Of a stretch of 64,000 nucleotides of DNA, positions 1 to 64,000 are shown piece by piece. The stretch is from contig NZ_CP088022.1 in the NCBI RefSeq assembly GCF_013373795.3, forward strand, positions 1,364,001 to 1,428,000. Reading direction: 5' to 3'. Within the stretch, counting starts at the first letter, position 1, and each line of letters starts with the position of its first letter. The translations under genes and the position numbers were made by a program. This stretch comes from Bradyrhizobium quebecense. GTDB taxonomy: Bacteria; Pseudomonadota; Alphaproteobacteria; Rhizobiales; Xanthobacteraceae. The notes under the pieces were generated by a model. That model searched no databases and was not told the origin of the DNA. It was given only the letters and a program-made list of their open reading frames with translations.

Positions 1-275
1 TCAACAAGTTGAAGATGCGGATGGTTCTTGCTGCGCCGCTCACTACACGGGAGGGCCGCCCGGTCCGTATTGGCGAGGCCTGTGAATAGCCGGGCGCGTG
101 GGCAATCGAGCTACCACGCGGATCGTCGGGGCGGCCGATGCTGAGATGCGGACGGCGGCGTCATGTGGAAGCGGCGCTGTCCTATATTTCATGCCGCGCT
201 TAGCAATAAGCCTTGCGTCGCGTCAGCAATGGGAGGCTAGTGCTGGTATCAGCGCGCCACGCTATGGAGAGCGCC

Positions 276-440
276 ATGCAAAACTACATAAACCACGAAA
301 ACATCAGGCGGTATCACAAACTCATCGCGGTCAGCGAAAGTAACCAGTGTCGCAACGAAGCGCGCCATGAAACGTTGTTGCGACTGCTGGCCGAAGAAAG
401 AGCTAAGGACGTTGGGCCGGGTGGCTCGACGGAAGAATGA
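276..440 (+). CDS. small hypothetical protein, paralogue A
   Basis: A 54-residue protein starting MQNYINHENIRRYHKLI. The start is fixed by GGAGA five bases upstream of the ATG. It shares a pattern with two other small genes in the window (464-628 and 5946-6134): an aromatic/Ile-rich start, N-I/M-x-x-Y-x-x-L-I/L, a charged turn, then L-L/I-x-E/D-E. All are predicted to be two short helices, cytoplasmic, without signal peptide. No function is known to me. It lies 23 bases upstream of paralogue B on the same strand, so the two may be co-transcribed. Confidence 0.5.
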   Translation: MQNYINHENIRRYHKLIAVSESNQCRNEARHETLLRLLAEERAKDVGPGGSTEE

Positions 441-463
441 CGCATCGGTGCGTGGAGTTCTCC

Positions 464-628
464 ATGGCGGACTTCATCTTCGAGGCGAACATCGCCCACT
501 ACACAAAGCTTCTGACCGCAGAAACCGACGTCGGAAAGATAGCTATGATCCACAAGTTGATCGTGGAGGAGCGCGCCAAGCTAGCCGAGTGGCACGCTAA
601 AAACCCAAGACCAAAAGCGGCAGAGTAA
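464..628 (+). CDS. small hypothetical protein, paralogue B
   Basis: A 54-residue protein starting MADFIFEANIAHYTKLL. The ATG is preceded by GTGGAG at a good distance. The pattern F-I-x-x-x-N-I-x-x-Y-x-x-L-L-x-x-E-T-D and the C-terminal L-I-V-E-E-R-A-K match paralogues A and C in this window. Charged, probably helical and soluble. Function unknown; tandem position behind paralogue A suggests a local duplication followed by divergence. Confidence 0.55.
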   Translation: MADFIFEANIAHYTKLLTAETDVGKIAMIHKLIVEERAKLAEWHAKNPRPKAAE

Positions 629-636
629 ATGCCGCT

Positions 637-786
637 TCAGTTGTCTTCTGTGATCTTGCCCTTGCCGCCGCAAGTCTTACACTTGATCGGATAGATTTTG
701 TGACCGGGCTTCGCCGACTGCATTACGGCCGGGAAGCCCGTTCCATTGCAGTGCGGGCAGATACGCTCTTTGATCTTCGTCTGCAT
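637..786 (-). CDS. small zinc-ribbon protein with two CxxCxGxG motifs
   Basis: A 49-residue protein, MQTKIKERICPHCNGTGFPA at the N-terminus. It carries CPHCNGTG at residues 10-17 and CKTCGGKG at 36-43, which is one complete four-cysteine zinc site of the DnaJ central-domain type without any J-domain. The ATG has AAAGG ten bases upstream. Convergent with paralogue B, from which it is only 8 bases away. DnaJ-type zinc modules bind unfolded protein or nucleic acid; the role of this stand-alone module is not known. Confidence 0.6.
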   Translation of the reverse strand: MQTKIKERICPHCNGTGFPAVMQSAKPGHKIYPIKCKTCGGKGKITEDN

Positions 787-819
787 ATTGAGCCTTTCTG
801 GCCCCTCAGTGTTGGACCA

Positions 820-948
820 CTAATTGTCAGGCGCGATCGCCGGCGGCAGCGGCTGCGTGGGCAGGATATCAGTATCAGTCTGATGCCCTCGCCACAGGGC
901 AAGAACAAACACCAAGACGCCTGCGGTTATGATGATCGCCCCACGCAT
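820..948 (-). CDS. small single-pass membrane protein
   Basis: A 42-residue protein, MRGAIIITAGVLVFVLALWR..., with one hydrophobic segment at residues 3-19, then a polar tail containing a proline-rich stretch (LPTQPLPPAIAPDN). AAGG lies seven bases before the ATG. A longer reading to 1077 exists but its extra N-terminus does not look like a protein start. No recognised family; existence rests on the membrane segment and ribosome binding site only. Confidence 0.4.
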   Translation of the reverse strand: MRGAIIITAGVLVFVLALWRGHQTDTDILPTQPLPPAIAPDN

Positions 949-1151
949 GCGAACACCTTGGACCCTCCGGCCAATACGCACAATTTGACAGAAGTCGAAG
1001 ACCGCCTCAGTGAGCTTTAAGCGTAGGCTATTGCTCGCAGGCCCCGCTTTGACTCTAATCAATAGCCCCAAGGCCAAAGTGTACTTGGCTTGAAGTTACT
1101 TGCGCGAGCGGGGCTGGGTTTTTCCCGGTCCCAATTTCAAATGCGTCAGCA

Positions 1152-1187
1152 GGGATCGCCAAGAATTTGAATACTCTTGGCGATCCC
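1152..1187. repeat. 13-bp perfect hairpin beside the IS66 insertion
   Basis: GGGATCGCCAAGA at 1152-1164 is perfectly complementary to 1175-1187, with a 10-base loop. The right arm touches the 8-bp target duplication of the IS66 element, so the element went in at the base of this stem-loop. There is no T-run, so it is not a clear terminator. Confidence 0.5.
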
Positions 1188-1275
1188 GACGTTGGTAAGC
1201 GCTGTTCAGCGGCCACCTTCCGGATGACGGGGTGATCTGCGAGTCTGCGGTTCGGTTTGGACCGTTAGGCTTAGA

Positions 1276-1734
1276 ATGGACACAGAGCATAGTGCTATCA
1301 CGGAGCCGGTGCGGCGGCTTGAAGTCTTCACCGGAGCCGGCCGTCGGCGGAAGTGGAGCGATGGGGACAAGGCGCGGATCGTTGCGGAGATCGTGGCGAG
1401 CGGCGACTCGGTCTGTTCGGTAGCCCGACGGCATGGATTGTCACCGCAGCAGTTGTTTGGCTGGCGACGTCAGTTGCGAGAAGCAGCAGGCGGTCATTCC
1501 GCAATAGAAGAAGTACAGTTTGTGCCGGCGGTGGTGGATGCCGCGGTGCCGGCGCCCGCTGTTGACCGGGAGCGCAAAGCGGTGCGCTGCAAGGCCAAAG
1601 CGGATACCCGGGCTCGCCGTTGCGATGCCGGGATTATCGAGATCGAAGTCGACGGCATCATGATCCGGGCCGGTCGTGGTGCGGATACGACGATGGTTGC
1701 GTCGATTGTCCAGGCGCTGAAGGCGAGCCGGTGA
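1276..1734 (+). CDS. tnpA: IS66 transposition protein TnpA
   Basis: A 152-residue protein. A helix-turn-helix of the IS3/IS66 OrfA type is seen at about residues 25-70 (RRRKWSDGDKARIV ... VARRHGLSPQQLFGWRRQLR). The C-terminal part carries IEIEVDGIMIRAGRGAD, typical of IS66 TnpA. It is needed together with TnpB and TnpC for IS66 transposition. Its stop overlaps the tnpB start (GTGA at 1731-1734), implying translational coupling. Confidence 0.9.
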   Translation: MDTEHSAITEPVRRLEVFTGAGRRRKWSDGDKARIVAEIVASGDSVCSVARRHGLSPQQLFGWRRQLREAAGGHSAIEEVQFVPAVVDAAVPAPAVDRERKAVRCKAKADTRARRCDAGIIEIEVDGIMIRAGRGADTTMVASIVQALKASR

Positions 1735-2087
1735 TCGGTCCGTCGGGTGCGGTCCGGGTGATGGTGGCGACCAAGCCGGTGGACTTCCGTAAGGGGATGG
1801 AAGGGCTCGCGACCCTGGTGCGCGAGAGCATGCGGGCAGATCCATTCTCGGGAGCTGTCTATGTGTTCCGGGCCAAGCGGGCGGATCGGATCAAGCTGGT
1901 GTTCTGGGACGGAACGGGTCTGTGCCTGTTCGCCAAGAGGCTCGAGGATGGGATCTTCCGCTGGCCGAAGATCGAGGACGGCGTGATGCGCCTGTCGGCG
2001 GCGCAATTGTCGGCGCTGCTGGAAGGGCTCGACTGGCGGCTTGTGCATGAGGCGCGGGAGACGTCGACGCCAACGCAGGCCGGATAG
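1731..2087 (+). CDS. tnpB: IS66 accessory protein TnpB
   Basis: A 118-residue protein, beginning at GTG 1731 as MIGPSGAVRVMVATKPVDF. It has the IS66 Orf2 hallmarks KPVDFRKGMEGLA, YVFRAKRADRIKLVFWDGTG and the tryptophan-rich RWPKIEDGVMRL. The start choice follows from the 4-base overlap with tnpA and from the usual length of about 115 residues in the family. Function: accessory protein required for transposition, biochemical role undefined. Confidence 0.9.
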   Translation: MIGPSGAVRVMVATKPVDFRKGMEGLATLVRESMRADPFSGAVYVFRAKRADRIKLVFWDGTGLCLFAKRLEDGIFRWPKIEDGVMRLSAAQLSALLEGLDWRLVHEARETSTPTQAG

Positions 2088-2161
2088 CTGTTGGCAGCGC
2101 TGCGGCGAAATGAATCAGGAGCGTCGGACGCGTCGCCAGATGGCGGCGAATATGCTCTGAA

Positions 2162-3688
2162 TTGGGTGTGAGCGACGCCCTGCCTGACGATCCCGAGACG
2201 CTGAAAGCGATGCTGCTTGCCGAACGATGCGAGAGCGAACGGCTGCGTCAGATCATCAAGGAATTGCAGCGGCATCGGTTTGGCCGGCGGGCAGAGACGC
2301 TGCCTGAAGATCAGATGCTGCTGGGCTTGGAAGACGTCGAGCAGGTTGCCGCATACAACGAGACGGCACAGGACGTGAGCGCACCTGAAGGCCGTGAGGC
2401 GCGGGCTCGCACGCGCCGCGGCAACCGTGGCGCCTTGCCGATGCACCTGCCGCGGATCGAGGTCGTCGTCGACATCGAGGGCAAGACCTGTCCCTGTTGC
2501 CAGGGCGAGTTGCACCGGATCGGCGAGGATAGAAGCGAGCGGCTGGACCTGGTCCCGGCGCAGTTCCGGATCCTCGTGACCCGGCGTCCCAAATACGCCT
2601 GCCGGGCTTGCGAGGACGGGGTCATGCAGGCGCCGGCCCCGATTAGGCTGATCGAGGGCGGATTGCCGACCGAGGCCACCGTCGCCCACGTCCTGGTCTC
2701 CAAATATGCCGATCACCTGCCGCTCTACCGGCAGGCGCAGATTTACGCCCGCCAGGGCATTGAGCTCGATCGTTCGACGCTGGCGGACTGGGTAGGACAA
2801 GCTGCCTTCCACCTGCGTCCGCTGCATGACCGTCTGCTCGGCAAGCTCAGGCAACGGCCAAAGCTGTTCGCCGACGAGACGACGATGCCGGTGCTCGATC
2901 CCGGCCGCGGACGCACCAAGACCGGTCAGCTCTGGGCCTATGCAGCGGACGACCGGCCGTGGGGCGGTGCCGATCCGCCGGGCGTTGCCTATGTCTATGC
3001 CCCCGATCGCAAAGCCGATCGGCCGATCGCCCATCTCGCAGGCTTCGAAGGGATCCTGCAGGTCGATGGCTATGCCGGCTATGGCAAGCTCGCCGAGCGT
3101 GGCGATGTCCAACTTGCATTCTGCTGGTCGCACATGCGACGTAACTTCTACGAACTTGCCACACCCGGTCCCGCGCCCATTGCCAGCGAGGCGCTCAAGC
3201 ATATCGCCGAGTTCTACGCCATCGAAAGGGACATCCGTGGTCGCGGCGCCGAGGAGCGTCGCCTCGTTCGGCAGCAGAAAATCCGGCCGCTGGCGGAAGC
3301 CTTCGAGCGATGGCTCCGCGCAAAGCTCGCGTTGATCAGCCAAAAGGGCAAGTTGGCCGACGCCATTCGCTATGCGCTCTCACGCTGGGAGGGCCTGACG
3401 CGCTTCATCAATGACGGCCGCATCGAGCTCGACAACAACGTCGTCGAGCGCTCGATCCGTCCGATCACGCTGAACCGGAAAAATGCGCTGTTCGCAGGCT
3501 CCGACGGCGGCGCCGAGCACTGGGCCACCATCGCCTCCCTGGTCGAAACCTGTAAGCTGAACGACGTCGATCCGCTCGCTTACCTGACCGACGCCCTCAC
3601 CAGGATCGTCAACGGCCATCCAAACAGCGACATCGATCAGCTGCTTCCGTGGGCCTATTGTCGTCAAGACCTCAAAGCTGTGGCCTGA
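2162..3688 (+). CDS. tnpC: IS66 transposase TnpC
   Basis: A 508-residue DDE transposase. In order: a leucine-rich N-terminal helix (to about residue 45), a zinc-finger region with Cys pairs at 110/113 and 147/150, and the catalytic domain with likely acidic triad D238 (LFADETT), D302 (QVDGYAGY) and E429 (ELDNNVVERSIRP). The start is a TTG at 2162 (a GTG at 2168 is equally possible); no ATG fits. The frame is open throughout and ends 13 bases before the right inverted repeat. Confidence 0.92.
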   Translation: MGVSDALPDDPETLKAMLLAERCESERLRQIIKELQRHRFGRRAETLPEDQMLLGLEDVEQVAAYNETAQDVSAPEGREARARTRRGNRGALPMHLPRIEVVVDIEGKTCPCCQGELHRIGEDRSERLDLVPAQFRILVTRRPKYACRACEDGVMQAPAPIRLIEGGLPTEATVAHVLVSKYADHLPLYRQAQIYARQGIELDRSTLADWVGQAAFHLRPLHDRLLGKLRQRPKLFADETTMPVLDPGRGRTKTGQLWAYAADDRPWGGADPPGVAYVYAPDRKADRPIAHLAGFEGILQVDGYAGYGKLAERGDVQLAFCWSHMRRNFYELATPGPAPIASEALKHIAEFYAIERDIRGRGAEERRLVRQQKIRPLAEAFERWLRAKLALISQKGKLADAIRYALSRWEGLTRFINDGRIELDNNVVERSIRPITLNRKNALFAGSDGGAEHWATIASLVETCKLNDVDPLAYLTDALTRIVNGHPNSDIDQLLPWAYCRQDLKAVA

Positions 3689-3916
3689 GAACGACGCTTA
3701 CCGACGTTGGGCCGCTCAGACGTGTTTTTAGGCCAGAATGGGGTGTCGAAATGACGATGCATTCCTATAAGGACGTGGTGTATTCAGTCGTTCAGACCTG
3801 CTGTCCGATAGGCTGGAGATGGACCGTCCAGCTAATCCCCGGTCCTATCAGGACGGGAAGGACATCCTCGAAAGAAAGTGCCTTGTTCAAGGCGCTTCGA
3901 GCTATCGATCATTCCC

Positions 3917-4057
3917 TCAGCCCGCCAACGCCGCGAAGACGTCCAACCACGCCCCGCCAAATATAGGATTTAGCATTTCATTGAGGGTCGGCATCTGGCC
4001 CCTGGGCTTTGAAGCCGCCAGAGTCGTAACGATTGATCGGATGTCGTTGGGACCCAT
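3917..4057 (-). CDS. possible 46-residue protein
   Basis: Reads MGPNDIRSIVTTLAASKPRG and ends in a hydrophobic, amphipathic tail GGAWLDVFAALAG. Composition is protein-like and the start lies about 50 bases from a FixK-type box, the right spacing for an activated promoter on this strand. The ribosome binding site is weak and the frame stays open upstream to a GTG at 4321, so the start and even the existence of the gene are uncertain. Confidence 0.3.
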   Translation of the reverse strand: MGPNDIRSIVTTLAASKPRGQMPTLNEMLNPIFGGAWLDVFAALAG

Positions 4058-4108
4058 TGCACCCAAACGGCATGCAGCCTCACCAAAATTCTTCCTTTGG
4101 TTACGAGT

Positions 4109-4122
4109 TTGATCTCTGTCAA
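4109..4122. promoter_or_regulatory. FixK/FNR-type box
   Basis: TTGATCTCTGTCAA fits the FixK/Anr consensus TTGAY-N4-RTCAA at all ten fixed positions. It lies 242 bases before fixK and about 50 bases before the possible minus-strand small gene, so it could serve either direction; autoregulation of fixK is a known pattern in rhizobia. Confidence 0.5.
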
Positions 4123-4153
4123 CAGGAGCGGCTGCTGAGGGTCTAAACAGAGA

Positions 4154-4216
4154 ATGCGTAGACCCCCTACGCATCCCCACCCTAAAGCCGTCAGCTTCCC
4201 CAAGGCTGACGGCTTT
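4154..4216 (+). terminator. two tandem hairpins ahead of fixK
   Basis: Hairpin 1: ATGCGTAG (4154-4161) pairs perfectly with 4167-4174. Hairpin 2: AAAGCCGTCAGC (4184-4195) pairs perfectly with 4205-4216, followed by TCTCTT. The second resembles an intrinsic terminator. Both lie about 150-210 bases before the fixK start, so they could be either the end of an upstream transcript or a leader attenuator. Confidence 0.55.
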
Positions 4217-4363
4217 CTCTTGGCCGAAGCTCGCTCCAGATCGTCCCCGCGCGGAATATCGCGGCGCGCGTCTCACGACAATGCATCGCAACCCGGGTTG
4301 TGCTGGATCAAATTGGTTCACCCGGCAACGGCCTACCTTCGCTTGGTTAACGAGGAGGCTATT

Positions 4364-5029
4364 TTGCTGGTCAGAGTCAACGCACCGAGCCGCCGTTCAG
4401 TTGACGGACACCTAACCGTCCTTGCTGGCGAACGGGTCTTCTCCAGCCAGTTCAAGTATCCTAGAGGGGCTGAGGTTTTCGGCGAGCGAGAGGACGCTGA
4501 GTACGTCTATCAAATCATCTCAGGAGCCGTGCGGACTTATAAGCTGCTCCCAGACGGTCGCCGACAGATCAACTCATTCCACCTGGCCGGAGACATGTTC
4601 GGGCTGGAGAATGGCACAATCCATCGCTTCACCGCAGAGGCGATCGTTGAAACAAACGTTCGCATAATGCGACGGCGCAGCCTTATTGATGCGATGACAA
4701 ACGAAGGCGGGGGCGCAACGAAACTGCTCATTCTGTTCACCCGTAACCTTCAGCACGCAGAGAACCACATGCTTCTTCTAGGCCGAAAGAATGCGCTGGA
4801 GAAAGTGGCCGCGTTCCTGCTTGAAATGCACGAGCGGCTCGCTCACCCGAAAGAACTGACCCTGCCGATGAGCCGTCGCGATATAGCCGATTACCTCGGA
4901 CTGACTCTGGAAACTGTATCGCGCGCGCTATCAACGATGCGCGACAGAAAGATGCTTTGCTTCAATGGGGTGACAAACAGAAAAATCGTGCTGCTTGACC
5001 GAGAAGGTCTCGCAGAAATCGACACATGA
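4364..5029 (+). CDS. fixK: FixK-like Crp/Fnr-family transcription regulator
   Basis: A 221-residue protein. The cyclic-nucleotide-binding-like barrel (about 20-130, with YPRGAEVFGE and HLAGDMFGLE) is followed by a Crp-type winged helix-turn-helix at 169-198 (MSRRDIADYLGLTLETVSRA). The E-x-x-S-R recognition helix is the one that reads TTGAT half-sites. The N-terminal cysteine cluster of oxygen-sensing FNR is absent, as in FixK2. The chosen start is TTG 4364 behind a perfect GAGGAGG; an upstream ATG in frame has no such site. Rhizobial FixK proteins activate microaerobic genes. FixK is the best guess among Crp/Fnr subgroups. Confidence 0.75.
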   Translation: MLVRVNAPSRRSVDGHLTVLAGERVFSSQFKYPRGAEVFGEREDAEYVYQIISGAVRTYKLLPDGRRQINSFHLAGDMFGLENGTIHRFTAEAIVETNVRIMRRRSLIDAMTNEGGGATKLLILFTRNLQHAENHMLLLGRKNALEKVAAFLLEMHERLAHPKELTLPMSRRDIADYLGLTLETVSRALSTMRDRKMLCFNGVTNRKIVLLDREGLAEIDT

Positions 5030-5085
5030 ATTTCAGGGCGTCTGGGCCAGGGACAATGTTTCGGGGGCGCACAGGAGCAACCAGC

Positions 5086-5544
5086 ATGCCGCTAGCAGCA
5101 TATTCTTGGAAGGTTGGAGCAGTGTTGCTCGCACTGCTCTTTGTTGCGAATTATTGGCTGCCGAAGGCCCCGACCGTCGATCAAGCGGCTGCGGACCGGC
5201 CTGCCATACGTATCCATTCAGATCGCAAATGGCCCGAGCGTGTTGTCTTCGATACCCGATCGCCGGTGATCGTTGCGGCCGTGCCCGTGACGGAGGCGGC
5301 GACCGAGGTCGCAACTTCGTCGGATGTAGCCAAACAGGCCGTTACCGTCGCACACAACCCGGTGATAGCGAATTCATTCGCGATGCTGCCCAAACCGGAT
5401 ACACGCCCGGCTACGACCGTCGATCGCAAGCGACAACACAAGAAGTCGCATCTTACGGCTCGACCGAGGCAAAGCGCCCAGTCGCAGATGCTTCTGGCGG
5501 CACGACAAGGGCAGTTCGGCTGGTTCGGCTTCAGAACCTGGTGA
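5086..5544 (+). CDS. hypothetical protein with N-terminal membrane anchor
   Basis: A 152-residue protein starting MPLAAYSWKVGAVLLALLFV, with one membrane segment at residues 8-24, then a low-complexity Ala/Val/Thr-rich periplasmic-type stretch and a basic region (DRKRQHKKSHLTARPRQ). It ends in the aromatic tail GQFGWFGFRTW. AGGAG lies eight bases upstream of ATG 5086; an ATG at 5026 that overlaps the fixK stop lacks this. No family recognised. Probably in the fixK transcript. Confidence 0.5.
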   Translation: MPLAAYSWKVGAVLLALLFVANYWLPKAPTVDQAAADRPAIRIHSDRKWPERVVFDTRSPVIVAAVPVTEAATEVATSSDVAKQAVTVAHNPVIANSFAMLPKPDTRPATTVDRKRQHKKSHLTARPRQSAQSQMLLAARQGQFGWFGFRTW

Positions 5545-5617
5545 TTGGCGTCCGGTCGGACGTTCCGTTATCGACAAGCTAGGATCGAGGTCGCGGGACG
5601 TGTCGTTGTGCGACATC

Positions 5618-5806
5618 TCATTCTTCGGTCTCGACCCGCTTGCAGTGGTCGCAACGGTACACCGTGACCTTCGGACGCAGACCAGTCCCTCTCATCGTGG
5701 CAACATAAGTCAAGGTGCGTGCGCACACCTCGCACAGAGGCTCGGCCACTGGTGTCACCTTTAGGGGCGAAATGGCGGATGCATTGGAACTCGCTGCCAC
5801 GCTCAT
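5618..5806 (-). CDS. small CxxC...CxxC protein
   Basis: A 62-residue protein with CEVCART at 25-31 and CDHCKRVE at 52-59, a pattern for one zinc ribbon. AAGGTG precedes the ATG by eight bases. Soluble and basic between the knuckles (MRGTGLRPKVTVYR). No known function. It is the second small cysteine-pair protein in the left accessory segment. Confidence 0.5.
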   Translation of the reverse strand: MSVAASSNASAISPLKVTPVAEPLCEVCARTLTYVATMRGTGLRPKVTVYRCDHCKRVETEE

Positions 5807-5861
5807 CCGTAAACACCTTGAAGCCGCTAGGAAGGCTGTCGGTTCTATTCTTGAATGAACT

Positions 5862-5892
5862 GGGGCCGTCGAATGCGGCGTTCGACGGCCCC
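5862..5892. terminator. 12-bp perfect hairpin
   Basis: GGGGCCGTCGAA (5862-5873) pairs with 5881-5892 around a 7-base loop. It sits just past the end of the minus-strand small gene 5946-6134. It lacks a T-run, so termination is only suggested by position and stem strength. Confidence 0.45.
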
Positions 5893-5945
5893 TATGTTGG
5901 CCAGTATGGCTGATGGGGAAGTTTGCGCCATACTGACGAATATAA

Positions 5946-6134
5946 TTAGGTAATTGAAATTCGATTTATCCTGAGCATTGCTACTCGCCTGATAGGCTCT
6001 GGCAGTGTCTTGGCTTCGTCAGCAAGCAACTGAAGCAACATTCTGCGGCGATCCGGATGCGTTTCCTTTTGCAATAACAACTGGTACCGGGTCATGTTTT
6101 GATCCGCGATGAATCTTTCCATCGCATCAGCCAT
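5946..6134 (-). CDS. small hypothetical protein, paralogue C
   Basis: A 62-residue protein starting MADAMERFIADQNMTRYQLL. The start ATG follows GGAGAGGGGG at the right distance. N-M-T-R-Y-Q-L-L-L-Q-K-E-T and the following L-L-Q-L-L-A-D-E-A align with paralogues A (276-440) and B (464-628). The C-terminus is longer and basic/hydrophobic (RRVAMLRINRISIT). Function unknown. Confidence 0.55.
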   Translation of the reverse strand: MADAMERFIADQNMTRYQLLLQKETHPDRRRMLLQLLADEAKTLPEPIRRVAMLRINRISIT

Positions 6135-6338
6135 CGATCGCCCCCTCTCCATCAGCGGCGGGAAGTCAAAAACGCAGCAAACGCGCGTACCTTGGAGCTA
6201 CGTTTCAAAAAATCGCTACTGCAAACGGAGCGAGGCCTGAAGAGTTTTCTTGCACCAAAACTTGCAAACTTTGCTCAATTCAGAACGTCACGATCTGGAG
6301 ATATTCTTGGCAAGATTTGAGCAATTGATCCGAAGCAG

Positions 6339-6352
6339 TTGATCTAGATCAG
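6339..6352. promoter_or_regulatory. near-consensus FixK-type box
   Basis: TTGATCTAGATCAG differs from TTGAT-N4-ATCAA only at the last base. It lies 71 bases before the AraC-family gene at 6424, a plausible activator position, and the window encodes a FixK-like protein at 4364. Confidence 0.4.
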
Positions 6353-6423
6353 TCCCGGAGGCATTTTTGTAAGATTGACTACTTCGATTAGATTAGAATC
6401 GGTAGCGCTAGATCCTTTCCACC

Positions 6424-7413
6424 ATGTTGGATGACCGTGAAAGCCTGTTGAGTCGGTCTCCCGTCATTCGGACAGGTGATCCGGAAGAGATGCGACATGC
6501 GCTGTTTACGGTCTATGGCGCGAGCGGATTTGAAGTCCCTGATCCCGACGACTTCGAAGGTGTGGCAAACTACCTTCGACTCTCAAATGTCGGCCTTGGC
6601 TTTTGCGGGTATGGCGCGAAGACAGTCGTCGAATTTCCTGAGGCCGATTTCGCAAGATTACAAATCGGCCTCAAGGGTGAGGCGGGCGTCATTCTGGGCA
6701 ATAAGACGACGATGCCGGTCAATCAGCAGCACGTGGTCATTACGTCACCCGGACAGCCGACAACCATAATATTTGAACCCGAGTTCGAGCAGTTGATCCT
6801 TCGCATCAAAGCTGCAGCGCTGGAGAACGCCTTAACAACCCTGCTGGGCGCAAAACCCCGGACGACGCTGGTGTTTGACCCGACAGCTGCTCCTACGCAG
6901 CCAAGCGCTCAGCTGTTACGCGAGCTGACCTTGTTCCTAGCCAGCCAGTTGAATTCGACGGCTGCGCACTTGCTTAAACCGATGCTCCTTGAGCTTGAGC
7001 AAGCGCTAATCGTCACGCTCCTCTCGGCTCACCGGCATAACTTCACCGATGTTTTGGAAAGCCCGGCCAAGGAGCCATCTCCGCTCGTGGTCCGCATGGC
7101 GGAAGAATACATAGAAGCAAATTGGACACGCGCTATTACGATTGAGGATCTGGCATCGCAAACGAGTACCAGCATCCGCAGTCTCTATGCGGCTTTCAGA
7201 AGAAGCCGTGGATACACTCCGATGGCATTTGCTAAAATGGTGCGTTTGCAACGCGCGAAAAAGATGCTCCAGGAAGCAAATCAACGGACTTCCGTCTCTG
7301 AAATCGCTTTTAAATGCGGTTTCGGAAATCTTGGCCATTTCGCGAGCGACTTCCGCAAATTATTCGGCGAGCTTCCGTCTGAAGTGCTGGCACGAACTCG
7401 GGGGCGCCTTTAA
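6424..7413 (+). CDS. AraC-family transcription regulator
   Basis: A 329-residue protein. The first two thirds are an AraC-type ligand-binding domain of the AraC_binding_2 kind (about 40-210). The C-terminal 100 residues hold two helix-turn-helices: TIEDLASQTSTSIRSLYAAFRR and VSEIAFKCGFGNLGHFASDFRKLFGELPSE, the second with the family signature. It stands alone, with no catabolic gene beside it, so its effector and targets cannot be named from context. A FixK-like box lies upstream. Confidence 0.85.
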   Translation: MLDDRESLLSRSPVIRTGDPEEMRHALFTVYGASGFEVPDPDDFEGVANYLRLSNVGLGFCGYGAKTVVEFPEADFARLQIGLKGEAGVILGNKTTMPVNQQHVVITSPGQPTTIIFEPEFEQLILRIKAAALENALTTLLGAKPRTTLVFDPTAAPTQPSAQLLRELTLFLASQLNSTAAHLLKPMLLELEQALIVTLLSAHRHNFTDVLESPAKEPSPLVVRMAEEYIEANWTRAITIEDLASQTSTSIRSLYAAFRRSRGYTPMAFAKMVRLQRAKKMLQEANQRTSVSEIAFKCGFGNLGHFASDFRKLFGELPSEVLARTRGRL

Positions 7414-7653
7414 CTCTCTCTTTCCCGTTAATGGCTAGGCGTGTGCATTGATGATGTCCGCGGCAGGTCAAGCTTTACCCTCAAGAAGCCGCCATCCCTC
7501 TCTGTGTGGGCAGCGCGAGTTGACGGAAATGCTCGATCTTGTTGTGTCTACGCTACCCTGAACGCCAGTGATGTTCGCTGCGTTGACCTGAGCGCTGGTC
7601 TTGCATGACGGTCATGATCCGTCGGGCCGATGTCGCTGGGGCCGGATTCGGCG

Positions 7654-7854
7654 CTAGAGTGGGTGGTCTTGCATAAGTCCATGCAGGATCGCCAACTGCT
7701 GGTTGGTAACTGCCGACATTTCGCTTGCGATCATCTCCAAATCGGCAATCTGGCTGATATCGAGTTCATCGAGTTCGTCCACATTCGTCGGCAACATTGC
7801 GAGTAGCCGACAATAACGGTGGTGTAAGTCCGCCAACTTGGCGCGCTCAGCCAT
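7654..7854 (-). CDS. hypothetical protein of the phage-derived element
   Basis: A 66-residue protein starting MAERAKLADLHHRYCRLLAM. The start is chosen because ATGGCTGA (7854-7847) overlaps the stop of the terminase-like gene, a typical phage translational coupling. Leucine-rich and acidic, probably all-helical (DELDELDISQIADLEMIASEMS). No family recognised. It is the last gene of the element's transcript. Confidence 0.5.
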   Translation of the reverse strand: MAERAKLADLHHRYCRLLAMLPTNVDELDELDISQIADLEMIASEMSAVTNQQLAILHGLMQDHPL

Positions 7855-8266
7855 TGGCACGCAATTCACTAGAATTATCGTGATCGTCCGCATCGCGATG
7901 CCATGGAGCGGCGTCCCAAGGTTTTCGCAGAAGAGGCTGCTGACGGGCCAGCGATTTTGGGTCAGTTCGAGCTTGCGGTGCTAGCCTCAACCTCGTCGCC
8001 AGCATCGCCTGAACTTTGACCGCTTGCACCCACGTCGCCACCTTTTCGGCGTCATACGCGGCAGATCGCGCCAGCAACGTTGCCTGAATATACGATACGA
8101 GTAACGGCGTGTCGCTCTCGCGGAAGTGCGTAGGATCGCAGCACCGCACCAGAGCGGCAAACGCCGACCTCTCGTTGACATTCAGCGACGACGGCACCGG
8201 TATCCGTGATCCTACCAGGCGCATGGCGGAGACGCCTTCAGGAGATTTTCGACCGCGTTGCCGCAT
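7847..8266 (-). CDS. phage terminase small subunit-like protein (P27 type)
   Basis: A 139-residue protein. The core LNVNERSAFAALV ... HFRESDTPLLVSYIQATLLARSAA ... WVQAVKVQAMLATRLRLAPQART matches the layout of P27-family small terminases: an N-terminal basic RKSP segment, a helical core and the closing LRL-x-PQ/SAR motif. The small subunit recognises phage DNA for packaging. The large ATPase subunit is not encoded next to it, which is unusual. Assignment is by motif memory. Confidence 0.55.
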   Translation of the reverse strand: MRQRGRKSPEGVSAMRLVGSRIPVPSSLNVNERSAFAALVRCCDPTHFRESDTPLLVSYIQATLLARSAAYDAEKVATWVQAVKVQAMLATRLRLAPQARTDPKSLARQQPLLRKPWDAAPWHRDADDHDNSSELRANG

Positions 8267-8309
8267 TTAGGTGACCCCTAGAGAATCTGGACGATTAGCA
8301 AAACAAGGC

Positions 8310-8533
8310 TCAAGGCCGGTCGGTCAAGCGAACGAGTTGGACTTGAAGTAGTCCCCCCCGGCCCCCATTGACGTTGCGTGAGTCGGCGGAGGGAGCATAC
8401 AAATCTGCGGTGATGGTGTAGAAGACTTCTCGCACGTGCTCGTGCCCATCCTCCGACACCACCACCGCAACGTATCGGCGAGAACAACGCCGATGCGATC
8501 CTCATATTCGCTGTTGTCCCTGCGGTCTTCAAA
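8310..8533 (-). pseudogene. possible frameshifted small phage gene
   Basis: Directly after the protease stop the same frame reads EDRRDNSEYEDRIGVVLADT, and from about 8475 a different frame reads VVVSEDGHEHVREVFYTITA and on through LYAPSADSRNVNGGRGG to a TGA at 8310-8312. Both halves look protein-like and the frame change falls in a run of GGT repeats. No single frame covers both halves with a good start. It may be a broken gene or just coincidence. Confidence 0.35.
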
Positions 8534-9319
8534 CTACCAACCGTACGGACCCTTTTTACGAAAGATCGGCCGTCCACCGAACTGGAGGTCTAGGTCTAGA
8601 TCAGCCGACCAACGTTGCGCACGCGGCTTATGCCCCTTCAAGACAGCTGCTGCACGCTGCCGTGAGCCTTTGGCCCGCGCATACAAGGCTTTGGTTTCCG
8701 CGCTCATGCCGATCAGCCCGACGGGCGGCTTGGTTTTCGATGTGGCCGACGGTCTCGCGAGCAGCGCTCTCGCACGGGCCAGAGACGCGCGCGCATGTGC
8801 CTGCCTCTCGGCCAACGAGGCATCCGTCGACTGTTTGAATATTGCCCTGATCACGCCAGCGGAGACACCAAGACCGCGAGCTTCCAACATCAGGGCGTTT
8901 GCATTTGCTGGAACACTGCAAACGCTGCACTCGACGAGCCGCTGCTGCAGGTACCGGGTGCCGCCACGCTTCGAGCCGGGGCGAGGCATCGAATCGATCG
9001 GATGAAATCCGACAGAACACGATTTCAGAATGCCTGCAAAAACTAACTTGCGAACTTCGTCGATCCTGTTCGATGTTCCTTCTGGTGCGAGTTGCAGATG
9101 ACCGCGCAGCTTGCCGCCCTCGACCCGGACATTGACCCATCGGCCAATCGGAAAATCTGGATTGTGGCCGAGCAACGCAATCGGATTACGTTTGAAGTCA
9201 TCGAGAACCCAACCGGATGGATCGATTGAATCGTCGTAAGCGTCAACACTGGCATCGCTGAAAATAAACTCTAACGGGCTATCGTTGTCCTGCGCGATGG
9301 TTTTGCGAACGACCGACAT
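8534..9319 (-). CDS. HK97-family prohead protease
   Basis: A 261-residue protein. The N-terminal 160 residues have the family order: FSDASVDAYDDSIDPSGW, NPIALLGHNPDFPIG with the likely catalytic His, GKLRGHLQLAPEGT, and KSCSVGFHPI with the likely catalytic Ser, then LVECSVCSVPANANAL. These proteases cleave scaffold/capsid proteins during head maturation. The basic C-terminal 90 residues are unrelated to the protease fold and could be scaffold-like. The major capsid gene that normally follows is missing. Confidence 0.85.
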   Translation of the reverse strand: MSVVRKTIAQDNDSPLEFIFSDASVDAYDDSIDPSGWVLDDFKRNPIALLGHNPDFPIGRWVNVRVEGGKLRGHLQLAPEGTSNRIDEVRKLVFAGILKSCSVGFHPIDSMPRPGSKRGGTRYLQQRLVECSVCSVPANANALMLEARGLGVSAGVIRAIFKQSTDASLAERQAHARASLARARALLARPSATSKTKPPVGLIGMSAETKALYARAKGSRQRAAAVLKGHKPRAQRWSADLDLDLQFGGRPIFRKKGPYGW

Positions 9320-9330
9320 GGCTCAATCCC

Positions 9331-9666
9331 TCACTCCCAGTCTCTTGCGACGCTACAAAGGGCCATTTCAAAAACCCGCTGATCGGTTGCGTCTAGGCGC
9401 GTTGTCGCGAACAGTGTGGAGCGAGCGGCCTCCACAAACTCGCGCACCCTACGCTTATCGTCCGCGCTCAGGCCTTGAGCCATCTTCACGATCCTCGCCA
9501 GCATCGAGACGATCTCTTCCACTCCACCCATCGAGGCCGGATTGACCACGGGGCTGGCGGACATGGTCGTAACCGCGCGGGTCTCACTGATGCGATCTCC
9601 GCCGCCGATCCGCGTCCCGTTCGCACTGTAGACTTCACCGTCGATCAATACTGCAACCGCACGCAT
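9331..9666 (-). CDS. hypothetical phage-element protein
   Basis: A 111-residue protein starting MRAVAVLIDGEVYSANGTRI. GGAG lies eight bases before the chosen ATG at 9666; a longer reading to 9795 overlaps the upstream gene. The first 25 residues look like a small beta unit, the C-terminal half like helices (VEEIVSMLARIVKMAQGLS, DDKRRVREFVEAARSTL). It ends 11 bases before the protease gene. No known family. Confidence 0.5.
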   Translation of the reverse strand: MRAVAVLIDGEVYSANGTRIGGGDRISETRAVTTMSASPVVNPASMGGVEEIVSMLARIVKMAQGLSADDKRRVREFVEAARSTLFATTRLDATDQRVFEMALCSVARDWE

Positions 9667-9728
9667 GGTTCGCACTCCGGTCCCGATCGTAGCCCGGATT
9701 AGGGCGCTGATGACGCAACGCGTTGCAT

Positions 9729-10355
9729 CTATTTTTTGGTCTTGATTGCATCCTCGATGAGTCGTCGCAGCACTCGCGAGAACTGTTGGTTCCACGCGGC
9801 TTCGGTAATCTCCAGATTGCGGTCCTCCGGCCGGACCGGCTCCAAACCAACGATGATCTTGGCCACGGTCGAATTCGGCAGCCAGACCCGATAGCAGCTA
9901 AGCGGGTCGCTGCGGCTTAGCCGGTCGATCCTGCGCTTCTTGCGTGACCGCGCTGTCGAGGCATTGACGGGCTGATTGATGTCGGTCAGCCGAATGCGCG
10001 GGACCGCACCACCGACCCTGCGGCGCGGCCGGGAGACCCGCTTCACGACGGACTTCTGTTTCAGTTCCTCGAAGCACTTCGGCTGGCCGATGCTCGGCCG
10101 CTCGGTCGCGATGGTGCTTGCGGCCAGGCTCACCGGATGGATGCGTAGCATCGGCCTGCTGCCGCCCGGTCGCGCGGTCGCGATACCGGCGGCCCGCATG
10201 AACAGGCTGGCCTGACCGGTCACCGGGTCGAGCCTCACGCACGCGCTCGCCGGGCCGCTGCTGCCCAGCTTGGAGGCCTTCCATGCGCAAACGTCGGCGG
10301 CGTTGCGAACGTGATGCGCCTCTACGGCCTTCGGATCGATGCGGTGTCCGGCCAT
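9729..10355 (-). CDS. hypothetical basic phage-element protein
   Basis: A 208-residue protein starting MAGHRIDPKAVEAHHVRNAA, with GAGAG upstream; a start at 10436 is also open but reaches into the inverted repeat. It is rich in Arg/Lys in the middle (VVKRVSRPRRRVGG, ARSRKKRRIDRL) and acidic-helical at the end. Possibly a DNA-binding protein given its composition, but no domain is recognised. Confidence 0.5.
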   Translation of the reverse strand: MAGHRIDPKAVEAHHVRNAADVCAWKASKLGSSGPASACVRLDPVTGQASLFMRAAGIATARPGGSRPMLRIHPVSLAASTIATERPSIGQPKCFEELKQKSVVKRVSRPRRRVGGAVPRIRLTDINQPVNASTARSRKKRRIDRLSRSDPLSCYRVWLPNSTVAKIIVGLEPVRPEDRNLEITEAAWNQQFSRVLRRLIEDAIKTKK

Positions 10356-10418
10356 TTGCGAACTCTCGAGTTTGGGCTGTAGTGGTTGTGATCGATACCG
10401 AGACACCTCGCTCTGGCA

Positions 10419-10614
10419 AACACTCAAAACACCCATAACACTGATTTAGCTTTATGAGATTCTAAGCCGCGCCAAGAGGCGGGCTCAGGGTTTCAGGAAC
10501 TTATAACCAGCACGGGACGCACCAAAATAAGTCTTACAGAAAGGTGTTTTTCGGTGTTTTGACGGGTCTAGAATCTCATAGAGCTAAATCAGTGTTTTCG
10601 GTGTTTTGGGTGTT
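10419..10614. repeat. 46-bp inverted repeat with GTGTTTT repeats, candidate replication origin
   Basis: The left arm (10419-10464) and right arm (10569-10614) are reverse complements over 46 bases with about five mismatches, including an inner 28-base block with one mismatch. The spacer is 104 bases. Copies of a CGGTGTTTT-like unit occur inside the right arm and just before it (10544-10560), and in reverse in the left arm. The block begins exactly at the stop codon of the primase-helicase gene. Position beside a replication gene and repeated units resemble iteron origins of phage satellites. Confidence 0.55.
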
Positions 10615-13049
10615 CAGAACGAGGGGCTGTTGAAGTCGAAAGCCTTGGCTCGCGCCGCCATTTCCGCCTCCCGCTCGCCGTCCGCTTTGCTCTCGATTTG
10701 CTTGATCATGGTCCTCACCGCCTTAATCTGGTCGGAGTAACTGAGCGCCGCCTTGGCGTAGACCTGTTGCCGCTGCTTAATCTTTTCGCCGACGGGTTTG
10801 CCGTTCTCCCAACGGCCGCACATCCAGCTTTCAATGATCCAGAGCCCTTGCTTGTTGTCCGGATTGGGCGTGCGCGCATAACCACACATCTCCAGCCGAT
10901 GCGGCAGCACCTTCTTGTTGTCGCGCTTGTTGATCCAATCCTCCAGCTCGGAAAGCCCGGCCTGCTTGCCCACGTGCTCGGTCAATTGCGCCAGCGTCAG
11001 CGCGTCGGGATTGCCCATGCGCTCGATCAGATCAGTCAGCTCGATCTCTTCGGACGGAACGCCGCTGGCGACGATCTCGTGAAACGCCACTGTCTTCGGC
11101 GGCGGTGCCTTGGGGTTGAAGTTCTTCAGATCGAAGCCGCGCAGGAACACGGCGACGTTGCGGATGCCGCCCTTTTCGACCAGCCAATCCCACAGCTTGA
11201 TCCAATATTGTTCGGTGAAGTCGTCCTTGGTGCGATGCGACCACGCCACATAAGTACGTCGATCATCGGCAGGCAGATAGATGCCTCCGGTCTTGTGATT
11301 GGTCGTCGTGATGACGGCGCAGCAATTGAAGATGTAATGCTCGCGCAGGTTCTTTTCGTTGATGCGATGTGTCGGTGGTGGCGCAGCGCAGATCGTCTTC
11401 ATGTGTTCGTAAAGCTGATACCTGTTGACATCACCGAGATCGCGGGCCTCGCTGATGCGCAGCACGACCGCGCGCAGGTAGCCATTGAACTGGCCGAGCA
11501 TACTGGTCGGGCTGATCTCCTGAAAATTCCACGGGCCAACGGCGTACCGGATCGGCTCCAACAGGCTATCCTTGCCGATGCCCTGCGCGCCGCCCAGCAA
11601 GAGATTGTGGTTGATCTTGTCGAACGGCTTCTGGCAGCGGTGCGCCAGAAACTTGAGGATATGTTCAGCGTCATCGGGATAGATCGCCTTGAGGTGATCG
11701 TACCACGGCCGGATGTCGGGGATGACGTTGGCGCTTGCCAGAGCGCTACTGTCGAGTGCCGATGGACGATAGAGATTGAAGATCGACGCGCCGACCCTGT
11801 CGAGCCAGCCTCCGTCGCACACCAGCCGGTCGCGAATGACTTCTGCGAACCCCGGCACCCATGACAATTGCTCGACCCGCCTGTTTCGATCTAGCCACGC
11901 ACTGGCTGCCATCAGGATCGGCTCCTTGGTCTTCTTGTCGAGCAGCGGCGAGCCGTCGCGCTTGGTCAAAGGCATCGGCGGGATGCAGGCATTGACCGAC
12001 TTGCCAGGCCACATCTCGCGTGTCGGGATGAACAGATAATCACCGGCCGACATCACCGAGACGAAGTCATCCACTGTGATGGATCGCACCTCTACGTATT
12101 TTCGCTCGGCGCTGGCAATCGCATCGTCCAGGTATTTGTCGGATATGTAGCGGGTCATATCGACCACGTTGCGCGTCGGGTTCTTCGGTGCGGCGTTGAT
12201 CGCGTCGCGCAGCAACGCCTTCAACTTGCCCCGGTCGAACGGATTGCCTCGATGCAGCGAAACGTAGGATGCAGCGGCGCGCGTCAGCACATCGTTGAAG
12301 CCGCGCTTGCCGATGCCGTCGCCGATCTCGGACAGGATCGCATCGAAGCCGTGAACGCGATCTTGCCTGCTGTCGTTGTTGTTGTTCGGCCTGGTGTCGT
12401 CGCTCTTGCCCGCAGGCGGGCCTCCGTTCGCTTCGTACTGCTGCAAGTCGTCGCGCAGGTCGATGAAATCGCCAGCAACGACAACAGCGCGATGGTCAGG
12501 CTTCGGGCTGTCGCTCAACCAGCCGAAATAGTAGCTCTGGCTCAGTGCGAACGTCTCGGCTCTGGCGATCTCGGCGTCGCCGAGCTTGGCTTTCAATGCG
12601 CCGTTGAGCCGGGCCACCAGTTGCTTGCGCATCGCGGGCGGCTGCATCTTTGAGTAAGGTGTCAGCACGCGCCAGCGCGGCGTCGCCGGGGTATGCGACG
12701 CTGACGTGTACAAGACCGCGCAAATCCGCAACTCCGTGATGGCGAAGACGGCAGCATCGAAAGCGATCTTCTCGAAATCGTAGTCAAGTTCGCCGCCGCT
12801 GACCTCGATGACGTTGCCATCATGGCGCAGGCACCCCTTGTCTGATGGCATGCTGCCGAACCGCGCCATCTTCAGCCACGGCAACTTGGATTTCTTGCGA
12901 GACGAGGCGTTGCGGACGCGCTCGGCCAATTCCTCCAACGTCAGCTGCTCGGTAGTCAACGTCTTAGCGGCGGCGTTTTTGAAGAAGGTGACGTGGTACT
13001 TCTTGTCGCCTTGAATTGCGCCGGGCTCGGCTTCGTGGTAATTGTCCAT
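10614..13049 (-). CDS. phage-type primase-helicase
   Basis: An 811-residue protein. The N-terminal third (KKYHVTFFKNAAAKTLT ... YTSASHTPATPRWRVLTPY) resembles an archaeo-eukaryotic-type primase module. The C-terminal half is a superfamily-3-like helicase: Walker A GGAQGIGKDS with K493, then VVLRISEARDL as probable Walker B, and ITTTNHKTGGIYLPADDRRT. Such proteins start replication of phages, plasmids and satellites. The start ATG 13049 follows GGGAT; a start at 13076 is less likely. It ends at the inverted repeat listed separately. Confidence 0.75.
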   Translation of the reverse strand: MDNYHEAEPGAIQGDKKYHVTFFKNAAAKTLTTEQLTLEELAERVRNASSRKKSKLPWLKMARFGSMPSDKGCLRHDGNVIEVSGGELDYDFEKIAFDAAVFAITELRICAVLYTSASHTPATPRWRVLTPYSKMQPPAMRKQLVARLNGALKAKLGDAEIARAETFALSQSYYFGWLSDSPKPDHRAVVVAGDFIDLRDDLQQYEANGGPPAGKSDDTRPNNNNDSRQDRVHGFDAILSEIGDGIGKRGFNDVLTRAAASYVSLHRGNPFDRGKLKALLRDAINAAPKNPTRNVVDMTRYISDKYLDDAIASAERKYVEVRSITVDDFVSVMSAGDYLFIPTREMWPGKSVNACIPPMPLTKRDGSPLLDKKTKEPILMAASAWLDRNRRVEQLSWVPGFAEVIRDRLVCDGGWLDRVGASIFNLYRPSALDSSALASANVIPDIRPWYDHLKAIYPDDAEHILKFLAHRCQKPFDKINHNLLLGGAQGIGKDSLLEPIRYAVGPWNFQEISPTSMLGQFNGYLRAVVLRISEARDLGDVNRYQLYEHMKTICAAPPPTHRINEKNLREHYIFNCCAVITTTNHKTGGIYLPADDRRTYVAWSHRTKDDFTEQYWIKLWDWLVEKGGIRNVAVFLRGFDLKNFNPKAPPPKTVAFHEIVASGVPSEEIELTDLIERMGNPDALTLAQLTEHVGKQAGLSELEDWINKRDNKKVLPHRLEMCGYARTPNPDNKQGLWIIESWMCGRWENGKPVGEKIKQRQQVYAKAALSYSDQIKAVRTMIKQIESKADGEREAEMAARAKAFDFNSPSF

Positions 13050-13125
13050 CGCGAAAATCCCATTTCGCACACACACAAGCGTTGATGAGATGCCACCAGT
13101 GCCCCCGCTGGTGGCATCGCGCTTT

Positions 13126-13638
13126 TCACGCGTCGGCGGTCTCGGTGATGCCGAGCGCGGCCTTCAACTCTGGCGCGTAGTTGAAATACTCCAGCAGGTT
13201 CCTGCGCCAAACCGTCTCGGTGTCATCGAACTCGTCTGTGATCTCGGCGTAGTAGATGACATGAACACGATAGTCGTCGGGGATATCATTGAGGATCAGG
13301 TCTGAGGTCGCCTTCCACCACGCCTTGTGTAACGAAAACCGTTGCCGAAAACGCTCATCGTCCAAGAAGCGCGAACAAGGATGCTGGGGATGGGGAGCAT
13401 GGTAGCTCTCGACTAACCAGCTGCCGAGTTTGTATGCGATACCTGCATCGACGTAGATCGCGCCATAGCTGTCGCCGTAGCTGTAGCTTTCCCGATCCTC
13501 CCACGTTTCGGATTCAGGGTTCTTTCTGTAGAAGCCGTGAGTCATCAACGGTGCCCACGGGTGCGTCGCCACGATGGCCCTTAACTCATTGTCGGTCTTT
13601 GGGGTCTCGGTGCAGATCAACGCTTTCTTGATATTCAT
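13126..13638 (-). CDS. hypothetical phage-element protein
   Basis: A 170-residue protein starting MNIKKALICTETPKTDNELR behind a perfect AAAGGAG. It is acidic and aromatic-rich (YSYGDSYGAIYVDAGIAYKLGS, DYRVHVIYYAEITDEFDD). No motif I can name. It lies between the primase and the small upstream genes in the same direction. Confidence 0.55.
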   Translation of the reverse strand: MNIKKALICTETPKTDNELRAIVATHPWAPLMTHGFYRKNPESETWEDRESYSYGDSYGAIYVDAGIAYKLGSWLVESYHAPHPQHPCSRFLDDERFRQRFSLHKAWWKATSDLILNDIPDDYRVHVIYYAEITDEFDDTETVWRRNLLEYFNYAPELKAALGITETADA

Positions 13639-13673
13639 CGCAGTCTCCTTTCTGGGGTTTGCACTTCACACTT

Positions 13674-13868
13674 TCAGTCGTTCGACGCTGCGACGGGAAA
13701 CCGCAGCTTTTGCACGGTCTGCCAGAGCAGCGCGGCGGTCTCTTCATTGCACGCGTGGTCACTCATCCATTGCCGGATCATGGTGGCGCGATCGTCTCGG
13801 CCAGCCTCGAACATCAGGCGGCGTTCAATCGCGGCGATCTGTTCGGTGATGGGCTGTTGCTGCATCAT
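13674..13868 (-). CDS. small hypothetical phage-element protein
   Basis: A 64-residue protein starting MMQQQPITEQIAAIERRLMF. Its ATG overlaps the stop of the gene upstream by ATGA (13868-13865), a strong sign of coupled translation. Predicted helical, soluble. No family known. Confidence 0.55.
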   Translation of the reverse strand: MMQQQPITEQIAAIERRLMFEAGRDDRATMIRQWMSDHACNEETAALLWQTVQKLRFPVAASND

Positions 13869-14074
13869 GGAGCGACACCACAGGCCATTACCATTTCGAA
13901 ACTGAGCCCGTTGAACCCGTAGGCAGTTTCGGCGTAATCAAGTTCATCGCGCATCGCATCGAACAACTCAGGCCATTGCTCGACGGGAATTTCGTCTAGC
14001 CGCTTCAGCAAGATTTGCTTGATCTCAGAGATGCACAGATAAAGGGACTCGTGGGATTGGTAGTAGGTGGTCAT
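13865..14074 (-). CDS. small hypothetical phage-element protein
   Basis: A 69-residue protein starting MTTYYQSHESLYLCISEIKQ, with AGGAG upstream of ATG 14074. The rest is helical and acidic (RLDEIPVEQWPELFDAMRDE). Four-base overlap with the following gene. Function unknown. Confidence 0.55.
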   Translation of the reverse strand: MTTYYQSHESLYLCISEIKQILLKRLDEIPVEQWPELFDAMRDELDYAETAYGFNGLSFEMVMACGVAP

Positions 14075-14152
14075 CTTGCTTCTCCTCTCTTCTGCTTCAT
14101 GGTTCTGCAGCAGCACGCTCGCGCGTGCCGTCAACAAAACTGGCGCGACAAA

Positions 14153-14177
14153 AAAGCCCAGCTTTAAGCCGGGCTTT
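14153..14177 (-). terminator. intrinsic terminator after the AlpA-like gene
   Basis: On the minus strand AAAGCCCGGCTT, then a tiny loop, then its near-perfect complement ending in TTTTTTG. The stem overlaps the TAA stop of the AlpA-like gene. It should cut most read-through from the regulator into the replication genes. Confidence 0.65.
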
Positions 14178-14436
14178 CTTCCGCGTGTTTTGCTGCTTCC
14201 TTCTCGCGCTCGGCGGCGGGCTTGCGCCCCTTGCCGCGTCTCCGGTTCGGCTGGCGCTCATCAACGGTGGCTTGCCATTCGATGAGTTGATCTTCGAACC
14301 AGCAACGCTTATTCGCGGAAACATAGGTTGCGCGCGGAAATTTTCCCGATCGTTCTAGTCGCCATAAGGTTGTGCGCGAGAACGGGACGATGTCGAGGAC
14401 CTGATCCTCCATCAGCATTTTTCGAAGTCCGGCCAT
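14164..14436 (-). CDS. AlpA-type helix-turn-helix regulator/excisionase-like protein
   Basis: A 90-residue protein starting MAGLRKMLMEDQVLDIVPFS. It has the AlpA/MerR-like winged-helix pattern: VLDIVPFSRTTLWRLERSGKFP, then RCWFEDQLIEWQ. The tail is very basic (RRRGKGRKPAAEREKEAAKH). GGGAGAG precedes the start. AlpA proteins act as regulators of integrase/excision genes in phages and satellites; here no integrase is seen nearby. Confidence 0.7.
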   Translation of the reverse strand: MAGLRKMLMEDQVLDIVPFSRTTLWRLERSGKFPRATYVSANKRCWFEDQLIEWQATVDERQPNRRRGKGRKPAAEREKEAAKHAEESPA

Positions 14437-15055
14437 AGGCGAACTCTCCCGCTTGTTGTGGGTCCAACAATCCGGGCGGCGAGTTTCTGGAGATGCCCGG
14501 CAGCGCCTGCGCTTTTTGATTTTGATTCCGGACACGCTCTGAGTGCCGAGGGCCGGGGCGGGCGAGTGCAGCACCGCTTGGGTGCGAGGGAGTACAATAA
14601 CTCTATCCCGACTCCGTCTCGATCACAACACGGTTTAGGCCGGGCAGCCGTATCTCACCGTGTTTCAGTCCAGCCCGGTGCTGGCACTAGGGCCTATCCG
14701 GGCCCGGCCGCTGAAAAACTGCAAAATCCTCGGGAAAATGGCCTTGACGTCAAGTCCACACGACTTCACCGTCCGCCTCATGCATGCTCGTCAGTCACGC
14801 GCGCGGCGGCCACCGCATCTCACCGCAACACCCGTGACGATCGCGAAGCGTCCCTCGATCGGGTGAGACGGGCAGACCATGAGTTGAACTTCTGATAAAG
14901 CGAAATATTTTAGGGCTTGAGGATTGACAGGTTTTGGTGAGTTGCCCGTCGTGTCGAATGAACAACACTCGTCGCAGGACGACCTTCAGGCCGTCAACAT
15001 TTCCTTATAGAACATTCCGGCGTAGGCGAGGTCGATCTTTGGGGCGGTCTTCGCG
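14437..15055. other. intergenic stretch with a dispersed-repeat-like sequence
   Basis: No gene recognised in 618 bases. Its right part (about 14730-14965, best read on the minus strand from ACGACGGGCAACTCACC) resembles a long intergenic repeat that I remember from Bradyrhizobium genomes; this is from memory, not from a search. It should also hold the promoter of the AlpA-like gene and could hold the right end of the phage element, but I found no clear att repeat. Confidence 0.35.
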
Positions 15056-15397
15056 GTGAGCCTTGTCGCGCTGTCATTGCCAGTTTCGCTTCGCCGCGCA
15101 AAGGTAGGGCAGATGGTCGGCGGCGGTGCCGATGAGACGCCGCGCCGACGCATCCGCGCCCAAGGCAACTTTATCGAATACGTGGCTCTCGGGATTATCT
15201 CGCTGGGGCTGGTCGAGGCGCATGCCGTTCCGGCCTGGATCGTCGTCGCCATCGGAGCAACGCTCGCATCTGGGCGGCTGCTGCATGCAATCGGCATGCT
15301 TGGCGGATCGGCACCGGTGCGCGGCTTCGGAATGCTCTTGACTTATGCGGCGCTGCTTGTCGCGGCTGGATGGCTCATCATGGACGCTGCCTTTTGA
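15056..15397 (+). CDS. MAPEG-family membrane protein, N-terminus uncertain
   Basis: A 113-residue protein. IRAQGNFIEYVALGIISLGL, then VEAHAVPAWIVV and SGRLLHAIGMLGG are the MAPEG/YecN hallmarks, with about three to four membrane segments. The family is usually about 130 residues. The GTG start at 15056 has no good ribosome binding site, and a stop lies only about ten codons upstream, so the first helix may be shortened or damaged. Enzymatic role in bacteria is unknown (family includes glutathione-dependent enzymes). Confidence 0.65.
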   Translation: MSLVALSLPVSLRRAKVGQMVGGGADETPRRRIRAQGNFIEYVALGIISLGLVEAHAVPAWIVVAIGATLASGRLLHAIGMLGGSAPVRGFGMLLTYAALLVAAGWLIMDAAF

Positions 15398-15404
15398 GGC
15401 GGTG

Positions 15405-15470
15405 CCGCGCCGTAGGATGGTCGAGCGCAGCGAAACCCGTGGTCCGTCCGCGCGGCCACTTGAAGCGTAT
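15405..15470. repeat. dispersed intergenic repeat-like sequence
   Basis: CGCCGTAGGATGGTCGAGCG and the following bases resemble the CGTAGGGTGG-type intergenic repeats common in this group of genomes. Identified from memory of the motif only. Confidence 0.35.
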
Positions 15471-15529
15471 CGCTTCCGCCCTCGTTCTTCGAGCTATGGC
15501 GCACCAGTCGCTCCACTCGTCGGATGCGA

Positions 15530-16024
15530 CTATTTCAGTTGTGTGTTTGCGATCGGCATGATCGACGCGACGTGCCAGCCGTTTGCATCGTGAACCAACG
15601 TCTGGCTGATCAGGAACTTGTTGTCTTGCGACGGCTGGCCCGGAAGGCCCCGCGTGAAAACGATCGGAACAAGGATCTGCATGACGTCGCTTGAGATCAC
15701 CGTGGCACGGAATTGCGACATGTCGGGCTCGAGATGCCATGTGCCCTGGTAGTATTCCTTGAACCGATCGGCGACGGCATCGGGCCCTCTGGTCTCGACG
15801 CCTCGCCCGTACCAAAGCATGTCGGGTGAATTCCACAGCATCGCCTTCACGCCGGTGACGTCATGGGCATTTTGCGCGGCGACGAATTTGGCAAAGAACC
15901 CGCGCGCCTCGGCTTCACCGGCGGCGGCGGATACTCGCCCGCCCGCGGCGATCGCCAATGCTATAAGGAGAAATGCGGTGCTGACCGAGCGATGGCGCAT
16001 GAAGGCCGAGAGGTTGCTAGGCAT
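15530..16024 (-). CDS. secreted NTF2-like (SnoaL/DUF4440-type) protein
   Basis: A 164-residue protein with a signal peptide (HRSVSTAFLLIALAIAAGGR, cleavage near AAAGEA). The mature part has the NTF2-like cone pattern: ARGFFAKFVAAQNAHDVTGV, MLWYGRGVETRGPDAVADRF, and strands to the end. Such domains bind small ligands or act as enzymes; the role here is unknown. Divergent from a TetR regulator, with a palindrome between them, so probably controlled by it. Confidence 0.7.
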   Translation of the reverse strand: MPSNLSAFMRHRSVSTAFLLIALAIAAGGRVSAAAGEAEARGFFAKFVAAQNAHDVTGVKAMLWNSPDMLWYGRGVETRGPDAVADRFKEYYQGTWHLEPDMSQFRATVISSDVMQILVPIVFTRGLPGQPSQDNKFLISQTLVHDANGWHVASIMPIANTQLK

Positions 16025-16050
16025 GGTGCGAGCCCTTATTGATGATGTAT

Positions 16051-16070
16051 ATCATGATTGCATTCATGAT
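16051..16070. promoter_or_regulatory. palindromic operator candidate between NTF2-like and TetR genes
   Basis: ATCATGA (16051-16057) and TCATGAT (16064-16070) are perfect inverted half-sites around TTGCAT, in an AT-rich promoter zone shared by the two divergent genes. Typical position for a TetR operator. Confidence 0.5.
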
Positions 16071-16111
16071 GATTGTCATGTATAGAGTCAAGCGGGTTCG
16101 GAGACGCGCAC

Positions 16112-16663
16112 ATGAAAGTGAGCAGGGAACAGGTCGCAGAACATCGCGCACGGATATTGGCTGTCGCCGCCAGCCTGTTTCGGCAGCGAGGCTTCGACGA
16201 CGTCACTGTAGCTGAGGTGATGAAGGAGGCGGGCCTGACGCACGGCGCTTTTTACGGGCACTTCCCGTCCAAGGAGGCGCTGGTCGCGGAAGCAGTCGGG
16301 CAAGCGCTGCCCGTGGCGCCTGACACGGCCGAGCCGCGCCGCCGGGCGGCGGAATTTGCCAACGGTTATCTCAGCGTCAAGCACCGCGACAACCGCGCCA
16401 CCGCTTGCCTGTTCTCAAGTCTGGGAACGGAAGCCGCGCGAGGCTCCGCTGATCTCCGGCAAAAAATGACCGCAGCCGTCCGCAGCCGGATCGATCATCT
16501 CACTGTTGATGCAGGGGGCGACACGCCGCGGGGGAAGCGGCGCGCAGCGATCTCCGCTTGGTCGGCCATGGTCGGCGCGATGGTGCTTGCCCGTTTGGTC
16601 GACGATGAGAAACTCTCAACGGAAATCCTGAGCGAGACGCGGGCGTCTCTTCCTTTTGCATAG
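16112..16663 (+). CDS. TetR-family regulator
   Basis: A 183-residue protein starting MKVSREQVAEHRARILAVAA. The N-terminal helix-turn-helix (FRQRGFDDVTVAEVMKEAGL, THGAFYGHFPSKEALVAEA) is a textbook TetR motif of the subgroup with THGAFYGHF. The C-terminal ligand domain is short with a Cys (TACLFSSLG). GGAGA is placed eight bases before ATG 16112. Likely controls the divergent NTF2-like gene and itself. Confidence 0.85.
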   Translation: MKVSREQVAEHRARILAVAASLFRQRGFDDVTVAEVMKEAGLTHGAFYGHFPSKEALVAEAVGQALPVAPDTAEPRRRAAEFANGYLSVKHRDNRATACLFSSLGTEAARGSADLRQKMTAAVRSRIDHLTVDAGGDTPRGKRRAAISAWSAMVGAMVLARLVDDEKLSTEILSETRASLPFA

Positions 16664-16868
16664 GGAGCACCGCGCAGGACGGACCAGCGCAACACAATCC
16701 GCCGCGGCAGCTCAACGAGACGGCGAATGCGCTGTGCTGATCCGTCCGGCGGGTTTGCAGGTCGTGATGGCGAGCGGGCGCTTCGCGATGTCGCCAAAGC
16801 ACCCACGAATTCCGCCAGCCCTGCCGCGGCTCGCCGACTCGTGACCAAAGCGATCGCTTGCCATATCC

Positions 16869-16882
16869 AGACCAATTGGTCT
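16869..16882. promoter_or_regulatory. operator palindrome of the second TetR gene
   Basis: AGACCAATTGGTCT is a perfect 14-bp palindrome. It is followed by TATATA and lies 11 bases before the ATG of the TetR gene, so a repressor here would block the promoter. A related site, AGACTGATCGGTCT, precedes the EamA gene downstream. Confidence 0.65.
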
Positions 16883-16893
16883 ATATATCGGCA

Positions 16894-17508
16894 ATGAGCC
16901 GCCAAGCCCCAGTGCAATCGCTCCGTGGTCGCCCGCGAAGCTTCGACATCGAAGCCGCCGTCGAACGCGCCATGGATGTGTTCTGGTCGCGCGGCTATCA
17001 CGCCACGGCGCTGCCGGACCTGCTGCGTGCGACGAAGCTCTCGCGTGGCAGTCTTTACGCCGCTTTTGGCGACAAGCACTCGCTCTTCCTGCGCGCGCTC
17101 GATCGCTACATTGCCGATGCGCTGACTCGGATGGATGTCGAACTCGACCCCCGCAAGGAACCGGTCGCCGGCCTGCGGGCCTACCTTGCCGGTTACGTCG
17201 AGCGCGCCAGCGGCGCTAATGGTCGGCGCGGATGCCTGCTGGTGGCGACAGCCATGGAACTGGCCGGCCATGATGCCGAGGTTGGCCGTCGCGTCGCGGG
17301 TTTTTTCAAAACCATGGAGGCCAGGGTGGCAGACGTACTGTCTCGCGCGGAGGCAGCGGGCAGATTGGCCGACGGCGTCGAGCCTGCAAGTGCCGCCCGA
17401 ATTCTCGTCTGTTTCGTTTGGGGGTTACGGGTGGTCGCCAAAACGGCACAGACACGGATCACATGGCAAGCCACCGCTGACGCGCTTCTCGATCGCTTCA
17501 TCAGATAA
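16894..17508 (+). CDS. TetR-family regulator of the adjacent EamA transporter
   Basis: A 204-residue protein starting MSRQAPVQSLRGRPRSFDIE. The helix-turn-helix region (FWSRGYHATALPDLLRATKL, SRGSLYAAFGDKHSLFLRAL) is the AcrR/YcdC-like TetR type. The shared AGAC-N5-GTCT palindromes before this gene and before the EamA gene suggest it represses both. Ligand unknown. Confidence 0.85.
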   Translation: MSRQAPVQSLRGRPRSFDIEAAVERAMDVFWSRGYHATALPDLLRATKLSRGSLYAAFGDKHSLFLRALDRYIADALTRMDVELDPRKEPVAGLRAYLAGYVERASGANGRRGCLLVATAMELAGHDAEVGRRVAGFFKTMEARVADVLSRAEAAGRLADGVEPASAARILVCFVWGLRVVAKTAQTRITWQATADALLDRFIR

Positions 17509-17551
17509 ACAATAAGCCATGGACGCCCTCGCTATTGGCGCGCCCATATCT

Positions 17552-17565
17552 AGACTGATCGGTCT
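17552..17565. promoter_or_regulatory. second copy of the TetR operator, before EamA
   Basis: AGACTGATCGGTCT matches AGACCAATTGGTCT (16869-16882) at 10 of 14 positions, keeping AGAC at the left and GGTCT at the right, and is itself nearly palindromic. It lies 16 bases before the EamA start. Confidence 0.55.
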
Positions 17566-17581
17566 TGAAAGGAATGATGCC

Positions 17582-18448
17582 ATGACTGCCATCCAGATCG
17601 TCTGCGCAGTGGCCGTTCCCCTGCTCTGGGGTTTTCAGTTCGTGGCCATCAAGGTGGGCGTCACGGAGTTTCCGCCGCTGTTCTTCCTCGCACTGCGCTT
17701 CCTGGCGATCGCGCTGCTGCTTGTTCCGTTCGTCAAAAAACCCACGCGTCAACAGTTCGGCCCTATCGCAGCTATTTCGATCTTCCTAGGTGGACTGAAC
17801 TTCGGGCTGTTCTATGTTGGTCTTGGGCTCGGCTCGGGAAGCATATCGGCTGTCGCATATCAACTCGCGCCGCCTTTCACCGTCCTGCTGGCCTGGCCGC
17901 TGCTCGCGGAGAGGCCGTCTCTCGTCACGTCAGCCGGAGTGGTGCTTGCATTCGCTGGCGTGGTGGTGTTGGCAGCGGGGCCGGGGCTGTCCGCAAACGC
18001 GCTTCCGCTGCTGCTTGTGGTCGGGGCAGCCTTCGCGTTCGCGGTGTCCAACGTCCTGACGAAACGCTACGGCCCGTTTGATCCCCTGATGCTGATGGGA
18101 TGGTCGTCGCTGCTCACGGTGCCGCAGGTGATGTTGATGTCGTTGCTGCTCGAATATGGACAAGCGGCCAGCCTTGTCACGGCTGATGGACGTGGCTGGC
18201 TGGCGCTCGCCTACACGATCTTCATCGGAGGCATCGTCGGGTTTGGCCTGTGGTTCTGGCTGATCGGGCGTTGCTCGATGGGCCGCGTCGCCCCGTTCGG
18301 TCTGCTGCTTCCGGTGTTCGCCCTGATCTCGAGCGTGATGTTCCTTGGCGAGCGCGTGACCCCGAAATTGATTGTCGGCGGGCTGCTCGCAATCTCCGGC
18401 GTCGCCATTACACAGGTAAGACCGGCGCAACTGCGTAGGGCAGATTAG
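17582..18448 (+). CDS. EamA-family (DMT) exporter
   Basis: A 288-residue protein starting MTAIQIVCAVAVPLLWGFQF, with ten membrane segments in two EamA repeats (WGFQFVAIKVGVTEFPPLFF in the first, NVLTKRYGPFDPLMLMGWSS in the second). AAAGGA lies upstream of ATG 17582. DMT proteins of this kind export amino acids or other metabolites (YdcZ/O-acetylserine-type). Regulated, by inference, by the TetR gene upstream. Confidence 0.85.
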   Translation: MTAIQIVCAVAVPLLWGFQFVAIKVGVTEFPPLFFLALRFLAIALLLVPFVKKPTRQQFGPIAAISIFLGGLNFGLFYVGLGLGSGSISAVAYQLAPPFTVLLAWPLLAERPSLVTSAGVVLAFAGVVVLAAGPGLSANALPLLLVVGAAFAFAVSNVLTKRYGPFDPLMLMGWSSLLTVPQVMLMSLLLEYGQAASLVTADGRGWLALAYTIFIGGIVGFGLWFWLIGRCSMGRVAPFGLLLPVFALISSVMFLGERVTPKLIVGGLLAISGVAITQVRPAQLRRAD

Positions 18449-18556
18449 CCGACCGGGTCCGCGCGAAGCACGGCCCGATGACGGGCTCCGGCGCAATCCG
18501 CCGTTGCATCCGAAGAAAGAACGGCGGATGACGTTTCGCTAATTCGCCCTACGCCT
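18449..18556. repeat. dispersed palindromic intergenic repeat
   Basis: The segment with GCAATCCGCCGTTGCATCCG and AACGGCGGATGACGTTTCGC plus AATTCGCCCTACG looks like the widespread CGGATTACGCTTCGCTAATC type repeat of these genomes. Recognised from memory. Confidence 0.45.
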
Positions 18557-18560
18557 CGCC

Positions 18561-18756
18561 GCTACAGCGTCACCACGATCTTGCCGAGGTGCTTGTTGGC
18601 ATGTGTTCGAACACCTTGCCGATATCGGCGAATTTGTAGGCATGGTCGCTCGACAGCTGCAGCTTGCGCGCCTCGACCGCGGGCCAGATGTCCTTGCGCA
18701 CCTCGTCGACGATTTCTCTGACCTCCTCGATCGAGCGGGTGCGGAAGGTGCCGCCG
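18561..18756 (-). pseudogene. 3'-end fragment of a quinone oxidoreductase gene
   Basis: About 195 bases are nearly identical to the end of the intact gene at 19631-20599 (from CTACAGCGTCACCACGATCT through GAGCGGGTGCGGAAGGTG). Four bases (TTCC, present in the intact copy after TTGTTGGC) are missing, which shifts the frame. It is a dead duplicate of the last 65 or so codons, 0.9 kb from its parent. Confidence 0.85.
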
Positions 18757-19002
18757 AGATGCTCTTCACGCGCTGTCGAAGACCGCTCCACTCAGTCATT
18801 TTGCTGACGCATTCTCTGTCTTAGACGGGTACGAAACTGAAGACACGGTGTGAGGACCGCCCCGGTTCTCATAATGGTTCCGTCGCCGGAACTGGCGCGA
18901 ATCCGCAAAGAATTGGCACGCGTTAACGCCTCCGCGTTCGTTTGACGATGTTTTGCGGCATCGGGAACCGGACGATCGAAAAAAATCAATCAAGGAGTTA
19001 TG

Positions 19003-19494
19003 ATGCTGTTTGGCTCGAGCGCCGCGATTTGCGGCGCGCTGGTTGCGCTCGCCATTTCTGGCACCGCTGCTCGAAGTGAAAACGGTGCGGTTCATTCAAG
19101 CGCCGTCGTCAACGCCGCGTGTGAGGATGCGATCGTTGGCGCGGCATCCATGTACAATCCGTTCAAGCCCGGCAAGGAGGAGGGCGGTCCGAGCACTGCC
19201 TCCGGCGAGCGCTATGATCGCTCGGTCTGGGCGGCTGCCATCAAAACGAGTTTGCGTCGGAAGTTTGGTGGGGTCCAATTTGGCGCGAGGCCGAAATATG
19301 CCCTCGTCGAGGCTGTAGGCAAGAAGGTCATCGTGAAGATAAATGACGTGGGGCCACTACGGCCTGGCCGCATCATTGACCTCAATGAGCGGACGATGCG
19401 CTATTTCGATCCAAGCCTGGAGCTCGGAGTCATTGGTGGCGTAAAGGTCAGCCCGCTTGCGGGAGATTATTGGATTCCCGGACCGGTCGGCTGA
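19003..19494 (+). CDS. RlpA-like double-psi beta-barrel protein, exported
   Basis: A 163-residue protein with a signal peptide (residues 1-24, GALVALAISGTAARS). The mature part has the RlpA/DPBB pattern: GAASMYNPFKPGKEEGGPST, SGERYDRSVWAAAIKTSLRR, ALVEAVGKKVIVKINDVGPL, GRIIDLNERTMRYF. The D of INDVGP and the DPBB loop are those kept in RlpA-type lytic transglycosylase domains. AAGGAG is five bases before ATG 19003. No SPOR domain. Probably acts on peptidoglycan, inferred from fold. Confidence 0.75.
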   Translation: MLFGSSAAICGALVALAISGTAARSENGAVHSSAVVNAACEDAIVGAASMYNPFKPGKEEGGPSTASGERYDRSVWAAAIKTSLRRKFGGVQFGARPKYALVEAVGKKVIVKINDVGPLRPGRIIDLNERTMRYFDPSLELGVIGGVKVSPLAGDYWIPGPVG

Positions 19495-19580
19495 ACAGCC
19501 CGGAATCCATTGAGCCGCGAAACAAGTGGTGGAATGGATTCTGGGCTCTCGCTTCGCGAGCCCGGAATGACGAAAGGAGA
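19495..19580. repeat. dispersed palindromic intergenic repeat
   Basis: CCGGAATCCATT with its inverted partner AATGGATTCTGGGCTC and CTCGCTTCGCGAG is a familiar GAATCCAT-type repeat placed directly after a gene end. Confidence 0.5.
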
Positions 19581-19630
19581 GGTGGTCCACCGCACTCCGC
19601 TCTACCAATTCTACGGAGCGGCGTGCACGG

Positions 19631-20599
19631 CTACAGCGTCACCACGATCTTGCCGAGGTGCTTGTTGGCTTCCATGTGTTCGAATGCCTTGCCGATGTCG
19701 GCGAATTTGTAGACCTGGTCGATCGGCAGCTGCAGCTTGCGCGCCTCGACCGCGGGCCAGATGTCCTTGCGCACTTCGTTAAAGATCTCGCGGATCTCCT
19801 CGATCGAGCGGGTGCGGAAGGTGACGCCGATGTACTGGATGCGGCGCGCCGCGTGCAGGTCGAAGTTGAAATCGCCATGGGTGCCGCCGAGCCGGCCGAC
19901 ATTGACGATGCGGCCCTTGACCTTGGTCGCCTTGAGGTTCTGGTTCGCGACGGGTCCCGAGATCTGATCGACGATCAGATCGACGCCTTCGCCATTGGTC
20001 GCCTGCAACACCTGATCGACCCAGCCGGGATCCTTGGAATCCACCGCGAGATCGGCGCCGAATTCCTTTAAGCGCCCACGGCGCATCGCATCGGTCGAGG
20101 ATCCCACCACGAGCTTCGCGCCCTTCAGCTTTGCGATCTGCATCGCCATCAGGCCGACGCCGGAACTTGCCCCCTGGATCAGCACGGTCTGGCCCGCCTG
20201 CAGCGCGCCGTTGGTGACGACGGCATTGTGCATGGTAGCGAGCGCGACGGGCAGGGTGGCGGCCTCGTCGAAGTTCATGTTCGATGGGCTGCGGAACAGC
20301 CTGCCGTGATCGGCGAGCGTGTACTCGGCGAACGCCGCGCCGCCCGAGCCCATGATCTTGTCGCCGACCTTGACACCCTTGGCATCGGGGCCGAGCTCGG
20401 CAACCTCGCCGGCCCATTCCATGCCGAGCACGGTGCCGACGCCGCCGGCCGCGCCGTGGGCGTGGCCCTTGGTCATGCCGAGATCGGCGCGGTTCAGCCC
20501 GCAGGCGTGAACCTTGACCAGCACCTGCGTGCCCTTCGGCGTGGGCTTCGCAACGTCAGTGATTTCAGGGCCGTTGGCTCCGTACACATAGGCTTTCAT
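19631..20599 (-). CDS. zinc-independent NAD(P)H:quinone oxidoreductase (MDR family)
   Basis: A 322-residue protein starting MKAYVYGANGPEITDVAKPT. It has the GroES-like entry domain (HACGLNRADLGMTKGHAH, GMEWAGEVAELGPDAKGVKV) and the Rossmann domain (LIQGASSGVGLMAMQIAKLK), as in quinone reductase/zeta-crystallin proteins. The structural-zinc cysteines are absent. GAGAAG precedes the start. A truncated copy of its 3' end lies at 18561-18756. Possibly co-transcribed with the nitronate monooxygenase upstream, although a repeat separates them. Confidence 0.85.
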   Translation of the reverse strand: MKAYVYGANGPEITDVAKPTPKGTQVLVKVHACGLNRADLGMTKGHAHGAAGGVGTVLGMEWAGEVAELGPDAKGVKVGDKIMGSGGAAFAEYTLADHGRLFRSPSNMNFDEAATLPVALATMHNAVVTNGALQAGQTVLIQGASSGVGLMAMQIAKLKGAKLVVGSSTDAMRRGRLKEFGADLAVDSKDPGWVDQVLQATNGEGVDLIVDQISGPVANQNLKATKVKGRIVNVGRLGGTHGDFNFDLHAARRIQYIGVTFRTRSIEEIREIFNEVRKDIWPAVEARKLQLPIDQVYKFADIGKAFEHMEANKHLGKIVVTL

Positions 20600-20639
20600 G
20601 GGCTTCTTCTCGTTTGGGTCGTTGAACGCAAGGGTATGT

Positions 20640-20775
20640 GTTCCGTCATCCCCGCGCAAAGGCTTCGCCTTTGTCGCTGGAGGTGCGAGCGCTTGCGAGC
20701 CTCGAAGGATGCACGGCCCCAGTCGGGCCGTCGACCCTTCGAGACGCGCTTCGCGCTCCTCAGGGTGACGGATAA
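20640..20775. repeat. dispersed palindromic intergenic repeat
   Basis: GTGCGAGCGCTTGCGAGCCT, CGAAGGATGCACGGCC, GGCCGTCGACCCTTCGAGAC, GCGCTTCGCGCTCCTCAGGG form nested inverted repeats typical of the CCTTCGAG-type repeat of Bradyrhizobium-like genomes. It separates two minus-strand genes. Confidence 0.6.
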
Positions 20776-20796
20776 CATTTTGTGCGCCAGTCGGGC

Positions 20797-22468
<1,672 letters not shown>

Positions 22469-22500
22469 GGCAACCTCCTTGGTTATCGTTGATCGGATTC

Positions 22501-22517
22501 TGGTATACAAAATACCA
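22501..22517. promoter_or_regulatory. GntR-type operator, site A (CBS gene)
   Basis: TGGTATACAAAATACCA, inverted half-sites TGGTAT and ATACCA with 5-base spacing, 33 bases before the CBS gene. A weaker relative, TGGTATCTGGCATCCCT, lies at 22643-22659. Confidence 0.65.
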
Positions 22518-22676
22518 ATTGTCAACGCGGCCGTTAGGGAAATCTACCACCAGGAAACCGCCGAAATAGGCAGAGTCGCTGACGTTTCAGACGATTGTGA
22601 CCTGGTGTGAGCGGGTTGGCCATCTGCCGTGCTTGGCGTATCTGGTATCTGGCATCCCTGTGCTCCCCAAACGAAA

Positions 22677-22698
22677 GAGGCGCACCGAAGTGCGCCTC
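22677..22698 (-). terminator. intrinsic terminator of the first OxlT-like gene
   Basis: GAGGCGCAC (22677-22685) pairs perfectly with 22690-22698. Read on the minus strand it has a TTCG tetraloop and is followed by TTTCGTTT. Confidence 0.7.
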
Positions 22699-22750
22699 TA
22701 TCAGTTCACCAGGAAGTCCCGAAATCAGGCCGGCATTTCAAGCCGACATT

Positions 22751-24070
22751 TCAGGCCGTCTTGGCATTCGTCGTGGTCTCGGCAGCGGCCGCGGCAGCCT
22801 CGTTCCCGTTGATGAAGGCGCGGCGCATCGGCTTGATCACGAACAGCGCCATCAGCGCCGCGGTGGCGTTGAGCGCGACCGCGATCACGAACACCGCCTG
22901 CCAGCCATAGCTGGCGGCAACGATGCTGGCGGCCGGCACCAAGAGCGCGGCGGTGCCCTTCGCGGTGTAGAGCATGCCGTTGTTGGTGGTCGCGAACTTC
23001 GAGCCGAAGGTGTCGCCGGAGGTCGCGGGGAACAACGAGTAGATCTCGCCGAACACGCCGAAATAGACCGCGGTCGCCAGCACGAACACCAGCGGGTTGT
23101 GGCCCCAGGTCGATAGGGTCAGCAGCATCAGCGCGCCGGTGCCGAACGCGATGAACATGGTGTGCTCGCGGCCGATATTGTCGGAGACCCAGCCGAAGAA
23201 CGGCCGTCCGAACCCGTCGAAGATGCGGTCGAGCGAGATCGCAAAGGTCAGCGCGGCCATCTGGAAGCCGGCGAGCGAGACCGGCGTAGTGGCGATCTTG
23301 TAGTCGTGCGCGATCGGCGCGATCTGCGCTGCCGCCATCAGGCCGCCGGAGGCGACCATCACGAACACCAGATACATCACCCAGAAGATCGGGCTGCGCA
23401 GCACCTGCGGCGGCGTGAAGTCGATCTTGGTCTGCGGCAGGTTGAGCTGCTTTTTCTTCGGCGGGATCGTGACCGCAGGCTTCTGGATGAAGAAGGCGAG
23501 CAGGAACACGATCAGGCCTTGCCCGATGCCGAAATCGAAGAACGCGGTCTGATAGCCGCTCGAGGCGATCATGTTGGCAATCGGCACCACGGTGAGCGCC
23601 GCGCCAGCGCCGAAGCCCGCGGCGGTTGCGCCGGCGGCGAGGCCGCGGCGATCGGGAAACCATTTCAGCGCATTGCCGACGCAGGTGCCGTACACCGAGC
23701 CGGCGCCGATGCCGCCGATGACCGCCGCGGCGTAGAGCAAAGTGAGTGAATCCGCGTAGGAGTTCAGCACCCAGGACAGCGTGATCATGACGCCGCCGAA
23801 CATGATGACGATCCGCGGGCCGTATTTGTCGACGAACCAGGCTTCGACCGGCACCAGCCAGGTCTCGGTCACCACGAAGATCGTGAAGGCGAACTGGATC
23901 GCCGCGCGGCCCCAGTGATGCGCGCCGTCGATCGGATCGACGAACAGCGTCCAGCCATATTGCAGGTTCGCGATCATCGCCATGCAGACGATGCCCATGA
24001 CGAGCTGCAGCCAGCGGAAGCCACTGGACGAAGGTTGTGCTTGTGTTGCGGCAGCATTGCTGGAAACCAT
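22751..24070 (-). CDS. OxlT-like oxalate/formate-type MFS carrier 1
   Basis: A 439-residue MFS protein with twelve membrane segments, starting MVSSNAAATQAQPSSSGFRW behind GGGAGGA. OxlT-family marks: QYGWTLFVDPI in TM1, FAFTIFVVTETWLVPVEAWF, VDKYGPRIVIMFGGVMITLS, YGTCVGNALKWFPDRRGLAAG and FATTNNGMLYTAKGTAALLVP. OxlT exchanges oxalate for formate. Linked to oxalate by family and by the shared operator at 24156. Residues for substrate binding were not verified position by position. Confidence 0.82.
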   Translation of the reverse strand: MVSSNAAATQAQPSSSGFRWLQLVMGIVCMAMIANLQYGWTLFVDPIDGAHHWGRAAIQFAFTIFVVTETWLVPVEAWFVDKYGPRIVIMFGGVMITLSWVLNSYADSLTLLYAAAVIGGIGAGSVYGTCVGNALKWFPDRRGLAAGATAAGFGAGAALTVVPIANMIASSGYQTAFFDFGIGQGLIVFLLAFFIQKPAVTIPPKKKQLNLPQTKIDFTPPQVLRSPIFWVMYLVFVMVASGGLMAAAQIAPIAHDYKIATTPVSLAGFQMAALTFAISLDRIFDGFGRPFFGWVSDNIGREHTMFIAFGTGALMLLTLSTWGHNPLVFVLATAVYFGVFGEIYSLFPATSGDTFGSKFATTNNGMLYTAKGTAALLVPAASIVAASYGWQAVFVIAVALNATAALMALFVIKPMRRAFINGNEAAAAAAETTTNAKTA

Positions 24071-24155
24071 CAAATCCTCCCGAGCGCGCCTGGTCTTGTT
24101 GTGACCCAGTGTCGCAATTCTTGTGGCGTATCGTCGCAAGCGCTTAACGGGAGAT

Positions 24156-24172
24156 TGGTATACTATATTCCA
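24156..24172. promoter_or_regulatory. GntR-type operator, site B (carrier 1)
   Basis: TGGTATACTATATTCCA, 86 bases before the carrier gene. Same layout as sites A, C and E, one mismatch in the right half (ATTCCA for ATRCCA). Confidence 0.6.
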
Positions 24173-24259
24173 GAAAGCAAGCCCATCTTTCTGCTGCATT
24201 GCAGCAAAACTGGCATACGACGCGCCCATTCGGACTGCTCGTGAACGCCGAAAATGAAA

Positions 24260-24279
24260 CGCCCGGCGTTGGCCGGGCG
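24260..24279 (-). terminator. intrinsic terminator of carrier 2
   Basis: CGCCCGGC (24260-24267) pairs with GCCGGGCG (24272-24279); on the minus strand it is followed by TTTCATTTTC. It follows the stop of carrier 2 at 24309. Confidence 0.65.
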
Positions 24280-24308
24280 CTCTCGTCAGCGGAAGATTGG
24301 CGCGTTGC

Positions 24309-25604
24309 TTAAGCCATCGCCGCCGATTTCGCGACCACGATTTTCCGCCACGGCTTGAGCACGGCGATCGCGAGCAGAGAGGCAAGGATGTTGGCGCCGG
24401 CTGCGATGATGAACACGTTGTCCCAATGGCCCGACGACTGCTGCATGTAGTTGGCGATCGGCACCAACAGCGCGGCGGTGCCTTTCGCGGTGTAGAGCAG
24501 GCCCGCATTCGTGGTCGCGAACTTGGCGCCGAACGTGTCGGTGCAGGTCGAGGGGAACAGCGAATAGATCTCGCCCCAGGCAAAGAACACGAAGCCCGAG
24601 AGCAGCACGAACCAGACCGGGTCGTGGCCCCAGAGGTAGAGCATCCAGATGCCGAAGCCTTCCATGCCGAAGGCGATGAACATCGTGTTCTCGCGGCCGA
24701 TCATGTCGGAGATCCAGCCGAAGAACGGACGCGTCAGACCGTTGAGGACGCGGTCGATGGTGGCCGCGAAGGTCACGGCCGTCATCGTCACCGCCATCAG
24801 CGTGACCGGCACGCTGTCGACCTTCCAGTCGACCGCGATCGGCTTCAGGTTCGCCGTCACCATCAGGCCGCCGGCGCCGACGATCACGAACATGAAGTAC
24901 ATCAGCCAGAAGATCGGCTGCCGCAGCACTTCGGTCGGCTGATAGTTGCGCCGGGTCTGGATGATGTTGGCGTTCGCCACGACGGCCGGCACCTGACCGG
25001 CCTTCGGCGAGAGCAGGAAGAAGGCGAGCAGTACGATGATGATGCCCTGGCCGAGACCGAAATAGAGGAAGGTGGTCTGGAAGCCGGAGTCCTTGATCAT
25101 CGCCTGGATCGGCGCGACCGTGAGTGCGGAGCCCGCGCCGAAGCCGGCTGCGGTGATGCCCGCCGCAAGGCCGCGCTTGTCGGGAAACCATTTCAGCGCA
25201 TTGCCGACGCAGGTGCCGTAGACGCCGCCGGCGCCGATGCCGGCGATGATCATGCCGAGATAGTAGCCGTTCAGCGAGGTCGCCTGCGCGTTGATCGCCC
25301 ACCCGATCGCGCAGAGGATGCCGCCGATCAGCACGACGAGGCGCGGACCGTATTTATCGACGAACCAGCCCTCGACCGGCACCAGCCAGGTCTCGAACAG
25401 CACGAATAGCGTGAAGGCCCACTGGATCGATGCACGATCCCATCCGAACTTCTTCTGGATGTCGGGGACGAAGAACGTCCACCCGTATTGATAGTTTGCG
25501 ATCATCACCATCGCGGCGACGCCGATCGCAAGTTGCGTCCAGCGATAGGTATCGCTGACACGCGCGGCCGCGGGCGCCGCAGTTGCCTGAACCATGTCCG
25601 ACAT
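24309..25604 (-). CDS. OxlT-like oxalate/formate-type MFS carrier 2
   Basis: A 431-residue MFS protein, twelve membrane segments, starting MSDMVQATAAPAAARVSDTY behind GGGAGGA. It shares long blocks with carrier 1 (QYGWTFFVPDIQKKFGWDRA, WLVPVEGWFVDKYGPRLVVL, YGTCVGNALKWFPDKRGLAAG, FFAWGEIYSLFPSTCTDTFG). Two tandem carriers with separate operators and terminators suggest either different affinity or different exchange partners. Function by family: oxalate/formate exchange. Confidence 0.85.
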   Translation of the reverse strand: MSDMVQATAAPAAARVSDTYRWTQLAIGVAAMVMIANYQYGWTFFVPDIQKKFGWDRASIQWAFTLFVLFETWLVPVEGWFVDKYGPRLVVLIGGILCAIGWAINAQATSLNGYYLGMIIAGIGAGGVYGTCVGNALKWFPDKRGLAAGITAAGFGAGSALTVAPIQAMIKDSGFQTTFLYFGLGQGIIIVLLAFFLLSPKAGQVPAVVANANIIQTRRNYQPTEVLRQPIFWLMYFMFVIVGAGGLMVTANLKPIAVDWKVDSVPVTLMAVTMTAVTFAATIDRVLNGLTRPFFGWISDMIGRENTMFIAFGMEGFGIWMLYLWGHDPVWFVLLSGFVFFAWGEIYSLFPSTCTDTFGAKFATTNAGLLYTAKGTAALLVPIANYMQQSSGHWDNVFIIAAGANILASLLAIAVLKPWRKIVVAKSAAMA

Positions 25605-25658
25605 TGATCCTCCCAGTGCGCGCTTTGTCATTCTGCTTGTGGCGCGGCTGGGTCATAT

Positions 25659-25675
25659 TGGTATTTGATATGCCA
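25659..25675. promoter_or_regulatory. GntR-type operator, site C (carrier 2)
   Basis: TGGTATTTGATATGCCA, perfect match to TGGYAT-N5-ATRCCA, 55 bases before the carrier 2 start. Confidence 0.65.
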
Positions 25676-25764
25676 AGGTTCAAGCTGTCGCGGAGGTTGC
25701 GTGCGCTTATGCCGCAGAGAACTCGGGCGGTTACCGCAATGAGAGTAATTCAGCGCGCAAAAAA

Positions 25765-25787
25765 ATGGCCCCGAAAATCGGGGCCAT
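25765..25787 (-). terminator. strong intrinsic terminator of the 45-residue gene
   Basis: ATGGCCCCGA (25765-25774) pairs perfectly with 25778-25787 around a 3-base loop; read on the minus strand it is followed by a run of seven T. It lies 76 bases after the stop of the small gene at 25863-26000. Confidence 0.8.
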
Positions 25788-25862
25788 TGGTCGAAGGTTC
25801 AATATCAGGTCGCATCTTGCGACGAAACGGTCTTGGTGCCGCGCGCGCGGAATCATCTAGCT

Positions 25863-26000
25863 TCAGAGGCCGAAGTGCGGCAGGTCGCCATTGCGGTTGG
25901 AGATCTCCGCGCTCTTCATCAGCAGGCGGTCGATCGAGGCCATCAGGCGGCCGAACAGCGTGGAGGAGGGCGCGAGCGTGAGGGCAGTGGTCTTGGACAT
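25863..26000 (-). CDS. 45-residue small protein of the oxalate regulon
   Basis: Reads MSKTTALTLAPSSTLFGRLM, continuing ASIDRLLMKSAEISNRNGDL and ending PHFGL. AGGGG sits six bases before the ATG. Its own promoter region carries a relative of the GntR operator (26060-26076) and it is followed by a strong terminator, so it is a complete single-gene unit. One amphipathic helix at residues 14-33. The helix followed by a short D-L-x-x-F/I-G-L ending recalls DUF1127 proteins, without their arginine richness. Function unknown. Confidence 0.65.
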   Translation of the reverse strand: MSKTTALTLAPSSTLFGRLMASIDRLLMKSAEISNRNGDLPHFGL

Positions 26001-26059
26001 TGGTGTCCCCTTTGGCTGGAGGGCCAGCAACGGGCCGGCTCATCATCTGCAGCCAAATT

Positions 26060-26076
26060 ATGTATACCAGATGCCA
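26060..26076. promoter_or_regulatory. GntR-type operator, site D (45-residue gene)
   Basis: ATGTATACCAGATGCCA agrees with site E2 (TGGCATACCAAATGCCA) at 13 of 17 positions; the right half ATGCCA is perfect, the left half is weak. 60 bases before the small gene. Confidence 0.5.
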
Positions 26077-26284
26077 GAGACAACGGGCTTGTTTGCATAG
26101 CAGCATGGCGGATTGTGCAATGCAACAAGACTGGTGGGTTGGCATCCCAGATTGAAGGGGGGAGCGCATTGAAACCACGGCCAAGTCCAGGTAAGCGCGG
26201 GTCTTCACCAAGCCCGGGAATCGTGCCGCTCGTGTGCGCCGCATTTCAATGTGGCCGACCGACGTCGTCGCTGCCGTCATAAAG

Positions 26285-26308
26285 AAGGCCGCCTGACGGG
26301 GCGGCCTT
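26285..26308 (-). terminator. intrinsic terminator of the DUF2147 gene
   Basis: AAGGCCGCC (26285-26293) pairs with GGCGGCCTT (26300-26308); on the minus strand it is followed by CTTTAT. Confidence 0.55.
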
Positions 26309-26363
26309 GAGTGACTGGGTTTGCTTTTCTTCTTGGCCGATGAAGGGTCGGGGCCAGATCCCT

Positions 26364-26870
26364 TCACCGCGTCCAGTCTTCGCCGGCGCACAGCGTTCCC
26401 ATGCAGCCGCGAACGTTCAGCGTGCCCGACGACACCAGCGTCACCGAGCTCTCATAGGTCTTGCCGTCATCGGCGTTGTAGATCCTGCCGGCCCATTTGT
26501 TCGGGCCTGCGGGGTGCATGTTGATGAAGAGCGAAATGCCCATCACCGGCCGGGTCCGCTGCGCGGGATCGGCATTCTTGTCGTCGCGTTGCGGCTTGCC
26601 GGTGGCCTTGTCGGTCGGCTCCTTCAGCCAGACGACGCGGCCGCACAGCGCGCTGCCGCAGCGCTGGACCTTGATCCTAGCGTCGCCGGACTGGGTGAGC
26701 CAGACGCCGGCCGGATCGTTGGCCTTGTCGGCGGCTTTGGCGGCATCGGCGGCGCTGCCGAGCAGCGGAATGTGGAACGCTGCCACGATCAGGCGGCGCG
26801 TGAGGTGCGCGTGGATCAGCTGTTTCAGGGCGCTGCGGAGGCCGTCAATATCTGGGGGTAACGTCATCAT
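26364..26870 (-). CDS. DUF2147-family exported protein
   Basis: A 168-residue protein. The mature part is the DUF2147 beta domain: GVWLTQSGDARIKVQRCGSA, LCGRVVWLKEPTD, AGRIYNADDGKTYESSVTLV, LNVRGCMGTLCAGEDWTR. A hydrophobic stretch near residues 27-42 precedes an AAD-AAKA region and probably acts as signal peptide, although it begins unusually late; an internal start is possible. Function of the family is unknown. Promoter contains overlapping TTTCATGA palindromes. Confidence 0.75.
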   Translation of the reverse strand: MMTLPPDIDGLRSALKQLIHAHLTRRLIVAAFHIPLLGSAADAAKAADKANDPAGVWLTQSGDARIKVQRCGSALCGRVVWLKEPTDKATGKPQRDDKNADPAQRTRPVMGISLFINMHPAGPNKWAGRIYNADDGKTYESSVTLVSSGTLNVRGCMGTLCAGEDWTR

Positions 26871-26879
26871 CCACCTTCT

Positions 26880-26909
26880 TCATGAAAAATTTCATGATAA
26901 ACATGAAAT
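26880..26909. promoter_or_regulatory. two overlapping TTTCATGA palindromes before DUF2147
   Basis: TCATGAAA-AA-TTTCATGA (26880-26897) and ATTTCATG-ATAAA-CATGAAAT (26889-26909) share the middle half-site, giving three half-sites within 30 bases right before the DUF2147 start. An operator for an unknown regulator is likely. Confidence 0.5.
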
Positions 26910-26995
26910 AAATCACGTTTAAGGTTGAGTCAACAACATTACCGCAGCATGATGCGGCCGGCCGTAACGGCCTGTATGGGCAAAAAAATTATCGG

Positions 26996-27562
26996 ATGGA
27001 TGTGATGAGGAAATCGGTTCGCGAGCAGCGCCAGCTTTGGTTTCGCCGGCTCGATCGGGCGTTCTGGGTGATCTGGGCCGCGCTGCCGGTCGTGCTGTGG
27101 CTGGCCTATTACCGCACCACGACGGCTCCGGTCACGATTGCGGAAAGCTTGAGCGGCGAGCAGGCGAAGTGCGCCAGCATCGTCGCCAACCCGCTCACCA
27201 TGTCGACCATGGGCCAGCTGCTGTTCTGGTCGCTGTTTGCGCTTGGGGTATCGTTTTACGCCGTGCTGATCGGCATGCTTCATCGCATGGTGAACCGATT
27301 CGCGAACGGCCGGATTTTTGTCTCCGAGACACTGCAGGGCGTCTGGTGGATGGGGATCTTTCTGGTGGTCTGGCCGTTCGTCGATACGATCACGACCAAC
27401 GCGGTGATCTATGTCCTGTATCGGATCGGAGACATCAGGTTCCTGCTGCTGAACTACAACCTCGATGTCGGCACCATCGCCGGCGGTGTGTTCCTGATGG
27501 CGCTGAAGTTCGTGCTCGAGCACGCCATCCTGTTGCAGTCCGAAAACGATCTGACGATCTGA
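26996..27562 (+). CDS. DUF2975-family membrane protein
   Basis: A 188-residue protein with four membrane segments (FWVIWAALPVVLWLAYY, LLFWSLFALGVSFYAVLI, WWMGIFLVVWPFVDTIT, GGVFLMALKFVLEHAIL). The end ALKFVLEHAILLQSENDLTI is the DUF2975 ending. Start at 26996 or the in-frame ATG 27005; neither has a strong site. It is followed after 5 bases by an XRE regulator, the standard partner of DUF2975 genes. Confidence 0.75.
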   Translation: MDVMRKSVREQRQLWFRRLDRAFWVIWAALPVVLWLAYYRTTTAPVTIAESLSGEQAKCASIVANPLTMSTMGQLLFWSLFALGVSFYAVLIGMLHRMVNRFANGRIFVSETLQGVWWMGIFLVVWPFVDTITTNAVIYVLYRIGDIRFLLLNYNLDVGTIAGGVFLMALKFVLEHAILLQSENDLTI

Positions 27563-27567
27563 GGGTG

Positions 27568-27813
27568 ATGCTCGTGCCCATCGTGGTGAACCTCGATGTC
27601 ATGCTCGCAAAGCGCAAGCGCCGCCTCGGAGATCTTGCGGACGCGATCGGCATCTCGATCCAGAACCTGTCGATCCTGAAAACCGGCAAGGCCAAGGCGA
27701 TGCGCTTCTCGACGCTGTCGGCGATCTGCCGCGAACTGGACTGCCGCCCGGGGGACATTCTGGAATATGTGCCGGGCGATGAGGGTGAGGCCGAAGGCGG
27801 CGAGGGGGGCTAA
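27568..27813 (+). CDS. XRE-family (YozG-like) regulator paired with DUF2975
   Basis: An 81-residue protein starting MLVPIVVNLDVMLAKRKRRL. The helix-turn-helix LGDLADAIGISIQNLSILKT and CRELDCRPGDILEYVP are the Cro/C1 type of small YozG-like proteins. Starts 5 bases after the DUF2975 stop, so the two are translated together. Likely DNA-binding control of its own operon. Confidence 0.8.
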   Translation: MLVPIVVNLDVMLAKRKRRLGDLADAIGISIQNLSILKTGKAKAMRFSTLSAICRELDCRPGDILEYVPGDEGEAEGGEGG

Positions 27814-27870
27814 TGGCTTGCTGATTGCGCGAGCACCGAGGTTGGACCGGCCGCCAAAATCGGCTGATCT

Positions 27871-27923
27871 GTGCTCGCCGAGCAGCGGCGAATGGGCGAC
27901 CTCGCTCGGCGAATCCGGCAGCG
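27871..27923 (-). pseudogene. short fragment of a class III CoA-transferase gene
   Basis: On the minus strand this reads LPDSPSEVAHSPLLGEH, almost the same as [20 protein letters not shown] of frc (around 31810-31860). About 53 bases match; nothing else of the gene remains. It is a relic of a duplicated frc-like gene. Confidence 0.7.
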
Positions 27924-28091
27924 TGCGATGCCCGGCGGCGAAGCGGATTTGGCTTCTCGGATGCCTTCAAGTCCGCTTGTGACCCAACGGACATGCCGAC
28001 CTTGTCTTACTTGCTTCGACCGAGCGTGGTAAAATATCCGGGGATTGCGGTGCTCGACCGACCCTATCAATCCTTCTCTTGGGAGAGAAAA

Positions 28092-28598
28092 GTGCATTTG
28101 CGAGTGGCTCTTGCCGCATGCGCCATTGCGGCTTTTGGATCGTTCACGATGACATTCGACGCGCTGGGCCAGACATCGTTCAAAGAGCAATTGGTGGGCA
28201 CTTGGACGCTGCTTTCGTGGGAGCAGAAGAAAGGCGACGGCACCAAGGTCGAGCGTTATGGGACCAGCCCGAGGGGCATCGCCTTCTTTGATGCGGGTGG
28301 CCGGTACATCATCACGGTGATGCGACCAGATCGAGCCAAATACGCGAGCAATGCCTTGTGGCAAGGCACCCCTGAGGAAAACAAAGAAACGGCCGACGGC
28401 ACGATAACCTACTTCGGAACGTATTCAATAAACGAGGCAGATAGCAGCATCGCAATCAACGTCGAAGGCAGTTCCTTTCCAAACTGGAATGGCACTGATC
28501 AGAAGCGCTTCGTTGCGATTGCGGGAGACCGACTGACGCTGACCGTTCGTCCTCCGGCTGGAGACGTAGTCGACGTGATTTGGAAGCGAGCGGAGTAA
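28092..28598 (+). CDS. lipocalin-like exported protein
   Basis: A 168-residue protein, GTG start at 28092 behind GGGAGAG. Signal peptide MHLRVALAACAIAAFGSFTM to about residue 27. The mature part has the lipocalin-like pattern: LVGTWTLLSWEQKKGDGTKV, YGTSPRGIAFFDAGGRYIIT, YFGTYSINEADSSIAINVEG, LTLTVRPPAGDVVDVIWKR. These domains bind hydrophobic ligands. No operon partner. Confidence 0.75.
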   Translation: MHLRVALAACAIAAFGSFTMTFDALGQTSFKEQLVGTWTLLSWEQKKGDGTKVERYGTSPRGIAFFDAGGRYIITVMRPDRAKYASNALWQGTPEENKETADGTITYFGTYSINEADSSIAINVEGSSFPNWNGTDQKRFVAIAGDRLTLTVRPPAGDVVDVIWKRAE

Positions 28599-28888
28599 TT
28601 GAACCTCACGTCAGCTCTTAACCCGAAGCGATCATCAGGGCGACAGCGAGAGTTCTTGCGCCAACAGGGAAAATGATTGCTGATGATCTCACCGACACGC
28701 GGCGGGATCGGACCGATTCGTATTCCGGATGCTGCCGCGCGTAGTGTACCATCGCTGTTAGGTCAATGGTGCTGCCCGATGGCCCCTCGTTCCGAAGTTG
28801 GCTAGCGCCTCTCTACTCACGATCGTGTGGCCATGTTTTGGTCAAAACTGCGTCCGCATTCTTGAGATGCCCACTGCAAAGGCTCGCG

Positions 28889-31492
28889 ATGGAAAGGGCA
28901 AGGTTCGCCAAGGCCAGGATTTTCGCGTTTGGCGACGCTCGGAGCGTTGCGACCTACGCGGTCGAAATCCTGATAGTTGCCACAATTTACGCTGGTCTTG
29001 CCGAATCCGCGCGATTGCTTCCCGCAATAAATCCAGCCGCGACACCGCTATGGCCACCAACCGGGCTTGCGCTCGCGCTGGTCCTGCTGCGCGGCTACCG
29101 GATCTGGCCCGCGATCCTGGTAGGGGCTCTCTCACCTTACCTCATGGCCGACCGATCGCTCCTGGAGATCGGCGCCGCCGGGATCGGCAGCCTCCTTGCC
29201 GCATGTGCCGGGACATGGCTGATCGGCCGCTGGTCGAACGGTCGGCGGGCGTTTGCCACACCGTCCGGTGTCGCAAAGTTTGCAATCATTTCCTTTGCGC
29301 CGACCACGATCATCAGTTCAGCCATCGCCTTGGCCGGCTTCACGCTCATCAACGAAGCAAGCTTTTCCGATTCCGTCGTCGCCGGGTTGACCTGGTGGCT
29401 TGCGGACGCTGCTGAGGCCCTGGTGATTGCTCCGGTCATCGTGCTCTGGGCGACGATGCCCTTACGCATTGCTTCCAAATGGGCTCTGTTGGAATCGATC
29501 ACGGTCGCTGCTCTCGCTGGTATCATCGGGCTCGCTGCTTACAGCCCGCTGATCGGTAGCGATCTCGTCAGCAACGGGCTCGACGTGTCGCTGCCACATC
29601 GCAGCCTTCTGGGCTTTCTGGTTCTGCTGCCCTTGATCTGGGCCGGCCTGCGCGGCGATCGATGCACCGTGGCGACGGCCGCCTTGATTTTCATCGGAAC
29701 TGCCGTGTGGGGGTTCTCGGTGGGAAATGATCCATTTCCGAAAATCGATCCGAACGGAGCGCTGTTATCCTTGTTCGTGCTTTCGATCATCGTGTCGGCG
29801 CCTCCTCTTGCCCTCGCCGCGGCAAGCGCGACGCGCCAGGCCAGGGAAGCCCATTTGCTTTCCGTCCAGGACCAGCTGAACAGTCAACTTGAACGGAAAG
29901 GTTTGGCACTCGACAGCATCAGACGGCACTTCCAGACCCTCATCGAAGGCGTTGTCGACTATGCAATTTTTGCGCTTGATCGGGAAGGGCACGTCACGAG
30001 CTGGAATAGCACTGCTCAAAAGATCATCGGCTACACCTCGGAAGAAATCATAGGCAAGCACTTCGGGATATTCTATCGGCCGGATGAACGCCGCGCGGGT
30101 TCACCGACACACGCGCTGGAGTCAGCAATCGAAGGCGGCAAGTACGACGTAGAGGGTTGGCGTATCAGAAAGAATGGTACGCCGTTTTTCATCACGGGCT
30201 CAGTCTCTTCGAGCCGTGACGACGCAGGAAATCTGATCGGCTTTATCAGTATCCTGCGCGACGCGACGGAGCGGCGCGACGCGGAGGAGAAGCTGGTCCA
30301 GGCGCGCGAACAGCTCGCGATGTCTCAGAAGATGGAGGCAATCGGCAAGCTGACTGGCGGGATCGCACACGACTTCAACAATCTATTGATGATCATCGGA
30401 GGAAGTGCCCAGATATTTCAACGCCTGCTTGATCCAAAACTGCCAAAGGCCATCGAAGCCATTCAAACCGCGGCCAAACGCGGCGAGAGTCTCACGCGCC
30501 AATTGTTGACGTTCTCTCGTCACCAGCATCTCAGCCCGACGGTCGTTGATCTGAATGCGTCCATCAAGAACATGCGGACCATGATTGAGAGCTCGCTGCG
30601 CGGGAACATCGTGTACAACGAGAATGTTGGCGACGGTGTTGCGCCGGTAAAGGTTGACCTCGCCGAACTTGAACTTGCGATCGTCAACATCGCCGTCAAT
30701 GCGCGAGATGCAATGACAAGCGGCGGCACATTCACGTTGTCCGTCCACGCGGTCACCGCCAATCAGGAAACCGGCGGCGATCGCCGTGGGAAGGCCTTCT
30801 TTGCGATCACACTTGGCGATACGGGCACCGGTATTCCGCCAAATCTGCTGTCCAAGATGTTCGATCCGTTTTTCACGACCAAGGAGGTCGGCAAGGGGAC
30901 CGGGCTCGGTTTGTCCCAGGTTTATGGTTTTGCGCACCAGGCGGGCGGAACCGTGACGGCAGACAGCAAGGTCGGACAGGGAACAACGATTACAATCTAT
31001 CTGCCGTCCTGTGCGGACGAGCAGATCACCAGCAAAGAGCTCGCCGCTGCCCGGGCAAGGCCAAGCCAGCCGCCGCGGCAGACGGTTCTCGTTGTCGACG
31101 ACAGCCCCGAAGTGGCGGATGTGACATCCTCGCTGTTCGAGCATCTGGGTTATGAAACCATCTACCGAGACTCGGCCGAAGCGGCATTGAAGTTGCTCGA
31201 TACGGGTACAAAGATCGATCTCGTCTTCAGCGATATCGTCATGCCAGGGACCATCGATGGCGTCGGGCTCGCGAGAGAAGTTCGGTCGCGATACCCCGGT
31301 TTGCCCATAGCCCTTACAACCGGTTACAGCGATGCCGCAAAAGCAGCTCCGCCAAGTCTAAGAATACTCCGCAAGCCGTTCGATACCGAGGCACTGAGAG
31401 ATTTTATCCAGGATCTTGCGCCTCCGAGATCGACACGATCATCCGGCGCACCCTTGGCGTCAAGCACCGCCGACGCGGTGCGCAGGAGTTGA
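28889..31492 (+). CDS. MASE1-PAS hybrid sensor histidine kinase
   Basis: An 867-residue protein starting MERARFAKARIFAFGDARSV, with AAAGG before the ATG. Order: MASE1 membrane sensor (about 20-310, eight or so segments, with LWPPTGLALALVLLRGYRIW and TWWLADAAEALVIAP), linker helix, PAS (about 350-465), dimerisation/phosphoacceptor helix with H494 (LTGGIAHDFNN), ATPase domain (LGDTGTGIPPNLLSKMFDPF, TGLGLSQVYGF), and a C-terminal receiver with D782 (LVFSDIVMP). Signal unknown. Overlaps no operon partner, so it probably works with an unlinked regulator. Confidence 0.9.
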   Translation: MERARFAKARIFAFGDARSVATYAVEILIVATIYAGLAESARLLPAINPAATPLWPPTGLALALVLLRGYRIWPAILVGALSPYLMADRSLLEIGAAGIGSLLAACAGTWLIGRWSNGRRAFATPSGVAKFAIISFAPTTIISSAIALAGFTLINEASFSDSVVAGLTWWLADAAEALVIAPVIVLWATMPLRIASKWALLESITVAALAGIIGLAAYSPLIGSDLVSNGLDVSLPHRSLLGFLVLLPLIWAGLRGDRCTVATAALIFIGTAVWGFSVGNDPFPKIDPNGALLSLFVLSIIVSAPPLALAAASATRQAREAHLLSVQDQLNSQLERKGLALDSIRRHFQTLIEGVVDYAIFALDREGHVTSWNSTAQKIIGYTSEEIIGKHFGIFYRPDERRAGSPTHALESAIEGGKYDVEGWRIRKNGTPFFITGSVSSSRDDAGNLIGFISILRDATERRDAEEKLVQAREQLAMSQKMEAIGKLTGGIAHDFNNLLMIIGGSAQIFQRLLDPKLPKAIEAIQTAAKRGESLTRQLLTFSRHQHLSPTVVDLNASIKNMRTMIESSLRGNIVYNENVGDGVAPVKVDLAELELAIVNIAVNARDAMTSGGTFTLSVHAVTANQETGGDRRGKAFFAITLGDTGTGIPPNLLSKMFDPFFTTKEVGKGTGLGLSQVYGFAHQAGGTVTADSKVGQGTTITIYLPSCADEQITSKELAAARARPSQPPRQTVLVVDDSPEVADVTSSLFEHLGYETIYRDSAEAALKLLDTGTKIDLVFSDIVMPGTIDGVGLAREVRSRYPGLPIALTTGYSDAAKAAPPSLRILRKPFDTEALRDFIQDLAPPRSTRSSGAPLASSTADAVRRS

Positions 31493-31658
31493 CCGGTCGC
31501 ACCATTGCGGGCATTGCTCGGCGGTACTGCAGTGATCGAACAGGCTATTGTCGCAAAAGCTGAATGGGTTATCCGCATCTCGCCCTGGGCAGACATGTGG
31601 CTCGAGCTCATCAATGTCCGCCATTGATGCGGAGGTCAGACGAGCAGCCGGAACAAAA

Positions 31659-31682
31659 ATGGCCGCGGTTGTCCGCGGCCAT
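31659..31682. terminator. bidirectional terminator between kinase and frc
   Basis: ATGGCCGCGG (31659-31668) pairs with 31673-31682, TTGT loop; flanked by a run of A on the left (T-run for the frc operon) and TTTGTCGTTTT on the right. Confidence 0.75.
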
Positions 31683-31708
31683 TTGTCGTTTTGATTGAGC
31701 GCAGGCCG

Positions 31709-32986
31709 TTATTCGGCCGCCTGCTTGCGCGGCGGATCGAGCGCGCCGGAGTCGTGGATCTCGGCGACCTGGTGATCGCTGAAGCCGAGCACCTCGCGCA
31801 GGATCTCGTCGGTGTGCTCGCCGAGCAGCGGCGAGCGGGCGACTTCGCTCGGCGAATCCGACAGCTTGATCGGGTTGCCGACCGAGATGTACTTGCCGCG
31901 GGTCGGGTGGTCGACCTCGACTACCGTGCCGGTCGCACGCAGCGACTGGTCCTCGATGATCTCCTTCATCGACAGGATCGGGCCGCAGGGGATGTCGTCC
32001 CTGTTCAGGATCTCCATGGCCTCGAACTTGGTCTTCGTCATCGTCCACTTTTCGATGCGCGCGAAAATCTCGTTCAGGCGCGACAGGCGGGCCGGCGGCT
32101 TGGCGTAGTTCGGATCGGTCTTCCAGGTCGGCTCGCCGATCACGTCGCAGATCTTCTCCCAGACCGGCGCCTGGGTGATGAAGTAGAGGTAAGCGTTGGG
32201 ATCGGTCTCCCAGCCCTTGCACTTCAGGATGCGGCCGGGCTGGCCGCCGCCGGAATCGTTGCCGGCGCGCGGCACCGCGTCGCCGAACGGGATGCCTTCG
32301 CCGTACTGGCTGTATTCCTTGAGCGGGCCGTGGGCGAGGCGCTGCTGGTCGCGCAGTTTGACGCGGGCGAGGTTGAGCACGCCGTCCTGCATCGCCGCGG
32401 TGACGCGCTGGCCCTTGCCGGAGTGGGTGCGGTGATAGAGCGCGGTGACGATACCGAGCGCGAGGTGCAACCCGGTGCCGCTGTCGCCGATCTGCGCGCC
32501 GGTGACGAGCGGCAAGCCGTCGCGGAACCCGGTGGTCGAAGCGGCGCCGCCGGTGCACTGCGCGACGTTCTCGTAGACCTTGCAATCCTCATACGGGCCG
32601 GGGCCGAAACCCTTGATCGAGGCGACGATCATCTTCGGGTTGATGCTCTGGATCTTCTCCCAGGGGAAGCCCATGCGATCGAGCACGCCGGGGCCGAAAT
32701 TCTCGACCAGCACGTCGCACTGCTTGATCAGCGCGGTCAGCACTTCCTTGCCCTTCGGGTTCTTGGTGTCGAGCGTGATCGAGCGCTTGTTGTGGTTCAG
32801 CATGGTGAAATACAGGCTGTCCACGTTCGGGATGTCCTGCAGCTGGCCGCGCGTAATATCGCCGACGCCGGGACGCTCGACCTTGATCACGTCGGCGCCG
32901 AACCAGGCCAGCAATTGCGTGCAGGTCGGACCCGACTGGACGTGGGTGAAATCGAGAATGCGAACGCCCTTGAGCGCCTTGGTCAT
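31709..32986 (-). CDS. frc: formyl-CoA:oxalate CoA-transferase
   Basis: A 425-residue class III CoA-transferase. It moves CoA from formyl-CoA to oxalate, giving oxalyl-CoA. It keeps the family blocks [59 protein letters not shown], the catalytic Asp at 168 ([19 protein letters not shown]169 in Oxalobacter numbering) and the glycine-rich loop [11 protein letters not shown] 32986 follows GGAG; an upstream ATG at 33019 is less likely. It follows oxc by 61 bases in one operon. The Oxalobacter enzyme has similar length (about 428 residues). Confidence 0.93.
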
Positions 32987-33047
32987 ATCTATTGCTCCGT
33001 ACTCTGTCTGCCCCTGCACCCGCAGGGAGTGATTGGGGTTAGGGGGG

Positions 33048-34787
33048 TTACTTCTTCTTGTTCAGTGCGCTTTGCGGATTGAGGTTGCCGATGCGGCCGC
33101 TCTCCGAGCCCGCCGCCGGGTCGATGACGGCGTTGATCAAGGTCGGCTTGCCGGAATCCAGCGCCGCATTGACCGCGCGCTTCAGCTCGTCGGGCGAGGT
33201 GGCGTTGACGCCGACGCCGCCGAAGGCTTCCATCATCTTGTCGTAGCGCGAGCCCTTGACGAACACGGTGGTTGCCGGATCCTCGCCCTCGCTGTTGACG
33301 TCGGTGCCGCGATAAATGCCGTCATTGTTGAAGATCACGACGCAGATCGGCAGCTTGTAGCGGCAGATGGTCTCGACCTCCATGCCGGAGAAGCCGAACG
33401 CGCTGTCGCCTTCGACCGCGAGCACGGGCAGGCCGGTCTCGACCGCGGCCGCGATCGAATAGCCCATGCCGATGCCCATCACGCCCCAGGTGCCGACGTC
33501 GAGCCGCTTGCGCGGCTTGTGCATGTCGACGACGCCGCGGGCGAGGTCGAGCGTGTTGGCGCCTTCGTTGACGAAGATGGTGTCCGGACGTTCCGCGATG
33601 ATCGTGCGCAGCGCGCCGAGCGCGCCGTGATAATCCATCGGCGAGGCGTTGTTCATCAGCTTCGGCGCCATCTTGGCGACGTTGTCGTCGCGCTTCTTCG
33701 CCACGGTGGCGAGCCAGTCGCCCGGTGCGGCCGACCAGTTGGCGCCCATGGCGTCGAGCAAGGCGGACACGCAGGAGCCGATATCGCCGACCAAGGGGGC
33801 GACGATCTCGACGTTGGAATCCATTTCCTTCGGCTCGATGTCGACCTGGATGAACTTCTTCGGAGCTTCACCCCAGGTCTTGCCCTTGCCGTGCGAGAGC
33901 AGCCAGTTGAGGCGGGCGCCGATCAGCATGACGACGTCGGCTTCCTTCAGCACGGTCGAGCGCGCCGCACCCGCGCATTGCGGATGCAGATCGGGCAGCA
34001 GGCCCTTGGCCATGCTCATCGGCAGGAACGGTACGCCGCTCTTCTCGACGAAATTCTTGATCGCCTCGTCGGCCTGCGCGTAGGCCGCGCCCTTGCCGAG
34101 GATGATCAGCGGGCGCTTTGCGTTCTTCAGCACGTCGAGTGCACGCTTGACCGCCGACGGGGCAGGGAGCTGCGCCGGCGCAGCATCGATCACCTTGACC
34201 AGCGACTTCTCGCCGGCCGCCGCGTCCATGACCTGGCCAAACAGCTTTGCGGGCAGGTCGAGATAGACGCCGCCCGGACGGCCCGACACCGCGGCGCGGA
34301 TCGCGCGGGCAAGGCCGATGCCGATGTCCTGGGCGTGCAACACGCGGAACGCCGCCTTGCACAGCGGCTTGGCGATCGCGAGCTGGTCCATCTCCTCATA
34401 GTCGCCCTGCTGCAAATCGACGATCTCGCGCTCGGACGAGCCCGAGATCAGGATCATAGGGAAGCAGTTGGTGGTGGCGTGGGCCAGCGCCGTGAGGCCG
34501 TTGAGGAAGCCGGGCGCCGACACCGTGAGGCAGACGCCGGGACGCTTGGTCAGGAAGCCGGCGATCGAGGCCGCATAGCCGGCATTCTGCTCATGGCGGA
34601 ACGAGAGCACGCGAATGCCCGCCGCCTGGGCCATGCGGCCCAGGTCCGTGATCGGGATACCCGGCACGCCATAGACGGTGTCGATGCTGTTGAGCTTGAG
34701 CGCATCGATGACGAGGTGGAAGCCATCGGTCAATTCTTGCTCGGTGCCCGGTGCCTCGGACTTCGTAGCGGTATTCAGCATCGGCAT
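33048..34787 (-). CDS. oxc: oxalyl-CoA decarboxylase
   Basis: A 579-residue TPP enzyme that splits oxalyl-CoA into formyl-CoA and CO2, feeding Frc. Seen: the TPP-activating Glu in [20 protein letters not shown], the PYR domain motif [20 protein letters not shown], the central domain, and the TPP-binding [20 protein letters not shown] with [12 protein letters not shown]. Starts [10 protein letters not shown] behind GGGAGA. Second gene of gntR-oxc-frc; the promoter lies in front of gntR with operators E1/E2. Confidence 0.95.
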
Positions 34788-34868
34788 CGTCTCCCTGATC
34801 GTTCTTTGTTCGGACGATCTGATCGTCGTCTGAAGCGGGTGTGGACTCTCAAACTTACGTGATCGGTT

Positions 34869-35600
34869 CTACGTGAATAATTCTTGGCCGTGCGCCTCGA
34901 CATAGGCGGCGAGGCCGAGCGTGTGATCGCGGGCACGCTTTTCGGCGAGCTCGGTGTCGCGCGCTTCCAGTGCCTCGATGATCCCGAGATGCTCGGGCAG
35001 CGAGGTCGCGGTGCGGTCCTTGCGGCCGATCGTGAGCTGGCGATAGCCGCGCACATGCAGCAGCAGGTCATTGGTGAGATCGACCAGGACAGGTGATTCC
35101 GACAGCGAGATCAGCGCCTGGTGGAAGGCGATGTTGGCCTTGGAATATTCCTCGACGTGATCCTGCGGCAGGCGGTCGTCGCTGAAGTCCTTGAAGAAGT
35201 CGCGCAGCGCCGAGATGTCCTTCTTGCGCGCGGTGGTCGTGATCAGGCGCGCCGCCATGCTCTCCAGCGCTGCCCAGGCGCGGATCATGTCGACGATCTC
35301 CGCCTTGGTGCGGCGGACCACGACGATGCCGCGGCGCGGCACGGTCTTTACGAATCCGTCCTGCTCGAGCATCGCGATCGCTTCGCGGATCGGCGTGCGG
35401 CTGACGCCGAGACGCTCGGACAATGCGCGCTCGTCGAGCATCACCGGCTCCGGCGTCGCGTAGATGTCCATCTTCAGAATCGCTTCTTTCAAGGCCTCAT
35501 AGGCCTTGTTCTTGAAGCTCGTCTCCGGCGCGATCCGGACGATGGCGATATCTGTGTCAGCCATGGTGGGTGACGCCTTGGTCTGTTTCGGTTCTGGCAC
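34869..35600 (-). CDS. GntR (FadR/FCD) regulator of the oxalate genes
   Basis: A 243-residue protein. The winged helix (about 30-95: ALSERLGVSRTPIREAIAML, GFVKTVPRRGIVVV) is followed by an FCD ligand domain with its metal-binding pattern (IAFHQALI near the middle, LPEHLGIIEALEARD). GTG start at 35600 behind AGGAGGAG. It heads the gntR-oxc-frc operon and faces the acyl-CoA synthetase gene. The 17-bp TGGYAT-N5-ATRCCA motifs in this intergenic region and at four other promoters are probably its binding sites. Ligand likely oxalate or a CoA ester, by inference. Confidence 0.87.
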   Translation of the reverse strand: MPEPKQTKASPTMADTDIAIVRIAPETSFKNKAYEALKEAILKMDIYATPEPVMLDERALSERLGVSRTPIREAIAMLEQDGFVKTVPRRGIVVVRRTKAEIVDMIRAWAALESMAARLITTTARKKDISALRDFFKDFSDDRLPQDHVEEYSKANIAFHQALISLSESPVLVDLTNDLLLHVRGYRQLTIGRKDRTATSLPEHLGIIEALEARDTELAEKRARDHTLGLAAYVEAHGQELFT

Positions 35601-35657
35601 GACTCGTCTCCTCCTCTTGGAGACGTCTTCTTAGCAGAAGAAAGTACCTTAGATTTT

Positions 35658-35674
35658 TGGCATGCCAAATACCA
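35658..35674. promoter_or_regulatory. GntR-type operator, site E1
   Basis: TGGCATGCCAAATACCA, full match to TGGYAT-N5-ATRCCA, 57 bases before the gntR start. Confidence 0.7.
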
Positions 35675-35739
35675 TAATGTCAAGCTGCCCATATTTTTCG
35701 GTATTTTTGCACGTCGACCGACCTTGACAATTACGTTTT

Positions 35740-35756
35740 TGGCATACCAAATGCCA
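35740..35756. promoter_or_regulatory. GntR-type operator, site E2
   Basis: TGGCATACCAAATGCCA, full match, 25 bases before the acyl-CoA synthetase start and 82 bases from E1, so each of the two divergent promoters has its own copy. Confidence 0.7.
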
Positions 35757-35781
35757 CGAAATCTGTCCCAGGAGGAAGCCA

Positions 35782-37911
35782 ATGTCAAATTCGAAGGATG
35801 CGGTCCGCAAAATTCTCGATGCGGTCAGGGCCGACAAGCGCACGAGCCTCACCGCGCCCGAAGGCAAGGTGGTCTGCGACGCCTACGGCATTCCGGTGCC
35901 GAAGGAAGGCGTCGCCAAGTCGGCCGCCGAGGCCGCCCGGATCGCCACCGACATGGGCTTCCCGGTGGTGATGAAGATCGTCTCGCCCGACATCCTCCAC
36001 AAGACCGAGGCCGGCGGCGTCGTGGTCGGCGTCAAGAGCGCCGCGGACGCCGAGAAGAGCTACGAGACGATTCTGGCCAACGCCAAGAAGTACAAGGCCG
36101 ATGCCAAGATCGAGGGCATCCAGGTCCAGCAGATGCTGGGCGGCGGCACCGAGGTGATCGTCGGTTCGATCACCGATGGTTCGTTCGGCAAGCTGGTCGC
36201 CTTCGGCCTCGGCGGCGTGCTGGTCGAAATCCTCAAGGACATCACCTTCCGCCTCGCGCCCGCGACCAAGGACGATGCGCTGTCGATGCTCGACGGCATC
36301 CAGGCGCATGAGATGCTGAAGGGCGTCCGCGGCGGCGAGCCGGTCAACCGCGAGGCGCTCGCCGATGTCATCGTCAAGGTGTCGCAGCTGGTCAGCGATT
36401 TCCCCGAGATCGTCGAGCTCGACCTCAATCCGGTGTTCGCGACCAGCAAGAACGCGATCGCCGCCGACGTCCGAATCGTCGTCGACTTCGACTACAAGCC
36501 GCGTCCAGCCCCGCGCCCGACCGAGGAAATCGTCGCCGCAATGAGCCGCATCATGCAGCCGAAGGGCGTTGCGGTGATCGGCGCCTCCGCCGAGGACGGC
36601 AAGATCGGCAACTCCGTGATGAAGAACCTCATCAACGGCGGCTACAAGGGCGAGATCTATCCGATCCACCCGAAGGCCGAGGAGATCCTCGGCTACAAGG
36701 CCTACAAGAGCGTCAAGGACGTGCCCGGCGTGATCGACACGGCGGTGTTTGCGATCCCGGCGAAATTCGTCGCCGGCGCGCTCGTCGAATGCGGCGAGAA
36801 GAAAATCCCCGGCGCGGTGCTGATTCCCTCGGGCTTTGCCGAAGCCGGCGCGCCCGAATTGCAGGCCGAGATCGTCGAGGTCGGCAAGAAATACAACATC
36901 CGCCTGATGGGGCCGAACATCTACGGCTTCTACTATACCCCGGCCAACCTCTGCGCCACATTCTGCACCGCCTATGACGTCAAGGGCCACGCGGCGCTGT
37001 CGTCGCAGTCGGGCGGCATCGGCATGGCGATCATCGGCTTCTCGCGCTCGGCCAAGATGGGCGTGTCGGCGATCGTCGGCCTCGGCAACAAGTCCGACAT
37101 CGACGAGGACGATCTGCTCGCCTTCTTCGAGCAGGATCCCAACACCAATTTGATCGCACAGCACTGCGAGGACCTGAAGGACGGCCGTGCCTTCGCCGAG
37201 GCCGCCAAACGCGTCTCCAAGAAGAAGCCGGTGGTCGTGCTGAAGGCCGGCCGCACTTCGGCCGGCGCGAAAGCGGCGTCGTCGCACACCGGCGCGCTCG
37301 CCGGCAACGACAAGATCTACGAGGACGTGTTCAAGCAGTCCGGCGTGATCCGCGCGCGCTCGCTCCGGCAGCTGCTCGAGTTCGCCCGCGGCGTGCCGGT
37401 GCTGCCGACGCCGAAGGGCGAGAACGTCCTGATCATCACCGGCGCCGGCGGCTCCGGCGTGCTGCTCTCCGACTCTGTCGTCGACAACGGCCTGTCGCTG
37501 ATGCAGATGCCGCCGGATCTCGATGCGGCGTTCCGCAAGTTCATCCCGCCGTTCGGCGCGGCTGGAAATCCTGTGGATATCACCGGCGGCGAGCCGCCGA
37601 TCACCTACGTCAACACCGTGAAGCTCGGTCTCTCCGACGAGCGCATCCACGCGCTGATCCTCGGCTACTGGCACACCATCGTGACGCCGCCGATGGTGTT
37701 CGCGCGCAACATGGTCGAAGTGAAGAAGGAGATGGAGGCCAAGGGCTTCGTGAAGCCGATCGTCGCCTCGCTCGCCGGCGACGTCGAGGTCGAGGAAGCC
37801 GCCGAGTATCTCTACCAGAACGGCATTCCGGCCTACGCCTATTCGACCGAGCTGCCGGTCGAGGTGCTGGGCGCCAAGTACAAATGGGCCCGCGGCGCGG
37901 GACTGCTCTGA
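35782..37911 (+). CDS. NDP-forming acyl-CoA synthetase of the oxalate cluster
   Basis: A 709-residue fused acyl-CoA synthetase. The ATP-grasp domain comes first (about 10-235: GFPVVMKIVSPDILHKTEAG, VQQMLGGGTEVIVGSITDG, VELDLNPVFA), then the CoA-binding domain (about 250-380: PKGVAVIGASAEDGKIGNSV) and the succinyl-CoA-ligase-like domains (SSQSGGIGMAIIGFS, SSHTGALAGNDKIYEDVFKQ with the probable phospho-His). AGGAGG precedes ATG 35782. It faces gntR-oxc-frc and shares operator E2, so it probably makes the first CoA ester of oxalate or formate; the substrate is inference. Confidence 0.88.
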   Translation: MSNSKDAVRKILDAVRADKRTSLTAPEGKVVCDAYGIPVPKEGVAKSAAEAARIATDMGFPVVMKIVSPDILHKTEAGGVVVGVKSAADAEKSYETILANAKKYKADAKIEGIQVQQMLGGGTEVIVGSITDGSFGKLVAFGLGGVLVEILKDITFRLAPATKDDALSMLDGIQAHEMLKGVRGGEPVNREALADVIVKVSQLVSDFPEIVELDLNPVFATSKNAIAADVRIVVDFDYKPRPAPRPTEEIVAAMSRIMQPKGVAVIGASAEDGKIGNSVMKNLINGGYKGEIYPIHPKAEEILGYKAYKSVKDVPGVIDTAVFAIPAKFVAGALVECGEKKIPGAVLIPSGFAEAGAPELQAEIVEVGKKYNIRLMGPNIYGFYYTPANLCATFCTAYDVKGHAALSSQSGGIGMAIIGFSRSAKMGVSAIVGLGNKSDIDEDDLLAFFEQDPNTNLIAQHCEDLKDGRAFAEAAKRVSKKKPVVVLKAGRTSAGAKAASSHTGALAGNDKIYEDVFKQSGVIRARSLRQLLEFARGVPVLPTPKGENVLIITGAGGSGVLLSDSVVDNGLSLMQMPPDLDAAFRKFIPPFGAAGNPVDITGGEPPITYVNTVKLGLSDERIHALILGYWHTIVTPPMVFARNMVEVKKEMEAKGFVKPIVASLAGDVEVEEAAEYLYQNGIPAYAYSTELPVEVLGAKYKWARGAGLL

Positions 37912-37936
37912 TCGTCTGATCTGCCGAACACCAGAG

Positions 37937-37968
37937 GCCGCCTCGGACATTGTCCGGGGCGGCTTTTT
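37937..37968 (+). terminator. intrinsic terminator of the acyl-CoA synthetase gene
   Basis: GCCGCC-T-CGGACA pairs with TGTCCG-G-GGCGGC, followed by TTTTTA. Confidence 0.8.
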
Positions 37969-38150
37969 ATTGGGGCGCTCCCATCTGGGCCTTTGCCGGT
38001 GATGGAGGGGGAAGGGCGGCATCAGCCCGATCGTTCGGAATCAGCCCGGGCTTTCCTGCTCCGCCTTGCGCCGGTTCCGCGCGCCATCCCTTTTTTCTCG
38101 ACCGCGTCTTGCCCGTCAAGGCAGCTTGCCTTTCGCGACTGATGTGCTAC

Positions 38151-38160
38151 TGATATGTCA
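38151..38160. promoter_or_regulatory. shared TGATATGTCA motif, copy 1
   Basis: TGATATGTCA lies 22 bases before the fatty-acid-hydroxylase-like gene. The same ten bases occur at 43399-43408 before the MFS gene at the other end of this cluster. Candidate site for the GntR regulator encoded at 41042. Confidence 0.4.
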
Positions 38161-38182
38161 GATAATGACGGAGGACGCTGCG

Positions 38183-38980
38183 ATGGAGTTGGCTGCAACA
38201 GGGATGACCGACCGCCAGCGCAAATATCGCGCGACCTACCGCGAGCGCGTGGTGGGCTGGTACAATGGCTGGCTGCACGTCGTGCTGATCTACACGATCG
38301 GCTTCACGGCGCTGTACGTCTACCTGGCCAATGTGCACGACGTGAAATGGTGGGAATACCTCACCATTCCGGCGGTGTTCCTGATTGCGAATTTCTTCGA
38401 ATGGGCGGTGCATCGCTTCGTCATGCACCGGCCCTCGAACGTGCCCTTGCTGCGCGCGATCTACAGCCGCCACACCCTGATGCACCATCAGTTCTTCACC
38501 GAGGAGGAAATGCGCTTCGCCGACCATCACGACTGGCGCGTCACCTTCTTCCCGCCCTATGCGCTCGTCGTGTTCACCCTGATGTCGATCCCGCCGGCGA
38601 TCGTCGCCGGTCTCGTGATCTCGGCCAATACCGGCTGGCTGCTGATCACCACGACGACGTCGATGTACCTGATCTACGAATTCATGCACTTCTGCTGCCA
38701 CGTCGAGGAAAATGCCTTCGTGCGCAACATGCCGTTCGTCAACACCATCCGCCGGCATCATAGCGCCCATCACAACCAGTCGATCATGATGGAGCGGAAC
38801 ATGAACCTGACCTTTCCGGTGATGGACTATGTGTTCGGCACCTCCGATCTCAATCGCGGCCTGCTTGGCCACATCTTCAACGGCTACAGCACGCGCTATG
38901 TGAAGACCGACATGCGGCGCACGGCGCGGACGCCGCGGGTCGTGGTGAAGGAGCAATCGGTGCCGCATGCCGCAGCTTGA
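38183..38980 (+). CDS. fatty acid hydroxylase/sterol desaturase-family membrane protein
   Basis: A 265-residue protein starting MELAATGMTDRQRKYRATYR behind CGGAGG. Four or so membrane segments, and the di-iron histidine boxes of the family: EWAVHRFVMHR, SRHTLMHHQFF, EFMHFCCHVEE and IRRHHSAHHN. These enzymes hydroxylate or desaturate lipids with O2. Substrate unknown. The stop overlaps the next gene by 14 bases. Confidence 0.8.
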   Translation: MELAATGMTDRQRKYRATYRERVVGWYNGWLHVVLIYTIGFTALYVYLANVHDVKWWEYLTIPAVFLIANFFEWAVHRFVMHRPSNVPLLRAIYSRHTLMHHQFFTEEEMRFADHHDWRVTFFPPYALVVFTLMSIPPAIVAGLVISANTGWLLITTTTSMYLIYEFMHFCCHVEENAFVRNMPFVNTIRRHHSAHHNQSIMMERNMNLTFPVMDYVFGTSDLNRGLLGHIFNGYSTRYVKTDMRRTARTPRVVVKEQSVPHAAA

Positions 38981-39344
38981 ACCCAATCTCGCCGGCCTCG
39001 CCTGGTTCGGCCTGCTGTGGAGCGTGTGCTGCATCGGCTTCCTGCAGCTGGCCGGGATGTATCCGCTGCGCGGACGCGCCGTTCTGCCGGTGACGATGAC
39101 GACCGCATTATGGGCGATGTTGCTCGCCGGCACGCTGGCATTCGCCCTGATCGAGCTGCGCTGGACCACCGTCGTTGTGGTGGGCGGTGTGCTGTTCCTG
39201 TTCCTGCCTGGGCTGTTTCAAGCGCTGCCGGACTGGTGGCGCGACGGACGCGCGGGATTGCGGCTGTCCTGCTGCGCCATGATCGCGGCGCTGGCGCTGC
39301 TGGTCGGCGTGGCTGCACCGTCGTTTCACATCTGGATGACCTGA
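38967..39344 (+). CDS. hypothetical four-helix membrane protein
   Basis: A 125-residue protein, four membrane segments (LAWFGLLWSVCCIGFLQLAG, LPVTMTTALWAMLLAGTLAF, TVVVVGGVLFLFLPGLFQAL, LSCCAMIAALALLVGVAA). Overlaps the hydroxylase-like gene by 14 bases, so translated with it. No family recognised; possible partner of the hydroxylase. Confidence 0.6.
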   Translation: MPQLEPNLAGLAWFGLLWSVCCIGFLQLAGMYPLRGRAVLPVTMTTALWAMLLAGTLAFALIELRWTTVVVVGGVLFLFLPGLFQALPDWWRDGRAGLRLSCCAMIAALALLVGVAAPSFHIWMT

Positions 39345-39356
39345 AGGGAGGTCTCG

Positions 39357-39554
39357 ATGCCAAGCCACATCAAGCTCATGCTGTCGCTGGCGTGCCTCGC
39401 CACGGCGGCCTGCGGATATTTTTTCATGGTCTATCTCGGACAGCAGGGACCGAGCTACGCGGTCGCCTTCCTTGGCGTATTCGCCACGGTCGCGATGTGG
39501 ATCTTCCCCGAGGTCGTCAAGAAGGACCTCAAGATGCGTCCGCCGGGATCCTGA
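39357..39554 (+). CDS. small two-helix membrane protein
   Basis: A 65-residue protein starting MPSHIKLMLSLACLATAACG, membrane segments at 5-25 and 32-50, short basic tail. GGGAGG precedes the ATG. Third gene of the hydroxylase operon. Function unknown. Confidence 0.6.
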   Translation: MPSHIKLMLSLACLATAACGYFFMVYLGQQGPSYAVAFLGVFATVAMWIFPEVVKKDLKMRPPGS

Positions 39555-39582
39555 TATGATGCTGCAGCACAGGGAGACTCCG

Positions 39583-39891
39583 ATGGCGAGCTATGCCGGG
39601 GACCGCACCATCGACGGCATTTCCGTGCTGGTCGACGGCGAGCCGCTGTCACCGCATTACGACCAGCTTCGGCTCACCGAGCACGGCTTTGAATGGAGCT
39701 ACGAGGGGCCCGAGCCGGCACAACTGGCCTTCGCGCTGCTCTATGATCATCTGCACGACGCGGCCGCGGCGAAGGCGCTGTACGAGAGCTTCATGCGGCG
39801 CATCGTCGCCAATTTCGGCAATGAATGGGAGCTCTCCTCGGCCGATCTCGACGAGGCGGTCACGGCACTGCGATCCGGACGAACGGGCTGA
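39583..39891 (+). CDS. DUF6166-like small protein
   Basis: A 102-residue protein starting MASYAGDRTIDGISVLVDGE. The blocks YAGDRTIDG, LTEHGFEWSYEGPEPAQLAF, ALLYDHL and NFGNEWELSSADLDEAV look like the DUF6166 family as I remember it. CAGGGAGA precedes the start. No known role; lies in the operon between the membrane proteins and the alcohol dehydrogenase. Confidence 0.6.
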   Translation: MASYAGDRTIDGISVLVDGEPLSPHYDQLRLTEHGFEWSYEGPEPAQLAFALLYDHLHDAAAAKALYESFMRRIVANFGNEWELSSADLDEAVTALRSGRTG

Positions 39892-39927
39892 CCCCACGCG
39901 GATTTCTCCGCCGGAGAATTCTTTGAG

Positions 39928-41037
39928 ATGACCCTGACCTGTCGCGCGGCGGTGCTGCATCGAAGCGGAACGCCGCTCTCCATCGAGCGCATTTCGCTTG
40001 CTGCACCGATGCCGACCGACGTCGTGGTGAAGGTGCGTGCCGCGGGGCTCTGCCACACCGATCTGGAGGTAATCGACGGATCGCTGCGCTATCCCTTGCC
40101 GATGATCCTAGGGCACGAGGCGGCCGGCGTGGTCGAGCAGGTCGGCAGCGCGGTGCACGACGTGCGCGCCGGCGACCACGTGATCCTGTCCTGGAATCCG
40201 CATTGCGGGCACTGCTTTCACTGCGATCGCGCGCAGCCGATCCTGTGCGAGAGCTATCTCGCCAGGGGCGCGGAGGGCGTGCATTTCGACGGCGCGTCGA
40301 AGGCGCAGCTCGCGGGCGGCGGCAGCCTGGCCCACCTGATGTTCCTCGGCGCGTTCTCGGAATACCTCGTGCTGCCGGCGCAGCAGGCGATCGTCGTGCC
40401 CAGGGACATTCCGTTCGATCGTGCGTGCCTGATCGGCTGCGGCGTCATGACCGGCGTTGGGGCCGCGCTGAACGTCGCCGCCATCGGCCATGGCGATACC
40501 GTGATGGTCACCGGCTGCGGCGCGGTTGGGCTGGCAGCGGTGCAGGGCGCCCGGCTCGCTGGCGCCGGTGCGATCATCGCGGTCGACCTCGACGATGCAA
40601 AGCTTGCGCTGGCGCGGCAAGTCGGCGCGACGCAAGTCGTCAACGCGGCGCGCGAGGACCCGGTCCAGTTCGCCAAGGAGGCGACGCGCGGGCGGGGCGC
40701 CGACGTCATCCTCGAGGCGGCGGGCCATCCCAAGGCGTTTCGGCAGACCGCGGAGGCGGTGCGGCCGGGCGGCGAGGTGATCTGGCTCGGCAAGATCGAC
40801 GTCACGCAGGACGTGGGTTTCCGCTGGGGCGCGTTGATGGGGGAGAAGCGATTTCGCCGCTCGAGCTACGGCGGCGCGCGGCCACGGCGCGACTTCCCGT
40901 TGCTGGCGCAGGCCTATCTCGACGGCCAGCTCAAGCTCGACGAGCTGATCACCGGCCGCTGCAGCCTCGACGGCATCAATGACGGCTTCGAGGCGTTGCG
41001 GGGCGGCCGCTCGATCCGCACGGTCGTCGAACTTTGA
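39928..41037 (+). CDS. zinc-dependent alcohol dehydrogenase (MDR, class III-like)
   Basis: A 369-residue protein. Catalytic zinc: C-H in AAGLCHTDLEV, His in LGHEAAGVVEQVG, Cys in IGCGVMTGVGAA. Structural zinc: CGHCFHCDRAQPILCES with four Cys. Rossmann fold VMVTGCGAVGLAAVQGARLA, then VDLDDAKLALARQVGATQ suggests NAD preference (acidic D). Family members oxidise aryl or alkyl alcohols or S-hydroxymethyl-glutathione. It ends the plus-strand operon; a GntR gene converges 4 bases away. Confidence 0.88.
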   Translation: MTLTCRAAVLHRSGTPLSIERISLAAPMPTDVVVKVRAAGLCHTDLEVIDGSLRYPLPMILGHEAAGVVEQVGSAVHDVRAGDHVILSWNPHCGHCFHCDRAQPILCESYLARGAEGVHFDGASKAQLAGGGSLAHLMFLGAFSEYLVLPAQQAIVVPRDIPFDRACLIGCGVMTGVGAALNVAAIGHGDTVMVTGCGAVGLAAVQGARLAGAGAIIAVDLDDAKLALARQVGATQVVNAAREDPVQFAKEATRGRGADVILEAAGHPKAFRQTAEAVRPGGEVIWLGKIDVTQDVGFRWGALMGEKRFRRSSYGGARPRRDFPLLAQAYLDGQLKLDELITGRCSLDGINDGFEALRGGRSIRTVVEL

Positions 41038-41041
41038 GGGA

Positions 41042-41797
41042 TTACAGCGTCGAACGCGCAAAGCTTTCGATGTAGTCGATCAGGCTGTCGGAGGCCGCGC
41101 CGGCGGCGTCGACGCGGCGCTCCGCGACGGCTTCGGCGACGTCGGCATGCAGCCGCGCCGCGAGCGGCAGGTCGGCCGCCTCCTTGTAATGCTGGTACCA
41201 GAATCGGCGCGACAGGCCGTGCATCAGGCCCATGGCGCGGGTGGCGAACTCGTTGCGCGACGCGGCCGAGATCAATGTGTTGAACTGGTGATCCAGCCGC
41301 ATGAACAGCAGATCGTCGGATTTTTCCGCCGCGCGGCGCATGCCGGCGGCGATCTCGGAGAATTGCGCGCGCTGCTCGCTGGTGGCGCGCTCGGCGGCGC
41401 CGCGCGCCATCAGCCGTTCCAGCTCGCGGCGGACTTCGAGCAGGCGGAGCTGGGCCCGCAGGTCGATCTCGGACACCAGCACGCCGCGACGGGCCAGGAT
41501 GTTGACGAGGCCATCGCGCGACAGCCGCTGCAGCGCCTCGCGGATCGGGGTGCGGCCGATGTCGAGCCGCTTGGCGAGCACGAGCTCGGACAGCGCGGTG
41601 CCGGGCGGCAGTTGCAGCGTCACGATCAGCTCTTCCAGCTCGGCATAGGCGCGATCGGTGAGGGTGACGTCGCCTTGCGGGAGACGGGCCTGCGCGGCAG
41701 CGCGCGGCTTGGCGGCGGCGGACGATGGCCGCGCCGGCCGGCGGTTTCCTGCTGCGCGGGCGCGCACCGTGCTGGATCGCTTGTTCGAATCTGCCAT
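41042..41797 (-). CDS. GntR (FCD) regulator
   Basis: A 251-residue protein with a 40-residue basic, disordered N-terminus, then the winged helix (about 45-110: LAKRLDIGRTPIREALQRLS, LVNILARRGVLVSEID) and an FCD domain (DHQFNTLISAASRNEF, LHADVAEAVAERR). Probably regulates the alcohol dehydrogenase operon and/or the MFS gene next to it. A perfect palindrome CTGCTGTACAGCAG lies just upstream. Confidence 0.85.
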   Translation of the reverse strand: MADSNKRSSTVRARAAGNRRPARPSSAAAKPRAAAQARLPQGDVTLTDRAYAELEELIVTLQLPPGTALSELVLAKRLDIGRTPIREALQRLSRDGLVNILARRGVLVSEIDLRAQLRLLEVRRELERLMARGAAERATSEQRAQFSEIAAGMRRAAEKSDDLLFMRLDHQFNTLISAASRNEFATRAMGLMHGLSRRFWYQHYKEAADLPLAARLHADVAEAVAERRVDAAGAASDSLIDYIESFARSTL

Positions 41798-41811
41798 CGG
41801 GATCTTGAGTG

Positions 41812-41825
41812 CTGCTGTACAGCAG
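41812..41825. promoter_or_regulatory. perfect palindrome before the second GntR gene
   Basis: CTGCTGTACAGCAG, 14 bp, 15 bases before the GntR start; candidate autoregulatory operator. Confidence 0.5.
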
Positions 41826-41913
41826 ATATCTCACACGCCCCGCTGGCAGTGACAAGGCCGCTCGACGGGCGCTACACCGAATCCGGCCGCGTGCAGCGAA
41901 CAGCGGCGCATCA

Positions 41914-43326
41914 TCAGTGCGAAATGCTCTCCAGCGTCCGGCCGCGGGTTTCCTCGCCGAGCAACAGCACCGCCAGCGCCGCCACCACGAACGCGCCGGC
42001 GCCCAGCGCGAACACGCCGCTCTGCCCTGCCGCAGGCAGGATCACGCCGATCACATAGGGGCCGATCAGCGAACCGATTCGGCCGATCGCGGAGGCAAAA
42101 CCGGTTCCGGTGGCGCGGACATGGGTCGGGTACAGTTCAGGCGTATAGGCGTAGAGCGCCGACCACATGCCGAACAGGAAGAACTGCATGCAGAGGCCGG
42201 CAATGATGAGCTGGGTCTGGTCCGCCGCCGAGCCGTAGAAGTGGCAGGCGATCGCGCCGCAGAGCAGGTTCATCACCAGCGTCGCCTTTCGACCCCAGGA
42301 TTCGACGAGCCACGCCGAGACCAGGAAGCTGGGGATGCCCGCGAGCGAGATCAGGATGGTGTAGAACACCGACTTGGTGATCGGGAATCCCTTGGCCTGC
42401 AGCAGCGCGCCGAGCCAGGTGGTCAGACCGTAGAAGCCGAGCAGGGCGAAGAACCACAAGGTCCACAACATCGCGGTCCGCTTGGCGTAAATGCCCGAAA
42501 ACAGCGTCCTCAGGCCGGTCACTTCCGACGCGGGTGCGGCCGCCTGGCGCACCACCGGCGGCAGCTCCTTGCTGCCGAGACGATCGCGGACCCTGCTTTC
42601 GATGTCGCGCACGGTCGCTTCGGCCCGCTCGGAATAGCCGTGGGAAGCGAGCCAGCGCGGCGATTCCGGAACGTAGCGTCGCACCACGAGCACGAAGACG
42701 GCCGGGATCGCCTGCATGATGAAGACCCAGCGCCAGTCGGCGGCCTGCAGCACGAAGTAGGTCAACAGGCCCGACGCGATGAAGCCGAGCGGCCAGAACC
42801 CTTCGAGGAACGCGATGTAGCGGCCGCGGTTGCGGGCCGGCATGATCTCCGAGACCATCGACTGCGCGACAGGAAACTCCATGCCCATGCCGAAGCCGAG
42901 CAGTAGGCGGGAAGCGCCTAGCGCGGTCGCCGTCGTCGAGAGACCGCAGCACAGGCTGCCCAAGCCCCAGAAGATCATGCTGACCTGGAAGACGCGGGCG
43001 CGGCCGAAACGGTCGGCCAGCAGGCCCGCGGACGCGGCGCCTATGAACATGCCGAGGAAGCTCATGCTGGACAGCAGCCCGGCTTCCGCCGTCGACAGGC
43101 CGAAGGTCTGGCGGATCGAGCCGAGCACGAAAGTCAGCGCGGCCAGGTCCATGCTGTCGAAGAACCATGCGGTTGCGATGATACCGAAGATCCATCGCTG
43201 ATAGGAGGTCAGCGGCAGGCGTTCGAGCCGTGCCGCGATGTCGGCGACCTGCTGCGCCTGCGCGGTGCGCGCGACGGCGGCCGGAGCCCGGCTTCCGGCC
43301 GCTGCGGTGACGTCGGAAATGGTCAT
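41914..43326 (-). CDS. MFS transporter (aromatic acid/sugar-porter type)
   Basis: A 470-residue protein with twelve membrane segments, starting MTISDVTAAAGSRAPAAVAR behind GGGGAGG. Motif A GLLADRFGRARVFQVSM and its second copy AWLVESWGRKATLVMN, the IPAVFVLVVRRYVPESPRWL motif, and ELYPTHVRATGTGFASAIGR place it in the sugar porter/NiaP-AAHS group that moves organic acids or nicotinate. Substrate unknown. TGATATGTCA sits in its promoter. Confidence 0.85.
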   Translation of the reverse strand: MTISDVTAAAGSRAPAAVARTAQAQQVADIAARLERLPLTSYQRWIFGIIATAWFFDSMDLAALTFVLGSIRQTFGLSTAEAGLLSSMSFLGMFIGAASAGLLADRFGRARVFQVSMIFWGLGSLCCGLSTTATALGASRLLLGFGMGMEFPVAQSMVSEIMPARNRGRYIAFLEGFWPLGFIASGLLTYFVLQAADWRWVFIMQAIPAVFVLVVRRYVPESPRWLASHGYSERAEATVRDIESRVRDRLGSKELPPVVRQAAAPASEVTGLRTLFSGIYAKRTAMLWTLWFFALLGFYGLTTWLGALLQAKGFPITKSVFYTILISLAGIPSFLVSAWLVESWGRKATLVMNLLCGAIACHFYGSAADQTQLIIAGLCMQFFLFGMWSALYAYTPELYPTHVRATGTGFASAIGRIGSLIGPYVIGVILPAAGQSGVFALGAGAFVVAALAVLLLGEETRGRTLESISH

Positions 43327-43398
43327 TGCTGTCCTCCCCAGATGGACGTTGCCGGGCTCTTGTCGGCCCTGTTTCATAAAATGTCACACGGATAGCAG

Positions 43399-43408
43399 TG
43401 ATATGTCA
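43399..43408. promoter_or_regulatory. shared TGATATGTCA motif, copy 2
   Basis: Same ten bases as 38151-38160, 73 bases before the MFS gene. The surrounding AT-rich DNA suggests a promoter. Confidence 0.4.
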
Positions 43409-43466
43409 ATTGATGATCACGTGCGAACTGGCGGGAGCGAGCCGGCCTCCGCGCCGGACAGGGCCG

Positions 43467-43547
43467 GGGACAAATCGGCGCGCGGCGCGGGCCTGCTGTG
43501 ATCCGATCGACGTTCGATGCCGCTTCGGACATCTTCCGAAGCGGCAT
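43467..43547 (+). pseudogene. 3'-end relic of an NDP-forming acyl-CoA synthetase gene with its terminator
   Basis: GACAAATCGGCGCGCGGCGC followed by GGGCCTGCTGTGA translates to DKSARGAGLL-stop, close to the KYKWARGAGLL end of the intact gene (37911). A 13-bp perfect hairpin follows (43517-43529 with 43535-43547), in the place where the intact gene has its terminator. Only the last ten or so codons remain. It falls in a 365-base gap (43327-43691) with no other gene. Confidence 0.65.
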
Positions 43548-43691
43548 CAAAGCCCGGTTAACGGCATCCGAGAAATCGGGGCGTGTCCGATAATCCGGCT
43601 TTAATGGGGGCCGACTAAAGGTCTTTGGTTGCGACGTACCGGATGCCTGGAGGTATCCGATATTGGGTCCGGAGGAGGCGTTTTCCCCATC

Positions 43692-44099
43692 ATGTCAGTT
43701 CAGGTCGATTTGGATTTTGCGAGCGACGATCGCGCACGGGCGCAGATCGGCGCGGCGGTGAGCTATCTGCTCAGGGACGCGACCGGTGCCGCGCGTGAGC
43801 ATGCCGTCGAGATGATTGTCGAGATGGTGCGCGATGTCGCAAGCCGGCCGGCCGGTCTCGAAGCGGCGTCCCTTCAGCCGCTCATGAGCGGCGTCACCTA
43901 TCGGGATTTTGTGATCGATGCCTACCGGCGCGATGTCGATCGCTGGCGCGCGACCATCCGCCGGTCGAACGGCAAGAAGATCCGGATCGCGTCTCCGCCG
44001 TCGGTGCGCGACGAGGCAACGACGACAGCGGATGCGATCACCGCGGAGAAGGCCATCGAGTTCGCGAGGCGCGCGATCGATTTGGGCGAGGTGCTCTGA
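43692..44099 (+). CDS. hypothetical protein
   Basis: A 135-residue protein starting MSVQVDLDFASDDRARAQIG. Helical and acidic, with FVIDAYRRDVDRWRATIRRS and AEKAIEFARRAIDLGEVL. No family recognised, no signal peptide. A stronger ribosome binding site (GGAGGAGG) lies a little too far upstream of this ATG, so the start may be earlier. Same strand as the NYN gene. Confidence 0.5.
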   Translation: MSVQVDLDFASDDRARAQIGAAVSYLLRDATGAAREHAVEMIVEMVRDVASRPAGLEAASLQPLMSGVTYRDFVIDAYRRDVDRWRATIRRSNGKKIRIASPPSVRDEATTTADAITAEKAIEFARRAIDLGEVL

Positions 44100-44251
44100 C
44101 CACACCGCCCGAGGGTGCTTTCGCCGCGAAAGTCCCGGCGATGCCACCGACCCTATGCTTGGGACGCGCGATGTGCTCCGATGCGACGGCTGCGTCGGTT
44201 CCGGAGCCGTCAGCGGAATCTTGATCCATCCCATCCCAGCAGAGAGAAGCC

Positions 44252-45034
44252 ATGCCTTCCGAACTCCGTTCGCCCCGTCTGGCGGTCCTGATCGACGCCG
44301 ACAATGCATCTGCAAGGATCGCCGATGGGCTGTTCGAGGAGATCGCCAAGATCGGCGAGGCCAGCGTACGCCGCATCTATGGCGACTTCTCCAATCCGAG
44401 GTCCAAGGGCTGGGCCGACATTCTGTCCAAGCACGCCATCATCCCGCAGCAGCAATTCGCCTATACGACCGGCAAGAATGCATCCGACATCACCCTGGTG
44501 ATCGACGCGATGGACCTGCTGCACAGCGGCCGGTTCGATGGCTTTTGCCTGGTGTCGTCGGACAGCGATTTCACCCGGCTTGCCGCCCGCATCCGCGAGC
44601 ACGGCATCGACGTGTTCGGGTTCGGCGAGCAGAAGACGCCGGAGAGTTTTCGGCAGGCCTGCCGCAGGTTCGTCTATACCGAGAATTTGCGCGGCGGGGT
44701 GACGAGCAATCAGGACGCCGCGGTACGCGCCCAGCCGTTGCAGCCGCCGGACGCCGCCACGCCCATCCTCAAGAAGGTGATCGGCCAGATGGCCAGCGAG
44801 GACGGCTGGGTGACGCTTGGCGAGGTCGGACGGCAGCTGGCCAATCTGGCGTCGGATTTCGATCAAAGGACGTACGGCTTCCGCACCCTGAGCGAGCTGG
44901 TGCGCAGGACGAATGCGTTCGAGATCGAACAGCCCAAGGGCGGGACGACGCGAATCCGCATCAAGCAGGTGGCTGCACCGCCGCCAAGACGGCGAACGCC
45001 AAGACGACGAGCCGATCAAAAGCCGCCGGAATGA
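44252..45034 (+). CDS. NYN-domain (PIN-like nuclease) protein with OST-HTH/LOTUS domain
   Basis: A 260-residue protein. The NYN domain (about 8-145) shows the acidic residues expected of the fold: LAVLIDADNAS, GKNASDITLVIDAMDLL and LVSSDSDFTRLAARIREHGI. The C-terminal OST-HTH/LOTUS domain (about 170-240: LKKVIGQMASEDGWVTLGEV, GFRTLSELVRRTNAFEI) binds RNA in other proteins. A basic tail (PRRRTPRRRADQK) would also favour nucleic acid. Likely an RNA-processing enzyme of the LabA/MARF1-like kind; substrate unknown. Confidence 0.85.
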   Translation: MPSELRSPRLAVLIDADNASARIADGLFEEIAKIGEASVRRIYGDFSNPRSKGWADILSKHAIIPQQQFAYTTGKNASDITLVIDAMDLLHSGRFDGFCLVSSDSDFTRLAARIREHGIDVFGFGEQKTPESFRQACRRFVYTENLRGGVTSNQDAAVRAQPLQPPDAATPILKKVIGQMASEDGWVTLGEVGRQLANLASDFDQRTYGFRTLSELVRRTNAFEIEQPKGGTTRIRIKQVAAPPPRRRTPRRRADQKPPE

Positions 45035-45251
45035 ACGGCGCGCAGCGCGCTCCTGCCCTGAACCATCCCTGAATCTGAACCAATGATGAATACGACTTCG
45101 GGCATGATCCGGAGCAGCGTTTTCGCTTGTGCTGGAACCGCAGCGAGTTGCTGCGGAACTGGAATTTGCGCGCAAGTTGCCGCGTTGGAACTGGAACGTC
45201 TCGTTCCCTGCGATGTTGAAGGGGCGTCTCATAGCTCGGAGGAGGAGAATC

Positions 45252-45641
45252 ATGAACAAGCGTTTTGCCGTGTCCCTTGTCGCCGCTGCGTCGCTGCTCG
45301 CGTCCGGCTCGGCGTTCGCGCAGTCAACGACCGCGGCGGGCGCCGCGAACGGTGCGCGGACCGGTGGCGAGATCGCCGGTCCGGTTGGCGAGATCGTCGG
45401 CGGCACGGTTGGTGCTGCGGTCGGCGCCGGCCTCGAGATTCCGAACGCGGTGATCACGTCGATCCCGCGCGACGAGCCGTCGGTCGTGGTGCGCGAGCGC
45501 GTCGTGGTCGGCGAGCCGCTGCCCGACACCGTCGTGCTTCGTCCGGTGCCGCGCTACACCGAATATCGCTACGCGGTCGTCAATGATCGCCGCGTGATCG
45601 TCGAGCCGCGCACCCGCCGGGTCGTCAAGATCATCGACTAA
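45252..45641 (+). CDS. DUF1236-family exported protein
   Basis: A 129-residue protein with signal peptide MNKRFAVSLVAAASLLASGS (cut after AFA). A Gly/Ala-rich middle (GGEIAGPVGEIVGGTVGAAV) leads to the DUF1236 domain: VVVGEPLPDTVVLRPVPRYT, then YRYAVVNDRRVIVEPRTRRV. The domain is common in rhizobia; role unknown, probably periplasmic. GGAGGAG precedes the ATG. Confidence 0.85.
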   Translation: MNKRFAVSLVAAASLLASGSAFAQSTTAAGAANGARTGGEIAGPVGEIVGGTVGAAVGAGLEIPNAVITSIPRDEPSVVVRERVVVGEPLPDTVVLRPVPRYTEYRYAVVNDRRVIVEPRTRRVVKIID

Positions 45642-45664
45642 TCGCGCTGATATTTCCAACTGCA

Positions 45665-45699
45665 AAAATCCTCGCGGGCTCATCGCTCGCGGGGATTTT
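45665..45699 (+). terminator. intrinsic terminator after DUF1236
   Basis: AAAATCC-T-CGCG-G-GC pairs with GC-T-CGCG-G-GGATTTT, ending in TTTTC. Confidence 0.7.
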
Positions 45700-45822
45700 C
45701 GCATGGCACGGGCCCGCTTTTTTCATGAGGTGCCTGGTTGGCCTGCCGGCCCGATCCCCTAGACTGGTCCGCAATAAGCGGGCGCAGCCAGCGGCCGCCT
45801 CAATCAAGAGCAGGGTGGAAAC

Positions 45823-46884
45823 ATGGGTCGGAAGATCGCGATCGTCGGCGCGGGTGCGGTCGGCGGCTATGCCGGAGCGCATATGGTGCAGGCGGGTGAG
45901 GACGTCACCTTCATCGATCCCTGGCCCGAGCATGTCGCGCACATGCGCAAGCACGGATTGCGCGTCACGCACGCGATGGATGTCCCCGAGTTCTCGGTGC
46001 CGGTGCGCGCGCTTGATGTCACCGACGCGCAGCAGCTGGCGAAAGAGAAGCCGGTCGACATCGCCTTCGTCTGCATGAAGTCCTACGACACGGCTTGGGC
46101 GACCATGCTGATCCGGCAATATCTGGCGGCTGACGGCTACGTCGTGTCGCTGCAGAACTGCATGAATGAGGAAACCATCGCCGGCATCGTCGGCTGGGGC
46201 AAGACGCTCGGCTGCATCGCGAGCAGCATCACCGTCAATCTGCCCGAGCCCGGCCATATCCACCGCGGCGCCGGCAAGGGTGGGGCGGCGCATACCGTGT
46301 TTCGCGCCGGCGAGGTGCATGGCCGTATCACCGCGCGGGCGGAGGAGGTTTGCCGGCTCGTCGGCTATTCCGACAGCGCCAAGGTGACTGGCAATCTCTG
46401 GGGCGAGCGCTGGTCCAAGCTCGTCGCCAACGTGATAGGCAACGGGCTCTCGGCCTGCACGGGCCTAGCCGGCGGCGAGGTGCTGCAAAGCGAACCGCTG
46501 CGCCGCTTCTCGACGCGGCTCGGCAGCGAGGCGATCCGCGTCGGCCAGGCGCAGGGCTATCAGCTGGAAGAGATCCTGCATCTGCCGCCGGAGACGATCG
46601 CGCGCGCCGGCGAGGGCGACGAGGCCGCGGCGCGCGCCTGCGACGAGCAGCGCTTCAAGGATGCCAAACGCACCTCATCGGCGCAGCGCCCCTCGATGGG
46701 CCAGGACATGCAGAAGGGCCGCCGCACCGAGATCGAATTCCTCAACGGCTTTGTGGTGCGCGAGGGCCAGAAGCTCGGCCTCGCCTGCAATGCCAACGCC
46801 GCGCTGACCGACATCGTCAAGCGCGTCGAGCGCGGCGAGCTTGCGCCGGATCCCCGGCACATCACCGAGTTGCGGCTGAATTGA
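45823..46884 (+). CDS. ketopantoate reductase-family (ApbA/PanE) oxidoreductase
   Basis: A 353-residue protein. NADP-binding GxGxxG in KIAIVGAGAVGGYAGAHMVQ, then DIAFVCMKSYDTAWA with the family Lys, and WSKLVANVIGNGLSACTG, LNGFVVREGQKLGLACNANA in the C-terminal domain. It is longer than the usual 290-310 residues of biosynthetic PanE and sits beside a TPP decarboxylase, so it more likely reduces a different 2-oxo acid in a catabolic pathway. Confidence 0.8.
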   Translation: MGRKIAIVGAGAVGGYAGAHMVQAGEDVTFIDPWPEHVAHMRKHGLRVTHAMDVPEFSVPVRALDVTDAQQLAKEKPVDIAFVCMKSYDTAWATMLIRQYLAADGYVVSLQNCMNEETIAGIVGWGKTLGCIASSITVNLPEPGHIHRGAGKGGAAHTVFRAGEVHGRITARAEEVCRLVGYSDSAKVTGNLWGERWSKLVANVIGNGLSACTGLAGGEVLQSEPLRRFSTRLGSEAIRVGQAQGYQLEEILHLPPETIARAGEGDEAAARACDEQRFKDAKRTSSAQRPSMGQDMQKGRRTEIEFLNGFVVREGQKLGLACNANAALTDIVKRVERGELAPDPRHITELRLN

Positions 46885-46908
46885 GGGCGAACGCCTTAGG
46901 GTCGATTG

Positions 46909-46996
46909 CCGTCATTGCGAGGAGCGAAGCGACGAAGCAATCCATCTTTCGGCGCATGCGGAGAGATGGATTGCTTCGCTACGCTCGCAATGACGG
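46909..46996. repeat. dispersed palindromic intergenic repeat
   Basis: CCGTCATTGCGAG and GAAGCAATCCATCT on the left are repeated in reverse complement as AGATGGATTGCTTC and CTCGCAATGACGG on the right. A well-known GTCATTGCGAGGAGC-type repeat located between convergent genes. Confidence 0.7.
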
Positions 46997-47020
46997 GCGG
47001 GGATGTCGCGGCAGATTGCC

Positions 47021-47623
47021 CTATAGCAGCTGCCTGACTCCCATCCCGTGCATGAATCGCTCGCGGATCTGCACGGGGTCACGGCGGGTGGTGCCGGTGC
47101 CGGGCTTGTCGTCGATGCGGACGCCGATCAGGGTCGGGCCGGCGGCCTGTTTCGACTGCTCGATCAGCCGCTCGAAATCGTCCTCGTCGGCGGCCCATGA
47201 GCTGTTCGCGATCCCGCTGGCGAGCGCGACCGCGACGATGTCGGTATGAACAGCCGCCGGCGTCGGCTGCGCGCCCGTGATCTGGTAGATGCCGTTGTCC
47301 ATCACCACCATGGTGAGATTCTTCGGCGCCAAGGTCGCGATGGTCGAGAGACAGCCGAGCTGCATCAGCAGCGAGCCGTCGCCTTCCAGCGCGAACACGC
47401 GGCGCTTCGGCTGCGCCAGTGCGACGCCGAGCGCGATCGGGAACGCCAGCCCCATGCTGCCCAGCATGTAGAAGTTCTGCGGGCGGTGGCCGGCGGCCCA
47501 GAGATCGAAATTGGTGTTGCCGATGCCGCCGATCACGGCCTCGTCCTTCAGCCCGGCGACGAGGCGCTGGGTGAGATCGAAGCGGTTCATCACCTTGGTG
47601 TTGCGCGCTTGTGTGCTGGTCAT
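47021..47623 (-). CDS. TPP-dependent decarboxylase, TPP-binding (beta) subunit
   Basis: A 200-residue protein matching the C-terminal TPP domain of phosphonopyruvate/sulfopyruvate decarboxylases: NFYMLGSMGLAFPIALGVAL, ALEGDGSLLMQLGCLSTIAT with GDG and the metal-binding motif, MVVMDNGIYQITGAQPT. ATG 47623 chosen; a GTG at 47635 overlaps the stop of the alpha gene. The pair forms one split enzyme acting on a 2-oxo acid. Confidence 0.82.
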   Translation of the reverse strand: MTSTQARNTKVMNRFDLTQRLVAGLKDEAVIGGIGNTNFDLWAAGHRPQNFYMLGSMGLAFPIALGVALAQPKRRVFALEGDGSLLMQLGCLSTIATLAPKNLTMVVMDNGIYQITGAQPTPAAVHTDIVAVALASGIANSSWAADEDDFERLIEQSKQAAGPTLIGVRIDDKPGTGTTRRDPVQIRERFMHGMGVRQLL

Positions 47624-47631
47624 GGCTGATC

Positions 47632-48207
47632 TCACTTGTCGAAGGTCTTGCCGCCGGTCAGCAGCGGCGAGAGGATCAGCGCCACCGGCGCTTGGGTGGT
47701 GATCGCCTGCTTGATCGAGCGGTCGGCGATGAATTCGAGCTCGTCGAGCCGGGTGATGGTGTGATGTTCCATCGCCAGCGAATCCAGCACCGGGCGCATG
47801 GTGCGGCAGACCAGCGCCTGGCCGTAATTGAACTCTCCGAGCGTGCCGCGCTCGGAGACGAACATAATCAACGGGATCTGGTAGGGCACCGCGAGCGAGG
47901 CCAGCACGTTGGCGAGCGTGGCAAAGCCCGAGGTCTGCATCAGCACCGCGCCGCGCGTGCCCGCCATCCAGGCGCCCGAGACGATGCCGACGGCCTCTTC
48001 CTCGCGCGCGGTCGGAAACGTCGTGAAATACGGATCGGCGTGCAGGTCCTTGATCAGCGTGGTCAGCACCCGGTCGGGCACATAGGGCACCAGCTTGATC
48101 TCGTTCCGCTTCAGCGTCTGCAGCACGATGCCGTGCCAGGTGGTCGCCGCATCCTGGGACTTTTCCTTGGCTTTATCCTTGGACGAGGCTTGTTCCGCGG
48201 CCGCCAT
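47632..48207 (-). CDS. TPP-dependent decarboxylase, PYR (alpha) subunit
   Basis: A 191-residue protein with the PYR-domain pattern of sulfopyruvate/phosphonopyruvate decarboxylase alpha: VPYVPDRVLTTLIKDL, TAREEEAVGIVSGAWMAGTR with the TPP-activating Glu, GAVLMQTSGFATLANVLASL. GGGAGAACAGG precedes the ATG. Followed by the beta subunit with an 8-base gap. Confidence 0.82.
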   Translation of the reverse strand: MAAAEQASSKDKAKEKSQDAATTWHGIVLQTLKRNEIKLVPYVPDRVLTTLIKDLHADPYFTTFPTAREEEAVGIVSGAWMAGTRGAVLMQTSGFATLANVLASLAVPYQIPLIMFVSERGTLGEFNYGQALVCRTMRPVLDSLAMEHHTITRLDELEFIADRSIKQAITTQAPVALILSPLLTGGKTFDK

Positions 48208-48393
48208 CCTGTTCTCCCTCTCGCGCGACGCTGATGATCGCTTGCGCCATGAAACTTGACGCGGTGCATGTGATTGTCAACATGTCGCGGCCGCAACGCG
48301 ATCTGCGCAATTCGGCCATCGCAGCGCCGAACCGGCGTGCGATACAGGCGGTAACGATCGAGGGACGGAACGATCAAGGGACGGGAGGCGTCG

Positions 48394-49359
48394 ATGGCCG
48401 GATGGGTCTGGCGGACCGCCATTGCGGCAGCGGCCACGGTCGTGGCCGGCCTTGCGTCCGCGCAGCCATACCCGGCAAAGGCCGTTCATATTCTCGTCCC
48501 ATATCCGCCCGGCGGCGGCGTCGACGTGCTGACGCGGACGCTGGCCGAAGCCGTGTCGAAAGCCTGGACGCAGTCGATCGTGGTCGAGAACCGGCCGGGC
48601 GCCGGCGGGGTGATCGCCTCGCAGGCGATCGTGAGCTCCGCGCCCGATGGCTACAATCTGATCATGGTGGCGAGCGGCCACGCCACCAATCCGTTCCTCT
48701 ATCCCAAGCTGCCGTACGACACGTTCAAGGATTTTTCGCCGATCTCGCTGCTGGCGTCATCGCCTAACGTGCTGCTGGTGCGCGCGGACTCGCCGTACAA
48801 GTCGGTCAGCGACGTCATCGCCGAGGCGAAGGCGAAACCCGGCAGCCTGTCGTTCGCCCATGCTGGCAACGGCACCTCGACCCATCTGGCCGGCGAGCTG
48901 CTCAACAGCCTCGCGAAGATCGATCTCAACGCCATCCCCTACAAGGGCGGCGCGCCCGCGATCAACGATCTGCTCGGTGGACAGATTCCGATGTCGTTCA
49001 ACAACGGGCCGGAATCGGTCGGGCAGTTGCAGGCCGGCACGGTCCGCGCGCTGGCGGTGACGACGGGCTCGCGTGCGCCGTTCTTGCCGGACGTGCCCAG
49101 CATGTCGGAGGCCGTGCCGGGCTACGACACCGAGGTGTGGTGGGGCCTGCTCGGACCCGGCAACATGCCCGCCGATCTCGTCGCAAAGATCTCGCATGAT
49201 TTCGTCGCGGCGGTGAATATGGATGCCGTGAAGGAGCGTCTCGGCAAGCTCGGCGCGATTCCGATCGGCTCAGCGCCGGACCAGTTCGCGGCCAAGATCA
49301 AGGCCGACTACGATAAATGGGGGCCGATCATCAAGGCCGCCGGCATGAAGGCGGAGTAG
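48394..49359 (+). CDS. tripartite tricarboxylate transporter (TctC/Bug) binding protein
   Basis: A 321-residue protein with signal peptide (VWRTAIAAAATVVAGLASAQ). Bug-family blocks: AVHILVPYPPGGGVDVLTRT, IVVENRPGAGGVIASQAIVS, INDLLGGQIPMSFNN, RALAVTTGSRAPFLPDVPSM. Captures carboxylates in the periplasm. No membrane subunits TctA/TctB nearby. First gene of the plus-strand operon with an amidohydrolase and a hydroxyacid dehydrogenase. Confidence 0.88.
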   Translation: MAGWVWRTAIAAAATVVAGLASAQPYPAKAVHILVPYPPGGGVDVLTRTLAEAVSKAWTQSIVVENRPGAGGVIASQAIVSSAPDGYNLIMVASGHATNPFLYPKLPYDTFKDFSPISLLASSPNVLLVRADSPYKSVSDVIAEAKAKPGSLSFAHAGNGTSTHLAGELLNSLAKIDLNAIPYKGGAPAINDLLGGQIPMSFNNGPESVGQLQAGTVRALAVTTGSRAPFLPDVPSMSEAVPGYDTEVWWGLLGPGNMPADLVAKISHDFVAAVNMDAVKERLGKLGAIPIGSAPDQFAAKIKADYDKWGPIIKAAGMKAE

Positions 49360-49363
49360 GAAG

Positions 49364-50260
49364 ATGGCTGCGTCCGAGATCCCCGCCTGCCTGCCGCCGC
49401 GTCCGGTGACGCCGCCGCGAGAGAAGCTGCCGCCAAAGGCCTGCGATACGCATGCGCATGTATTCGGCCCGGCGGACCGCTTCCCCTATGCCGGCGATCG
49501 CAGCTACACGCCGCCGGACGCGCCGCTCGCGACCTATCTCGGCATGCTCGATGCGCTGGGTTTCACCCGCGGCGTGCTGGTGCAGGGCAGTGCGCATGGC
49601 CACGACAATTCGGCGATGCTGGATGCGTTGCAGCGCGAGCCGGCGCGGCTGCGCGGCGTCGCGGTGGCCGATGCCGATGTGGCGGCGGGCACGCTGCGGC
49701 AATGGCATGTGCTCGGCGTCCGCGGCTTGCGCTTCAACCATTTCTTCCGCGGCGGACAGTTGCACTATCGCGGCGGCATTCCGCTCGGCGTCGCCGAGAC
49801 GCACGCGGGCGTGATGGCCGAACTCGGCTGGCATCTGCAGCTCTGGATCGACGTGAAGGATTTGCCTGACACGCTCCCGACACTGAAGGCGCTGGGCCTG
49901 CCGATCGTGGTCGACCACATGGGCCGCACGGATGCCGCCGCCGGGATCAACACCGCGGGCTTTCAGAGCCTGCTGCGCGCGGTCGGCGAGGGCTGGTGCT
50001 GGGCCAAGCTCTCGGGCGCGCATCGCCTGAGCCGGCGGGCGCCCGATTATCCGGACGCGCGGCCGTTCCACGAGGCGCTGGTATCAGCCAACTCCGAACA
50101 GCTGGTGTGGGGCGGCGACTGGCCGCATCCGCGCGTCGAGGGCGAAATGCCCGACGCCGGTCATCTGCTGACACTGTTCCAGGAATGGACGCCGGACGCC
50201 GCGACCCGCCACCGCATCCTCGTCGACAATCCCGCACGACTCTATGGCTTCCCAAACTGA
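49364..50260 (+). CDS. amidohydrolase-2 family (LigI-like) metal hydrolase
   Basis: A 298-residue TIM-barrel hydrolase. DTHAHVFGPADRFPYAGDRS gives the H-x-H at the first strand, then FTRGVLVQGSAHGHDN, LQLWIDVKDLPDTLPTL, VVDHMGRTDAAAG with the His after strand 6, and LVWGGDWPHPRVEGEM with the catalytic Asp. Closest known kind by pattern: 2-pyrone-4,6-dicarboxylate lactonase and related. Four bases after the binding-protein gene. Confidence 0.82.
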   Translation: MAASEIPACLPPRPVTPPREKLPPKACDTHAHVFGPADRFPYAGDRSYTPPDAPLATYLGMLDALGFTRGVLVQGSAHGHDNSAMLDALQREPARLRGVAVADADVAAGTLRQWHVLGVRGLRFNHFFRGGQLHYRGGIPLGVAETHAGVMAELGWHLQLWIDVKDLPDTLPTLKALGLPIVVDHMGRTDAAAGINTAGFQSLLRAVGEGWCWAKLSGAHRLSRRAPDYPDARPFHEALVSANSEQLVWGGDWPHPRVEGEMPDAGHLLTLFQEWTPDAATRHRILVDNPARLYGFPN

Positions 50261-50275
50261 AAGCTGCCCGAAGAC

Positions 50276-51325
50276 ATGACCGTCAACAACAAGCGCGTGT
50301 TCTACGTCAAATACCTCGCCCACGAGATCTACGTCGACATCCTGAAGAAACGGCCGGATGTCCGGCTCGACCGTCTGGAGAACGAGACGCCGGAAGCGGC
50401 GTTCGCGCCGGTTCTCGCCGATGCGCATGCCTACCAGATCGGCGCCGCCCGCGATGAGCTGGCGCCGCATTTCCATGCCCATGCCGAGCTGTTGAAGCGC
50501 GCGCCGAACCTGTTGATCGTCTCCTCGAACGGTGCCGGCTTCGATCCGGTCGACGTCGATGCCTGCACGGCGGCGGGCGTGCTCGTGGTCAACCAGTCCG
50601 GCGGCAACGCCAACTCGGTCGCCGAGCACGCGCTCGGCATGATGCTGACGCTGTCGAAACGCATCATTTAGTCCGATCGCAGGCTGCGGCGCGAGGCCAA
50701 CGTCAACCGCAACGACCTGATCGGCAACGAGCTGAACGAGAAGACCGTCGGCATCGTCGGCCTCGGCAATGTCGGCCGCCGCATCGCCGAGCTGTGCAAG
50801 GGCCTCCTGCACATGAAGGTGATCGCCTACGATCCCTATCTCACGGCGGAGGAGATGGCGAAGCGGGGCGGGGAGAAGGTCGAGCTCGACGATCTCCTGC
50901 GTCGCGCGGACTTCGTCTCGATCTCGTGTCCGCTGGACGGCAACAGCCGGGGCATGATCGGCGCACGCGAATTCGCGCTGATGCAGCCGCACGCCTATTT
51001 CGTCACCACCGCGCGCGGCTTCATCCACGACGAGAAGGCATTGGAAGAGGCATTGCGCGAAAAACGCATCGCCGGCGCCGGCCTCGATGTCTGGGCCAAG
51101 GAACCGCCGCCGCCGGATCATCCGCTGCTGCAGTTCGACAACGTGCTGGCGAGCCCGCACACCGCCGGCGTCACCCGCGAGGCGCGCATCAACATGGGCC
51201 GGATCGCGGCCGAGCAGATCCTCGACGCCCTCGACGGCAGGCGCCCGCCGCGCATCATCAATCCCGAGGTCTGGCCGGTTTACGCCAGAAGGTTCGAGAG
51301 GGCGTTCGGGTTCATGCCGGGGTAG
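50276..51325 (+). pseudogene. D-2-hydroxyacid dehydrogenase interrupted by one amber codon
   Basis: The reading frame encodes a typical 349-residue enzyme except for TAG at 50669-50671 after MLTLSKRII. Downstream in the same frame: SDRRLRREANVNRNDLIGNE, the NAD-binding VGIVGLGNVGRRIAELCKG, SISCPLDGNSRGMIGAREFA, TTARGFIHDEKALEEAL, LDVWAKEPPPPDHPLL and the active-site SPHTAGVTREA. All catalytic parts are intact, so one base change (GAG to TAG is likely) may have inactivated it, or readthrough occurs. In operon with the amidohydrolase. Confidence 0.88.
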
Positions 51326-51813
51326 GTCGACGATCATTGCTGTCAACGATGAAGTCAGCCAGGTGAGGTGAGCACGCTGGTCAGGCCCCCCTTGCGGGGG
51401 CCGCGGCTGAGCGCGGCCAAAATATCGAAAACAACCCCATGCAAAGAAGCTGACGGCTTGCCGGCGGTTCGACCAGGCAACTTGACGCGTCGGGCAATTC
51501 AGGGGTACATTTCCAATATTCAGAAATCGTGGAAGCGCCAGGCCTTGCGGGGAGAGATACCGCAAGGGCGGAGGGAACTGTCCGCCGGTGCGCGCCTCAC
51601 GCAAATGGCCAGTTGTGCGAGTGTTGTTGCGTGCGCAAAAACACCGAAGAAAATCTCCTTCGCCGTCAGCCCGATTGCGGCAACAAATCCACTGCCAAGC
51701 GACTGTCCGGCAACGCGTCCGTTGTTATTTCCCCTGGGATATCGACGGCTTAGCTCGAAATCGCCATCTTCCGTGTGTGCCCGACCATTCCGGGCACGGA
51801 AGGAAGAAGTGTC

Positions 51814-51921
51814 ATGCGACAGGTCCAGTCACTGCTCCGCAACGCGCCCGCCCGGATCGGCCGCCGTCTTGCGCAGATCGTCGCGATCGCTGCCGCCAGC
51901 CTGCCGCAGGCCGGCGCGTAG
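51814..51921 (+). CDS. possible 35-residue protein
   Basis: Reads MRQVQSLLRNAPARIGRRLA, followed by QIVAIAAASLPQAGA. GGAAGGAAGAAG lies just before the ATG. Basic amphipathic start followed by a hydrophobic stretch. Plausible small membrane-active or leader peptide, but the length alone gives weak support. Confidence 0.35.
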   Translation: MRQVQSLLRNAPARIGRRLAQIVAIAAASLPQAGA

Positions 51922-51981
51922 TTTTCCACCCGCAGCGAAGCGCCGCATCCGTGCGCGCGAAATTAACTCACTCCCATTTCG

Positions 51982-51995
51982 CGTTAGTGCTAACG
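51982..51995. promoter_or_regulatory. CGTTAG-TG-CTAACG palindrome
   Basis: Six-base perfect inverted half-sites with 2-base centre, 41 bases before the 71-residue gene at 52037. Candidate operator. Confidence 0.35.
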
Positions 51996-52036
51996 TGGTA
52001 CCCCCAGGCTCTGCCGGCGCAGCAGGGGAGGGTTCC

Positions 52037-52252
52037 ATGTCACGTTTCGTCGTTCAGTTCATGAAGGACGTGCTCGGCGGCAACGGCCGCCAGCGCGAGG
52101 TTTGCCAGGGCGAACTCGAGGTCGACGCCTCAAGCGAAGGCCAGGCCACCGAAATGGCCAAGCTCAAATTCTGTCAGGAACAGGCGCTCTGCGACTGGTC
52201 ACTGCACGCCGACCGCATCCGGATCGAAGCGGCCGACTTGCAAGTGACCTGA
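52037..52252 (+). CDS. small hypothetical protein
   Basis: A 71-residue protein starting MSRFVVQFMKDVLGGNGRQR behind GGAGGG. Pattern of two strands, a helix (SEGQATEMAKLKFCQEQALC) and a final strand (HADRIRIEAADLQV). No signal peptide, two Cys. No family named, but the frame is bounded by a good start signal and an intrinsic terminator. Confidence 0.65.
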   Translation: MSRFVVQFMKDVLGGNGRQREVCQGELEVDASSEGQATEMAKLKFCQEQALCDWSLHADRIRIEAADLQVT

Positions 52253-52257
52253 TGTGT

Positions 52258-52296
52258 CCAGAGCCCCGTTCCAGTTGAATCGCAACGGGACTCTGG
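52258..52296 (+). terminator. intrinsic terminator after the 71-residue gene
   Basis: CCAGAG-C-CCCGTT (52258-52270) pairs with AACGGG-A-CTCTGG (52284-52296), followed by ACTTTTGTTTTG. Confidence 0.7.
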
Positions 52297-52339
52297 ACTT
52301 TTGTTTTGAGGCGTTTTCGCTCGAAAACGCTTGGGCCGA

Positions 52340-54184
52340 CTACTCCGGCAGGATGCGCACGGCACCCTTCGCCGCGCTGCTTGCGAACGCCGCATAGGCC
52401 TTCAGCGCGGTCGAGACGGCGCGCTTGCGCGGCGCGGCCGGCTTCCACGCCGCATTGCCCTTGGCTTCCATCTCCGCGCGGCGGCGCTTGAGCTCGGCAT
52501 CGTCGACCTTGAGGTTGACTTTGCGGTTCGGGATGTCGAACTCGATGATGTCGCCTTCCTCGACGAGGCCGATCAGGCCGCCTTCGGCGGCTTCCGGCGA
52601 GACATGGCCAATCGACAGGCCGGACGATCCGCCGGAGAAGCGGCCGTCGGTGATCAGCGCGCAGGCCTTGCCGAGGCCCTTCGACTTCAGATAGCTGGTC
52701 GGATAGAGCATCTCCTGCATGCCCGGGCCGCCGCGCGGACCTTCATAGCGGATCAGCACGACATCGCCGGCCTTGACCTTGTTGCCGAGGATGGCTTCGA
52801 CCGAAGCATCCTGGCTCTCGAAGATGCGGGCCGGGCCCGAGAACTTCAGGATGCTCTGATCGACGCCGGCGGTCTTCACGATGCAGCCGTCCTCGGCGAG
52901 GTTGCCGAACAGCACCGCGAGACCGCCGTCCTTGGAATAGGCGTGCTCGGCGTTGCGGATGACGCCCTCGGCGCGATCGACATCGACGTCGTCGAAGCGG
53001 CGGTCCTGGCTGAAGGCTTCCTGGGTCGGCACGCCGCCCGGCGCGGCGCGGTAGAAGTTGCGCACCTTGTCGCTTGATGTCCGCACCACGTCCCAGCGGT
53101 TCAGCGCGTCGTCGAGCGTCGCGGCATGCACGGTCGGTCCGTCGGTCGTGAGCAGCCTGGCGCGGTCGAGTTCGCCGAGGATCGCCATGATGCCGCCGGC
53201 GTGATGCACGTCCTCCATGTGGACGTCCTGCACCGACGGCGCCACCTTGCACAGCACCGGGACCTTGCGCGACAGCCGGTCGATATCGGCCATCGTGAAC
53301 GGCACCTCGCCCTCGCGCGCGGCGGCGAGCAGATGCAGCACGGTGTTGGTGGAGCCGCCCATCGCGATGTCGAGCGTCATCGCGTTCTCGAACGACTTGA
53401 AGTTCGCGATGTTGCGCGGCAGCACCTTGGCGTCGTCCTGCTCATAGTAGCGGCGGGCGAGATCGACGATCAGATGGCCGGCCTCAACGAACAGGCTCTT
53501 ACGGTCGGCATGCGTCGCCAGCACCGAGCCGTTGCCGGGCAGCGCGAGGCCGAGCGCCTCGGTCAGGCAGTTCATCGAATTCGCGGTGAACATGCCGGAG
53601 CAGGAGCCGCAGGTCGGGCAGGCCGAGCGCTCGATCACCTCGACCTCTTCGTCCGACACGTTGGAGTCGGCGGCGGCCACCATCGCATCGATCAGGTCGA
53701 CCGCCCGCTTCTTGCCCTTGAGCAGGATCTTGCCGGATTCCATCGGGCCGCCCGAGACGAACACGGTCGGGATGTTGAGGCGCAGCGTCGCCATCAGCAT
53801 GCCGGGGGTGATCTTGTCGCAGTTGGAGATACAGACCATCGCGTCGGCGCAATGCGCGTTGACCATGTATTCGACGCTGTCGGCGATCAATTCGCGCGAG
53901 GGGAGGCTGTAGAGCATGCCGTCATGGCCCATCGCGATGCCGTCATCGACCGCAATGGTGTTGAATTCCTTGGCGACGCCGCCGGCCTTCTCGATCTCGC
54001 GCGCGACGAGCTGGCCGAGGTTCTGCAGATGCACATGCCCGGGTACGAACTGGGTGAAGGAGTTGACCACCGCGATGATCGGCTTGCCGAAATCCTCGTT
54101 CTTCATGCCGGTGGCGCGCCACAGGCCGCGAGCACCCGCCATGTTGCGGCCGTGGGTGGTTGTGCGGGAGCGATAGGCGGGCAT
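52340..54184 (-). CDS. ilvD: dihydroxy-acid dehydratase
   Basis: A 614-residue iron-sulfur dehydratase of valine/isoleucine biosynthesis. N-terminal [20 protein letters not shown], cluster cysteines in [14 protein letters not shown] and [20 protein letters not shown], the [11 protein letters not shown] block, [20 protein letters not shown] near the end, and [13 protein letters not shown]. Full length for the IlvD class. Monocistronic. Confidence 0.97.
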
Positions 54185-54295
54185 CGTAAATCCTTCTCAA
54201 ATCCTTGGGCTACGGGCGCTTTTTAAGGGAGATGGCAGCCCTTATGCCCGCCCGTGGAGGCGGATTCAAGCGCGGAACCGCATGGCTGAACCCCG

Positions 54296-54345
54296 CTATT
54301 TGACCTCGATCCCGGCCTCCCGGGCGATCGCCTTCCACTCGCGGC
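54296..54345 (-). pseudogene. 3'-end relic of a TctC-type gene
   Basis: On the minus strand GREWKAIAREAGIEVK-stop, the usual ending of tricarboxylate-transporter binding proteins. No further homologous sequence is visible upstream. It lies in the 308-base gap between ilvD and the cyclase gene, which shows nothing else. Confidence 0.55.
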
Positions 54346-54492
54346 CCCAAGGCAGAAGTCTCGTAACCAGCAGTGGCTTTCGCGGGAGCAGCGGTGGGCT
54401 TCCCTCGCTGAAAGTCTCAACTTGCCCTTCGTCACTCCCCGCTTGATCCCCCCGCAACGCCAAGCCAAACTGTGTCGCGGGTTGAGGATCGA

Positions 54493-57400
54493 ATGCAGCG
54501 CATCGAAGAATGGCTTGAGAAGTTGGGCATGCCTGCCTACGCCCAGCGGTTTCTTGACAATCGCATCGATCTCACCGTCTTGGGGGATCTGAACGATCAA
54601 GACCTCAGGGAGCTCGGCGTCGTCCTTGGCGATCGCAAGAAGATGCTGCGTGCGATTCGCGAACTCCACGTCCCTGGGAGCCTCGTATCCCCTGCCGCCT
54701 CGCCGGAACCCATCGATGCCGCCGAGCGGCGCCAGTTGACCGTCATGTTCTGCGATCTCGTCGGCTCGACGGCGCTATCCACGCAGCTCGATCCGGAGGA
54801 CTTGCGGAAGATTATCGGCGCATACCACCGGACCTGCGCAGCAGTCGTCGAACAGAACGGCGGGTTCGTCGCAAAATATATGGGCGATGGCGTGCTGGTC
54901 TATTTCGGCTACCCACATGCCCACGAGCATGATGCCGAACACGCCGTGCAGGCCGCACTTGCCCTGGTTGACGCGGTCGCGAAACTCGACACGGCGGCGC
55001 CGGGTCGGTTGGAGGTGCGCGTCGGGATCGCAACGGGACTGGTCGTTGTTGGGGATATTGTCGGATCCGGAGAGTCGCAAGAGCGCGGGGTCGTCGGCGA
55101 AACTCCCAACCTAGCGGCGCGCCTGCAGGCGGTGGCCGGGCCCGGAATGGTAGTGATCGCCGACGCGACGCGGCGATTGGTCGGTGACCTGTTCCTGCTG
55201 ACCAGCCTCGGGGCACAACATCTCAAGGGCCTCGCCGGCCCGGTCCAGGCCTGGGCCGTCGACGGCAGGAATGCGATCGATGGCCGCTTCGAAGCGTTGC
55301 ATGGTCGCGGCCTGGGAGCCCTCATCGCACGTGAGTCCGAATGCGCGTCGCTGCAGCGGAGCTGGTCCAAGGCGAGGACAGGCCAGGGCCAAGTCGTTCT
55401 CGTTTCCGGTGAGGCGGGCATCGGTAAATCGCGGCTGGTAACGGCCATTCTGGAGCAGGTCGCCGCAGGCGCGCCAACACAGCTGCGCTACTACTGCTCT
55501 CCACAGCACACCAGCACTGAACTTTACCCGATCGTCAGGCAGACGGAGCGGCGCGCGAACTTCATGCGCGATGATGGTCTGGAGGCCAAGCTTGACAAGC
55601 TCGGCGCCATGCTTGGCTCCGCGTCCATCTTGCATAAGGCGCTGCTTGCCGACCTGCTTGAACTCGCCAATGACGGCCGCTATCCCGCCCATGACCTGAC
55701 GCCACCGCAGCGCCGTCAAAATACGCTCGAAGCCATTGTGACGGAAATCCAGAGTCTGGCGCGCTCCGGACCCGTCCTTATCGTTTTCGAGGACTTGCAC
55801 TGGATCGATCCGACCAGCCTTGAATTGCTTGGCCGGCTCGTTGACGCAATTGCCGCGCTTCCAGTGCTGCTGGTTGCAACATTTAGAACCGAATTCGTGC
55901 CGCCCTGGACCTCGCGATCTCACGTCGCGGCGATGACGATCGCACGGCTAAGTGCGCAGGAAACAGAGGCGATCATCAACGACGTGGTCGGAGAAAGGCT
56001 CCTTCCTGCGCATATCCGCAAGGAAATCGTCGATCGTGCCGATAGGGTACCGTTGTTTGTGCAAGAGATGACCAAAGCGGTGCTGGAGGCGGGCACGGAA
56101 GCAGGAATCGTCGGAGCGGTACCGGCCGCAGCGAGCTCGGTGCCAGCTACCCTGCACGCATCGCTAATGGCCCGGCTGGACCGGCTCGGTCCGGCCAAGG
56201 AAGTAGCGCAAATGGCGGCCGTGATCGGCCGCGAATTCAGCCATGCGTTGCTGGCCTCGATCGTGCCGTTGACCGATCCGGAGTTGAGCCATTCGCTTGC
56301 TCGTCTCGTCGGCGCGGGCTTGCTGTTTCGCCAGGGCGAGCCACCCGATGCAAACTACCTCTTCAACCACGCACTGGTTCAGGAAGCTGCCTATGGGACG
56401 CTGTTGCGCGAGAAGCGTCGCGCTCTTCATGCCACCCTTGCCCAGTCCATCGAACTTGATTTCGCAGAGCTGGCCGATAGCCGGCCGGAAGTACTGGCCC
56501 GGCATTGCACCGAAGCCGGCCTGTTCGACAAGGCCGCCTGGCTGTGGAGCAAGGCGGGGCGGCGCTCTCTTTCACGATCGGCATTGGTCGAAGCGGCGGA
56601 GCAACTCGCTCGCGCGCTGAGCTCGCTGGCTGCGTTGCCTGTGACCGCGGCGCTGCGCCGCGAACAGATCACGCTGCAAATCGAGCTCGCCAATGCTCTG
56701 ATCCACACCAAAGGCCACGCAGCCGCCGAGACAAGGGCGGCATTCGATCAGGCGCGCGCCTTGATGGAGCATGCGGAGAAGTTGGGAGAGACGACGGACG
56801 ATCCTCTGCTGCTGTTTGCTGTGCTCTATGGCTTCTGGGTTGCAAGTCGCATGTCATTCCGCGCCGATGTGACGCGAGAGCTCGCCGCGCAATTCCAGGC
56901 ACTCGCCAGCCAGCGGCAGGAAAAAACGCCCGTCATGATCGGGCATCTATTGATGGGAATTTCCCTGGTCCTCGCCGGGGACCTCGCCGTCGGCTCCGTC
57001 GAACTCGATCGCGCCGTTGCCCTGTATGATGGCGTCGAGCACCGCCCGCTCGCGATGCGATTTGGCCATGATGTTCTTGTGTCTGCGTTGTCATGGCGAG
57101 CCTTTTCGCAGTGGGCGCTTGGTCGCAGCGAGGCCGCGGCGGCTGACGCGGAACGCGCGCTCCGCGAAGCCCGCGAGTTCGGCCATGCCGCTACGTTGAT
57201 GTATGCGCTCTCTCACGTTTCGCTTACGTTGATCTACAGGGGTGAGCTCGCCGCGGCAGCCGGGCTCGCTGACGAGCTCATACGGCTGGCAGGCGACAAG
57301 GGATCCGTGTTCTGGAATTCCTATGGCGTCCTGTTGCGCGGCCGGGTGCTCTCACTCGAGGGACAGGACCACGCTGCCGCAGAGATGATTGAGGCAGGTA

Positions 57401-57744
57401 TTTCGGCGATGCGATCCACCGGAGCAACAGCGTACGCTCCTTGGTATCTCAGCATTCTGGGTGCGGCATTTGCGCGGATCGGACGGCTCGATGATGCACG
57501 GCGATGCACCGAAGACGCTTTGCTGAAAGTCAGGGAAAGCGGCGAGGCTTGGCAGGAGGCGGAAGCCCACCGCATAGCCGGAGAGGTGACGCTGGCCCTT
57601 GAACCGCCGAACGTCCCGCAAGCCAAAGCTCATTTTGAACGGTCACTCGCCGTTGCCCGACATCAGATGGCCAAACCCTTTGAGCCGGGGTCGATCGCAG
57701 GCTTGGAATCGCTCCGCGGGCGGCAAGGCCGCACACGGAGCTAG
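54493..57744 (+). CDS. SAM-domain class III adenylate/guanylate cyclase with AAA and TPR region
   Basis: A 1083-residue protein starting MQRIEEWLEKLGMPAYAQRF. SAM domain (about 1-60), class III cyclase domain (about 75-255) with metal-binding D88 (MFCDLVGSTALS) and D132 (AKYMGDGVLVYFGYP), AAA/STAND-type ATPase (Walker A VSGEAGIGKSRLV, K312; Walker B LIVFEDLHWIDPTSLELLGR), then a long helical TPR-like tail to the end. GAGG precedes ATG 54493; a GTG at 54472 is possible. It likely makes cAMP or cGMP in response to a signal sensed by the ATPase/TPR part. Confidence 0.88.
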   Translation: MQRIEEWLEKLGMPAYAQRFLDNRIDLTVLGDLNDQDLRELGVVLGDRKKMLRAIRELHVPGSLVSPAASPEPIDAAERRQLTVMFCDLVGSTALSTQLDPEDLRKIIGAYHRTCAAVVEQNGGFVAKYMGDGVLVYFGYPHAHEHDAEHAVQAALALVDAVAKLDTAAPGRLEVRVGIATGLVVVGDIVGSGESQERGVVGETPNLAARLQAVAGPGMVVIADATRRLVGDLFLLTSLGAQHLKGLAGPVQAWAVDGRNAIDGRFEALHGRGLGALIARESECASLQRSWSKARTGQGQVVLVSGEAGIGKSRLVTAILEQVAAGAPTQLRYYCSPQHTSTELYPIVRQTERRANFMRDDGLEAKLDKLGAMLGSASILHKALLADLLELANDGRYPAHDLTPPQRRQNTLEAIVTEIQSLARSGPVLIVFEDLHWIDPTSLELLGRLVDAIAALPVLLVATFRTEFVPPWTSRSHVAAMTIARLSAQETEAIINDVVGERLLPAHIRKEIVDRADRVPLFVQEMTKAVLEAGTEAGIVGAVPAAASSVPATLHASLMARLDRLGPAKEVAQMAAVIGREFSHALLASIVPLTDPELSHSLARLVGAGLLFRQGEPPDANYLFNHALVQEAAYGTLLREKRRALHATLAQSIELDFAELADSRPEVLARHCTEAGLFDKAAWLWSKAGRRSLSRSALVEAAEQLARALSSLAALPVTAALRREQITLQIELANALIHTKGHAAAETRAAFDQARALMEHAEKLGETTDDPLLLFAVLYGFWVASRMSFRADVTRELAAQFQALASQRQEKTPVMIGHLLMGISLVLAGDLAVGSVELDRAVALYDGVEHRPLAMRFGHDVLVSALSWRAFSQWALGRSEAAAADAERALREAREFGHAATLMYALSHVSLTLIYRGELAAAAGLADELIRLAGDKGSVFWNSYGVLLRGRVLSLEGQDHAAAEMIEAGISAMRSTGATAYAPWYLSILGAAFARIGRLDDARRCTEDALLKVRESGEAWQEAEAHRIAGEVTLALEPPNVPQAKAHFERSLAVARHQMAKPFEPGSIAGLESLRGRQGRTRS

Positions 57745-57836
57745 TCGCACCGTCAGAAGGGGGTGGTGCTGTTGGCTCTACCTGGACATCTGATGTGGTC
57801 CCCGGTATGCGCCGCTAACGGAGGCGCAGCGGTCTT

Positions 57837-57942
57837 AGAGCGTTTTCGAGCGAAGTGGACACCGGTTCGCGTGAAGAAAACGCGTCAAAACAAGAATCTA
57901 GAGCTTCGGTTCTGATTCAATCAGAACCGAAAATGCTCTAGG
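57837..57942. repeat. dispersed palindromic intergenic repeat
   Basis: GAGCGTTTTCGAGCGAAGTG, then CGCGTGAAGAAAACGCGTCA, then TTCGGTTCTGATT pairing with AATCAGAACCGAA (57905-57931). I recognise this AGCGTTTTCGAGCGAAGTGG unit as common between genes in Bradyrhizobium and Rhodopseudomonas. Confidence 0.65.
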
Positions 57943-57968
57943 CTGTGCGGGTTCATGAGTACCCGTGC

Positions 57969-58862
57969 TCAATCCTCGAACCTGAACCTGAAGGCCTCGC
58001 CATGTCGGACCACGCGGCCTGCGGTCGGGGCGGGGAAGTGCCCGGTCAGCAGATAGCTCGGCGTATCCGCCAATTCCTCCAGCAGCGTCACGCGGGTGGC
58101 GAGCGCCGCCGCGGGATCGACATCGGCGGCATTCGACAGCCACGGCTCCGCGCACTGGATCGGATGATGGATCACGTCGCCTGACATCACGGCATGGTCG
58201 CCACGGCCGTTGAGGTGGATCTGCATGTTGCCGGCGGTGTGGCCCGGCGCCGGCGCAAAGCGCAGGCCCGCGTCGCGGTCGTCGAACAGCAGGTGATCGG
58301 TCTCGACGAATTCGGCCTGTCCGGCCGCGACGACCGGCAGCACCGAATCCTCGAACGAGCCGTGATTGACCGGCGTCGGCGGGTTCGCCCGGTGCGCGGC
58401 CTCCCAGTGCCGAAACTCGGCGCGTCCCATCAGATAGCGTGCTTTCGGAAAGGTCGGCACCCAGCGCCCGTTGATCAGTCGCGTATTCCAGCCGACATGG
58501 TCGACATGCAGATGCGTGCACATCACGAAGTCGACCTGTTCGGGCCGCACACCGAGCGCGGCCATGTTTTCCAGATAGGGCTGGTTGAGATTGTTCCAGG
58601 CCGGCACGCGCGGACGTGGCTTGTGATTGCCGCAGCAGGTGTCGACGACAGCGGTCCAGCGCGGCGTCCGTACCAGATAGGAGTGGTGGCTCAGGATGAA
58701 GCGGCCGGTCTCCGGCTCGATATAGCGGTGATCGAGCCAGCTCCGGTTCGCGGCGATCACCTCGTCCGTGACATTGGCGAACAGCCATGTCTTGTCGAAG
58801 GCGAGCGAGGGGATTTCGACCAGCCGGTCGATCCGCATGCTGCCGATCGTGATCTGGCGCAT
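57969..58862 (-). CDS. metallo-beta-lactamase-fold hydrolase
   Basis: A 297-residue protein. The metal motif T-H-L-H-V-D-H-V is in FVMCTHLHVDHVGWNTRLIN; further ligands are the His in APGHTAGNMQIHLNG and the Asp/His in MSGDVIHHPIQCAEPW and LLTGHFP. Family members include lactonases and thioesterases. Downstream of the ABC binding-protein gene by 7 bases, same transcript. Confidence 0.85.
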   Translation of the reverse strand: MRQITIGSMRIDRLVEIPSLAFDKTWLFANVTDEVIAANRSWLDHRYIEPETGRFILSHHSYLVRTPRWTAVVDTCCGNHKPRPRVPAWNNLNQPYLENMAALGVRPEQVDFVMCTHLHVDHVGWNTRLINGRWVPTFPKARYLMGRAEFRHWEAAHRANPPTPVNHGSFEDSVLPVVAAGQAEFVETDHLLFDDRDAGLRFAPAPGHTAGNMQIHLNGRGDHAVMSGDVIHHPIQCAEPWLSNAADVDPAAALATRVTLLEELADTPSYLLTGHFPAPTAGRVVRHGEAFRFRFED

Positions 58863-58869
58863 GCGGTGC

Positions 58870-60081
58870 TCAGTTCTTGATGAGGTCGCCGAACGGCACC
58901 CAGCGCGTGCCGTCGTAGCGGATCAATTGCAGGCTGGTCATCGGTGTATACCGCTCCGGCGAGTTGCTGACCGCCGTGCCGTTGATCAGCATCGGCAGAT
59001 GCAGATTCCTGATGCTGGTCGCCTGCTTCATCACATTGGCGCGGGTAAGGTCGTTGCCGGCGGCCTTCAGCACCGCGGCCAGCGTCTGCGCGATGGTGTA
59101 GCCGTAGACATTGAGCCAGTCGCTCTTGTTGGCGTCGGGCAGATACCTGTCCATGAAGGCGACCCATTCCTTGTAGCCGGCGTCGTCCTTCAGCGCCGGG
59201 TCGGTCGAGTCCTTCAGGTACTGGCTCGAGATCACGCCGGTGGAATTGTCCTTTCCGGCGGGTTCGAGCACGCCGCTGATCGAGGCCGAGACATTGGAGA
59301 TGATGGTGGTCGGCTTCCACCCGATCTCGCCGATCTTGCGGATCGCCTGCGCCGCGAATTTCGGCGTCGCCGCGACCAGCACGACGTCGGCGCCGCTGCT
59401 CTTGAGCAGCAGGATCTGCGTATCGACGGTGGGGGCGGTGGTCTCGTAGGCCGCTCGCGCCACGATGGCTTCGGTGCTGCCGAGGCCTTCCTCCAGCGCT
59501 CTTAGATAGTCCTTGCCGAGGTCATCGTTCTGATAGAGCACACCGACCTTGGCGTTCGGGTGGCTCGCCTTGATGTATTTGGCGTAGGCGATCGCCTCGT
59601 CGCGATAGGTCGGCTGCCAGCCGACGGTCCACGGAAAATTCTTCGGATCGTCCCACTTCGCCGCACCCGAGCCGAGGAAGAGCTGCGGCACCTTCCTGTC
59701 GTTGAGATATTTGTGCACGGCGCTGTTGGTCGGCGTGCCGACCCCGCCGAAGATCAACAACACCTCGTCGCTCTCGACCAGGCGGCGCGTCTGCTCCACC
59801 GTTTTGGGCGGGCTGTAGGCGTCGTCGGCGATCATCATCTGGATGCGCCGGCCGTTGATGCCGCCCTCGTCATTCACCTTGCGGAAATAGGCCTCGGCCG
59901 ATTTCGCGATTTGCGCGAACGCCGAGACGGGGCCGGACAGCGGCGCTGTGGTTCCGATCTTGATCGTCTTGTCGTCGGCACCTGAGTCATATTTCGCGCT
60001 CTCGGCTCGGGCGGTACCGGCGGCGATCAGCGGCAGCAGCAAGAGGGCCGCGCGCAAATGAGAGCGGACGAGGCGCGCCAT
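58870..60081 (-). CDS. branched-chain-type ABC transporter substrate-binding protein
   Basis: A 403-residue periplasmic binding protein with signal peptide (SHLRAALLLLPLIAAGTARA). Livfamily blocks: IKIGTTAPLSGPVSAFAQIA, NDEGGINGRRIQMMIADDAY, LFLGSGAAKWDDPKNFPWTV, VGVLYQNDDLGKDYLRALEE, DVVLVAATPKFAAQAIRKIG. GGGGAGA precedes ATG 60081. No permease genes nearby. Divergent from a TetR gene; two palindromes lie between. Confidence 0.87.
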   Translation of the reverse strand: MARLVRSHLRAALLLLPLIAAGTARAESAKYDSGADDKTIKIGTTAPLSGPVSAFAQIAKSAEAYFRKVNDEGGINGRRIQMMIADDAYSPPKTVEQTRRLVESDEVLLIFGGVGTPTNSAVHKYLNDRKVPQLFLGSGAAKWDDPKNFPWTVGWQPTYRDEAIAYAKYIKASHPNAKVGVLYQNDDLGKDYLRALEEGLGSTEAIVARAAYETTAPTVDTQILLLKSSGADVVLVAATPKFAAQAIRKIGEIGWKPTTIISNVSASISGVLEPAGKDNSTGVISSQYLKDSTDPALKDDAGYKEWVAFMDRYLPDANKSDWLNVYGYTIAQTLAAVLKAAGNDLTRANVMKQATSIRNLHLPMLINGTAVSNSPERYTPMTSLQLIRYDGTRWVPFGDLIKN

Positions 60082-60178
60082 GACGGTATCTCCCCAAATT
60101 GCTCTCCGCCTCTTTAGGAGCGGAGTTGAAACGCGAATACTTCGCCCGCCGCTTGCGGGCCGGACCGCCGCCGTGCAG

Positions 60179-60226
60179 ACGAACGATCGTTCGTACGGTT
60201 GACTAGCGAACGATCGTTCGTTAGTC
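60179..60226. promoter_or_regulatory. two GAACGATCGTTC operators between ABC protein and TetR genes
   Basis: ACGAACGATCGTTCGT (60179-60194) is a perfect 16-bp palindrome. The second, GACTAGCGAACG-ATCGTTCGTTAGTC (60201-60226), shares the CGAACGATCGTTCG core and is palindromic over 26 bases with one unmatched pair. Both are placed to control the divergent genes; textbook layout of a TetR operator region. Confidence 0.75.
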
Positions 60227-60234
60227 AAGGCGTC

Positions 60235-60936
60235 ATGGCGGCTTCCACATCCAGCGCGGCCGACGCGGTCGTGACCTCCACCCGCGAGCGCATCCTCAGC
60301 GAGGCGCTCAGCCTGTTCGCGCAAAGCGGCTATGGCGGCGCGTCGATGCGCGAGCTCGCGCGCCGCGTCGGCATCCGCGAGAGCAGCCTCTACAATCATT
60401 TTCCGGGCAAGGCCGCGATCCTCGAAGCGATCGTCAGCGAGCACGGTCCGGCGAGTTCGGCCGACCGGCTCGAGGCGCCGCGCTACCGGCAGCTCGCGCA
60501 GCAGCCGGCGGCGTTCTGCCGCCAGTTCGCGCTCGACCTCGTCGAACAATGGTCGGATCCGCGCGAGCATCAGTTCCAGAAGGTCATCACCGCCGAACGC
60601 AACCGTGTGCCCGGCATCCGCGCCAAGTTCGCCGACCACTTCTATGCGCGCGAACAGAATCTGATGACGGACTACTTCCGCGGCTTTGCGCTCGCCGGAC
60701 TGATCACGACCACAGACCCGCGCGAGGCGGCGCGGCTGTTCGCCGCCGGCCTGATCTATGTCAGGCTCGAACATTATGTGATGGGCGCGCAGGCCTCGCC
60801 GCGACCGAAGGTGATCGAGGCGATCGACCGCTATCTCGCGTTCTTCCTGTCGCTGATTGCGGCAAAGGACGCAGACATCTTGGACAAGAAGCAACGAAAA
60901 AAGGGAGAGACGCGTGGCAAGGCTGCCTCTGATTGA
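60235..60936 (+). CDS. TetR-family regulator
   Basis: A 233-residue protein starting MAASTSSAADAVVTSTRERI. Helix-turn-helix FAQSGYGGASMRELARRVGI, RESSLYNHFPGKAAILEAIV. Probably represses itself and the divergent ABC binding protein through the GAACGATCGTTC sites. It overlaps the next gene by 23 bases, so it forms an operon with the CMD and SDR genes. Confidence 0.87.
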   Translation: MAASTSSAADAVVTSTRERILSEALSLFAQSGYGGASMRELARRVGIRESSLYNHFPGKAAILEAIVSEHGPASSADRLEAPRYRQLAQQPAAFCRQFALDLVEQWSDPREHQFQKVITAERNRVPGIRAKFADHFYAREQNLMTDYFRGFALAGLITTTDPREAARLFAAGLIYVRLEHYVMGAQASPRPKVIEAIDRYLAFFLSLIAAKDADILDKKQRKKGETRGKAASD

Positions 60937-61471
60937 TCCGGATACCACGAGCGGCGACATCCGCGCGGCGTTCGACCGCATGCCGGTCAAGCTCAACATC
61001 TTCCGCATGATGGCCCATGCGGAGGCCAATGCGATGCCCCTGATGCGGCTCGGCAATTCGATCCTGCACAAGCAGAAGCTGTCGGCGGTCAACCGCGAGC
61101 TCCTGATCCTGCAGGCCGCGCAGCTCGAGGGCGGCGCCTACGAGTGGCGGCAGCATGTGCCGATCGCGCTCGGCGTCGGCGTCACCCAGGCGCAGATCGA
61201 TGCCGTCGAGCGCGGCGGGTACGACGATGCCGCGCTCAATGCGGCCGAGCGGGCGCTGCTCGGCTTCGGCCGCGAGGTGGTCGAGAAGGTCCGCGTCGGC
61301 GAGGCGGCTTTCGCCGGGATGCGCAAGCATTTCAGCGATCAGGAGATCGTCGAGGCGATCGTCACGCTCGGCTTCTACATGATGATGGCGCGGCTGACGG
61401 AGACGACCGAGACCGATCTCGATCCGGCCGCCGGCATGGCCGTCTATGAGGGCGGCAAGAAGCGGGGTTGA
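60914..61471 (+). CDS. carboxymuconolactone decarboxylase-family protein
   Basis: A 185-residue protein, GTG start at 60914 behind GGGAGAG. CMD-fold blocks: KLNIFRMMAHAEANAMPLMR, VNRELLILQAAQLEGGAYEW and RQHVPIALGVG, IVEAIVTLGFYMMMARL. The C-x-x-C of AhpD-type peroxidase members is replaced by Y-x-W-x-x-H, as in decarboxylase-like members. Co-transcribed with TetR and SDR. Substrate unknown. Confidence 0.83.
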   Translation: MARLPLIDPDTTSGDIRAAFDRMPVKLNIFRMMAHAEANAMPLMRLGNSILHKQKLSAVNRELLILQAAQLEGGAYEWRQHVPIALGVGVTQAQIDAVERGGYDDAALNAAERALLGFGREVVEKVRVGEAAFAGMRKHFSDQEIVEAIVTLGFYMMMARLTETTETDLDPAAGMAVYEGGKKRG

Positions 61472-61475
61472 TGGG

Positions 61476-62339
61476 ATGTCGGAGACTTCGCAAGAGGCCA
61501 AGCAAGACACGAAGCCGGAGCGCTATGTCCGTCCGCTGAGCGCGGAGTCCTCGGGTGCCGCGCCGGGCAGGGGACGCCTGAACGGCCGCCGCATCCTGGT
61601 GGTCGGCGGCGGCCAGCGCGTGTTCGATGCCGCGACCGATCCGATCGGCAATGGCCGCGCCATGAGCCTGCTGTTCGCGCGCGAAGGCGCCCATGTCGCG
61701 GTCGCCGACCTCAACCGCGCCTCCGCCGAGGCTACGGTCGCGCGCATCGCGGCTGACGGCGGTCGCGCTTTCGCGATCGCTGCCGACGTCACCAGCGAGG
61801 CCGATGTCATCAGGATGATCGACGAGGCTCACCACGCGATGGGCGGGCTCGACGGCATGGTGCTCAACATCGGCACCTTCGGCAAGACCGGGCTCGACAA
61901 TGTCAGCGCGGAGGAATGGAACAGGATCTACGACGTCAATGTCCGCGGCCCGATGCTGTGCTGCCGCGCCGCCTTGCCGAAGTTCGCCGATGGCGGCTCG
62001 ATCGTCTTCATCTCCTCGATCGCGGCGCTGAAGGCGGGATCACAGATGGCGGTCTATGATTCTTCCAAAGCGGCGCTCGGCGGCCTGATGCGCAACATCG
62101 CGCATACCGGCGCGCGGCGCGGCATCCGCGCCAACCTGGTCTATCCCGGCTTGGTCGACACCCCGAACGGCCGCGAGGCCGGTGCGGGACGGCCGTCGCG
62201 CGGCAAGGGGCAGGTTCCGTTCGGCCGCCAGGCGACGGCGTGGGAGATCGCCTATGCGGTGCTGTTCTTCATGTCGGATGAGAGCGTCTACGTCACCGCG
62301 CAGACGCTCGCGGTGGATAGCGGCCTGAGCGGACTGTGA
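61476..62339 (+). CDS. short-chain dehydrogenase/reductase
   Basis: A 287-residue protein with an extra N-terminal stretch of about 40 residues. Cofactor loop RRILVVGGGQRVFDAATDPI, unusual for its long insertion after GGG; then VADLNRASAEATVARIAADG, NIGTFGKTGLDNVSAEEWNR, and the catalytic Ser (FISSIAALKAGS) and Y-x-x-x-K (AVYDSSKAALGG). NAD-type by the Asp after strand 2. Third gene of the TetR-CMD-SDR operon. Confidence 0.85.
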   Translation: MSETSQEAKQDTKPERYVRPLSAESSGAAPGRGRLNGRRILVVGGGQRVFDAATDPIGNGRAMSLLFAREGAHVAVADLNRASAEATVARIAADGGRAFAIAADVTSEADVIRMIDEAHHAMGGLDGMVLNIGTFGKTGLDNVSAEEWNRIYDVNVRGPMLCCRAALPKFADGGSIVFISSIAALKAGSQMAVYDSSKAALGGLMRNIAHTGARRGIRANLVYPGLVDTPNGREAGAGRPSRGKGQVPFGRQATAWEIAYAVLFFMSDESVYVTAQTLAVDSGLSGL

Positions 62340-62406
62340 GCGAGGCGCCGCTCCGGCGGCTGTCGCAAGCCAGACCGCGGCCCTCGGCGTGGCCGGAATG
62401 ATCCGG

Positions 62407-63090
62407 TCAACTCTCCGGCAGCTTGGACAAGACGCTCTTTGAAACCGGGCAAGTCAGCGTGGCTTCAAGCGTGTCGAGAATATTCTCGATCGTGAAGGGT
62501 TGGCCCCATAGCCGGCTGCTTTTGGTGTTGCGCAACTCGAGCGCAGCTTCGTGGGCGGACAGGATCGCGTTGGCGTAGATGGCGAGGATCGAGAGCCGCT
62601 GTTCGACGATCGGCGCCGGGAGTTGCAGCATCTGCTTCAGCTGATTGAAGCATTCGATATAGCTGGCATTCCAGCGGCCGTTCAGCGCCTCACGCAACGC
62701 CTTGGGATCGGAGGCCTGCAGGTTCGAGGTGAAGCGGATATATCCGCGCCATCGCTCGTCGTCACCGAGCTCGATCACGGGCATGACCAGCACCACGATC
62801 AGCTCGCGAATGGTTTTAGGTCCGCCGCGCGCCTCGATCTCGCCGAGCATGTCACGCCGCCGCTCTTCGAGCACAGTCGCACCGTCGACGACCATCTGCC
62901 GGATCAGCTCTTCCTTGGACCGGAAATGATAGTGCAGCGCGGCGTTGTTGCGCTGTCCGGCTGCGTCGACGATCTGCTGCACGGTCACGGCGTCGACGCC
63001 ATGGCGGGCAAACAGCATTTGCGCGGCCGCCTTGATCTGGTTCCGCGTCTCTTCCGAAGTCGCGCGCGTGCCCTTCCGCCTGCTTGACAT
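62407..63090 (-). CDS. TetR-family regulator
   Basis: A 227-residue protein starting MSSRRKGTRATSEETRNQIK. Helix-turn-helix FARHGVDAVTVQQIVDAAGQ, RNNAALHYHFRSKEELIRQM; the N-N-A-A-L-H-Y-H-F variant marks the subgroup. Divergent from the flavin monooxygenase, with a 22-bp palindrome between the two starts, so it probably controls that gene. Confidence 0.86.
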   Translation of the reverse strand: MSSRRKGTRATSEETRNQIKAAAQMLFARHGVDAVTVQQIVDAAGQRNNAALHYHFRSKEELIRQMVVDGATVLEERRRDMLGEIEARGGPKTIRELIVVLVMPVIELGDDERWRGYIRFTSNLQASDPKALREALNGRWNASYIECFNQLKQMLQLPAPIVEQRLSILAIYANAILSAHEAALELRNTKSSRLWGQPFTIENILDTLEATLTCPVSKSVLSKLPES

Positions 63091-63108
63091 GCGAACTGAT
63101 CCTGGATT

Positions 63109-63130
63109 AATTAAGTGAAATCGCTTAATT
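63109..63130. promoter_or_regulatory. operator candidate between TetR and monooxygenase
   Basis: AATTAAGTGA-AA-TCGCTTAATT, inverted over 22 bp with one mismatched pair, 18 bases before the TetR start and 23 before the monooxygenase start. Confidence 0.65.
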
Positions 63131-63153
63131 CGGACTCGGAGAGGAAGCAGGTC

Positions 63154-64000
63154 ATGCGTGTACTCGTCGTGGGCGGCGGCATCGGTGGACTGACTACAGC
63201 GATTGCGCTGCGTCATCAAGGCATTGACGTTCTCGTGCTCGAGCAGGCCAGGGCATTGAACGAAATCGGCGCCGGCATCCAGATTGCCGCGAACGCGGCG
63301 ATCGTGTTGCGCGAGCTTGGATTAGAGGCCGCCATTCGCAGCGTAGGCGTCAAGCCGCAATCGTATGACTACCGCGACCTGCGCACCGGCAAGATGCTGT
63401 ACCAGGCTCCGCTGGGCGATGAGGCCGCCAAGCGCTATGGCGCACCGATGTACAATATCCATCGCGCCGACCTGGTTCAGATCCTGTCCGACGCGGTGCC
63501 GCCCGAAGCCAGACGGCTTGATGCCCGCTGCGTGGCAGTCTCGCAGGACGCCGATGGCGTCGAAGTGAAGCTCGCAAATGGCGAGACCGTGCGCGGTGAC
63601 GTGCTGATCGGATGCGATGGCATCCATTCAGTGGTACGCGAGCATCTGCGCGGCCGGGAGGAGAAGCATTTTGCCAACATTCTGATGTGGCGCTCGCTGA
63701 TTCCGGCCGAGCGGGTCGAAGGCCTCGATCTGGAGGAGCGCGGCAATTACTGGTTCGGCCCGGGCCGGACGCTGATCACCTATTGGGTGCGGCCGAAAAA
63801 TCTCTATAGCATCCTCGCTTCGGTGCCTGCGCACGAGGTGACACGGGAATCCTGGGACGAGACCGGCGACATTTCCGAACTGCTGGGCTCCTTCAATGAC
63901 GCCGAGCCGCGTGCGCGAAAAATGCTCGAGCAATGCCAGAGCGCATTCATCACCGGCATGTATTATCGCGATCCGATCGATTGCTGGAGCTCCGGCCGCA
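63154..64000 (+). CDS. FAD-dependent monooxygenase (salicylate/3-hydroxybenzoate hydroxylase type), partial
   Basis: The frame starts at ATG 63154 behind GGAGAGG and is open to the right end (282 codons seen, about 70 percent of the usual 380-400). FAD-binding GxGxxG in MRVLVVGGGIGGLTTAIALR, then EIGAGIQIAANAAIVLRELG, and the second FAD motif GDVLIGCDGIHSVVREHLRG. Class A flavin hydroxylases of aromatic acids have this layout. The C-terminal substrate part is cut off by the window edge. Confidence 0.85.
   Translation, partial: MRVLVVGGGIGGLTTAIALRHQGIDVLVLEQARALNEIGAGIQIAANAAIVLRELGLEAAIRSVGVKPQSYDYRDLRTGKMLYQAPLGDEAAKRYGAPMYNIHRADLVQILSDAVPPEARRLDARCVAVSQDADGVEVKLANGETVRGDVLIGCDGIHSVVREHLRGREEKHFANILMWRSLIPAERVEGLDLEERGNYWFGPGRTLITYWVRPKNLYSILASVPAHEVTRESWDETGDISELLGSFNDAEPRARKMLEQCQSAFITGMYYRDPIDCWSSGR

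Follow-up and report, generated by a model that had tools for sequence, protein, structure and literature searches.

Gene content and candidate operators of the oxalate locus

The locus studied here lies in a 64-kb stretch of the Bradyrhizobium quebecense genome (the window, meaning the whole stretch of DNA that was analysed), and it raises the question of which genes are switched on together with oxalate degradation, and by which regulator. An earlier note on this DNA had proposed that a 17-bp palindrome, TGGYAT-N5-ATRCCA, joins six promoters into an oxalate regulon and that the adjacent GntR protein binds it. The comparison of genomes described below indicates a real regulon, stronger and wider than first claimed, in which the class of the regulator is known and the set of targets is new. 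The sites are predicted operators of the FCD-type GntR protein (34869-35600), which would control an oxalate regulon, and we give this reading a probability of about 0.82.

Protein families were assigned by NCBIfam and Pfam profile searches (Table 1). Both carriers lie well above the TIGR04259 equivalog cut-off (335 bits), while the acyl-CoA synthetase (acs) reached none of the NCBIfam equivalog cut-offs, and no RNA family was found between 21000 and 38000 at gathering thresholds. A pattern match over the window recovered all six sites where they had been placed, four of them exact, one with a single mismatch and one with two. At up to two mismatches 10 matches occur in the window, more than in any of 100 shuffles (mean 3.93, largest 8); the four outside the six sites (22643, 27950, 47512, and 54233) have two mismatches each. 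The distances to the start codon are 32 bp (CBS), 85 bp (OFA1), 27 bp (OFA2), 59 bp (45-residue gene), 57 bp (gntR), and 25 bp (acs). The claim that every site is within 90 bases of a start holds if gntR begins at the GTG at 35600, and fails at the in-frame ATG near 35564 (about 93 bp).

Table 1. Genes of the oxalate locus and predicted operators, in window coordinates (promoter boxes identified by eye).
Feature	Coordinates	Strand	Evidence
CBS gene, two-CBS-domain protein, 144 aa	22034..22468	-	Pfam PF00571, two stretches
OFA1, oxalate/formate MFS antiporter	22751..24070	-	TIGR04259, 646.5 bits
OFA2, oxalate/formate MFS antiporter	24309..25631	-	TIGR04259, 647.6 bits
45-residue protein	25863..26000	-	no NCBIfam or Pfam match
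frc, formyl-CoA transferase	31709..32986	-	TIGR03253, 752 bits, above equivalog cut-off
oxc, oxalyl-CoA decarboxylase	33048..34787	-	TIGR03254, 1026.2 bits, above equivalog cut-off
gntR, FCD-domain GntR regulator, 243 aa	34869..35600	-	PF00392 and PF07729
acs, NDP-forming acyl-CoA synthetase, 709 aa	35782..37911	+	PF13549, PF13607, PF13380, PF19045
Operator of CBS	22501..22517	-	exact; TTGACA 22525-22520, -10-like CAGAAT 22502-22497, 17-bp spacer
Operator of OFA1, TGGAAT type	24156..24172	-	1 mismatch; TTGCTT 24180-24175, CAATCT 24157-24152
Operator of OFA2	25659..25675	-	exact; TTGAAC 25683-25678, CAATAT 25660-25655
Operator of 45-residue gene, TGGCATCTGGTATACAT	26060..26076	-	2 mismatches
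Operator of gntR(-oxc-frc)	35658..35674	-	exact; TTGACA 35683-35678
Operator of acs, core reversed	35740..35756	+	exact; TTGACA 35724-35729

The whole genome (9.17 Mb) contains only seven exact sites, four of them inside the window, and 37 at up to one mismatch, compared with 10 for the reversed pattern. Of the three exact sites outside the window, one precedes sucC (L075), another lies in the gap that separates iclR from CBS2, a second gene for a CBS protein (L062), and the third, taken as a chance occurrence, falls within a called coding frame (L007).

Conservation of the sites gene by gene

The promoters of orthologous clusters were compared in 40 loci of about 20 kb (from 39 genomes, one of which gave two loci) together with the window, counting for each gene the best-matching site no more than 220 bp away from the estimated start codon. 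The sites turned out to be kept gene by gene across several genera. At up to one mismatch a site precedes gntR in 41/41 loci, the CBS gene in 25/25 homologues, OFA1 in 14/14, OFA2 in 20/21 (the exception, in L047, is a carrier with 45% identity), and acs in 29/34. In the five acs misses (L040, L041, and L043-L045) the gntR-acs gap still has its two sites, at a greater distance. The reversed motif was found at no gene at this threshold, except for FAH (1/12).

No site at up to one mismatch lies within 220 bp before oxc (0/35), frc (0/42) or the neighbouring NMO (0/16), and for oxc and frc this fits a single operon gntR-oxc-frc, read from the gntR promoter. Sites are nearly absent before KPR (1/21) and FAH (0/12) as well, and separate control of these two genes was dropped; they stand behind CBS in several loci, so the CBS promoter is probably common to them.

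The site of the 45-residue gene, previously described as weaker, is found at up to one mismatch in 4/24 copies and at up to two in 24/24, always 46-85 bp upstream. Since it is kept in every copy, and since TGGCATCTGGTATACAT is identical in 14 of the 24, spread over three genera, it is better regarded as a conserved variant than as a degenerate site.

Anatomy of the operator

The sites were first described as a plain palindrome with a free spacer of five bases, and this was not borne out, as the positions within 7-11 are constrained. Among 110 pooled sites T is found at position 8 in 82, G at position 9 in 66, G at position 10 in 97, and T at position 11 in 87, so that the pooled site reads TGGYAT-N-tGGTATRCCA. 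The predicted operator combines a core of the FadR type, GTATRC or closely similar, whose GT and AC are separated by 2 bp, with a half-box (TGGYAT) placed 7 bp upstream of it. The GT-N2-3-AC core of FCD operators can be recognized in 94/110 sites if GC is allowed beside GT at positions 10-11 (79/110 with strict GT), while 16/110 depart from both, and in the OFA2 sites position 11 of the core carries little information (0.5 bits). Both the FadR-subfamily consensus and half-boxes at 7-12 nt are described in PMC4494728, and the operator agrees with both.

The placement within the promoters is equally regular. Of 111 pooled sites (those of CBS, OFA1, OFA2, the 45-residue gene, and gntR), 104 have a -35-like TTG that begins 7-9 bp ahead of the operator, and the base 4 bp after the operator is T in 70/111. 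By eye, the CBS, OFA1, and OFA2 promoters of the window read TTGnnn-N17-CAnnnT, with the operator occupying the spacer, and the operator of the 45-residue gene is likewise situated between a -35 and a -10-like box with a 17-bp gap, where it probably overlaps the -10. At gntR the operator follows the -35 as at the CBS and OFA promoters, and at acs it is reversed and lies 10 bp after TTGACA. The -10 boxes (CANNNT, also assigned by eye) are weak, with none convincing for gntR. Overall, the operator seems to fit the gap between -35 and -10 exactly.

The GntR regulator and its known relatives

The regulator carries a GntR helix-turn-helix (PF00392, 47.9 bits, cut-off 27) and an FCD domain (PF07729, 78.5 bits, cut-off 24.3), and reached no NCBIfam equivalog, remaining below those of NanR (64.9 vs 260) and PhnR (TIGR03338, 97.3 vs 271.5). 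In a PDB alignment its H160, H204, and H226 fall on the metal-binding histidines of TM0439 (chains 3fms/3sxy), a triad that is named in PMC4746285, and the same triad is present in 65/65 matches.

The GntR helix-turn-helix, the FCD domain and the three metal-site histidines are shared with the FadR/FCD subfamily (UxuR, PdhR, LldR, or TM0439), and so is a GT-N2-AC core with an extra half-box at 7 bp (PMC4494728). Unlike the known members, the protein described here has a new target set, oxalate (neither "oxalate" nor "Bradyrhizobium" occurs in the main text of PMC4494728), and half-box and core make up one unit of 17 bp that fits the promoter spacer. The E. coli sialic-acid repressor NanR is also an FCD protein, and its repeat (GGTATA/TGGTATAW; PMC8012715 and PMC4494728) resembles the TGGYAT box; however, NanR uses direct repeats, whereas the present site has a single half-box ahead of an inverted core. 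A further likeness is to the citrate regulator CitO, an FCD protein whose ligand, a small carboxylate, is sensed by way of a bound metal (PMC4746285); CitO is an activator, whereas the regulator described here would repress. The pathway itself is that of the oxc-frc oxalotrophy genes reported for Bradyrhizobium by Koch et al. 2014. Proteins of arabinose-grown B. diazoefficiens include those of frc, oxc, and gcl, oxc showing no change in the membrane fraction, and the available text of PMC5996035, from which this is taken, mentions no GntR and names no regulator or operator.

Distribution of regulator and sites across genomes

Within the genus, 59/60 genomes have the regulator, with identities of 90-100%. 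Within the family, 98/119 genomes have a match, divided into a close group (at least 79% identity, nine genera including its own) and another at 47-59%. There are 115 exact sites in 20 genomes of the genus (3 for the reversed pattern), 54 in 12 genomes of eight other genera with an orthologue (1 reversed), and only 12 in 12 genomes without a close orthologue (2 reversed), six of which have none. Two of these six (G103 and G078) lack a relative at E<=1e-30; the other four (G099, G118, G085, and G082) do have a 47-59% relative, and their lack of exact sites counts against the GntR reading.

A hand tally of the 115 exact sites places 92 beside genes of the oxalate regulon and only 10 elsewhere, the remaining 13 being identical 17-mers of sites seen in context in another place (that at G031:5911739 shares the 17-mer of a gntR site). 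The motif is therefore not one that recurs at many unrelated promoters. Among stretches with less similar relatives (50-58%), 7/10 have a site at up to one mismatch, in five of them (L096, L098, L106, L108, and L110) at gntR, before oxc-frc, and three (L100, L107, and L111) have none.

Over the order, 26/150 genomes contain a relative at E<=1e-60. In the 12 loci from other families that were read, sites adjoin gntR in L204, L205, and L208, precede a sucC-like gene or a carrier in L199 and L206, and occur with one mismatch upstream of gntR in L210. The other six (L200-L203, L207, and L209) have neither a site at up to one mismatch nor oxc or frc in the stretch, which in L202 and L203 ends with the contig just before gntR, and they indicate that not every relative is an oxalate regulator. 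Taken across several genera, the comparative evidence supports the GntR protein as the likely binder, as had been proposed.

The CBS protein and the 45-residue protein

The CBS and 45-residue proteins owe their tie to oxalate, already suggested in the earlier note, to their conserved operators (25/25 and 24/24, see above), and both probably belong to oxalate metabolism. A second tie exists for the CBS protein, which in less similar clusters (43-48% identity; L099, L107, and L109) is divergent from the regulator and adjoins a frc-like gene and carriers.

The 45-residue gene is present in 24/41 loci and its protein has 397 relatives at E<=0.01; among the 120 listed, those with a name are nearly all from Bradyrhizobium. 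The stop at codon 46 is kept in 24/24 copies and the median uncorrected pN/pS is 0.47 (258/276 pairs, with pS between 0.05 and 0.7), at a median pS of 0.50 that is near saturation. From these patterns we consider that it probably encodes a real protein.

The wider regulon

The regulon remains centred on oxalate, as first described, and its extent is larger than the window, including fdsBA, sucCD, tctCBA, and CBS2. A site precedes fdsB-fdsA, coding for an NAD-linked formate dehydrogenase, in 15 genomes read (L080-L089, L094, L095, and L103-L105; 10/20 genomes of the genus), although at the window's own genome it has decayed to two mismatches. The best score of FdsA is to TIGR01591, below the cut-off and for a partial protein. 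As the B. diazoefficiens counterpart of fdsB, blr2316, given as an arabinose-induced "NADH-ubiquinone oxidoreductase chain F" in PMC5996035, was considered and dropped. In PMC4070659, bll3136 is given as formate dehydrogenase alpha and bll3137, the gene next to it, as NuoF, which makes bll3137 the more likely fdsB.

The genes tctCBA code for a tripartite-type transporter (named by eye from the sequence) and were not seen in the window's cluster. They are associated with a site in L022, L115, and L218, at 130, 247, and 205 bp before the called frame, the tctC start being further in; no site directly precedes tctC within 220 bp in 19 homologues (18 loci). Two sites, one exact and one with a single mismatch, lie in L205, from another family, between gntR-oxc-frc-fdsB-fdsA and the tct genes and acs that this cluster faces. 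The CBS2 gene of the own genome (L062) has a site, with KPR and FAH behind.

In 14 genomes read (L075-L079, L092, L093, and L211-L217) the site precedes sucC, within the mdh-sucC gap, and the sucC product of L077 passes the succinate-CoA ligase beta cut-off. Being a TCA-cycle gene, sucC might instead answer to another FCD regulator of central metabolism, all the more so given that an sdhC-like frame of the own genome is preceded, at 160 bp, by another site with one mismatch. We regard this as unlikely, yet with a real share of the probability. The sucC site belongs to the same 17-mer class, and sucC adjoins the regulator, or sites for it, in a different family (L199), in a different genus (L096/L097), and again in G015, at a second position (L090). 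The sucC 17-mer is found among none of the 12 exact sites of genomes without a close orthologue, although in one of them, G096, a sucC-like gene is preceded by a site (L102). The sdhC 17-mer occurs, at up to one mismatch, in only 3/24 genomes, the own one included, and sdhC is itself an unlikely member of the regulon.

Proposed mechanism

We infer that the GntR protein acts as a repressor, blocking RNA polymerase between -35 and -10, also at its own operon gntR-oxc-frc. The inducer would be oxalate, or oxalyl- or formyl-CoA, reaching the FCD pocket and probably held there through a metal at H160, H204, and H226. The ligand-loaded protein would then release the DNA, turning on together the carriers, oxc, and the CoA-activating enzymes of the response (frc, acs, and sucCD), joined in many relatives by formate dehydrogenase. 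The CBS and 45-residue proteins would be under the same control and would probably tune the oxalate pathway.

Repression is inferred rather than proven, given that FCD proteins include activators such as CitO (PMC4746285), and the ligand-bound form might conversely recruit polymerase, as CitO does with citrate. This is improbable here, as the apparent position of the operator, between -35 and -10, is one at which a bound dimer would stand in the way of polymerase, and as gntR itself has a site at its promoter.

IclR-family operators are often TGGAA-type palindromes, and an IclR-type regulator encoded beside gcl (L062) might be the true binder, with sites lying between iclR and CBS2 or sucC in the own genome and in L090; this is very improbable and was rejected at E<=1e-60, a threshold that leaves room for a more diverged IclR, since 13/20 genomes have no match to it and 11 of these 13 hold exact sites by regulon genes, while gntR itself has a site in every locus compared.

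With the GntR protein as the predicted binder, oxalate use and central metabolism might form one circuit, joining decarboxylation and the oxidation of formate to the carriers and to CoA activation by frc, acs, and, for succinyl-CoA, sucCD; within it, CBS may sense the adenylate or CoA state and the 45-residue peptide may act on a carrier or an enzyme. We put this forward tentatively, as a minority view of what the circuit does.

Implications for oxalotrophy

In the open-licence papers searched we found no description of the regulator or regulon, and no paper tying the CBS or the 45-residue protein to oxalate metabolism. The surprise is a moderate one, given how common FCD regulators are in carboxylate catabolism. 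The interesting parts are the CBS and 45-residue members and the link to sucCD. The regulon offers a first functional assignment for these two proteins and predicts a tctCBA-type transporter, an NDP-forming CoA ligase, a succinyl-CoA ligase, and a formate dehydrogenase in one response. Oxalate reportedly occurs in roots and nodules, and the regulon provides a testable model for oxalotrophy in nitrogen-fixing bacteria.

Predicted operators and other motif sites

In several of the compared stretches (L016, L017, L018, L021, L023, and others) the space between the divergent gntR and acs genes carries two overlapping 17-bp sites, one exact and one with a single mismatch, sharing 10 bp (TGGCTTCTGGCATACCAAATGCCA in L016), which together form a predicted near-symmetric double operator. 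No such overlapping arrangement is present in the window. Elsewhere in its own genome, iclR-gcl lies divergent from the second CBS gene, with two motif sites in the intergenic space, and a one-mismatch site (L074:1557, C1:7122856) lies 160 bp upstream of a frame reading like sdhC; the 17-mer of this last site is present in only three of the 24 genomes.

Genes around oxc-frc

The MASE1-PAS histidine kinase gene is probably an insertion, since just 4 of the 41 compared stretches, counting the window, yielded a homologue. Among the less similar clusters, L098, L106, L108, L110, and L111 carry two further genes downstream of oxc-frc: one that by eye resembles a formyltransferase gene, and another large one.

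A separate palindrome

A near-perfect palindrome, TGGTATCCTCGATACCA and its variants, was seen in five genomes and is probably the site of another regulator. Its context was read in G050 only, where it lies 23 bp upstream of a frame resembling an ABC-transporter binding protein.

Location of the features discussed
Feature	Location	Context
MASE1-PAS histidine kinase with receiver domain	window 28766-31492	between frc and carrier genes
Second CBS gene	within L062 (own genome C1:3611000-3616500)	upstream of 2-dehydropantoate 2-reductase-like and FAH-family genes
Near-perfect palindrome or variants	L219:1507 (G050)	
	G019:C1:465983	
	G031:C1:7582892	
	G054:C1:4531109	
	G048:C3:73104
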